DNA of 42,085 nucleotides from a bacterium (GTDB lineage: Bacteria; Actinomycetota; UBA4738; HRBIN12). Made by a program: the position numbers and the translations under genes. Shown here one piece after another: positions 1 through 42,085 of this stretch (the stretch's first letter is position 1; the number at the start of each line of letters is the position of its first letter). The notes under the pieces are model-generated. The model saw nothing but the letters and a program-made list of their open reading frames with translations. It was not told the origin of the DNA and made no database searches. The DNA is taken from positions 1 to 42,085 of the forward strand of contig JAHEXX010000004.1 in the NCBI GenBank assembly GCA_023251895.1, written 5' to 3'.

Positions 1-102
1 GAGGCGATCCGGGCGCTGAAGCGCTACCTCTCCAGGGTGGTGTTCAAAACGATGACATCGATGAACCAGCCGACCGACCGCTTGACCGCGGCGGCGGCTT
101 GA
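1..102 (+). mobile_element. C-terminal end of an IS110-family-like transposase (truncated by window edge)
   Basis: Frame 1 from base 1 reads EAIRALKRYLSRVVFKTMTSMNQPTDRLTAAAA*; 'EAIRxLKRYLxRxVF' resembles the C-terminus of IS110 transposases. Only 33 aa are visible. Confidence 0.55.
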
Positions 103-130
103 CATAGGAGCAACCGATGCGGGAGCGGGC

Positions 131-703
131 ATGACCCTCGCGGGCATCTCAGCGGTGGCGGCGGGGATCGCCTTCCTCATCTCCGGCGCGTGCATCGTCG
201 TGTTCTTCGTTTCGGAGAAGGAGGCCTGGGGCCGCGCGAACGACGCCACGATCGCGCTGTTCGCGGCGTTGATGATCCAGCCGGCGGTCGAGATCTACGA
301 GCGCTACGCCCCCGGCTCGCGGTGGGTCGTGGGCCTGGTCACCCTTATCGGGATCGCCGGCTTGCTCGTGATCGTGGTCACCTCGAGTCTCACAGCCGCG
401 GCGAAGCTCGATTGGCTGCTGTCGGCGAAGATCGGGGGGGCGGGCTTCGGCGGCTTCCTCACGTGGATGGCCACAGCGTGCGTGCTGATCTTCCGGCGGG
501 GTGGGGTCCCCGACGCGCTCGCCGTGTTTGGGCTCGCCACGGTCGGGATCATGGGCGTCGCCGTCGGCCTGGCGATCCGGTTCATCCGAAGCTATGGCCG
601 TCTCTCGGGAGAAGTCCAGCCCCCGGTGGGGATATGGGTCGTGTTCGCGGTCGCGTTCGTCGCCTTGCCGGCCTGGACGATATGGCTCGGCGTCAGCCTC
701 TGA
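131..703 (+). CDS. Hypothetical multi-pass membrane protein
   Basis: 190-aa ORF with several hydrophobic segments (LAGISAVAAGIAFLISGACIVVFF, WVVGLVTLIGIAGLLVIVVTS, GIMGVAVGLAIRF). Confidence 0.55.
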   Translation: MTLAGISAVAAGIAFLISGACIVVFFVSEKEAWGRANDATIALFAALMIQPAVEIYERYAPGSRWVVGLVTLIGIAGLLVIVVTSSLTAAAKLDWLLSAKIGGAGFGGFLTWMATACVLIFRRGGVPDALAVFGLATVGIMGVAVGLAIRFIRSYGRLSGEVQPPVGIWVVFAVAFVALPAWTIWLGVSL

Positions 704-730
704 GGTCGCCAGACACGTTGGCCGGGCCGC

Positions 731-1561
731 CTACTCGGCGAGGCGGCGGAGGGTGGCGATGTTCCGGGCGTGGTCGGACAGGTCGCCCGGCGTCTCCACG
801 ACGATGGCCAAGTCGGCGACCTCGGGGCGGTGGAGGAGGGGGATGAACCCCTCCACGCCGATGAACCCCTCGCCGATGTGCTCGTGGCGGTCCCGCTTCG
901 ACCCCCGATGGAACTTCGCGTCGTTCGCATGGATCAGCACCAGCCGGTCGGCCAGGCCGGACGCGCGCAGGTCGGCGAAACAGGCATCGACGCCATGCTC
1001 GTCGCCGATCGGGTAGCCCGCCGCGAACAGGTGGCAGGTGTCGGCGCAGAGCCGGAGCCGGTCGTCGTCTACGGCCTCGAACAGCCGAGCCGCCTCCTGG
1101 AACGTGGCCGCGACGGAGCCTGTCGTCCCAGCCGTCAGCTCCACCACTAAGGAGGTGTCGTGAGCCGTGGCCAGGATGGCTTGCAGGGACGCGGCCGCAC
1201 GGGCCAGGGCTTCTCGGGCCTCGGTGGGACCGCCGGAGCCCGCGTGGACGACGACGCCGTCGGCCCCGACCTGCGCGCAGGTCTCGACCGTGGCCCGGGC
1301 CACCTCCAACGAGTTCAGCAGGAACTGCGGATTCGGCGAGGCGATGTTGACCAGGTACGGCGAATGCGCGTACAGGGGGCCGAGTCCCGATGCGGCCCAC
1401 GCCTCGCGGAACGCCGCTGTCTCGGCCTCGGAGATGCGCGGCGGCGCCCACCCGCGAGGGTTCGAGACGAAGATCTGGACGGCCTCGGCGGCGCACGCGT
1501 TCGCCGCGTCGATGGCCGATGAGAGGCCGCCCCGGACGGGCACGTGCGCACCGATCCTCAC
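731..1561 (-). CDS. nfo: Deoxyribonuclease IV / endonuclease IV
   Basis: VRIGAHVPVRGGLSSAI..., LVVELTAGTTGS, CADTCHLFAAGYPI, LIHANDAKFHRGSKRDRHEHIGEGFIG motifs. GTG start at 1561 overlaps the upstream kinase stop (GTGA). Confidence 0.88.
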   Translation of the reverse strand: MRIGAHVPVRGGLSSAIDAANACAAEAVQIFVSNPRGWAPPRISEAETAAFREAWAASGLGPLYAHSPYLVNIASPNPQFLLNSLEVARATVETCAQVGADGVVVHAGSGGPTEAREALARAAASLQAILATAHDTSLVVELTAGTTGSVAATFQEAARLFEAVDDDRLRLCADTCHLFAAGYPIGDEHGVDACFADLRASGLADRLVLIHANDAKFHRGSKRDRHEHIGEGFIGVEGFIPLLHRPEVADLAIVVETPGDLSDHARNIATLRRLAE

Positions 1562-3393
1562 CCGATGTAGATCGTGATCGTGTCTCCGGCGTGGACGATG
1601 CTGCCGGGCGTGGGATCCTGGCCTCGGACGATGTCGTCGATCGAGCCGGGCACGACGACGATGTTGGCCTTGAGGCCGGCGTTCTGGATCGCGGTAACCG
1701 CGGCGTCCCTGGTCAACCCAAGGAAGGTGCCCACGGCGAACGTCTTCGGCCCGAGGGACACGGTGATCCTCACCGACGAGCCCTTGGCCAGCTTCTGCTC
1801 CGGATCGGGCTTCTGGCTGATCACGACGTCGCGCGGCACGCTCTTCGAGTACTTGGTCTTGATCTTGACGTGGAAGCCCATCCCGGCCAGCTGCTTCTTC
1901 GCTGCGCCCACGTCCTTTCCCACCACGTCCGGGACCGGAACGGGGGGCGGGCCCTTGCTGATCAGCAGGCCCACGGCGCTGCCCTCGGGAGCGGTGTCGC
2001 CAGCGACCAGCGCGCGGATCACGGATCCCGCCGGGATCTTGTCGTGGAACGCCCTCTGGGGGTTCCCGACGGTGAACCCGGCTGCCTCGAGCGCCGCGCT
2101 CGCCTCGTCCAGGGTCTTGCCCTGGAGCTCTGGCAAGGCCACCGGCCGCGGTCCGAGTGAGGTGATCAGCGTGATCCGCGCACCCTTGTCGACCCCGGTC
2201 CCCACGGCGGGGGTCAGGCCGGCCACGGTGCCGGTCTCGTACTTGAGCGAGTAAACGCTCCGCCCGACCCTGACCGTGAGGCCCTCCTCGACCAGCCGCG
2301 CACGGGCATTCGCGGCGGGCATCCCCAGCACGTCGGGAACGGTAATGGCGTGCGGGACGAGGTAGGTCCAGGCCGCCCAGGCCCCCCCGGCCAGGAACAG
2401 GAGCCCGAACAACAAGCCGAACGTGCGCCTCCACCTTCGGCCCCGGACCTGCTTGCGGGTCTCGGCCCGGGGGATCGTGACCGTCGTGGCTTGCTCCGGC
2501 GATGCGTCGTCCTCGTCGGCGATGAGCACCGACGCGTCCTCGACCAGCTCGGCCAGGGACCGCGCCGGCGGAAGCGTCGCGGCCTCTTTTTCCAGGTCCC
2601 GCCGCATCTCGGCGGCCGATTCCGGCCGGAGCTCCCGGTCACGTTCCGTGGCGGAGGCCACGAACCCGTCGAGTTCCCGGGGCAGGTGGGGGACCAGGGC
2701 GGACGGCCGTGGCACCCGTTCGGACAGGTGCTTGTACGCGATCGCGATCGAGGTTTCCCCCGAGAACGGGACGCGACCGGTGAGGAGTTCGAACGTAACG
2801 ATGCCCAGCGAGTACAGGTCGGTGCGGGGGTCTGCGGGCTCTCCCCGGATCTGCTCGGGGGCCAGGTACTGGACGGTTCCCGTCACGGTTCCGGGAGCTT
2901 GCGTGATGTGGCCGTCCATGTAGGCGCGGGCCAGGCCGAAGTCCGCCAACTTCGCCACGCCCCGCCTGTTCACCAGGATGTTCTCGGGCTTGAGATCCCG
3001 GTGGACAATGCCTTTGGCATGGGCGTGCTCCAGGGCGGCCAGGGCCTGGAGCACGAGGTCGGCCACCTGGGCCGGCTCCAGGTGGCCCAGCGGCTGGAGC
3101 AGTTCCCGAACGCTCCGACCCTCGATGTGCTCCATCACCATGAAGTACACGCCGTCGACGGCGCCCCAGTCGTAGACGGACACGATGTTCGGGTGGTTCA
3201 GGCCGGCCGCCGAGCGGGCCTCCGTCCGGAACCTCTCCACGAACCCGGCGTCCCCGGCCAGGCTGCGGTGGAGGACTTTGATGGCAACGTCGCGAGCCAG
3301 CACGACGTCGTGGGCCAGGTACACCTCGCCCATCCCGCCCGAGGCGATGCGCTCGACGAGCTGGTAGCGGCCGTCGAGCGTGGTGAGGCTCAT
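1558..3393 (-). CDS. Serine/threonine protein kinase with C-terminal PASTA repeats
   Basis: DGRYQLVERIASGGMGEVYLAHD, IVHRDLKPENIL, DFGLAR; transmembrane segment; four PASTA-like repeats (VPDVLGMPAANARARLVEEGL, LPELQGKTLDEASAALEAAGF, VPDVVGKDVGAAKKQLAGMGF, VGTFLGLTRDAAVTAIQNAGL). Start set at MSLTTLDGRYQL. Confidence 0.93.
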   Translation of the reverse strand: MSLTTLDGRYQLVERIASGGMGEVYLAHDVVLARDVAIKVLHRSLAGDAGFVERFRTEARSAAGLNHPNIVSVYDWGAVDGVYFMVMEHIEGRSVRELLQPLGHLEPAQVADLVLQALAALEHAHAKGIVHRDLKPENILVNRRGVAKLADFGLARAYMDGHITQAPGTVTGTVQYLAPEQIRGEPADPRTDLYSLGIVTFELLTGRVPFSGETSIAIAYKHLSERVPRPSALVPHLPRELDGFVASATERDRELRPESAAEMRRDLEKEAATLPPARSLAELVEDASVLIADEDDASPEQATTVTIPRAETRKQVRGRRWRRTFGLLFGLLFLAGGAWAAWTYLVPHAITVPDVLGMPAANARARLVEEGLTVRVGRSVYSLKYETGTVAGLTPAVGTGVDKGARITLITSLGPRPVALPELQGKTLDEASAALEAAGFTVGNPQRAFHDKIPAGSVIRALVAGDTAPEGSAVGLLISKGPPPVPVPDVVGKDVGAAKKQLAGMGFHVKIKTKYSKSVPRDVVISQKPDPEQKLAKGSSVRITVSLGPKTFAVGTFLGLTRDAAVTAIQNAGLKANIVVVPGSIDDIVRGQDPTPGSIVHAGDTITIYIG

Positions 3394-3524
3394 ACTGGTG
3401 CCGGAGCGATCGACCGGTCGCTCCGGGATGGTGCTCTTGGACGTGGTCGTTCCTCCCGTTCGCGGGCGTGCCAAGGGGCCGGGGGCGCGTCCGCGAGCAA
3501 TTCTAGGGGCCGGAGGAGGCCGGA

Positions 3525-4262
3525 TTGGCCGAATCGACGAACGAATCCGGGGGCGGGTCGGAGCCCGTCGAGGAGTTCCAGGATGCGTTCGCGCGCATCT
3601 CGGCGGCCGTCGAAGCGGGGGACACGGACCTGTCGGAGCTGGGGTTCTGGAGGTTGCTCGCGAAGGTGAAGGTGGACCCCGCGTTGTCGGCTCACTGGGC
3701 CGACCAGGCCGGGCGGATCGACCGGATGGCGTTCGAGGCTCGGGTCCGTACGCGGTTCCCGGTCTGGCTCGGCAACCTCGTGCTCCTGCTCGAAGCTTTG
3801 GTCGGGGCGGCCGCCGTGGTGGTGGCGCTCCGGGCGACGAACGAGGTGCTGGCCGGCCTGGCGCTGATCGTGGCGGCGGTGGCGTGGTCGGTGTCGTTAC
3901 ACGACCCGGCCCACTGGGCGGTGGGGCGCCTGGTGGGGATCCGGTTCACCTGCTACTTCCTCGGAGGGCCGTTCCCGCCGCGGCCCGGCCTGAAGACCGA
4001 CTACGCGACGTACCTGCGCACGAAGCCGGGGGACCGGGCGTTGATGCACGCGTCCGGCGCCATCGCGACCAAGCTCGCGCCGTTCGTGGCGCTGGCCTTC
4101 TACCCGGCGAGCGCGGCGCCGGCCTGGGCGGCCTGGCTGCTGCTGGCGATCGGACTGTTCCAGATCGCGACCGACGTGCTCTTCTCCACCAAGACCAGCG
4201 ACTGGAAGAAGGTCCGCCGCGAGCGGGCGGTGGCCCGGGCCCAGGTCGCACGCACAAGGTAG
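3525..4262 (+). CDS. Membrane protein with M50-like HDxxH motif (putative metalloprotease-like)
   Basis: TTG start after GGAGGAGG. SLHDPAHWAVGRLVGIRFTCYFLGG sits in the hydrophobic part; several transmembrane segments. Confidence 0.6.
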   Translation: MAESTNESGGGSEPVEEFQDAFARISAAVEAGDTDLSELGFWRLLAKVKVDPALSAHWADQAGRIDRMAFEARVRTRFPVWLGNLVLLLEALVGAAAVVVALRATNEVLAGLALIVAAVAWSVSLHDPAHWAVGRLVGIRFTCYFLGGPFPPRPGLKTDYATYLRTKPGDRALMHASGAIATKLAPFVALAFYPASAAPAWAAWLLLAIGLFQIATDVLFSTKTSDWKKVRRERAVARAQVARTR

Positions 4263-4267
4263 CCGCC

Positions 4268-4843
4268 GTGGAGATGCAGGGGTTCGAGCGGCGACTCCTG
4301 GGGAGCCGGACGTGGGCGGCCTTCTCTCGCCGGGTCGTCGTTCCCTGGGTGGTCTCGTTAGCGTGATTCCCTGATGAGGCCGAAGTGCTGGAGCTGGGGT
4401 GCGGGAACGGGTTCGAGGCGGAGGCGCTCGCGGAGCGATTCCCCGGGTGGCGGCTGACCGCAACCGACTTCGACCGCGGGATGGTTGCCGCGACGGCGGG
4501 TCGTCTGGCCCGGTTCGGGGAGCGGGTGCGCGTGGAGCGGGCGGATGCCACGGCGTTGCCGTACGAGGATGGCTCGTTCGATCTCGCGTTCGCGGTGTTC
4601 GTGTGGCACCACGTCGGCATCTGGCGCGAGGCCACGTTCGAGGCGCGGCGGGTCCTCCGTGAAGGCGGCAGTCTCGTGCTGGCCGACGTCCGACATCCCC
4701 TCGCGCACGAACCCGACCGCGGCATCCTGGCCGGCACGTACGGGCTGGAGGCGCTCCGTCGAGCCATCGCGGACGCCGGCTTCCGCCGGATGCGACTCGG
4801 GACGGGTGCCGGCCCCTGGTACCGCCTCGTGGCTCAGGCCTGA
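4268..4843 (+). pseudogene. Class I SAM-dependent methyltransferase interrupted by an in-frame TGA (4364-4366)
   Basis: Same frame on both sides of the stop: VEMQGFERRLLGSRTWAAFSRRVVVPWVVSLA*FPDEAEVLELGCGNGFEAEALAERFPGWRLTATDFD... Motif I (LELGCGNG) lies just after the stop. Confidence 0.7.
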
Positions 4844-5110
4844 CGGTGGCCTCGGCTGGGCGTCGGGCTGCCTGCGGACCTCGACCCCACAGGTTTCGGG
4901 GTGCAGATCCGTGGGGGCCGAGCTCGGTGAGACAGTCACCGATTTCGATGCGGCGTAGGTCGGGCTGAACGTTCGAGCACGCGGACGGCCGAAGAGGTGA
5001 GCCTCGCCACCTGTGACCGTCAGGCGATCCCCTGGCCGACACTTCTAAGATGCCCCTTTAAGAGCAGCGGCCCGCCCGCGACGGGTTCTTGCTGAGGGGG
5101 GAGGACAAAG

Positions 5111-5635
5111 GTGAACTATCGGGTTCTGCGAGCAGTCATGATTCTCGCTGTTGTGTCGTCCGGGTGTGGGGGGGCAGGAGAGACCGGTCCAACGGCGACC
5201 GGTTCGAGCGTAGTGACGGTCATCGATCCAGCCCAAGCTAGGGAGCGACATACCACCGGACTTGCTTGGCGAGTACACGGAGGGGAATTGGGACGAGATC
5301 CCCGCGGGCGAGAACCGATTCTCGTGGGAAATACTTCCTGCGGGGGATGAGAAGTGTTCCGGATTGGTAGGTGTAGAAGTGAGCTGCATCGTCATCACCC
5401 AGGACCCCAGCCTGGTCGAACAGTACGGTCCGGCGACGGTGCAGGGAGATCTTCTCTACTACAAGATGATCAACCACGTGCGCTCAGATCCGTGTCTCGG
5501 TGAAGTAATCGTTTGGCGGTTCGAGGTCGTAGGGGATCGGGTGACCTTGGGACCGCTAGATCCGGGATGTCGGGAAAAGAACAGCATTGCCGAGTTCGGG
5601 ATTTCCCTTCTGGCGAGGGTCCCATCATGTTCGGC
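5111..5635 (+). pseudogene. Putative secreted lipoprotein split by a frameshift
   Basis: Frame 2: MNYRVLRAVMILAVVSSGCGG (lipobox-like) ...VTVIDPAQ. Frame 3 continues PKLGSDIPPDLLGEYTEGNWDEIPAGENRFSWEILPAGDEKCSGLVG.... The frames meet around 5220-5260. Confidence 0.5.
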
Positions 5636-5704
5636 GGGTCGTCGCGGAGAGGCCACCCGCGCCGGGGCGTTGGACGTTATCTCCCAAGGGCAGACCGCGG
5701 AGGG

Positions 5705-5786
5705 TCACCAGCGCGCTCGCAATCCGGCCCGTCGCCCCGCGAACACGTCGTCGGATCCGTTCACGATCACCTCAGTCACGTACGCA
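5705..5786 (-). pseudogene. Short CpaF/TadA-like ATPase remnant (N-terminal motif)
   Basis: Minus-strand reading AYVTEVIVNGSDDVFAGRRAG resembles the CpaF 'VTEIMVNGPDDVYVER' motif; homologous to the 7964-8075 fragment. Confidence 0.4.
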
Positions 5787-5954
5787 AAAGACCCTTCTCA
5801 CGATCAAGGCATCTGATGGTGAAGCTTGTGGTCGAGGCGGCTGCCCGCGCCAGGGGCGCGTGTGCAGTTAGACCCCCTGAGGCAAATGGAGAGCGCGGCG
5901 GGGTTCTCGCCGATACGGCACACTACCCTCGACGACGTTGAGAAGGACGGTTCG

Positions 5955-6740
5955 GTGCGGCTCGACGGGAAGATCGCGGTCATCAGCGGAGGCGGCTCCG
6001 GGATCGGCGCCGCGACGGCGCGGCTGTTCGCCGAGGAGGGCGCGTCCGTGGTCGTGACGGGGCGCCGCCCCGAACCGATCCAGGAGGTCGCCGCCGCGAT
6101 CAGCGGGCTGGCCGTTCCCGGAGACGCGGCGGACCCGAACCACGCACGCGATGCCGTAGGCGCCGCGATCCAGAACTTCGGCGGGCTGGACATTGTCGTC
6201 GTGAACCACGGCACCGGTTGGGGTGGTTCCCCGGGCACGATGACCGACGAGGCCTGGCGCGCGACCCTGGACGCGAACCTCACCGGTTCGATGAACCTCG
6301 TGCGGGCCTCGATCGCCCCCATGAGCGAACGTGGCGGCGGATCGATCGTCCTCGTGTCCTCGATCAACGGTATGACCGCGTTCCCGGGCGAGGCCGCCTA
6401 CTCAGTGACCAAGGCGGCGATGATCGTGCTCGCGCGCTCGATCGCCGTCGACCACGCCGACGCGCGGATCCGAGCGAACGTCGTGTGTCCGGGGTGGGTG
6501 CACACGCCGATGGCGGACAGGACGTTGGATCGGCTCAGGGATACGCGTGGGATTGACCTGGCCGAGGCGTATGCGATGGTGACGCGATTCGTGCCGGCGC
6601 GACGAGCTGCCGAGCCGGAGGAGATCGCGGCGTGCATCCTGTTCCTTGCCGGTGATGAAGCGTCGTATGTGAACGCCGCCGTGTTGATGGCCGACGGTGG
6701 CGGTCAGGCACTCGACGTTTCCCATATCGAATTCCTGTAG
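5955..6740 (+). CDS. SDR-family oxidoreductase
   Basis: VRLDGKIAVISGGGSGIGAATARLF (TGxxxGxG-type), NHG, Ser (VLVSSING), YSVTKAA (YxxxK), PGWVHTPM. Confidence 0.9.
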   Translation: MRLDGKIAVISGGGSGIGAATARLFAEEGASVVVTGRRPEPIQEVAAAISGLAVPGDAADPNHARDAVGAAIQNFGGLDIVVVNHGTGWGGSPGTMTDEAWRATLDANLTGSMNLVRASIAPMSERGGGSIVLVSSINGMTAFPGEAAYSVTKAAMIVLARSIAVDHADARIRANVVCPGWVHTPMADRTLDRLRDTRGIDLAEAYAMVTRFVPARRAAEPEEIAACILFLAGDEASYVNAAVLMADGGGQALDVSHIEFL

Positions 6741-6964
6741 GTGGGACGCGCGATAGTGCTTCGATCATTCTGGGAGTGTCGTCGGATGGTGCTCGGATCG
6801 CCTCCAATACTTGCTCGTGACAGGCCGGAAGCGGCAGGCCCTCTTGAAGGAGTCCGGGCAGGCAGACTGTCCGAGAGGCGGCCGGACGCGCAGGGGCGCG
6901 CGGACGTTATCGCCTCTCGTGTAGTTGACGTACGGGCAGTCGGGCATCCCGCCTGGTTGCTACG

Positions 6965-7573
6965 TCAGGCCGACCAGGCGAACGAAGCCGAGTGGGCGTT
7001 CTTCCCGTCTTGGGAAAGGTCGTAGCCGAACGCCTTGATCCTGGATCTGGTGGCCCGCCCGATGGTCAGCGTCGTGGCGACGGGGTGGGCGATGCCGGTC
7101 AGCGTGCTCACCTCACCGGTCGCGCTGTTCGGGGGTACGAAGTCCCCGATCTCGATGTCGAGCAGGTCGCCGGCCTTGATCGAGTGCTTCCTGCCGTCAT
7201 CGGTGTACTCGATCGGGACAGTCTCCATGCCCAGCATCTCCCCGACCAGCGGGCCGAGCGCCGCCATGGGGCCGCCGAGCGCACCGCTGAAGACGCCGCC
7301 GATCGCCTCGGCCTGCTCCTTGGAGGCGGCCGCGTCCATGAACATGCCGAGCTTCCAGCTACCGTCGGTCATGAGCGGCGGGGAATCTGCAAGCACCGCG
7401 ACGTTCAGCCCACTGATGTCCAGGCCGTCAACGTCCCCCACGTCGATGTGAAAGGCGAGGACCACCGTGCACCGGTCGTAGTCCGCTGGCATCGACATCC
7501 CTGACGTGGTGCACCGGCACACCATGTTGCACGGGCAGTTCTCGAAATACGTGCCACGCACGCTCCAGCCCAT
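6965..7573 (-). CDS. DUF1326 domain-containing protein
   Basis: MGWSVRGTYFENCPCNMVCRCTTSG...; characteristic ENCPCxxxCxC N-terminus and overall layout. Confidence 0.8.
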   Translation of the reverse strand: MGWSVRGTYFENCPCNMVCRCTTSGMSMPADYDRCTVVLAFHIDVGDVDGLDISGLNVAVLADSPPLMTDGSWKLGMFMDAAASKEQAEAIGGVFSGALGGPMAALGPLVGEMLGMETVPIEYTDDGRKHSIKAGDLLDIEIGDFVPPNSATGEVSTLTGIAHPVATTLTIGRATRSRIKAFGYDLSQDGKNAHSASFAWSA

Positions 7574-7810
7574 CTCGCTCTCCTTCGCCCGATGGATCCC
7601 ACGGGGCATCCTTCATCGGGGACTCCTGGGGGTCAAGTCGGCTTGCCGGCGGCATCCTCGGAACCGACGGCGCGAACCTCGACCGCCTCCTCGGAAGGCG
7701 ACGGTCGCCCGCCCCTGTGGCGGGGCGCCCCATCTGCCGGAGCGCGTGTACTGCGTGTGCCGTGGCGTATGAGTCCTTGCTCCATGGGAGGGCCGCCGCC
7801 CTGAGGGGGA

Positions 7811-7963
7811 TGTCCACAAACCGGCCACGCAAGAGGCGGCGCCCCACCCAGCGATCGAAACAGTTAGGTCGCGCCACGAGCCCGTGACCCCCCCCAAGCA
7901 CCAGGGCCTAACAACCCGGAGTGTCCACAAACCGGCCACGCAGGAGGGAGCGCCCCACCCAGC
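7811..7963. repeat. Imperfect 42-bp direct repeat (7811-7852 and 7922-7963)
   Basis: tgtccacaaaccggccacgc[a/g]... cgccccacccagc; 39 of 42 positions identical by eye, 111-bp offset. Confidence 0.85.
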
Positions 7964-8075
7964 CCATCAGGTGCAGGACGGCCTCCTCCCCCTCGAATAG
8001 ACCGTCCGGCGCCCTCTCGATCCGCCCCCTCCGCTCCACGAACACGTCGTCGGCTCCGTTCACCATGACCTCGGT
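7922..8075 (-). pseudogene. CpaF/TadA-like secretion ATPase N-terminal remnant
   Basis: Open minus-strand reading TEVMVNGADDVFVERRGRIERAPDGLFEGEEAVLHLM-GWVGRSLLRGRFVDT; strong resemblance to the CpaF N-terminal motif, with no full ATPase following. Confidence 0.5.
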
Positions 8076-8332
8076 GAATGGAGATGGACCTGATCAACGC
8101 CCCGCACCTCTAGCGCGTGTCGACCCGGTGCCGCTGGTGGCCCCCCGGCCTCACGTCGTCGGCGAAACCCGCACACCGTCGGTCACGCCGAGCGCGTGGT
8201 GGAACAAGATCACCTCAGCGATCGTCTTTCCTCCCCCGATCGTCCATCGATGTTTACCAGCTAGTCAGCGCAACCCGCCCCAGGCATGGTGGTCCGGTTG
8301 CGGCGCGGTCGCATCCGGGGAAGGATTCGAGC

Positions 8333-9646
8333 GTGGACACCCCTCAGACCAAGTATGCGAAGACCCCCGACGGCGTCTACATCGCCTATCAGACGGTGGG
8401 CGACGGCCCGATCGACATCGTCTGGCAGTTCGATTGGTTGGGCAACGTCGACACCATCTGGGAGTACCGACCGTCCGCGGAGTGGTTCCGTGGCCTCGCG
8501 TCGTTCTCGCGTCTTATCTTGCATGACCGTCGCGGAACGGGAGCTTCGAGTCGCAACGTCGACCCCCCCAACCTCGAGACCCGCGTCGCGGATCTGACGG
8601 TGGTCTTGGATGCCGTCGGCTCCGAGCGGCCGGTCCTCGGCGGCGCACTCGAAGGTGGCGCGCCTAACATCCTGTTCGCGGCCACGTTTCCCGAGCGCGT
8701 CCACTCCCTCTTCTGGTGGTACCCGGCACCACGCACGACCCGGGCGCCCGACTACCCGTACGGTGCGGACGCCGAGGTCCTGGAGCGATCCACGCACGCC
8801 ACCATCGATCTCTGGGGCACCGACGCTTACGGTTATTCGGTGTGGACGGGGACGCAGCCGGAGGCGGGGCACGTCCCGTGGGGTTGGCTCAGCCGGCAGA
8901 CGGCCACCCCCGACGTGGCCGTCGCGATGGACCGGATCTACAACGAGACCGATGTCCGAGGCGCCATGCCATCGATCACTGCGCCCATGCTCCTCCTGGC
9001 TCGCGAGAACGACCGCGAGGCGCTCGAGTACCTGGCCACGCTCCTGCGTCAACCCCAGATCCGCCTCTTCCCCGGTGCGGATGAGTTGAGGATCCACGAG
9101 CAACCCGCCGTGTTGGATGTGGTCCGGGAGTTCGTCGGCGTCGAGCCGGACGCGCCGGAGCTCGACACCGTGTTGTCGACCGTCCTTTTCACGGACATCG
9201 TGGGGTCGACGCAGAAACAGGCCGAGATGGGCGACTACAGGTACAAGGGCCTGCTCGAGCAGCATCACGAGATCGTCCGAGACGGCCTCCGCCGCTGGCA
9301 CGGCCTCGAGTCAGACACCGTAGGAGATGGCTTCTACGCAACGTTCGATGGGCCGGCACGCGCGATCCGCTGTGCCCTCGAGGTCGGCCACCGCCTCCTC
9401 GACCTCGGGATCGAGATCCGCGCCGGCGTGCACACGGGCGAGTGCGAGCTGATCGACGGCAAGATCGGGGGCATCACCGTGTCGATCGGAGCTCGGGTCG
9501 CCGCGACCGCGGGCGCATCCGAGGTGCGCGTCTCGCAGACCGTGAAGGACCTGGTGGCCGGCTCCGGTCTGACCTTCGAGGACGCGGGCGATCACGAGCT
9601 GAAGGGCGTCCCTGACCGATGGCACCTCTATCGAGTGGTCAAGTAG
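8333..9646 (+). CDS. Alpha/beta-hydrolase-like domain fused to class III adenylate/guanylate cyclase
   Basis: N-terminal VYIAYQTVGDGPIDIVW...HDRRGTGASS...FAATFPERV; C-terminal VLFTDIVGST, TVGDGFYATFDGPARAI, HTGECELIDGKIGGITVSIGARVAA, HELKGVPDRWHLYRV. Confidence 0.9.
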   Translation: MDTPQTKYAKTPDGVYIAYQTVGDGPIDIVWQFDWLGNVDTIWEYRPSAEWFRGLASFSRLILHDRRGTGASSRNVDPPNLETRVADLTVVLDAVGSERPVLGGALEGGAPNILFAATFPERVHSLFWWYPAPRTTRAPDYPYGADAEVLERSTHATIDLWGTDAYGYSVWTGTQPEAGHVPWGWLSRQTATPDVAVAMDRIYNETDVRGAMPSITAPMLLLARENDREALEYLATLLRQPQIRLFPGADELRIHEQPAVLDVVREFVGVEPDAPELDTVLSTVLFTDIVGSTQKQAEMGDYRYKGLLEQHHEIVRDGLRRWHGLESDTVGDGFYATFDGPARAIRCALEVGHRLLDLGIEIRAGVHTGECELIDGKIGGITVSIGARVAATAGASEVRVSQTVKDLVAGSGLTFEDAGDHELKGVPDRWHLYRVVK

Positions 9647-9860
9647 GTCACTTCGCTCGCGTGACCTCGGTGACGTCGGGGTCCCGGAGCACGGCCGGCG
9701 CCTGCCGTCGAGTCCCGCGAGTACTTCCGGTCCCTTGGCCGTTTCCTCGGTCTCTGACCCCATGCGTACACTGCTTCCGTGAAGGACCGGGGAGCTTTCG
9801 TCCGTATCGCCCTCACCGCTCGAGGGAAACGGATCGCCCATGAGCGGGATGTTGGAGGGC

Positions 9861-10994
9861 CTACGTGAGCTCTAGTCGGGTAACGGCCCGATCGTACTGT
9901 GCAATCCAGATCGCGTTCGACGCCCAATCGAACAAGCCACTTCCTTCGAATGCCGGCAACTTGCCGACGACTACCGAAGGTCCCAGGCGGAGGTCTGTCA
10001 GGTCGAGGCCAGCCACGCGGATCGCCGGCTCTCGACCGCCCATGAGCCACAGTTTCCCCGCGCCTACGTCAAACGGGGTCCATTGCTCTTGCACCGTGGC
10101 TACCAGGCTAGCGTCGTTGGTGATCGCGTCGACGCGGGTCAAGCGTGTGCTGGCCGTATCCCAGCCGGCTATCCACAAGGCATGGTCTCCGACTGCAAAC
10201 GTGCTCGGAGCGCCATCAAGGCCGATCCGCGCGACGACTTCCCCAGAGTTCGCATCGATCCGAAGCAATTGGCCCCCGCCCGGTTCTGATGCTGTCGCCA
10301 CGATCACCCAGACGTCACCGTTCAGGCTCTGAGGAGGTCCGGTGATGTAACCACCCTGCGGGATACCAAGGGGTACGGTCGCGGCAACCCGATTCGTCGT
10401 CGGGTCGACCCGTGCCAACGAATCCGCGGAGGCCACCGCCCATACCGTGCCGGGTGTGACCGTGACGAACCCACCGAGGCCCGGAATCTCGGCCACAACC
10501 TCGTTTGTGGCTGGATCAAGTCGCAGGAGCGAGCGATCGCTTGCGACCCACAGGGCATCAAGATCCGCCGCCAGCCACCGAGGGTGTGCGATGGGGATCG
10601 TCGCGGTCACCTGGTTGGTCTCAGGGTCGATTCGAGTGACGTTGTCCGCCTCTCCCGAAGGCGAGTTCACGGCGACCCAAACACTGCCGAATCCGGTGGC
10701 AAGGGCCACAGGCTGGCCATCGATGGGCACGTGCCCATCGACTCGAAGGCCGGTCGACGCACCCGAGGACTCAACTGGGCGGCTCGGGGTGGGCACGTCA
10801 CCGCCACCGAAGACGCCGGCAGACCAGAGAGGCATCGACGCCGCCCCGAAGATCAAGAACGCGCCAAGCACGACTCCAGCCCGCCGCCTTAGACGCCGCC
10901 GTTCGATCCGTCGCCTGGTCTCCGCGAAGGCCTCATCGACGGACACCGGCCCAGCCATGGCCCAACCCACCCGCTCTCGAAGGCTATTCGGCAT
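9861..10994 (-). CDS. Membrane-anchored beta-propeller (Vgb/NHL/YncE-like) protein, putative sigma-factor partner
   Basis: N-terminal about 40 aa cytosolic, one transmembrane segment (AGVVLGAFLIFGAASMPLW), then repeats of 'xxRIDPETNxVxATIPI / LRLDPATNEVVAEIPG / ARVDPTTNRVAATVPLG'. Overlaps the sigma factor gene by 11 bp. Confidence 0.75.
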   Translation of the reverse strand: MPNSLRERVGWAMAGPVSVDEAFAETRRRIERRRLRRRAGVVLGAFLIFGAASMPLWSAGVFGGGDVPTPSRPVESSGASTGLRVDGHVPIDGQPVALATGFGSVWVAVNSPSGEADNVTRIDPETNQVTATIPIAHPRWLAADLDALWVASDRSLLRLDPATNEVVAEIPGLGGFVTVTPGTVWAVASADSLARVDPTTNRVAATVPLGIPQGGYITGPPQSLNGDVWVIVATASEPGGGQLLRIDANSGEVVARIGLDGAPSTFAVGDHALWIAGWDTASTRLTRVDAITNDASLVATVQEQWTPFDVGAGKLWLMGGREPAIRVAGLDLTDLRLGPSVVVGKLPAFEGSGLFDWASNAIWIAQYDRAVTRLELT

Positions 10995-11595
10995 CTTGGT
11001 CCCCGAGCGCGCTACGAAGTCCTTGGCGGGCGCGATGCAGCCGCACCCTCACCGAGGCGGGTTTCAGATGGAGCGTCGAGGCGGCCTCCTCCGGCGTGAG
11101 TCCCATCCACTCGACCAAGACGAGCGCCTCGCGTTGCGTGCGGGGCAGTCTTCTCACAGATCGGACAACGTCAACGCGGATCGCCGCGTCTGTCCCCGGG
11201 TCAGGCATCTCGTGACGGCCTGGAGCCTTCATACGCGATCGGACAAGGTTCCTCACCCTTCGGCGATCGAGATTGAAGGCGATGCGATACACGTAGGCCG
11301 TCGGATCGCTCGCCGCCCTGACCCTGGCCCAGCGCTCGTACGCGCGGACCATCGCCTCTTGAGCCAAGTCCTCTCCTTCCGCTCTGTCGCCGCAGAGGAG
11401 CCACATCGCTCGAAAGAGCCGCTCGTACTCCCGGCGGAAGAAACCCTCGAAGTCCTCGAGTCGCCCCCCGACCTCACCCACAGCCCTCTCAGTCAAGCCC
11501 CCTTCACTCCCTTGATAGAAGAGTCCGTTTCCCTTCCGTTTGTTGCAGGCTTCCCATTTCTCGAACGGTCGCCCCTGAGTGGGCGGGGTCCTCAT
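10984..11595 (-). CDS. RNA polymerase sigma-70 family (ECF/SigE-like) factor
   Basis: FFRREYERLFRAMWLLCGDRAEGEDLAQEAMVRAYERW (region 2); LPRTQREALVLVEWMGLTPEEAASTLHLKPASVRVRLHRARQGL (region 4). Start uncertain. Confidence 0.85.
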   Translation of the reverse strand: MRTPPTQGRPFEKWEACNKRKGNGLFYQGSEGGLTERAVGEVGGRLEDFEGFFRREYERLFRAMWLLCGDRAEGEDLAQEAMVRAYERWARVRAASDPTAYVYRIAFNLDRRRVRNLVRSRMKAPGRHEMPDPGTDAAIRVDVVRSVRRLPRTQREALVLVEWMGLTPEEAASTLHLKPASVRVRLHRARQGLRSALGDQDAE

Positions 11596-11705
11596 GAGCC
11601 GATTCTGACATTCACGTGCAGTGGTCCACGGGCGACCGCTCCTACCGCTATGACGATGGCTTCTGGAACCGGGTCCTATCCACGGTCGCTCCGTATACTG
11701 CTTCC

Positions 11706-11803
11706 TAGGAGTACCGGGGAGCTCGGGGCAACCGGGCTGAGAGGCCGCCTTCGATGCGGCGGCGACCCGAAGGAACCTGAACCGGGTAATGCCGGCGGAG
11801 GGA
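11706..11803 (+). promoter_or_regulatory. TPP riboswitch (THI element)
   Basis: Conserved core: ...GGGCAACCGGGCTGAGAGGCC...GGCGACCCGAAGGAACCTGAACCGGGTAATGCCGGCGGAGGGA, immediately upstream of thiG. A -10-like TATACT lies at 11693-11698. Confidence 0.92.
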
Positions 11804-11809
11804 GTGTCG

Positions 11810-12595
11810 GTGGCATCGCACGATCCCCTGGTCATCGCGGGGCGTGAGTTCGCGTCCCGGCTCATCGTGGGCACGGGCAAATTCGGCTCGTTCGAAGTCA
11901 TGCGCGACGCCCTGGAGGCCAGCCGCACCGAGATCGTCACCGTGGCCCTGCGGCGGGTGGACCTGGAGGCCACCGGCGGGCCGGACATCCTGGAGTTCAT
12001 CGATCCAGACCGCTACCTGCTGCTGCCCAACACCTCCGGTGCGATGGACGCCGAGGAGGCCGTGCGGATCGCGAACCTGGCCCGGGCGGCCGGGATGCCT
12101 GCCTGGGTCAAGCTGGAGGTCACCCCGGAACCCCGGTACCTGCTGCCCGACCCGGTGGAGACGCTGAAAGCGGCCGAGGCCCTGGTGAAGGGGGGCTTCA
12201 CCGTGCTGCCGTACATCAACGCCGACCCGGTGCTGGCGAAGCGCCTTGAGGAGGTCGGCTGCGCCACGGTCATGCCGCTCGGCTCCTGGATCGGGTCGAA
12301 CAAGGGCATCCGAACCTGCGAAGCGGTCCAGATCATCGTGGAGCAGGCCACGGTGCCGGTGGTGGTGGACGCTGGCCTGGGCGCGCCGTCTCACGCCGCC
12401 GAGGCCATGGAGATGGGGGTCGACGCCGTGCTGGTGAACACCGCGATCGCCATCGCCGGGGACCCGGTGGAGATGGCTGGGGCGTTCCGGCTGGGGGTGG
12501 AGGCGGGCCGTCGGGCGTTCCTGGCGGGCAAGCCGGCCGAACGTGACGTTGCCGAGGCGTCGAGCCCGCTGACCGGGTTCCTAGAGGGAACGTGA
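11810..12595 (+). CDS. thiG: Thiazole synthase
   Basis: [31 protein letters not shown]...[35 protein letters not shown] 11810 is preferred over ATG 11789, which lies inside the riboswitch. Confidence 0.93.
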
Positions 12596-13773
12596 ACGAG
12601 GACGGATTCATTGAGCCGGCGCCGGCGGTGACCTTCGCCGAAGAGCTGGCGCGGCTGCCATTCGACCGCCTTCTGGAGGCGGCGGCGACCGCGTCGGGCG
12701 CGCGGGTGGAAGGCGCGCTGGCGACGAGCCCGGTGGAGCGGACCCTCGACGATTTCGCGGCGCTGCTGTCGCCGGCGGCGGGGGAGCGGCTGGAGGACCT
12801 GGCGGCGGCGTCGCGCAGGTTGACGGTTGCCCGCTTCGGCCGGACGATGCGGATGTACGCGCCGCTGTACCTGTCGAACGAGTGCCTGACCACGTGCGCG
12901 TACTGCGGGTTCGCCCGGGAGCTCCCGATCGCGCGCAAGACCCTTTCGCCCCAGGAGACCCTGAAGGAGGCCCGGTATTTGCTGCGGCAGGGGTTCCGGT
13001 CGATCCTGCTGCTGACCGGGGAACACGAGCGGCTGACCGGCGTGGACTTCCTGGAGGAGCGGATCCGGCTGCTGGCCGAGGAGGTGCCCCAGCTCACGAT
13101 CGAGGTACAGGTGTGGAGCGAGCCCGAGTACTGCCGGCTGGTGGAGGCGGGCTGCGAGGGCACCGTGATCTACCAGGAGACCTACCACCCGGACACCTAC
13201 GCGAAGGTCCACCTGGCCGGGCGGAAGCGCCGGTACCGGTGGCGCCTGCTGGGACCGGAGCGGGCGGCCCGAGCCGGGATGCGGCGGGTCGGGATCGGAG
13301 CGCTGTGGGGGCTGCACGAGGACTGGCGGTACGAGGCAGTCGCGGTGGCGGCGCACGCCGCGTTCCTGCAACGGAACTACTGGCGGACCCAGGTGAGCGT
13401 GTCGGTGCCGCGCCTTCGGCCCAGCGCGGCGGGATTCCAGCCGGGGACCCCTGTCTCGGACCGCGACCTGGCGCAGGTGGTGTGCGCGCTGCGGCTGTTC
13501 CTTCCCGACGCCGGGCTGGTGCTGTCCACGCGCGAGGCCCCGGCGGTGCGGGACGGGCTGGCCCGTATCGGCATCACGCACATGAGCGCCGGCTCGCACA
13601 CGGAGCCCGGGGGCTACGAGCACCCGAAGGAAGCCGCCGAGCAGTTCGAGATCGCCGATGTGCGGTCCACCGAGGAAGTCGCCGAGAGGCTCCGGGAGAT
13701 GGGCTACGACGTGGTGTGGGAGGACTGGGCCCGCGTCACGCCGCGCGTGGAGTCGGCGCTCGCAGGGCGGTGA
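12592..13773 (+). CDS. thiH: 2-iminoacetate synthase (radical SAM)
   Basis: [27 protein letters not shown] (CxxxCxxC), [35 protein letters not shown]-like core; 4-bp overlap with thiG. Confidence 0.92.
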
Positions 13774-13778
13774 GGACG

Positions 13779-13979
13779 ATGCGGGTCGTGGCGAACGGCA
13801 AGCCGCGCGAAGTGGGGCCCGGCGCGACGGTGGAGGACCTGATCCGCTTCGTCGGCCTGGACCCTCAGTACGTGATCGTGGAACACAATGGGGAAGCGTT
13901 GGAGCGCAAGCGGTACGGCGAGGCTCGCCTGACCGAGGGCGACCGGCTCGAGTTAGTGCGGGCGGTGGCCGGTGGGTGA
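13779..13979 (+). CDS. thiS: Sulfur carrier protein ThiS
   Basis: [66 protein letters not shown], 66 aa with terminal GG. Confidence 0.92.
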
Positions 13980-14613
13980 CCTCGGCGATCGACGTCGGGA
14001 ACGACTCGCACGGTCTCGGTTGTACGTCGTGACCGACGCCCGGCGGCGCCGGGGCGACCTGAAGGACTTCCTCGAGTCGATCCTGTCGGCCGGCGTCGAC
14101 ATCGTGCAGCTCCGGGAGAAGGACGCCGAAGCCGGCGACCTGCTCCGGTGGGGCGAGGTGTTCGGGGAGGCGGCGGAACGGCACGGCGCGCTGTTCACGG
14201 TCAACGACCGGCCCGACGTCGCGCTCGCCCTCGAGGCCGACGGCGTTCACGTCGGGCAGAACGACCTGCCCGCGGCGTGGGTCCGCCGGATCCTGGGGCC
14301 CGACGCGATCGTCGGCGTCTCCTGCCACTCCGTCCAGGACCACGCGAACGCCCCGCCCGAGGCCGATTACTTGACCGCCGGCCCCGTGTGGTCGACACCG
14401 ACCAAACCGGGCCGCCCGAGGACGGGCCTCGAGCTGGTTCGCATCGCGGCGGCCAACGTGACGAACCCCTGGTTCGCCATCGGGGGCATCAACGAGGCGA
14501 ACGTGCGCGAGGTGGTCGAGGCCGGCGCTACCCGGATCGTGGTCGTCAGAGCAGTCACCGAGGCCGATGACCCGCCCGCCGCGGTGAAGGCGCTCCTGGC
14601 GTCCCTACCTTAG
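13972..14613 (+). CDS. thiE: Thiamine-phosphate synthase
   Basis: [70 protein letters not shown] start overlaps thiS. Confidence 0.93.
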
Positions 14614-14641
14614 GGCTGGACTGCGCGGCAGCGCCTTGTCG

Positions 14642-15523
14642 TCAGATGGACCAGCGAGCCCTTCTCGGATCCCACCGGCCCTCGGCATGTCCAGCGAGTG
14701 CCGGCTCAAGGAGCGCCGCCGCTTCCGCGTGCCCTGCACGAACATCGCCATCGATCCCGACCTCCCCGGCTGCCTTACGGTAGGGCACCGACCAGTCCGC
14801 CGGAGGGGACGGGAAACCGGAGGGGAGCGGTTGCTGCCCGCGAGCTCTGAAGGTGACCTCCAGCGCCTCGCGGAGGCGGCCAGCATCGAGCCCGATCTCT
14901 TGAGCCACGACCACGAGATCGATCAGGTCCTTGACCCGGCTGCTCGATTCACCCCTGGCGTAGATGCGCGTGTAGGCGTGAACCTTCTCCGCCACCTGCT
15001 GCTCGATGGGGATCGCCGGAACCACGGCACTCTCGATCCCGGCGAAGGAGAGGAGGTCGGGCCCCTTCACGGGCTCCGGCCGCCAGCCGAGGGGATCCGA
15101 GAAGCCCACGTCCACGAAGACCTCCTCGAACAGCCGGCCTCCGAGTTCGGCCCGTTCCAGGAACCGCACGCTGGCACCCCCGATCTCCCTGGTTGGTCCG
15201 GCCCTCTCCACGGAGAACACGAAGAAGTCGCCCAGGTCGACGGTTTGGGCTGCCAGGAGATCCTCGGTCGCGGCCTCCTCGTCGTCACGGCGGACGAGGT
15301 CCATGTCCTTGGTGGCTCGTCCCCGGCCCGCCAAACGGAAGTCGAGCGCCAGCGCACCCTTCAGCACCCACCGGTCGGGGGCTGCCATAACGAGACGGGC
15401 GAGCAGTCGGTCGAAGGTCACCGTCTTGCGCAGCCGGATCAGGGACACGCCTGTGGTCCGGGAGCGGTGGAGCAATCGCTGTTCCAGCGCCTGCCGGAAC
15501 ACCCCCGCCGACTCGTACCTCAC
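14642..15523 (-). CDS. abiEii: AbiEii-type nucleotidyltransferase toxin (type IV TA)
   Basis: WVLKGALALDFRLAGRGRATKDMDLV (NTase motif) and EKVHAYTRIYARGESSSRVKDLIDL; ATGA overlap with the upstream antitoxin. Confidence 0.85.
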   Translation of the reverse strand: MRYESAGVFRQALEQRLLHRSRTTGVSLIRLRKTVTFDRLLARLVMAAPDRWVLKGALALDFRLAGRGRATKDMDLVRRDDEEAATEDLLAAQTVDLGDFFVFSVERAGPTREIGGASVRFLERAELGGRLFEEVFVDVGFSDPLGWRPEPVKGPDLLSFAGIESAVVPAIPIEQQVAEKVHAYTRIYARGESSSRVKDLIDLVVVAQEIGLDAGRLREALEVTFRARGQQPLPSGFPSPPADWSVPYRKAAGEVGIDGDVRAGHAEAAALLEPALAGHAEGRWDPRRARWSI

Positions 15524-16140
15524 GTTTCCTGGCGGTCCTGGATCGCGCGGCGGATGAGCTGTTCCACCCGACCCCCTCGCTGTCGGCTGGCGGCAAGAAG
15601 TTGGCGCTTCGTCGCCATCCCCCGCTCGACTGCCTCCCTCGCGGCGGCCACGACCTGATCCGGAGCCGTTCCCGCCTCGGCGGTATCGAGGATCGAGCGG
15701 ACCGGGGAGGTCATTCGGATCCCGTCTCGGATCACGACGTCGGCCTGGGTCAACTCCCTGGTGGTGGTATGAACCCGCACACCGCCGGCCGCCGGACGGT
15801 ATCGCTTGGAGCGAGGCACGGTGACGTGGACCGCCTCAGGGACGACGTCGGAGAGCCCGAGGAGCTCCAGGGCGCTCTCGTGGGAAACCACAGCCTCGTC
15901 CCGGCCCACCGCGAGCCTGGCGGCGAGGACGCCCTCCCGGGGCGAGGCCGGATACTGGCGGAACCGGTAGAGGCCCCGACGGACCCGGATGAACCGGCCC
16001 CCCTCGCGCGCATGGTGGCCGAGGAGTGCGCTGCTGAACCCGCACCGGCGGGCTTGGGCGGCGGTGAAGTAGCCTCCCTGCTCCGAGGCGAAGAGGAAGA
16101 GCCGCTCGTGTTGCGGCTCTCCGGCCTTTGTGTCATGCAT
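15520..16140 (-). CDS. abiEi: AbiEi-type antitoxin / transcriptional regulator
   Basis: N-terminal winged HTH (GGYFTAAQARRCGFSSALLGHHAREGGRFIRVRRGLYRF), SHESALELLGLSDVVPEAVHVTVPRSKR. Confidence 0.85.
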   Translation of the reverse strand: MHDTKAGEPQHERLFLFASEQGGYFTAAQARRCGFSSALLGHHAREGGRFIRVRRGLYRFRQYPASPREGVLAARLAVGRDEAVVSHESALELLGLSDVVPEAVHVTVPRSKRYRPAAGGVRVHTTTRELTQADVVIRDGIRMTSPVRSILDTAEAGTAPDQVVAAAREAVERGMATKRQLLAASRQRGGRVEQLIRRAIQDRQET

Positions 16141-16175
16141 AGGTCAAAGGATACTTGACCTTCTCATGACATCAA
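16131..16175 (-). promoter_or_regulatory. abiE promoter with nested palindromic operator (TGTCATG-N4-GGTCAA-N7-TTGACC-N4-CATGACA, 16131-16171)
   Basis: Perfect 7-bp outer and 6-bp inner arms about one centre. Minus strand: -35 TTGATG (16170-16175), 16-nt spacer, -10 TATCCT (16148-16153), then 7 nt to the abiEi ATG (16138-16140). Confidence 0.75.
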
Positions 16176-16215
16176 GGGCCTTGTACCAATGAAGCTGGAA
16201 TAGGAGGCGCCCCCC

Positions 16216-16839
16216 CTAGGTGGAACGGTTGGGCCGGGCCTTCCGCATGCTTCCCAGGGAATGGATCGACTCGGCGATCAGCAGCCCTGCGATGATCAGA
16301 GCGGCCACGGGATCCGCCCACCACCACCCCGCGAACCGGTTGAGGGCCAACCCCGAGAGCGCCAGGCCGCCCAGCCCTGCGCCCGCCGCCGAGAGGAGCC
16401 CATCGAGCCGGAGGGCGGGGCTGTCCAGGCGCCGCGACAGGCGCAGCTTCCCCACGGCAAGGGGCGGCAGGACCAGGAGCGACGCGCTGGCCAGACCCAG
16501 GCCGAACCACGAAGCCTCGGGCGGCGTCCCCCCGGCCAGGGTCCGCGCGGCCCGGACGGCGACGAACGCTGCGACCGCGGCCAGGGCGACGCTCACGACC
16601 CGCAGGGCGACGTCCTCCGCCCGCTCCGCTCGATCGGCCGAACGGCCCTCGGCGCGGAACCGCCACACAAGAACCGCCGACGCCGTCGCGTCCACCTCAG
16701 TGGCCAGTCCGAAGGCGACCAACGCGGAACTCTCCGTGGCGATGGCGGTCGCGATGGCAGTGCCGCCGACGACCACGTTCCAGGCGACCGTCAGCGCGCA
16801 CAGCCGGGCCGCGGCGGCCAGGTCCGATCGACGGTCCAA
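16216..16839 (-). CDS. Cation efflux (CDF)-like membrane protein
   Basis: About five hydrophobic segments; ALRLDGLLSAAGAGLGGLAL...WWWADPVAALIIAGLLIAESIHSL resembles the CDF domain end. Confidence 0.65.
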   Translation of the reverse strand: MDRRSDLAAAARLCALTVAWNVVVGGTAIATAIATESSALVAFGLATEVDATASAVLVWRFRAEGRSADRAERAEDVALRVVSVALAAVAAFVAVRAARTLAGGTPPEASWFGLGLASASLLVLPPLAVGKLRLSRRLDSPALRLDGLLSAAGAGLGGLALSGLALNRFAGWWWADPVAALIIAGLLIAESIHSLGSMRKARPNRST

Positions 16840-16842
16840 GGC

Positions 16843-17889
16843 CTAGCGGAGCCAGGTCTTGGCGATGGCCTTGCTGAAGTGCCAGCCGTAGCGGAGCGAT
16901 TTCGGCTTCTTCGATACCCCGCCCCGGCGGGTCAGGAACGTGACCGGCACCTCCTTGACCCGGGCCTTCCGGCGGAGGGCCTCGATCGTGACCTCCGAGG
17001 TCCAGAACTGGTCCTGCACCAGCACGAGCTGCCGTAGGGTCTCCGCGCGAGTGGCCCGGTAGCCGCTGGAGATGTCGGTGACCCGCTGGCCGGTCAGGAT
17101 CGTGACCAGCCAGGAGAAGAAGTGGACGCCCATGTGGCGGATCGTGCTCTCCTTCTCGAAGGCCCCGAGCATCCGCGACCCGTTCACGTGGTCGGCCTCG
17201 CCATCGATGATGGGTTTCACCAAGACCGGCAGCTCCTCGGGGAGGTGCTGGCCATCGGCGTCGATCGACACGACGATGTCGGCGCCGAGCTTCATCGCGA
17301 TGTCGTACCCGACCCGCAGCGCCAGCCCGCCCCCGCGCCGGATCGGGAGCGACGCCGCCATCCCGCCGGCGGCTCGGGCCGCATCGGCGGTGCCGTCGTC
17401 GGAGCAGTCGTCGATCACGACCGGAACGACGTGGTGCCCGTCGATCTCCTTGGGCATCGCGTGGATCACCTCGCCCACGTTCTCGGCCTCGTTGTGGGCG
17501 GGCGAGACGACGACGATCCGCCTGCCTTCGGGAAGCTTCGCCGCCTCGTTCCAGTCGAACCGCTCGACGGCGAGCGCCTCCACCAACAGCCGGATGCTCC
17601 GCTCGTTCACGTCCGTGTATGACTGGCTCCGGATCACCAGAGCGAACAGCACGAGCACCGCGAACAGCAGCACGGCGGTGAGGCGCCCGCCGGTCCCGGG
17701 CTGGAAGTTGAACGTCTCGAACAGCGGGTTGAACAGCGACGGCGCGAGGGCGAGCATCACGACGACGACGGTGATGGCCGTCGAGATGATCAGGGTCAGC
17801 CGGCTGACCTGTCGCTTCCGGTACCGCGTGATCGCCCCGAGGAACAGCCCCGCGGCCAGGACGACCCCGAGGATGCGGAGTGCGATCAT
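16843..17889 (-). CDS. DUF2304-like membrane domain fused to GT2 glycosyltransferase (dolichyl-phosphate mannose synthase-like)
   Basis: N-terminal MIALRILGVVLAAGLFLGAITRYRKRQVSRLTLI (DUF2304-like); C-terminal IVVVSPAHNEAENVGEVI, DDCSDDGTAD, VVSIDADGQHLPEEL (DxD). Confidence 0.85.
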   Translation of the reverse strand: MIALRILGVVLAAGLFLGAITRYRKRQVSRLTLIISTAITVVVVMLALAPSLFNPLFETFNFQPGTGGRLTAVLLFAVLVLFALVIRSQSYTDVNERSIRLLVEALAVERFDWNEAAKLPEGRRIVVVSPAHNEAENVGEVIHAMPKEIDGHHVVPVVIDDCSDDGTADAARAAGGMAASLPIRRGGGLALRVGYDIAMKLGADIVVSIDADGQHLPEELPVLVKPIIDGEADHVNGSRMLGAFEKESTIRHMGVHFFSWLVTILTGQRVTDISSGYRATRAETLRQLVLVQDQFWTSEVTIEALRRKARVKEVPVTFLTRRGGVSKKPKSLRYGWHFSKAIAKTWLR

Positions 17890-17900
17890 CGGCGGCTCCG

Positions 17901-21113
<3,213 letters not shown>

Positions 21114-21117
<4 letters not shown>

Positions 21118-21155
21118 CCGAGGACCGCCGGGTCGCGCGGGACCGGGCTGCGCAT
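21114..21155 (-). CDS. Possible 13-aa leader peptide MRSPVPRDPAVLG
   Basis: ATG preceded by CTCGAAAGGAACACC (strong SD); stop TGA overlaps the GTG start of the downstream gene (GTGA). Confidence 0.35.
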
Positions 21156-21204
21156 GGTGTTCCTTTCGAGGTCGGCGCGGAGCGGGGGCCATTGTACTGA
21201 GGCC

Positions 21205-22455
21205 TTAGTTCGAGAGTTCCTCGAGCTCGTCGAGGACCCGGTCGACCTCCTGGGCCGTGTTGTAGTGGCAGAAACCGATCCGCACCGCGCCGCCCGAAGA
21301 GGCCAGGCCCAGCCGTTCCATGACCTCCCGGGCGTAGTAGTCGCCGTCCCACACGAAGATGCCGCGCTCGCCCAGGGCAGCGGCCGTGTCGGCCGGGTGC
21401 CGGTCGCCGACCCGCACGGCGAACGTCGGCGTTCGGCGGTCCATCTCGGCGGGGTGGTCGATGCCGTACAGACGGACCCGTGGCAACGAGGCCAGGCCCT
21501 GGAGGAACCGTTCCGACAGCCCGCGTTCGTAGGCGCCGATCGTCTCGAACGCCGCAGTCAGCAGGGAGCGCCGATCGTCCGAGGCGGCCGGGCCGAACGT
21601 TCGGCCGACGTCGGCCAGGTAGTCCACCGCCGCGATGAACCCGGCCAGGGCTTCGTGGCTCTGGGTCCCGGTCTCCCACCGGGCCGGCCCCTCGTCGGGG
21701 GCCGGCCGCACCTTGTACGGCCGCAACGTCGACAGCAGTTCCCTCCGGCCGAACAGCACCCCGAGATGTGGCCCGAAGAACTTGTACGGGGAGCAGACCA
21801 GGACGTCCGCTTCGATCGCCCGCACGTCGATCAGGCGGTGTTGCGCGAAGTGCACGGCGTCCATCACGACGACGGCCCCGGACTCGTGAGCCCTGCGCGA
21901 GATCTCCGCGGCAGGCGTGATGGTCCCGACGGCGTTCGACGCCAGGGTGAACGCCACGATCTTGGTTCGTTCCGACAGAGCGGCGTCGAGCGAGTGGAGA
22001 TCGAGCGTCACGTCCTGGTCGCGGATGTCTACGTGGCGGACCACGGCGCCGGTGTCCTCGGCGACGAGCAGCCACGGCGCGACGTTCGCGTCGTGGTCCA
22101 GGCGGGTGACCACGATCTCGTCCCCGGCCTTCAGCGTGCGAGCGATCGATCGCGTCACCGACAGGAGGAGCGTCGTGGCGTTCGGCCCGAACACGATCTC
22201 GTCGGGGCCGGCGCCGACGAAGTCTGCGCCGGCCCCGCGAGCGTCCTCGACGAGGCGGTCGGTTTCCCTGCTGGTCACGAAAGCCCCGTGCAGGTTCGCG
22301 TTGCTCGTTCGCAGGTACGAGCCCATGGCCCCGATCACGGTCTCGGGGACCTGGGACCCGCCGGGGGCGTCGGCGAACACGCATGGCCGGCCGTCCAGGG
22401 TCCGGGACAGTCCCGGGAACAGGGCCCGGAGGGCTGACGGGTCAGGGGCGTCCAT
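21205..22455 (-). CDS. Cysteine desulfurase-like class V aminotransferase (PLP)
   Basis: FPGLSRTLDGRPCVFADAPGGSQVP, MDAVHFAQHRLIDV, CSPYKFFGPHLGVLFGR (PLP Lys). Confidence 0.85.
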   Translation of the reverse strand: MDAPDPSALRALFPGLSRTLDGRPCVFADAPGGSQVPETVIGAMGSYLRTSNANLHGAFVTSRETDRLVEDARGAGADFVGAGPDEIVFGPNATTLLLSVTRSIARTLKAGDEIVVTRLDHDANVAPWLLVAEDTGAVVRHVDIRDQDVTLDLHSLDAALSERTKIVAFTLASNAVGTITPAAEISRRAHESGAVVVMDAVHFAQHRLIDVRAIEADVLVCSPYKFFGPHLGVLFGRRELLSTLRPYKVRPAPDEGPARWETGTQSHEALAGFIAAVDYLADVGRTFGPAASDDRRSLLTAAFETIGAYERGLSERFLQGLASLPRVRLYGIDHPAEMDRRTPTFAVRVGDRHPADTAAALGERGIFVWDGDYYAREVMERLGLASSGGAVRIGFCHYNTAQEVDRVLDELEELSN

Positions 22456-22506
22456 CGGTCGATACACTCCCGCACGGATCAACCCCCGACAACCCGGAGA
22501 GTAACC

Positions 22507-23337
22507 GTGCGTTTCGGATTGGACGTGGCACAGCACCAACTCCAGTGGTCCGAGATCCTCGAGAGGGTGCGCTTCGCCGAGGAGACCGGGTTCGAGGGGG
22601 CTTGGGTGTTCGATCACTTCAGCGCCCTGTACGGGGACCCCGACGGGCCGTGCCTGGAGGGGTGGACCCTGCTCGCCGGTCTCGCGGCCTACACGGTCTC
22701 GATCCGGCTCGGAACGCTCGTCACGGGCATCACCCACCGGCATCCGGCCGTGTTGGCGTCGCAGGCCGTCACGGTCGACCACATCTCCGACGGTCGCCTC
22801 GAGCTTGCGATCGGCGCCGCCTGGAACGACGAGGAACACGAGGAGCTGGGGATCCCGTTCCCCGACGCCGACGAGCGGATGGACCGGCTGGAAGAGTCGG
22901 TGCAGATCCTTCGGTCGCTCCTGACCCGGGACGACGTGACCTTCGAGGGGGATTACTACGAGCTGCGCAACGCCACCTACCGCCCCCGGCCGGTCCAGCA
23001 GCCCCACCCTCCGATCTGGATCGGGGGCACTGGCCGCCGGCGGCTCCTGCCGATCGCGGGTCGCCACGCCGACGTGTGGCACGGATGGGGGACCAGGGAC
23101 GAGCTCCGCACGATGTTCGAGATCCTCGACGAGGCCGCGGAGCAGGCCGGGCGCAACCCCCAGGACATCGCCCGAGCCTCCAGCCTGTCGATCTCGGAGC
23201 CCTGGGACCAGGTCCGGCGCGAGTTCGACGACCTGGCCGAGGTCGGGATCTCCTACCTCGTGGTGGAATGGCCGAGCGAGGGGTGGGGCCGGATCCAGGA
23301 GTTCGTGGAGAAGGTCTGGCCCGTGCTGCAGAGCTAA
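22507..23337 (+). CDS. LLM-class F420-dependent oxidoreductase
   Basis: MRFGLDVAQHQLQWSEILERVRFAEETGFEGAWVFDHF, LAIGAAWNDEEHEELGIPFP, PPIWIGGTGRRRLLPIAGRHADVWH. Confidence 0.88.
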   Translation: MRFGLDVAQHQLQWSEILERVRFAEETGFEGAWVFDHFSALYGDPDGPCLEGWTLLAGLAAYTVSIRLGTLVTGITHRHPAVLASQAVTVDHISDGRLELAIGAAWNDEEHEELGIPFPDADERMDRLEESVQILRSLLTRDDVTFEGDYYELRNATYRPRPVQQPHPPIWIGGTGRRRLLPIAGRHADVWHGWGTRDELRTMFEILDEAAEQAGRNPQDIARASSLSISEPWDQVRREFDDLAEVGISYLVVEWPSEGWGRIQEFVEKVWPVLQS

Positions 23338-23948
23338 TCGGCGACGTCCCAGCCGGGCGACAGCTCCGGCACCCGCCAGGAGGGATCGGGCCGCCAGTCC
23401 TGCCATGGTTCGTCGAACGGCGGCAGGCCGGTCTCCAGCCGAACGATCGCGCGCTGAGCCTCCTGGCGGATCGTGTGGGCATCGAGCTCGGTGATGCCGC
23501 CACGGCGAACCCACTCCTCCAGTTCCTCCTCGTCCTTCAGCCGCCACGAGCCGTCGGGCTGGACCTCGATGTCGAGCATGTGGTCCATGAAGTCGAACCC
23601 GATCGCGGTACGGGAGAGCGGGGTCTGGAGGTTGATGTACCAGCCGAGGAACGACCACTCGTCGTCCCAGTAGGCCAGCACCGCGTGCGAGACGTCCGGC
23701 CATGCGAACGACAACACGTGCTTGCGTTCCCAGACCCGGTCGCCGAGGGTCCACCGTTCCTCCGGCACGCGCATCCACCCGTGGCCGCCGGAGGCAACGG
23801 GACACTTCCAGCGGATCCCCGGGGGCACGTGGAACATCAGCCGGTCGTCGGCGTCCTCCACGACGGTGACGGCTCGGGCCGTCCAGATCCGGCCGCGCCA
23901 GATCTCGCGGAGCGTCACGGCATCGCCGGGCTTCCATCGGACCCACAT
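23334..23948 (-). CDS. DUF402 domain-containing protein
   Basis: MWVRWKPGDAVTLREIWRGRIWTARAVTVVEDADDRLMFHVPPGIRWKCP...WYINLQTPLSRTAIGFDFMDHMLDIEVQPDGSWRLKDEEEL. Confidence 0.8.
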   Translation of the reverse strand: MWVRWKPGDAVTLREIWRGRIWTARAVTVVEDADDRLMFHVPPGIRWKCPVASGGHGWMRVPEERWTLGDRVWERKHVLSFAWPDVSHAVLAYWDDEWSFLGWYINLQTPLSRTAIGFDFMDHMLDIEVQPDGSWRLKDEEELEEWVRRGGITELDAHTIRQEAQRAIVRLETGLPPFDEPWQDWRPDPSWRVPELSPGWDVAD

Positions 23949-23979
23949 GGATCGACGATACGACGGTGGGCTCCCGGCC

Positions 23980-24353
23980 ATGGACCTCGACGGCTTCCGA
24001 GCGTGGCTCGAGGGGTACTTCGGGGCATGGGCGTCGAACGAGCCGGAGCAGGTCGCGGCTCTGTTCGCCCGAGACGCGGTGTACTCATACGGGCCGTTCC
24101 GCGAGCCTACCCATGGGCGGGAGGCCATCGTGGCCGACTGGACGAGCGGCCCGCTGCGGACGACCTCCAATGCCGGTACGAGCCGTTGGCGGTGATGGGG
24201 GACCGAGGCATCGCGCACTGGAACGTTTCGTATCGGGAACCGGCAAGCGGTGGCCGGGTGGAGCTCGACGGCATCCTGTTGATCGACTTCGACCCGGAGG
24301 GACAGTGTACCGGGCACCGCGAGTGGTACGACCGGCACGAATACCCCGCCTGA
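23980..24353 (+). pseudogene. NTF2/SnoaL-like protein split by a frameshift
   Basis: Frame 1: MDLDGFRAWLEGYFGAWASNEPEQVAALFARDAVYSYGPFREPTHGREAIVADWTSG. Frame 3 continues DDLQCRYEPLAVMGDRGIAHWNVSYREPASGGRVELDGILLIDFDPEGQCTGHREWYDRHEYPA. Junction near 24145-24170. Confidence 0.7.
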
Positions 24354-24371
24354 CCTGGGCGATCCCCCATC

Positions 24372-24401
24372 TTGACGGGTGTCGGAGGGGAGGAGTACAG
24401 T
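24372..24401 (+). promoter_or_regulatory. Sigma-70-like promoter (-35 TTGACG 24372-24377, -10 TACAGT 24396-24401)
   Basis: 18-nt spacer, directly upstream of the SOS box. Confidence 0.5.
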
Positions 24402-24410
24402 CGCCTTCCT

Positions 24411-24428
24411 TTCGAACATACGTTCGAA
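24411..24428. promoter_or_regulatory. SOS (LexA) box TTCGAACATACGTTCGAA
   Basis: Perfect 7-bp dyad with 4-nt spacer; matches the actinobacterial TCGAAC-N4-GTTCGA consensus. Confidence 0.88.
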
Positions 24429-24449
24429 TCCGAGGAGGGGGAGTCGGAC

Positions 24450-24710
24450 GTGAGGCGGGCGGCGATGACCAAGCACTACGACGAGGAGGTGCGGGTCGAG
24501 AGGGACGCCGGCATGCCCTCGGCCTTCGAGTGGCGGGGCCGGCGGTACGAGGTCGCCGACGTGATCGGGCGGTGGCGGATCGAGGGCCGGTGGTGGGCCG
24601 ACGGTCGGGATCGCGAGTACTGGCGGGTGGAGGCTAAAGGCGGCGCGGTCTGGGATCTGTACCACGACCGCCTCCGCGACGCCTGGCACCTGGAGCGGCT
24701 GTGGGACTGA
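24450..24710 (+). CDS. DUF6504-like small protein, SOS regulated
   Basis: VRRAAMTKHYDEEVRVERDAGMPSAFEWRGRRYEVADVIGRWRIEGRWWADGRDREYWRVEAKGGAVWDLYHDRLRDAWHLERLWD; GTG start after GAGGAGGGGG. Confidence 0.72.
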   Translation: MRRAAMTKHYDEEVRVERDAGMPSAFEWRGRRYEVADVIGRWRIEGRWWADGRDREYWRVEAKGGAVWDLYHDRLRDAWHLERLWD

Positions 24711-24731
24711 GGCCCGCGTATCATCGCGCGC

Positions 24732-25835
24732 ATGGAACCGGTCGAAGCCGCTGCCCGCTTCGTCCGGGAGCAGGTGCGGCCGCACCTGGACGAGTGGGAA
24801 CGCGCGGCCCGGTACCCCCGTGAGGTCGTCCGAGGGTCGGGCCTGACGGGCCTGTTCTCACCGCGAGACGCGGGAGGGCTGGATCTCTCCTATCCGGAGG
24901 GCATGGCTGTGTTCGAGGAGCTCGGCCGGGGCGACGCCGCGCTGGCGTTCTCGTTATCGATGCACAACGCGGTGGCCGCCGCAGTGAGCGGGGCCGACGA
25001 CGACGACCTCCGGGGAGGGTGGGCCGCCCGGCTCGTGGCCGGCGAAGCCCTCGGCGGATTCTCGCTGACGGAGCCCCAGGCGGGCTCCGACGCCACCGCC
25101 ATCACGACCCGGGCGACGGAAGGGCCGGACGGCTGGCGGGTCACCGGGAGGAAGGCGTGGGTGTCGCTGGCCGGCGAGGCCGACCTGTTCCTGGTGGTGT
25201 GCAAGACGTCGGACGAACCCGGCCACCGCGACATCGCGATGCTCGCGGTGGAACGGGAGGGCGGCGGCGTGTCGTTCTCCGAGCTGTACCGGAAGGCATC
25301 GGCCGATTTCCTGCCGATCGCCGAGATGACGCTGGACGATGCGCCAGGGCGGATGCTCGCGCCGCCCGGCATGGGCCTGCGGGCGGCGCTCGCCGCGATC
25401 GATGTGGCCCGCTGCGATATCGCCGCCGTCGCCAACGGCCTCCTCGCCGAGGCCATCGACGTCGCGCTCGCCTACGGGAGCGAGCGGGAGGTGTTCGGGC
25501 AGCGAGTCGTTGACCACCAGGGGATCCAGTGGGCCCTTGCGGACGCGGCCACCGACCTGGAGGCGGGTCGGCTCCTGACCCGGCGGGCCGCCGAGCTCCT
25601 CGGAACGCCGGAAGGGTCCGTGGCGGTGGCACATGCCAAACGGTTCGGCCCCGACGCGGCCCTGCGCGCCGCCATCCTGTGCAGCGAGGTCCTCGGGGCG
25701 TACGGATGGTTGCACGACTACCCGCTGGCCCGGTTGATCGCGCTCGCGAAGATGCTGCAGGTGGTGGACGGCACCGCGGAGATCCAGCGGGTCGTGATCG
25801 CCAGGGACCTCCTCCGCCGAGCGCAGGGCCGGTAA
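24732..25835 (+). CDS. Acyl-CoA dehydrogenase family protein
   Basis: GGFSLTEPQAGSDATAITTRATEGPDGWRVTGRKAWVSLAGEADLFLV; FGQRVVDHQGIQWALADAATDLEAGRLL; YPLARLIALAKMLQVVDGTAEIQRVVIARDLL. Confidence 0.92.
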   Translation: MEPVEAAARFVREQVRPHLDEWERAARYPREVVRGSGLTGLFSPRDAGGLDLSYPEGMAVFEELGRGDAALAFSLSMHNAVAAAVSGADDDDLRGGWAARLVAGEALGGFSLTEPQAGSDATAITTRATEGPDGWRVTGRKAWVSLAGEADLFLVVCKTSDEPGHRDIAMLAVEREGGGVSFSELYRKASADFLPIAEMTLDDAPGRMLAPPGMGLRAALAAIDVARCDIAAVANGLLAEAIDVALAYGSEREVFGQRVVDHQGIQWALADAATDLEAGRLLTRRAAELLGTPEGSVAVAHAKRFGPDAALRAAILCSEVLGAYGWLHDYPLARLIALAKMLQVVDGTAEIQRVVIARDLLRRAQGR

Positions 25836-25892
25836 GCGCCACAGGCAGAGTGCCTCGCCCGTCGCGGCGGCCCGTTCTACACTCGCGCGAAG

Positions 25893-27995
25893 ATGCCGTC
25901 CGTGGCGGGCCTTTCCCCGATCGCCGTGCTCGTCCTCGGGGCATGGCTCGCGGTGCCGGGTCTCGGACTCACCCTCGCGCTGTTCGAGGGGTCCGAGGCG
26001 TCCCTTCCGACGCGCCTCGCGCTGGTGCTCCCCCTCGGGTATACGGCGGTCGTCCTGACCGGCTTGCCACTGGCCGTCGTTCATCTGTTCACGCGACCGG
26101 CCCTGATCGCAGCGTGGCTCGCAGCCGTCCTCGTCATCTGGACCGTGGCGCTTCGCCGGCGGTCGTCTCGCAGACCGGTACGGGGATGGACCAAGCGGGT
26201 CGCCGCCGCGCCGTGGGCTTATGCGACCGCCGTCGCGTTGTTCCTGTCGTACGCAGCGGGGCGATGGACGTTCGCCCCCGTGACGAACCTGGCGCCCACG
26301 ACACTCCGGTACTGGGCTGACGGCGTGGAGATCGCCGACGCCCACCGGATCCCTTCGACCACCCTTCAGTGGGGCCGTCTCCTGCCGCCCATCGTGAGCA
26401 AAGTGCTGTTGAGCGTGTTCCACGGGGGAACCAGTTTGCTGCTGGGGCGGGCTCCGCTCGCTCCCCTCGGCGCGGGCCTGTTCGTCGTGTCGGTTGGGAT
26501 TGCGCTGGTCATCTTCGGGCTGGCGCGGGAACTGGGGCTCCGGTACACCGCGCCCCTGGTGGTCCTGCTGCTCGTGGCGAACCGCGTGGTGGGTCGCCTG
26601 GACTTCACGAAGGATCTCGACTTCGCGCTGGCCGAGGACTGGGGGAAGCTGTTGGCGCTGGCCGCCGTCCTGCTCGCGGCGCGTGCCCTGCGGCCGAAGG
26701 AGATGGCGCCGGTTGCAGCCTCACCGGCTCCGGCCGTGTCGGCGGGGAGGGAGGTGGCCGCCGCGGGGGTGCTTCTGGGAGTGGCCTCGGGTACGCATCT
26801 GGTTGCCGCCGTCGTTGGACTCGCGTTCATCGGTGCGAACGCGGTCTCGCGGATGATCGTCCACCGGCGGTTCGCTCCCGCGTTCCGCACCGCCGGCTTC
26901 ATAGTGGCCGTTGCTGGGCTCCTCGGCGCGGCGGCCTTGCTCGGCTCCGGCGGCGATCTGGGGTTCCAGGGAGCGGCGGGCGACGCCGCCTACCAGCGCA
27001 TCGACACGCAGCTGGGACTCCCCGATGGAGTCGACCCCGTTCTCCTGCTGATCCACGAGGCGCACCTCGCCCAGGTGAAACCGGTCTCGTACGGGCCCGC
27101 CCAAGCCCTGCACGACTTCGGCGCAGAAGTGGCCGGTCGCGACCCGGAGGGAGGGCGACGGACCTCGGCGCTGGCGCTCGCGCTGCCGATCGCCGCGGCG
27201 GTCGCGGCCCTGATCGTCCTCCTCGTCTGGGGCGACCGAGAGCTGCGGGTGCTGGCCGTCACGGCTGCGTTGTTCGCCGTCACGCTGCTCTTGGTCGGTA
27301 TGGCGTTCTCCGTGCGCTACCACGTGTTCGCACTCGCCACGTTCGGGAACCGCAGGCTGTTCGCCTACGTGCTTCTGCCGTACGTCCTGCTGGGAGCGGG
27401 CGTCGTCGAACTGGTGCTGGATCGACTGCGGGAACGGCCAGAGCCGGACACCGGCAAGTCGGCGCCGGTCGTCGCGCTCGGACTCACGCTGGTGCTCGGC
27501 GCCGCGCTGCTCCCGCGGGCGGTGGCCCCACACGATCAACTGGTCCATCGGACAGACGAGGCCCGGACGCTGGCCTGGATCGGGGATCACGTGCCGTGCG
27601 AGGGCCGGGTGCTGGCCGACCGCCGGACGCTGGCCGCATTCGAGACCCTGTCCCACCGCGCCGGGGTGCTGGAGGGCATGGGCCCCCACATCCGCCCCGC
27701 GGTGCTGGCGCGGGCGCTGGCGGAGATGTTCCGGGCCCAGGGCTTCTTCGCGGATCCCACGAGCGGCCGGGACTACCTGCGGCAGCGAGGGGTGGCGGCC
27801 ATCGTGCTGACGATGGGCTACGAGTCGATGGGGGGCTGGCGGCGCGTGGCCGAGGTCGATCGAGACACGCTCGACGCCGTCCCATACCTGGAGCCCGCCT
27901 TCGAGACGGAAAGGACCGCCGTGTACCGAGTGGTGGGATTCCGGCCGAACCCAGCCCTGCCACCGGTCTCGACCCAGCCCGGATACCGCTGCTGA
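25893..27995 (+). CDS. Multi-pass membrane protein, GT-C-like
   Basis: 700 aa, numerous hydrophobic helices, hydrophilic C-terminal domain (LAWIGDHVPCEGRVLADRRTLAAFETLSHRAGVLEGMGPH). Confidence 0.6.
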   Translation: MPSVAGLSPIAVLVLGAWLAVPGLGLTLALFEGSEASLPTRLALVLPLGYTAVVLTGLPLAVVHLFTRPALIAAWLAAVLVIWTVALRRRSSRRPVRGWTKRVAAAPWAYATAVALFLSYAAGRWTFAPVTNLAPTTLRYWADGVEIADAHRIPSTTLQWGRLLPPIVSKVLLSVFHGGTSLLLGRAPLAPLGAGLFVVSVGIALVIFGLARELGLRYTAPLVVLLLVANRVVGRLDFTKDLDFALAEDWGKLLALAAVLLAARALRPKEMAPVAASPAPAVSAGREVAAAGVLLGVASGTHLVAAVVGLAFIGANAVSRMIVHRRFAPAFRTAGFIVAVAGLLGAAALLGSGGDLGFQGAAGDAAYQRIDTQLGLPDGVDPVLLLIHEAHLAQVKPVSYGPAQALHDFGAEVAGRDPEGGRRTSALALALPIAAAVAALIVLLVWGDRELRVLAVTAALFAVTLLLVGMAFSVRYHVFALATFGNRRLFAYVLLPYVLLGAGVVELVLDRLRERPEPDTGKSAPVVALGLTLVLGAALLPRAVAPHDQLVHRTDEARTLAWIGDHVPCEGRVLADRRTLAAFETLSHRAGVLEGMGPHIRPAVLARALAEMFRAQGFFADPTSGRDYLRQRGVAAIVLTMGYESMGGWRRVAEVDRDTLDAVPYLEPAFETERTAVYRVVGFRPNPALPPVSTQPGYRC

Positions 27996-28027
27996 CCTGC
28001 AGGTTCGCCTGCGTCGGAGAGCCGTCA

Positions 28028-28050
28028 TAGAATCGAACATGTGTTCGATT
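28028..28050 (+). promoter_or_regulatory. SOS (LexA) box AATCGAACATGTGTTCGATT (28031-28050) overlapping -10 TAGAAT (28028-28033) and the GTG start
   Basis: Perfect 8-bp dyad with 4-nt spacer. Confidence 0.88.
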
Positions 28051-31000
28051 CCCCCCCTTTCGTTCACCTCGACGTCCGCTCTTACTTCTCGCTGAAGGAC
28101 GGGGCCTTCCCACCTGAGGACCTGGCCCGGCGCGCCGCCGAGCTCCGCATGCCGGCGGTGGCCCTCACCGACCGCGACGGGCTGTACGGCGCCGCCCGGT
28201 TCGTCCAGGCCTGCGCACGAGCCGGCGTGAAACCGATCCTCGGGGCGACCCTCACGTTGGGGGCGGGGGTGGCCGCCTCCGTCGTGCTGCTTGCCCAAGA
28301 CGACGAGGGCTATGCGAACCTCTGTCGGCTCATCACGGATGCGCACATGCTTGGCGAGCGGGGAGAGCCGTCGCTGTCACCCGAGCAGATCTGTGCGCAC
28401 GCGGGTGACCTGGTCTGTTTGCTGGGGCCTTCTTCGCCGGCTGGGCGCCTCGCGATCGGCAGGCGGCTCGAGGCTGCGCGTCGGGCGGCTTCGCCGTTGC
28501 GGGAGGCGTTCGGGGATCGGCTGTTCGTCTCGGTTCAGCACCACGTGGAGCGGGACTCGGGCGCCGAGGTACGCGCGATGCTGCGGCTGGGCGAGGCGAT
28601 CGACACCAGGGCCGTCGCCACGAACGCCGTCCGTTACCTGATACCGCAGGACGCGTTCCTGGCCGACGCCCTCGAATGCATGCGCGAGATCGTTCCCATC
28701 GGCAGGAACAACGTCACGCGGACCAACGCCGAGGGGTACCTGAAGTCGGCACGGGAGATGCGCGCGCTGTTCCGGGAACGGCCGGACCTGTGCGACGCCA
28801 CCCTCGAGATCGCCGAGTCGTGCACGTTCGACATCGATCTCCGACGCGTTCACTTCCCGGAGTTCCCCACGCCGGGGGGGCGCTCGGCGTCGTCCGTGCT
28901 GGCCGAACGGTGCTGGCGCGGCATGGACCACCGCAGCATGAAGCCAACCCTACTAGTCCGTGACAGACTAGATCTCGAGCTTTCGATGATCCACAAGCTC
29001 GGGTACTCGGCGTACTTCCTGACCGTCGCCGACATCGTCGCGGACATCAGGGCCATGGGGGTCCGGTGCGCGTGCCGGGGCTCGGCGGCCGGGTCGCTGG
29101 TCTGCTACCTCACCGGCATCTCCGACGTTGACCCGGTCCGCCACGACCTGCTGTTCGAGCGGTTCATCAACCCGCTACGCGAGGAACTGCCCGATATCGA
29201 CATCGACGTGGAGTCGGCCCGGCGGGAGGACGTGTACGACATGGTCCTGTCGCGCCACGGCGACGATCGGGCGGCCTGCGTGACGATGGTCGATACGTAT
29301 CGGGCCCGGGGCGCGATCCGCGAGGTGGGCAAGGCCCTGGGCCTGCCGGAGGTCGAGGTGGGTACGGTGGCCAAGGCCTTCCCCCACATCGGGGCCGACC
29401 ACATCCGGGCGGCCATCGAGGCTCTCCCGGAGCTGGCCGGATCGAACCTGAACGCCGGCCAGCTGGAGCTGCTGTTCCGGGTGGCGGAGCGCCTGGACGG
29501 GTTCCCCCGGCACCTCGCATTGCACCCCTCGGGCATCGTGCTGTCGAACGACGAGCTGGTGAAGCGGGTGCCGCTGGAACGGTCGTTCCAGGGATACCGG
29601 ATGATCCAGGCCGACAAGGACGACGTCGAGCTGCTGGGGTACCTGAAGCTCGACGTGCTGGGCGTACGGATGCTCTCGGCCATGCGCCATGCCCTGGACG
29701 AGATCGCGCGCACCGAGCACGTGAAGGTCGATCTCGAAGAGATCCCGCTCGACGATTTGCCCACGTTCGAGCTGATCCGTTCCTCGGACACCCTGGGTTG
29801 CTTCCAGATCGAGTCGCCGGGGCAGCGGGAACTACTCCAGAAGCTCCAGCCGGAGCGGTGGGAAGACCTCATCGTCGACATCTCGCTGTTCCGCCCGGGG
29901 CCGGTGAAGTCGGACATGATCTCGCCGTTCCTGCGGCGGCGGGCCGGCATGGAACGCCCGGCCTACGCGCATCCCAAGTTCCGGGGCGCGCTGCAGGAGA
30001 CGTTCGGCGTGATCGTCTACCACGAGCAGGTGATCCGGACGATCGCCGCCGTCACCGGGTACGACCTGTCCACCGCCGACCGCATCCGCCGTCACCTCTC
30101 CGACGCCCTCGAGGTCGACGCCATCTGCGAGGACTTCCTGGCCCGCGCCAAGGAACAGGGCCTGGACGGCGAGGCCGCCGAGCGCGTCTGGAAGGAGGTC
30201 TCGTCGTTCGCCTCGTTCGGGTTCTGCAAGGCCCACGCCGCCGCCTTCGCCGTTCCGACCTACCAATCGGCGTGGCTGAAGGCCCGCTACCCGGCACACT
30301 TCCTGGCCGGGGTCCTGACCCACGACCCCGGCATGTATCCCCGCAGGTTGATCCTGGAGGACGCCCGGGAGCACGGCATCGCGATCCTCCCGCTCGACGT
30401 GAACCGCAGCGAGCCCGATTACGTGGCGGAAGTGGTCGAGCATGAGGCGGAGCCGCCCGTCCCCGCCGATACTGCGTCACACCGCTATGGGATCAGGCTG
30501 GCCCTCAAGGATGTCCACGGGATCTCGGACGCCGAGATCCGCTCGATCCTGGAGGCTCGGGCGGATCGGCCCTTCCGCGACGTCGGGGATTTCCTTCGTA
30601 GAACGGACGTCTCGCGGCCCGTCGTGGAGGCGCTGGCGCACGCGGGCGCGTTCGACCGCATCGGCGCGGGCAGCCGCCGGGACCGTCTGTACGAAGCCAT
30701 GGTCACCGACCCCCAGCGCGAAGGCGAGCAACTCGCACTCGACGTGCGCCCACCCCTCGCGACTTCAACCGCCCCGGCCAGCAGGATCAGCCTCCCCGAG
30801 TACACCGATGCCGAAGTGGTACGGGCCGAGCTCGAGGTCCTCGGCGTGGACGCGACGAGGCACATCGTGTCGTTCTTCGAACCCCTGCTCGAGGACCTCG
30901 GGGTGGTGCGCTCGCGCGACCTGTGGAGGCTCCGGAGCGACACCTGGGTCATGGTGGCCGGGGTGAAGGTGGCATCGCAGACCCCGGCGGTGCGGAGCGG

Positions 31001-31310
31001 CCAGCGCATCATCTTCCTCACCCTCGACGACGCCACCGGCCCGGTCGACGTCACGGTGTTCGAGAAGGTCCAGCCCAAGTGCGCGCGGACGGTGTTCCAC
31101 TCGTACGTGCTCGCGGTGTGGGGGAAGCTCCGGCGTACGGGCAAGAAGGGGGTGAGTATCATCGCTGAGGACGTCTGGGACCTCGCAGCGTTGCATCGTG
31201 CCCGCCGGACCGGGGAACTCGACCGGGCGCTGGCGAAGGTCGGGCCGGCAGGCGCGTCGCTGCCCTCCCGGAAGCTGTGGCATGCGAGCGGTGGATCCGC
31301 CGGATGGTGA
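28041..31310 (+). CDS. dnaE2: Error-prone DNA polymerase III alpha subunit (DnaE2/ImuC type)
   Basis: PHP-like N-terminus HLDVRSYFSLKDGAFPPEDL...TDRDGLYGAARF; PDIDIDVES catalytic Asp pair, LKLDVLGVRMLSAM; C-terminal OB fold and RKLWHASGGSAGW end; LexA box at the start. Confidence 0.85.
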   Translation: MFDSPPFVHLDVRSYFSLKDGAFPPEDLARRAAELRMPAVALTDRDGLYGAARFVQACARAGVKPILGATLTLGAGVAASVVLLAQDDEGYANLCRLITDAHMLGERGEPSLSPEQICAHAGDLVCLLGPSSPAGRLAIGRRLEAARRAASPLREAFGDRLFVSVQHHVERDSGAEVRAMLRLGEAIDTRAVATNAVRYLIPQDAFLADALECMREIVPIGRNNVTRTNAEGYLKSAREMRALFRERPDLCDATLEIAESCTFDIDLRRVHFPEFPTPGGRSASSVLAERCWRGMDHRSMKPTLLVRDRLDLELSMIHKLGYSAYFLTVADIVADIRAMGVRCACRGSAAGSLVCYLTGISDVDPVRHDLLFERFINPLREELPDIDIDVESARREDVYDMVLSRHGDDRAACVTMVDTYRARGAIREVGKALGLPEVEVGTVAKAFPHIGADHIRAAIEALPELAGSNLNAGQLELLFRVAERLDGFPRHLALHPSGIVLSNDELVKRVPLERSFQGYRMIQADKDDVELLGYLKLDVLGVRMLSAMRHALDEIARTEHVKVDLEEIPLDDLPTFELIRSSDTLGCFQIESPGQRELLQKLQPERWEDLIVDISLFRPGPVKSDMISPFLRRRAGMERPAYAHPKFRGALQETFGVIVYHEQVIRTIAAVTGYDLSTADRIRRHLSDALEVDAICEDFLARAKEQGLDGEAAERVWKEVSSFASFGFCKAHAAAFAVPTYQSAWLKARYPAHFLAGVLTHDPGMYPRRLILEDAREHGIAILPLDVNRSEPDYVAEVVEHEAEPPVPADTASHRYGIRLALKDVHGISDAEIRSILEARADRPFRDVGDFLRRTDVSRPVVEALAHAGAFDRIGAGSRRDRLYEAMVTDPQREGEQLALDVRPPLATSTAPASRISLPEYTDAEVVRAELEVLGVDATRHIVSFFEPLLEDLGVVRSRDLWRLRSDTWVMVAGVKVASQTPAVRSGQRIIFLTLDDATGPVDVTVFEKVQPKCARTVFHSYVLAVWGKLRRTGKKGVSIIAEDVWDLAALHRARRTGELDRALAKVGPAGASLPSRKLWHASGGSAGW

Positions 31311-31319
31311 GGCAGGGGA

Positions 31320-32576
31320 GTGACCGAACCGACCGAAGGTACCGACCGGACCGGTTCGGTCTTGGCCAACCGTCCGTTCCTGTTCCTGGTCCTGGCCCAC
31401 GGTTTGTCGGGTCTCGCGTTCTGGGGTTACTTCGCCACGGTGTTCGCGGAGGCCGCCTACGAGTTCCACGCCACCGTCGGCCAGATGGCCGTGCTCGGCG
31501 CCTCGCTCTCCGTCCCGTTCATCCTGGGAAGCATCCTCCAGGGCCTGTTCGTCGATCGGTGGAGCCCGAAGTGGCTGAGCTTCCTGGGATACGTCGCCCT
31601 GGTCGGAGCCATCCCGCTCGCGTGGGCGGCCGACTCGCTTCCGTGGCTGTACGCGTCGTCGTTCATGGTGGGCGGCGCCTTCGCCACCATCGAGCCTTCC
31701 CGGTCCGCACTGACGGGCCTGCTGGTGCCGGAGGATCGGCTGGTGCGGGCGAACGGCGCCATCTCGGTGTCGTTCCAGATCTCCCTGGTCGTGGGGACCC
31801 TCGTGGGCGGCGCCCTGCTGGACGCGTACGGGTCGAGCATGGTCTACGCGACGGCGACCGGCATCGCGCTGCTCCCGGTGGCGTTCGTCCTGCCCATCCC
31901 CGACGTACGCCAGCGGGGCGAACGCCCGGCCCTGTCCCTGGACGGCTTGCAGAAGGGAGCCCGGACCGCCTGGCACCACTCGGAGCTCCGGCTGCTGTTG
32001 CTGATCACGGGCACGAGCTGGACGCTGATCAACACGTTCTTCGTGTTGGAACCGCTGTTCATCAAGCAGACGCTCCATCAGGGCCAAGAAGCGGTCCTGT
32101 ACCTGTGGGGGGCACACGGGGTGGGAGCATTGTTCGGGGCGATCGCCATTACCCGGTCCAAGCGCGGGACCGGGCGGGAGCCCGCCTTCGTGTGCGGAGG
32201 GGTCGTGACGATCGGTGTGGGCATCCTCGGCTACACGGGGGTCGGCATCTACGGGGTGGCGCTGGTGGCCGCGGCGGTAGCGGGGTCGGGATTCGCGCTG
32301 CTCTTCCCGCCGCTTCTGGCATTCATCCAGCGCGTCGTCGTGGAGGAACAGCGGGGCCGGGTCACCGGCGTGTTCGTTGCGCTCCAGGAGACCATGGGCC
32401 TCGCGAGCTCCCTCGTCATCCTGGTGCTCGGCGGCGTGATCGTGGTCCGGCCCACGCTGGTGGGGGCGAGCGCGGTCCTCATCGCGCTGGGGTTGGTCGG
32501 GGTGCGGGCGGACGCCGCAACCCGCCGGACCGTCCGGGCCTCGGCGGTGGTGGAGGATGACGAACCGGCCGCCTGA
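31320..32576 (+). CDS. MFS transporter
   Basis: 12-transmembrane pattern; LFVDRWSPKWLSFLGYVAL loop; starts 10 bp after the dnaE2 stop and overlaps dinB by 20 bp. Confidence 0.85.
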   Translation: MTEPTEGTDRTGSVLANRPFLFLVLAHGLSGLAFWGYFATVFAEAAYEFHATVGQMAVLGASLSVPFILGSILQGLFVDRWSPKWLSFLGYVALVGAIPLAWAADSLPWLYASSFMVGGAFATIEPSRSALTGLLVPEDRLVRANGAISVSFQISLVVGTLVGGALLDAYGSSMVYATATGIALLPVAFVLPIPDVRQRGERPALSLDGLQKGARTAWHHSELRLLLLITGTSWTLINTFFVLEPLFIKQTLHQGQEAVLYLWGAHGVGALFGAIAITRSKRGTGREPAFVCGGVVTIGVGILGYTGVGIYGVALVAAAVAGSGFALLFPPLLAFIQRVVVEEQRGRVTGVFVALQETMGLASSLVILVLGGVIVVRPTLVGASAVLIALGLVGVRADAATRRTVRASAVVEDDEPAA

Positions 32577-33741
32577 GCCCATCCTGCACGTCGACCTCGA
32601 CGCGTTCTACGCCTCGGTGGAGGTCCTGAAGGACCCCGCGCTCGCCGGCAAGCCCGTGGTGGTGGGGGGCGCCGGCACGCGGGGAGTCGTCATGTCAGCC
32701 TCCTATGAGGCTCGGGCCTACGGCATCCGCTCGGCCATGCCGGCCGTGCGAGCCCGGCGGCTGTGCCCCGATGCGGCGTTCGTCCCGCCCGACTTCGAGT
32801 CCTACAAGGCCCACTCGAACCGGTTCCGTGAGGTGCTCCGGTCGGTGACTCCGCTCGTGGAGCCCATCGCCCTGGACGAGGCCTTCCTGGACGTGGGCGG
32901 CGCCGGCCTGCTGTTCGGTGAGCCGGAGGGGATCGCCCGCCGGATCCGGGAGGAGGTGGCCCGCGAGGTCGGGGTGACCTGCTCCGTAGGCGTGGCGCCC
33001 AGCAAGCTCGTGGCCAAGCTGGCCTCAACGAGGGCCAAGCCTGACGGGCTCATCCACGTGCAGGCGGATGGGGTCCCGGCGTTCATGGAACCACTCCCGG
33101 TCGACGCGCTGTGGGGGGTGGGGGAGGTGACCGGGGAATTGCTGCGGCGTCTGGGGGTCCGCACGGTCGGGGACCTGGCCCGGACCCCGGAGGGAGTGCT
33201 GGAACGGCTGCTCGGCGACGTGACCGCCCGCACCCTGTCGGAGCTGGCTCGGGGTATCGACGACCGCCCGGTCGTTCCCTACGAGGCTCCCAAGTCGATC
33301 AGCCACGAAGAGACCTTCGGCCGGGACCTGGACGATCAGGGCGCCCTGCTCCGGGAGGTCCTTTCGCTGTCCCACAAGGTGGCAGCCCGGCTGCGAGAGG
33401 ACGGCTATCGGGCCCGGACCGTGGTTCTGAAGGCCCGCCTGGCCAACTTCACCACGCTGACCCGCTCCCGCACACTGCCGGACCCCACCGACGTCGGCGC
33501 CGACATCTTCCACGTGGCCGGGGACTTGCTCCGGTCGCTCCCGGGAGCCCGGCGGCGGTTCCGCCTGCTGGGGGTGCAGGCCACGGGCCTGGTCCCGGCG
33601 GGCGCCGAACAGCTCGCGCTGCTCCGCGGGGAACGGTGGAGCGACGTGGAGCGGGCCCTCGATCGCATCGACCGGCGGTTCGGGACGGGGTCCGCCATGC
33701 CGGCGGCCCTTTTGAAACCACGCGGTCGGCGCTCCAGATGA
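32557..33741 (+). CDS. dinB: DNA polymerase IV (Y family)
   Basis: ILHVDLDAFYASVEVLKDP, MSASYEARAYGIRSAMP, IALDEAFLDVGG, CSVGVAPSKLVAKLAS, KSISHEETFGRDL; clamp-binding-like QLALL. Confidence 0.93.
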   Translation: MTNRPPEPILHVDLDAFYASVEVLKDPALAGKPVVVGGAGTRGVVMSASYEARAYGIRSAMPAVRARRLCPDAAFVPPDFESYKAHSNRFREVLRSVTPLVEPIALDEAFLDVGGAGLLFGEPEGIARRIREEVAREVGVTCSVGVAPSKLVAKLASTRAKPDGLIHVQADGVPAFMEPLPVDALWGVGEVTGELLRRLGVRTVGDLARTPEGVLERLLGDVTARTLSELARGIDDRPVVPYEAPKSISHEETFGRDLDDQGALLREVLSLSHKVAARLREDGYRARTVVLKARLANFTTLTRSRTLPDPTDVGADIFHVAGDLLRSLPGARRRFRLLGVQATGLVPAGAEQLALLRGERWSDVERALDRIDRRFGTGSAMPAALLKPRGRRSR

Positions 33742-33772
33742 GGTTCCCTCTTCCCGATCATGAGGACGTTCC

Positions 33773-33778
33773 TATAAT
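33773..33778 (+). promoter_or_regulatory. -10 hexamer TATAAT upstream of the DUF3040 gene
   Basis: Exact TATAAT 28 bp before the ATG at 33806. Confidence 0.45.
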
Positions 33779-33805
33779 GGGTTGGACCCCCGGAAGGTAG
33801 GAAGG

Positions 33806-34189
33806 ATGCCGCTCTCCGATCACGAACAACGGATCCTCGAGGAGATAGAGCGTCGACTCAGTGAGGAGGATCCGCGCCTGGTCGAGACCGTGCAGCGAAC
33901 CTCCCTGTACACGCATCTGGCCCGCAGGATCCGGTGGGCGTCGCTCGCGTTCCTAACGGGCTTCGTCATGCTCATGCTGTTCTCCGTTGCACTGTGGATC
34001 GCCGGCCTGGGTTTCGTCGTGATGCTCGTGTCGGCGCTGCTCGTGTATCGGTACCTCAAGCAGATGGGCCGTGACCAGATGCGGGCGTGGCAGGAACAGG
34101 GTGGGCGATTCTCCCTCGCCTCGCTCCTCGCCCGGTTGTCGGGCCAATTCCGCGGCCGCCGCCCCCCTCCTCCACCGCCGCCGCAGTAG
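33806..34189 (+). CDS. DUF3040 domain-containing protein
   Basis: MPLSDHEQRILEEIERRLSEEDPRLVE... plus two transmembrane segments. Confidence 0.88.
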   Translation: MPLSDHEQRILEEIERRLSEEDPRLVETVQRTSLYTHLARRIRWASLAFLTGFVMLMLFSVALWIAGLGFVVMLVSALLVYRYLKQMGRDQMRAWQEQGGRFSLASLLARLSGQFRGRRPPPPPPPQ

Positions 34190-34398
34190 GGCGTGGGCTG
34201 CCGTTCGGCGACACGCCGTCGTAGTTCTTCCGGATGGTTTGTCACTCGAGGTGGCCCGTTCGGGTTGCCTCCGCCACTCGCGGTGCAGTAAAACAAGCTT
34301 CACCTTCCCCGGGCGTGACCGCCTTCTGCATGTCGGGTCGCACGCGGTCTGCCCACGGCGACGTGGATGAGGAACGAGGGGTCGGGGGGCGCGCTCGA

Positions 34399-34881
34399 AT
34401 GGAAGGGTTCACCGCTCATCAAGCATGCAGGTTGACAGGTTGCACGCCGCGTCAGCTTCGGTACTGGGATCAGATCGGGCTGGTGAGGCCCTCGGTCCAG
34501 AGTACCGGGGGGCGGCCCGGGGTCCCGCGCCTGTACTCGTTCCGCGACCTCGTCGCCCTGAAGGTCGTCCGATCCCTATTGGACGGCGGCATGTCGCTCC
34601 AGAAGGTCCGGCGGGCCTGGGGCTACCTGAATAGGCGCGCGGGCCTGGACCGGCAGCTCTCCGAGGTCAAGCTCATCACGGACGGCGTGTCCATCTTCAA
34701 GGTGGCCCGCCGGAACGGGGAGATCCTCGACGCGCTCCGCGAGGGTCAGCTGGCCTTCTTCGTGGCCATAGACGACATCGCCTCCGGCGTCGACGCGGAC
34801 GTCAAGCAGTTCCGGGAGGACCGGGAGCAGTTCATCCGGGCTCTCCGGGAGGCCGCGGCGCACGCGCAGGCCGGGCGGTAG
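34399..34881 (+). CDS. MerR-family transcriptional regulator
   Basis: MEGFTAHQACRLTGCTPRQLRYWDQIGLVRPSVQSTGGRPGVPRLYSFRDLVALKVVRSLLDGGMSLQKVRRA. Confidence 0.88.
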   Translation: MEGFTAHQACRLTGCTPRQLRYWDQIGLVRPSVQSTGGRPGVPRLYSFRDLVALKVVRSLLDGGMSLQKVRRAWGYLNRRAGLDRQLSEVKLITDGVSIFKVARRNGEILDALREGQLAFFVAIDDIASGVDADVKQFREDREQFIRALREAAAHAQAGR

Positions 34882-34891
34882 AGCCCGGGCT

Positions 34892-37168
34892 TCAGATCCC
34901 GGGCCGGTAGATCCCCACGATGCGGCGCACGAGCGCGGTGTTCCTCCGCATTTCCCGCATGGCAGTGCGGGCGGCGTACCCGGCGCTCCGCGCGTCCGCC
35001 TCCGAAACTGGGCGCCCGGAGTAAGCGGCTCGATCGACCAGGCCCGACAGGGTTTCCAGGTGGCCGTCGGAGAACGAGACGGCTCCCGCGAGGCGCCGTT
35101 CGTACTCGTCGACCGTCTCGCCTTCGTTCCGGCCCAAGCCGAGGTCGGCGGCCTCACCGGTGAAGACCCGGTAAGTGGCGAGCACCATCTTCGTGGGGTC
35201 TCTCTCCCGTATGAGCCTGGCCAACCGCCAGGCGAATTTGCCCAGCGGGACCAACAAGAGCAGGATCCCGGCCGCCGCGAACAGGACCCGGAAGATAAGG
35301 CTCCAGGGGACTGTGGTCGGTGTGGGGAATAGCTCCGTGCTCGATCGCGGCCCCCCTCGCCGGCCCAGGTGCGCCTGGCCGCGGAAGGATTCAAGGGACG
35401 CGGCATCCTTGCCCGTGCGCTTCGCGGGCTTCGGCTGCTGGGAACAGGCGCCGCCCTCGCAGCGCCCGAGGGGCCCGGCTGGGTTCAGGTACGCCGCCTC
35501 CGCCACGGGGTTCGTGCGCTGAGGAGTGGGCTCGAAGGCGATCCATCCGTAACCGGGGAAGTCCACCTCGACCCACGTGTGCAGGTTCCGGTTCGTGATG
35601 ATGTACGAACCGGGAACCTCGGAGTTCTCGGTTCCGGACGTGTAGCCGACGGCCAGCCGGGCCGGGTAGCCGAGCGTGCGTAGCATCAAAGCCATGGTGG
35701 TCGCGAACTGCTGGCAGAACCCCTTCTTGGCGTCGAGGAACTGCCGCACGGCCCCGATGTCCGCGGGATACTCGACATCCTCGCTGTACGTGAAGCCTCC
35801 CGTGTCCTTCAGCCAGTTCTGGATCCGTAGGATGCGGTCGAAGGCGGGGAGGCTCTCGGGCCCGGCCTTCTTCTCGGCCAGGTCCTTGATCCCTTGCGGG
35901 ATGTCGGCAGGGTAGCTGGTGTACGTGCCGTACCGAGCTGGGGTCGCGAACGAGACGCCACGCAACTGCTCCGCGGTGGGCTCGACCAACAGGGACTTCA
36001 CGGTGTAGGAGTCCCCGGCCGACAGGGGGTCCTCGCTGGCCACGACGCTGGTGTCGGCGTCGTACCGCACGGGCCCTCCCGAGCCCAGGCTGATCTCGAC
36101 CGGCTGATAGGCGGCCGGCAGGGAACGGTTCCCGAAGTTGCGCTGGAGCGTCATGGTCTGCGTGAAGAGCTGGTCCTCCGCGATGGCCGGCGGGCCCACC
36201 CTTGCGGGTGACCCGACAAGCGGGGCGTGTCGCAGCTCGGGGTCGGTGCTGGCCGTCCACCTCACGCCGTCGGAGGTGGTGTCGAGCGCGAACAGCCGGT
36301 AGTAGGAGGGCCTTCGGGGCGTCGCATCCACCCGGAAGTAGACGACCGTCGCGTCCGATCTGAGGCGCGAGGCCAGCGACACGAGCGGGTCGATGTTGGC
36401 GATACTCGTGTCGTGGCCGCCGGAGAAGTTGATCAGCGGTCCCGCGCGGAGACCCGGGAGGATCCCGGGCACGAGCGCGGCGACGGCCATCGCCGCGAGC
36501 GCCACCTTCCTAGCCCCGCGGGTGGACGTCATGGTGGTCCTGCCGGAGGAGCCGGGGACGGGCCAAAGCGGTCCCCACTGCATGATCCGGCGGATGCCGT
36601 CCCCGAACACCACGGCCAGCACCGCCATCAGGAACATGAGCCCGTACCCGAATCGGGGGCCGTCCTGCATGGCCGTGTCGGTGAACCCGACCAGCGCCAC
36701 CGGTGGGAGCACCGCCAGGAGCGGGCTGCCGGCTCTGACCGCCAGGGCGTGGGCCGAGAACATCGCCGCCCACACGGCCGTAACGGCGGCCAGCATCAGC
36801 GGAGCGAGTGGGTCCGCGGGCGCGACCTTGACCCTGGCTTGGTGGCCCACCTTGTCCACGGCCCGCCCGATCGCCACAAGGGTCTCTCGGGTGGGCAGCC
36901 CGAAGAGCGTGGTGTGCGGGAACACGAGCAGCCCGATCGCCACGCTGAGGAGGGCTGCGCTCGCCACCGTCGCCAGCAGCAGGCTCCTTCGCTCGAACGC
37001 CGCCGCCACCAGGATCGAGGCGAACGCCACCGCGATAAGCCGGTACGTGGGCCCGTGGCCCCTGAACACGCGGCCGAAGGCCCAAGCCGTGGCGAACGCC
37101 AGGAGCGCGAGGGCCCCTAGCGCAACGACGCGGTTGCGGCGGGCAACTGGTTCAGGCTGGCGCGCCAT
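34892..37168 (-). CDS. TransglutaminaseTgpA-like membrane protein (DUF3488/DUF4129)
   Basis: KKGFCQQFATTMALMLRTLGYPARLAVGYTSG, NRNLHTWVEVDFPGYGWIAFEPTP; N-terminal transmembrane bundle. Confidence 0.9.
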   Translation of the reverse strand: MARQPEPVARRNRVVALGALALLAFATAWAFGRVFRGHGPTYRLIAVAFASILVAAAFERRSLLLATVASAALLSVAIGLLVFPHTTLFGLPTRETLVAIGRAVDKVGHQARVKVAPADPLAPLMLAAVTAVWAAMFSAHALAVRAGSPLLAVLPPVALVGFTDTAMQDGPRFGYGLMFLMAVLAVVFGDGIRRIMQWGPLWPVPGSSGRTTMTSTRGARKVALAAMAVAALVPGILPGLRAGPLINFSGGHDTSIANIDPLVSLASRLRSDATVVYFRVDATPRRPSYYRLFALDTTSDGVRWTASTDPELRHAPLVGSPARVGPPAIAEDQLFTQTMTLQRNFGNRSLPAAYQPVEISLGSGGPVRYDADTSVVASEDPLSAGDSYTVKSLLVEPTAEQLRGVSFATPARYGTYTSYPADIPQGIKDLAEKKAGPESLPAFDRILRIQNWLKDTGGFTYSEDVEYPADIGAVRQFLDAKKGFCQQFATTMALMLRTLGYPARLAVGYTSGTENSEVPGSYIITNRNLHTWVEVDFPGYGWIAFEPTPQRTNPVAEAAYLNPAGPLGRCEGGACSQQPKPAKRTGKDAASLESFRGQAHLGRRGGPRSSTELFPTPTTVPWSLIFRVLFAAAGILLLLVPLGKFAWRLARLIRERDPTKMVLATYRVFTGEAADLGLGRNEGETVDEYERRLAGAVSFSDGHLETLSGLVDRAAYSGRPVSEADARSAGYAARTAMREMRRNTALVRRIVGIYRPGI

Positions 37169-38355
37169 GCGTCTCGCAGACGGTCGGAGGGCCCGATCAC
37201 CAGGACGTCCCACCCGGCCCTGGCCAGGGACAGGCGGGCCACCGAGGCGCGGCCCTCGAGTTGGGCCTGCCGCTCGGGCGGCAGGCTGTTGGGGTCGATG
37301 GGGTACACGAGCACCGCGATCTTCGGGCCGAAGGCGGTTCCGGTGCGGGTCAGGGAGGCAAGCTCGGCTGGCGGGGGAGGACCGCTCACAACGACCAGCA
37401 CCGTGTCGGGAGACGACCGCGACCGAAGGCGCATGAGTGCGGTCGATAGCGATCGCCCAGCGTAGTGGCTGAGCCCAGTGAGCTGGTCCAGGAGGTCCTC
37501 CTCCGTGACGTTCGTCGGTGGGTGCTGCGCGCTGGCGAACTGGAGGGAGAAGCCCACCTCGGACAGGAAGAGGCTAAGCGACGCGGCCGCCGACACGGCC
37601 TTCTCGAAGGCGGGCGTGTGGATCTCTCCCAGGGCCGACTGCCGGTTGTCCAGGAAGATCATGCCGGAGGCTCGACGGGATGATTCGTCCTGGCGGATCA
37701 TCAGCTGTCCGGTGCGGGCCACGCTCCGCCAGTGGATGCGTCGCAGGTCGTCACCCTCCTGGTACTGGCGCATCGTGAAGAACTCCTCCCCCGTGCGGAG
37801 AAGGTGCCGGGCGATGGACAGGCCAGGGCCGGTGCCATGCGCCGACTCCTGTTCGCCGGTCAGTCGCTCCACCTCCGGTCTAACCAGCAGCTGGTCTCGC
37901 TCGTCGAACAACAACCGGAGCTTGGTGAGGGCGAACGGGTCGGACAGGTCGGCCGTCAAAGGCCCGAGGTGATAGGTGCCACGGACGTGGGGTAACAGGG
38001 TGTAAGAGACCCGCTGCTTCCGACGCCCCGGCAAGCCCGCCAGGACCAACCGGGCCGGCCGTCCCAGCGCCGCGGGCAGCCGGTCCTCCAGCAACAGGAA
38101 CGAGGTGGAGGTGGGAGCGTGGTTCTCCATCTCGAGCTCGACGGACACGGGCTGGCCGGGCCTGACCCGGGCGTCGGATAGCCGGCGCGTCATGGTCAGA
38201 TGCTGCCGACCCCATCTGGCGAACACCCCGGCCGCGAAGGGGAGGGCGACCAGGCCCACGGCCACGATGTGCAAGGTCGGCGAGCCGACGAACCTGGCCA
38301 CGAGCCACAGCCCGATCCCAGCCACGAAGACCAGGACGCCGCGGCCCGAGGGCAA
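37117..38355 (-). CDS. DUF58 domain-containing protein
   Basis: HGTGPGLSIARHLLRTGEEFFTMRQYQEGDDLRRIHWRSVARTGQLMIRQDE (DUF58 signature). Confidence 0.9.
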   Translation of the reverse strand: MPSGRGVLVFVAGIGLWLVARFVGSPTLHIVAVGLVALPFAAGVFARWGRQHLTMTRRLSDARVRPGQPVSVELEMENHAPTSTSFLLLEDRLPAALGRPARLVLAGLPGRRKQRVSYTLLPHVRGTYHLGPLTADLSDPFALTKLRLLFDERDQLLVRPEVERLTGEQESAHGTGPGLSIARHLLRTGEEFFTMRQYQEGDDLRRIHWRSVARTGQLMIRQDESSRRASGMIFLDNRQSALGEIHTPAFEKAVSAAASLSLFLSEVGFSLQFASAQHPPTNVTEEDLLDQLTGLSHYAGRSLSTALMRLRSRSSPDTVLVVVSGPPPPAELASLTRTGTAFGPKIAVLVYPIDPNSLPPERQAQLEGRASVARLSLARAGWDVLVIGPSDRLRDAWRASLNQLPAATASLR

Positions 38356-38359
38356 GCTG

Positions 38360-39361
38360 CTACGCCTTTCCGCCCACGGGGACCGGGACCTCGGCCAGGA
38401 GCTCCTGGAGGATCGATCCGACGGAGCGCCCGCTCATCACGGCGTCGGCGGTGATGATCACGCGGTGGGTCAAGACCGGTTCGGTGAGGGACTTCACGTC
38501 GTCGGGGATCACATAGTCGCGCTGCTCGGCGGCGGCCGTGGCCCGCGACGCCCGCAGCAGCATGATGGAAGCCCGAGGGCTGGCCCCCAGGTACACGTCG
38601 GGGTGCTTCCGGGTGGCCTCGACGACGTCAACGATGTACTGCCGGATGGTGGGCGACACATGGACCAGCCGAGCCTGGTGGATCAGCTCGCCGACCCCCG
38701 GCGCGTCGGTCACCGGCTCAAGGTCGTTCAGGGTGGAGGCCACCCCGTGCGTGGCCAGGATCTCGGTCTCGACGTCCTTGGCCGGGTAGCCGATCGCGAT
38801 CCGCATCATGAATCGGTCGAGCTGGGCCTCGGGCAGCGGGTACGTGCCTTCGAGCTCGATGGGGTTCTGCGTGGCGATCACCATGAAAGGCGCCCCCAGA
38901 TGGTAGGTCTCGGCGTCGATCGTGACCTGCCGCTCTTCCATGCACTCCAGGAGGGCGGACTGGGTCTTCGGGCTGGCCCGGTTGATCTCGTCCGCCAGCA
39001 CGATGTTGGCGAAGATCGCCCCGGGCCTGAACTCGAAGTCACCGCGTTCCTGGCTGAACACGTTGACCCCCGTGATGTCGGTGGGCAGCAGGTCCGGGGT
39101 GAACTGGATCCGCCGGAACGAGCAGTCGATGGAACGAGCCAGCGCCTTGGCCAGCATGGTCTTGCCCACTCCCGGCACGTCCTCGATCAGGATGTGGCCC
39201 TCCGCGATCAGGCCCGCGAGCACCAGTCGGACCTCCCGGGACTTGCCCTGGATGACTCGCTCGATGTTCTGCTCGAGGTCTGTGAACCGCGATGCGAATC
39301 GCTGCCAGTCACCGGTTTCCGTGCGTGCTTCCACTCTCACCTCCCCACGCTCATCCCTCAT
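38360..39361 (-). CDS. MoxR-family AAA ATPase
   Basis: IEDVPGVGKTMLAKALARS (Walker A), ADEINRASPKTQSALLECMEERQVTID, ATQNPIELEGTYPLPEAQLDRFMMRI. Confidence 0.93.
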   Translation of the reverse strand: MRDERGEVRVEARTETGDWQRFASRFTDLEQNIERVIQGKSREVRLVLAGLIAEGHILIEDVPGVGKTMLAKALARSIDCSFRRIQFTPDLLPTDITGVNVFSQERGDFEFRPGAIFANIVLADEINRASPKTQSALLECMEERQVTIDAETYHLGAPFMVIATQNPIELEGTYPLPEAQLDRFMMRIAIGYPAKDVETEILATHGVASTLNDLEPVTDAPGVGELIHQARLVHVSPTIRQYIVDVVEATRKHPDVYLGASPRASIMLLRASRATAAAEQRDYVIPDDVKSLTEPVLTHRVIITADAVMSGRSVGSILQELLAEVPVPVGGKA

Positions 39362-39529
39362 CTTAGGTTCCCGTGACGGATACGGACAGGGGACCCCTCC
39401 GGCTCTACGACGCCCCTCGACCCGGGTCGGTTCCCGAGGCCTCACGCGATGCGGTGCTCCCCAGAAGCCTGGCAGGAAGAGCAGCGCGGCCAAGGCCGCC
39501 ACAGCGAGGGAGAAGGCTGCGGCCGATTG

Positions 39530-39716
39530 CGATGCGCGGCTCCTCGCTCAGGAGCTGCTTCATGGCGGCCCTCGCCTGCGACGAGAGGGCGCGAACGGTT
39601 CCCGGCCTGATGCGCAGGACGCGCCCGGCCCCCTCGGAGGTGTAGCCCTGCAGGTCGGCGAAGACCAGCGCGGCTCGCTAACGGGGGGTCAACTCGGCCC
39701 GGCGACATCCTCCCGC
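39530..39716 (-). pseudogene. ECF sigma factor region 4 remnant with nonsense codon
   Basis: Minus-strand reading RRAELTPR*RAALVFADLQGYTSEGAGRVLRIRPGTVRALSSQARAAMKQLLSEEPRIA. The TAG at 39679-39681 replaces the Gln expected in 'LTPRQRAALVLADL'. Confidence 0.6.
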
Positions 39717-39958
39717 TCAGGAGGGCGCAATCATTCCACGACGGGAGCGCCGAACGGGGGGAAGGCGGCGGGGCCAAACCCTGGGTGCCATCGGACGCCC
39801 CGCGCGGCCCCTTTTTCGCTACTTCCAGGCGTCCCAGCATGCCTGGGGCACGGACACCCGCCGCCTTGCATACGGATTACACCTCTGGTATTCGGGGGAT
39901 TCAAGCACCCCGCCTCAGTTTCCCAGGCACGCGCCGTATACTCGCAACCGACCCGCCC

Positions 39959-40441
39959 ATGGGAAGAGCGCTCGTCCTCAACGTCTCGGACCAGCCTCTG
40001 GCAGTGGTCACTGCCAGGAGGGCGGTTGTGCTCGTCCTCAAGGACAAGGCCGAGGTCGTCGTCCCAGACCATCAGGTGTTCCGCTCGGAGCGGCTCCGGA
40101 TGGACGCGCCGTCGGTCGTGCGCCTCCGATACTTCGTGAAGGTCCCCTACAAGGCCCACGCCGCGCTGACCCGCCGGGCGGTGTTCGCCAGGGACATGTG
40201 GATCTGCCAGTACTGCGCCGCCCCGGCCGAGAACCTCGACCACGTGGTGCCCCGATCCCGCGGCGGTAGCCACACCTGGGACAACGTCGTCGCCGCATGC
40301 CGTCGCTGCAACTCGCGCAAGGAGAACCGGGAGCCGCACGAGGCCGGCCTCAAGCTCGCGCGGAGGCCCTTCGCGCCGCCGGACGGGTTCCGCCTGTCGC
40401 TCGGGCAACTCGAGCCCGCCTGGGAGCCATTCCTCGCCTGA
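39959..40441 (+). CDS. HNH endonuclease
   Basis: RRAVFARDMWICQYCAAPAENLDHVVPRSRGGSHTWDNVVAACRRCNSRKENREP; -10-like TATACT at 39937-39942. Confidence 0.92.
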   Translation: MGRALVLNVSDQPLAVVTARRAVVLVLKDKAEVVVPDHQVFRSERLRMDAPSVVRLRYFVKVPYKAHAALTRRAVFARDMWICQYCAAPAENLDHVVPRSRGGSHTWDNVVAACRRCNSRKENREPHEAGLKLARRPFAPPDGFRLSLGQLEPAWEPFLA

Positions 40442-40500
40442 TCGGCGGGAACCTACCTTTCCCCGCCTCCAATTCCACGGTTGTTATTCGAGCATGCCTC

Positions 40501-40545
40501 TTGACTGGGTGGAGTGCCAGTGGCATAAACGTGGGGCTTAGTGGA
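40501..40545 (+). promoter_or_regulatory. mraZ promoter with MraZ-box direct repeats
   Basis: -35 TTGACT (40501-40506), 17 nt, -10-like CATAAA (40524-40529). GTGG repeats start at 40509, 40520, 40531 and 40541 (11/11/10-bp period). Confidence 0.72.
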
Positions 40546-40562
40546 GGAGAAGGGGAGGACGC

Positions 40563-40997
40563 GTGGCCGGACTGCTCGGCACGCACAGCTATCAGCTCGA
40601 CCCCAAAGGCAGGGTCTCCTTGCCCGCGCGGTTCCGAGAGGCGTTCGCCGACGGCGCCTACCTTACTCTCGGGCAGGACGGGTGCTTGTTCTGCTTCCCC
40701 AGGGCCGAATGGGAGCTGCGCAGTAGTGAGGTCCGCTCCGCCCCTCTCCCCGACAGCGAGGGCCGGGCCTACGCGCGGATGTTCTTCGGGAACGCCGAAG
40801 CCGTCGAGCTCGATGCCCAGGGCCGGCTGGTGGTGCCGCAGCGCCTGCGCGCCCAGGTCGGGCTCGGGAAGGAGGTCGTCGTGGTGGGCGTCGACGACCG
40901 GATGGAGATCTGGGATCGGGAGACCCACGAGCGGTACCTCGAGGCCTTCGGCGGCGCGTACCAGGCGGGAACGCTGTACCCGAGGACGGCGGGATGA
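40563..40997 (+). CDS. mraZ: Transcriptional regulator MraZ
   Basis: MAGLLGTHSYQLDPKGRVSLPARFREAF...VELDAQGRLVVPQRLRAQVGL. Confidence 0.93.
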   Translation: MAGLLGTHSYQLDPKGRVSLPARFREAFADGAYLTLGQDGCLFCFPRAEWELRSSEVRSAPLPDSEGRAYARMFFGNAEAVELDAQGRLVVPQRLRAQVGLGKEVVVVGVDDRMEIWDRETHERYLEAFGGAYQAGTLYPRTAG

Positions 40998-41110
40998 GGG
41001 GGTCGCTGTCCCGAGAGGTCCGCCAGAGCCTCTCGCTCCTGTTCGGCTCGGCGTTGACCCTCGGGCTGTGGGTGGGGCTCGCGCTCCTGGTCGTGCGGCT
41101 CCTTGGATGA
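40994..41110 (+). CDS. Small single-span membrane protein (38 aa)
   Basis: MRGSLSREVRQSLSLLFGSALTLGLWVGLALLVVRLLG*; ATGA overlap with mraZ; below the ORF-track size cutoff. Confidence 0.6.
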   Translation: MRGSLSREVRQSLSLLFGSALTLGLWVGLALLVVRLLG

Positions 41111-41975
41111 GGTCGTGGAGGAAGACGTTGCACATGCGCCGGTCATGGTGGAACAGGTGATCGGGTTCCTGGGGGGCAGGGGAACCGTGATCGACATGAC
41201 CCTCGGGGCCGGCGGCCACGCCGAGGCGATCCTCGAGTCCGGGACGGGACTGGTGCTCGGTGTGGACCGGGATCGGGAGGCGGTCGAGCTGGCCTCGTCG
41301 CGGCTGGCGCGCTTCGGCGCGCGGTTCCGGGCCGTGCGGGCCCGGTTCTCCGATGTCCCTCTGCCCGAGGGCGTCGACGGGATCCTCTACGACCTCGGCG
41401 TCAGCTCGATGCAGCTCGGCCGGGCCGAGCGGGGCTTCGGCTACCGGGTGTCCGGACCGTTGGACATGCGTATGGGGGAGGAGGGGCCGAGCGCTCGGGA
41501 GCTCGTCAACGAAGCTCCCGAGGGTGAGCTCGCCCGCATCATCTCCGAGTACGGACAGGAGCGCCGGGCCAGGCGCGTGGCATCGGCCATCGTGCGGGCG
41601 AGGGCCCGCCGTCCGATCGAGACCACCGACGAGCTGGCCCGCGTGGTCGCGGGCGCCGTGGGCGGGCGGCGGGGAGGCCCCCATCCCGCACGCCGCACGT
41701 TCCAGGCGCTCCGCATCGCGGTCAACCGGGAGCTCGAGGAGCTCGCCGCCTCCCTGCCTCGGGCGGCGGGCGCCCTTGCTCCCGGTGGCCGCGTCGTGGT
41801 CATCGCGTACCACTCGCTGGAGGACCGCATCGTGAAGAGGTTCTTCCTGGGGGAGCCCTCCCTCGCCGTCCTCACCAAGTCGCCGCTGCGGCCCGATGAG
41901 GCGGAGGTTGCGGTCAACCCGCGGGCACGCGCCGCGAAGCTCCGTGCGGCGGAACGAGTCGTGGAAGCCGCGTGA
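41103..41975 (+). CDS. rsmH: 16S rRNA (cytosine1402-N4)-methyltransferase
   Basis: HAPVMVEQVIGFLGGRGTVIDMTLGAGGHAEAIL, GILYDLGVSSMQLGRAERGFGYRVSGPLDMRM, ARRTFQALRIAVNRELEEL, VVIAYHSLEDRIVKRFF. Start may be GTG 41115. Confidence 0.94.
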   Translation: MDEVVEEDVAHAPVMVEQVIGFLGGRGTVIDMTLGAGGHAEAILESGTGLVLGVDRDREAVELASSRLARFGARFRAVRARFSDVPLPEGVDGILYDLGVSSMQLGRAERGFGYRVSGPLDMRMGEEGPSARELVNEAPEGELARIISEYGQERRARRVASAIVRARARRPIETTDELARVVAGAVGGRRGGPHPARRTFQALRIAVNRELEELAASLPRAAGALAPGGRVVVIAYHSLEDRIVKRFFLGEPSLAVLTKSPLRPDEAEVAVNPRARAAKLRAAERVVEAA

Positions 41976-42085
41976 GCGCGCCGGCCAGCGCGCTGCCCAA
42001 CCCCGCACCGCAGCCGGTGCCCCGGCGCGCGCCGGCTCCGGACCGCCATCGCCGGCCGCAGCCGGCGCCCCGCGGGCGCGCGGCC
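41972..42085 (+). CDS. Start of a Pro/Ala-rich protein, possible FtsL-like N-terminus (truncated by window)
   Basis: GTGA overlap with the rsmH stop; reads MSAPASALPNPAPQPVPRRAPAPDRHRRPQPAPRGRAA...; FtsL position in the dcw cluster. Confidence 0.45.
   Translation, partial: MSAPASALPNPAPQPVPRRAPAPDRHRRPQPAPRGRAA

Follow-up and report, generated by a model that had tools for sequence, protein, structure and literature searches.

The window, that is, the whole stretch of 42,085 nucleotides analysed here, carries on its minus strand two adjoining genes of a predicted AbiE system. AbiEi matches the Pfam families AbiEi_4 (31.7 bits, cut-off 25) and AbiEi_1 (27.1 bits, cut-off 22.2) and the PADLOC AbiEi model (1.3e-61). 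Its predicted fold, of moderate confidence (mean pLDDT 66), finds its best Foldseek matches in the AbiEi of S. agalactiae (6y8q, E 1.1e-6) and in Rv2827c of M. tuberculosis (1zel). The identity proposed for this gene in the initial annotation is thus borne out by all three kinds of match. AbiEii is recognised by Pfam (AbiEii, 2.9e-25) and PADLOC (8.3e-84), and its gene lies directly downstream on the same strand, the GTG start overlapping the abiEi stop by four bases (GTGA). By sequence and model, the locus therefore presents the components of a type IV toxin-antitoxin system of the AbiE kind, namely an AbiEi with an N-terminal winged helix-turn-helix and a C-terminal domain, followed by an adjoining AbiEii. 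An AbiEii-like gene is also present in 56 of 71 homologue loci. Upstream, a cation-efflux gene of the same strand ends 75 bp before the dyad described below. Elsewhere in the window there is a TPP riboswitch (11705-11820, plus strand; Rfam RF00059, 55 bits) and, beyond it, a thiamine-phosphate synthase (thiE-like) gene at 13972-14613. The features of the abiE locus are the following:

14642-15523, minus strand: abiEii, predicted nucleotidyltransferase toxin, 293 aa, GTG start (Pfam, PADLOC)
15520-16140, minus strand: abiEi, predicted antitoxin that would repress its own operon, 206 aa, with ATG 16140 as the one possible start (Pfam, PADLOC, fold match)
16125-16177: whole putative operator, a pair of 23-bp inverted repeats with 7 bp between them and 78% complementarity
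16131-16137: outer arm TGTCATG, distal copy, in abiEi codons 2-4 (CATGACA on the minus strand), with a GTC/GAC core kept in homologues
16142-16147: inner arm GGTCAA, between the -10 and the ATG on the minus strand, holding an in-frame TGA stop
16148-16153, minus strand: -10 element TATCCT (TAnnnT), at the dyad centre, 7 nt before the ATG; TAnnnT at -13 to -8 in 25 of 58 homologues
16155-16160: inner arm TTGACC, directly upstream of the -10 on the minus strand
16165-16171: outer arm CATGACA, overlapping the edge of the -35 on the minus strand
16170-16175, minus strand: possible -35 TTGATG, 16-nt spacer, weak, absent as a conserved element in the nearest relative

Direct reading of the sequence places the two-tier dyad TGTCATG-N4-GGTCAA-N7-TTGACC-N4-CATGACA at 16131-16171, with its centre at 16151. 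All 13 of the 13 arm pairs are Watson-Crick, exactly as claimed when the dyad was first described, and the 4-bp gaps (CATA and TTCT) show no complementarity. The conserved core amounts to 17 bp per side (7+4+6). In dinucleotide shuffles the pattern was never found, even with three mismatches allowed. Within the window this is the sole place with 13/13 pairs in the same geometry (the next best, 11/13, occurs at four places), and it stays unique there as a perfect 6+7 two-tier dyad when spacer and gap are left free. A single copy of the left-plus-centre part is present in the genome of 2.49 Mb. Across 397 genomes of the phylum, the spaced pattern GTCA/GTCA/TGAC/TGAC was found in four, and in two of those four it is located at the start of abiEi. 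A second short dyad, AGAGCCGC-N7-GCGGCTCT, lies at 16098-16120 of the window, within early abiEi codons.

On the minus strand, the order of elements is TTGATG (16175-16170), 16 nt, TATCCT (16153-16148), 7 nt (TTGACCT) and the ATG (16140-16138). The hexamers and spacings of the promoter that had been proposed earlier are therefore as described, but the match to the sigma-70 consensus is weak (4/6 and 4/6, under the cut of the promoter scanner) and the nearest relative does not keep the -35. Two codons ahead of ATG 16140, the inner arm TTGACC supplies an in-frame TGA stop, and abiEi offers no further in-frame start until residue 78, beyond the DNA-binding domain. Since no other start exists in between, ATG 16140 is forced, which makes the gene very probably leaderless, with a transcript that would begin at or next to this ATG. 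A true start codon farther downstream, one of the findings that would have spoken against a leaderless gene, is very unlikely for the same reason. A Shine-Dalgarno sequence was also looked for; none was found at working distance before abiEi, and the best match (AGAAGG, 5/6) is located at -24, which is too distant. Together with the TAnnnT 7 nt upstream, these results support the leaderless start of the initial annotation.

A TAnnnT some 12 bp ahead of the start codon has been published as a mark of leaderless genes (PMC3160421). The 58 homologues offer 111 candidate starts, of which 26 have TAnnnT at -13, in comparison with 0-7 at the other offsets shown. In 764 kb sampled from the 2.49-Mb genome of the organism itself, TAnnnT is most frequent at -16 to -12 ahead of ATG codons, with 4-10 occurrences vs 1.0 per offset. 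The gene resembles the leaderless genes of published surveys (PMC3160421; the -10 motif of Deinococcus-Thermus, PMC12340547) in having TAnnnT 7 nt before the ATG and no Shine-Dalgarno sequence. Those surveys deal with leaderless genes in general, whereas the present locus has a putative operator within its start.

Homologues were retrieved by protein searches at about 60-70 loci, in the phylum of the window, in Chloroflexi and in Armatimonadetes. The test set comprised 25 of 58 homologues, which were picked by protein similarity and by TAnnnT at -13 to -8 only, and not by the dyad (hereafter start-anchored homologues); the remaining 33 have no start with TAnnnT at -13. With the centre fixed at ATG-11, a mean of 8.96 out of 13 positions was paired in the 25 homologues, vs 2.2-4.0 at centres shifted by 1-8. 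At least 10 of the 13 pairs were present in 16 of the 25 at the true centre, and in none at any shift. The observed pairing (0.689) also exceeds that of column shuffles (0.439 +/- 0.021, maximum 0.520). This comparison of the same promoter in relatives had been proposed at the outset; with about 58 homologues from three phyla, it supports a functional role for the core of the dyad.

The arm sequences vary between homologues, with both sides changing together. In the closest relative (L005/L037, 65%) the same dyad is present with one mismatch. More divergent forms are TGTCATT..TATCAA..TTGATG..AATGACA in L046 (62%), TGTCACG..CCTCAA..TTGAGG..CGTGACA in L053 and TGTCCGA..TGAGGG..CCCTCA..TCTGACA in L006. 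Placed on the protein tree, 24 arm changes are both-sided and lead from one Watson-Crick pair to another, vs 0-3 when the arm is slid by 1-4. Kinship is not the explanation of this covariation, because the slid control retains the relatedness. The dyad is real and evolutionarily conserved. The outer GTC/GAC core is almost invariant across the homologues, and the inner arm is variable.

The right outer arm falls within abiEi codons 2-4, so that conserved coding sequence, or else a chance palindrome, has to be considered. However, the non-coding left arm changes together with the coding right arm, and in L053 and L087 a perfect dyad is kept although all of it precedes the start codon. Covariation and these two loci rule this explanation out at the sequence level, and the probability left to it is negligible. 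In L048, L087 and L053 the likely start codon is shifted downstream of a perfect or near-perfect dyad, which remains on the -10.

Even homologues do not all share this layout: of 68 loci, about half lack a significant dyad with the window's geometry, and some of these bear other palindromes farther upstream. At greater distance (AbiEi homologues of about 35-39% identity), the fixed-geometry search mostly fails and other palindromes are found instead. For instance, L012, L013, L015 and L027 have other strong upstream palindromes, some of them in two sets; these are of the type ACTAAAG/CTTTAGT, or TGTCAAAATATT in L027. Two abiEi copies near each other on one contig were found twice, in G1017:C122 (L089 and L095) and in G479:C106. 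A scan of viral contigs found no AbiEi relatives. The homologues L078 and L081 carry in-frame stops and appear to be decaying copies.

As RNA, the same dyad would form a strong hairpin. Transcripts reading through from the cation-efflux gene could fold the dyad so that the start codon of abiEi is hidden; the sense-strand fold reaches -40.2 kcal/mol (z -6.5), and no terminator was found in the 75 bp that separate the dyad from the end of this upstream same-strand gene. Strong folding of the RNA is, however, expected of any perfect DNA dyad, and a transcript that starts without a leader at the local promoter would not contain the left half. Among the mismatches, G-U is not significantly more frequent than A-C (11 vs 5, p 0.21; 16 vs 8, p 0.15). 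The central TAnnnT is kept as a promoter element, for which a hairpin has no need, and neither a terminator nor an Rfam element was found at the site of the dyad. An RNA element of this kind is decidedly improbable.

The initial annotation had proposed a concentric four-half-site operator, which can be taken as four equivalent GTCA half-sites bound by two nested dimers or by a tetramer. GTCA is indeed repeated at a spacing of 11 bp on each side in the window, as well as in L037 and L059 and nearly so in L046 and L052. In the 17 dyad-bearing start-anchored homologues, though, the outer GTCA matches the inner positions at a mean of 1.35 out of 4 (chance about 1), and most have 0-1 matches. Inner and outer arm are unlike in most homologues, and the inner one varies against a core that stays nearly invariant, so each side of the dyad is better taken as a single composite site than as a pair of equivalent half-sites. 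The AbiEi of S. agalactiae likewise places two monomers on two 23-bp repeats (PMC7319586). Four equivalent half-sites are thus unsupported and improbable, and the arrangement fits two composite repeats.

That the dyad is the operator of AbiEi itself, through which AbiEi would repress its own leaderless abiEi-abiEii operon, is in our judgement highly likely. Inverted repeats overlap the abiEi promoter, with arms that span from the edge of the -35 to codons 2-4; the operator-like dyad over both promoter and start codon, as first suggested, is supported in this respect. As AbiEi is assigned to the dyad by reasoning from the sequence, the site could instead serve a different, trans-acting regulator. 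Against this, the genome has the dyad at the abiEi start and nowhere else, and the dyad sequence diverges along with AbiEi across phyla, which is not expected for a regulator that the host also uses on other genes. A foreign regulator is accordingly a highly improbable owner of the site, and neither it nor the RNA hairpin nor the four half-sites is favoured over an AbiEi operator.

From the sequence we infer AbiEi as the binder, its stoichiometry, the position of the transcription start and repression, as follows. Each composite half (TGTCATGNNNNGGTCAA or its inverted counterpart) would be bound by one of two AbiEi monomers, probably through the N-terminal winged-helix domain. Centred on the -10, the operator would let bound AbiEi block RNA polymerase from the edge of the -35 through the -10 to about +10, with a coverage of about -31 to +10. 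A fall in the level of AbiEi would then open the promoter. As transcription would begin at the ATG or right beside it, the operator would cover the first four codons of abiEi too; an effect of bound AbiEi on translation is moot, since bound DNA would yield no transcript. With the outer GTC/GAC core near-constant and the inner arm variable, the inner arm probably decides which AbiEi reads which operator. Divergence of the operator was compared with that of the protein by partial Mantel tests (partial r 0.42 for the C-terminal domain, 0.26 for the DNA-binding domain). The link with the C-terminal domain is no weaker than that with the DNA-binding domain, and the divergence therefore follows phylogeny. 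Operator divergence was consequently dropped as a proof of reading by the N-terminal domain, as the test does not discriminate this from phylogeny.

In S. agalactiae, AbiEi represses its promoter by binding, as monomers, to two 23-bp inverted repeats (IR1 and IR2) over the -35 and -10 (PMC3985639, PMC7319586). This type IV AbiE system shares with the window an AbiEi-AbiEii operon and a single pair of inverted repeats of about 23 bp over the promoter, and in a relative from S. equinus the outer arms begin at about the same distance from the centre (offset 14). The repeats are separated by 3 bp in S. agalactiae vs 7 bp in the window. The S. agalactiae transcript starts 26 bp before the ATG and has a ribosome-binding site, whereas abiEi of the window is predicted to be leaderless. 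The centre of the repeat pair is just upstream of the -10 in S. agalactiae; in the window it is on the -10 and the repeats run into codons 2-4. These differences, in repeat spacing, in centring on the -10 and in reach into codons 2-4, go together with the missing leader.

At the Rv2827c-Rv2826c promoter of M. tuberculosis, an AbiEi homologue also binds 23-bp inverted repeats over its own promoter (PMC7319586). Unlike the window, this promoter has four repeats in -1 to -131, with 13 bp within a pair, none in the coding region, and negative cooperativity. The 23-bp arms of the window, at 78% complementarity, are 7 bp apart in contrast to the 3 or 13 bp published, and for this reason we speak of a variant. 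Repeat spacing is descriptive and not strictly defining, as the two known AbiEi cases differ from each other. The window most likely holds a leaderless form of the operator by which AbiEi is known to repress itself. In mycobacterial toxin-antitoxin systems, operators are often located over the -10. The operator of MazE6 (PMC9477884), for instance, contains and is centred on TAnnnT, but it is an 18-bp site of another antitoxin family and not of AbiEi. The layout, which had been regarded as unusual, is less so in that it recurs in at least two phyla and that operators on the -10 are common in mycobacterial toxin-antitoxin systems.

In homologues where the dyad overlaps the start, the protein begins with MxD, the GAC being that of the outer arm. 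The four start-anchored homologues without an MxD start also have no GTC/GAC outer arm there. The N-terminal MxD residues are thus probably fixed by the DNA operator rather than by protein function. We only tentatively propose a distinct AbiE class in at least two phyla, in which operator, -10 and first codons would form one leaderless unit, the operator would dictate MxD and the inner arm would act as a specificity code against cross-regulation.

The family-wide covariation adds to the two AbiEi promoters characterised in detail (PMC3985639, PMC7319586). It gives a rule for AbiEi operators, that is, a GTC core at offset 17-19, a variable inner arm at 4-9, the centre on the -10 and the start at +11, which may be used to predict binding sites and to find abiE promoters. 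The neighbouring abiEi copies of G1017:C122 and G479:C106 would be useful for testing operator orthogonality, and the way in which AbiE specificity diversifies becomes testable. The same applies to whether one protein, lying across promoter and start codon, can shut a leaderless toxin-antitoxin operon in which promoter, operator and first codons are packed into about 40 bases.
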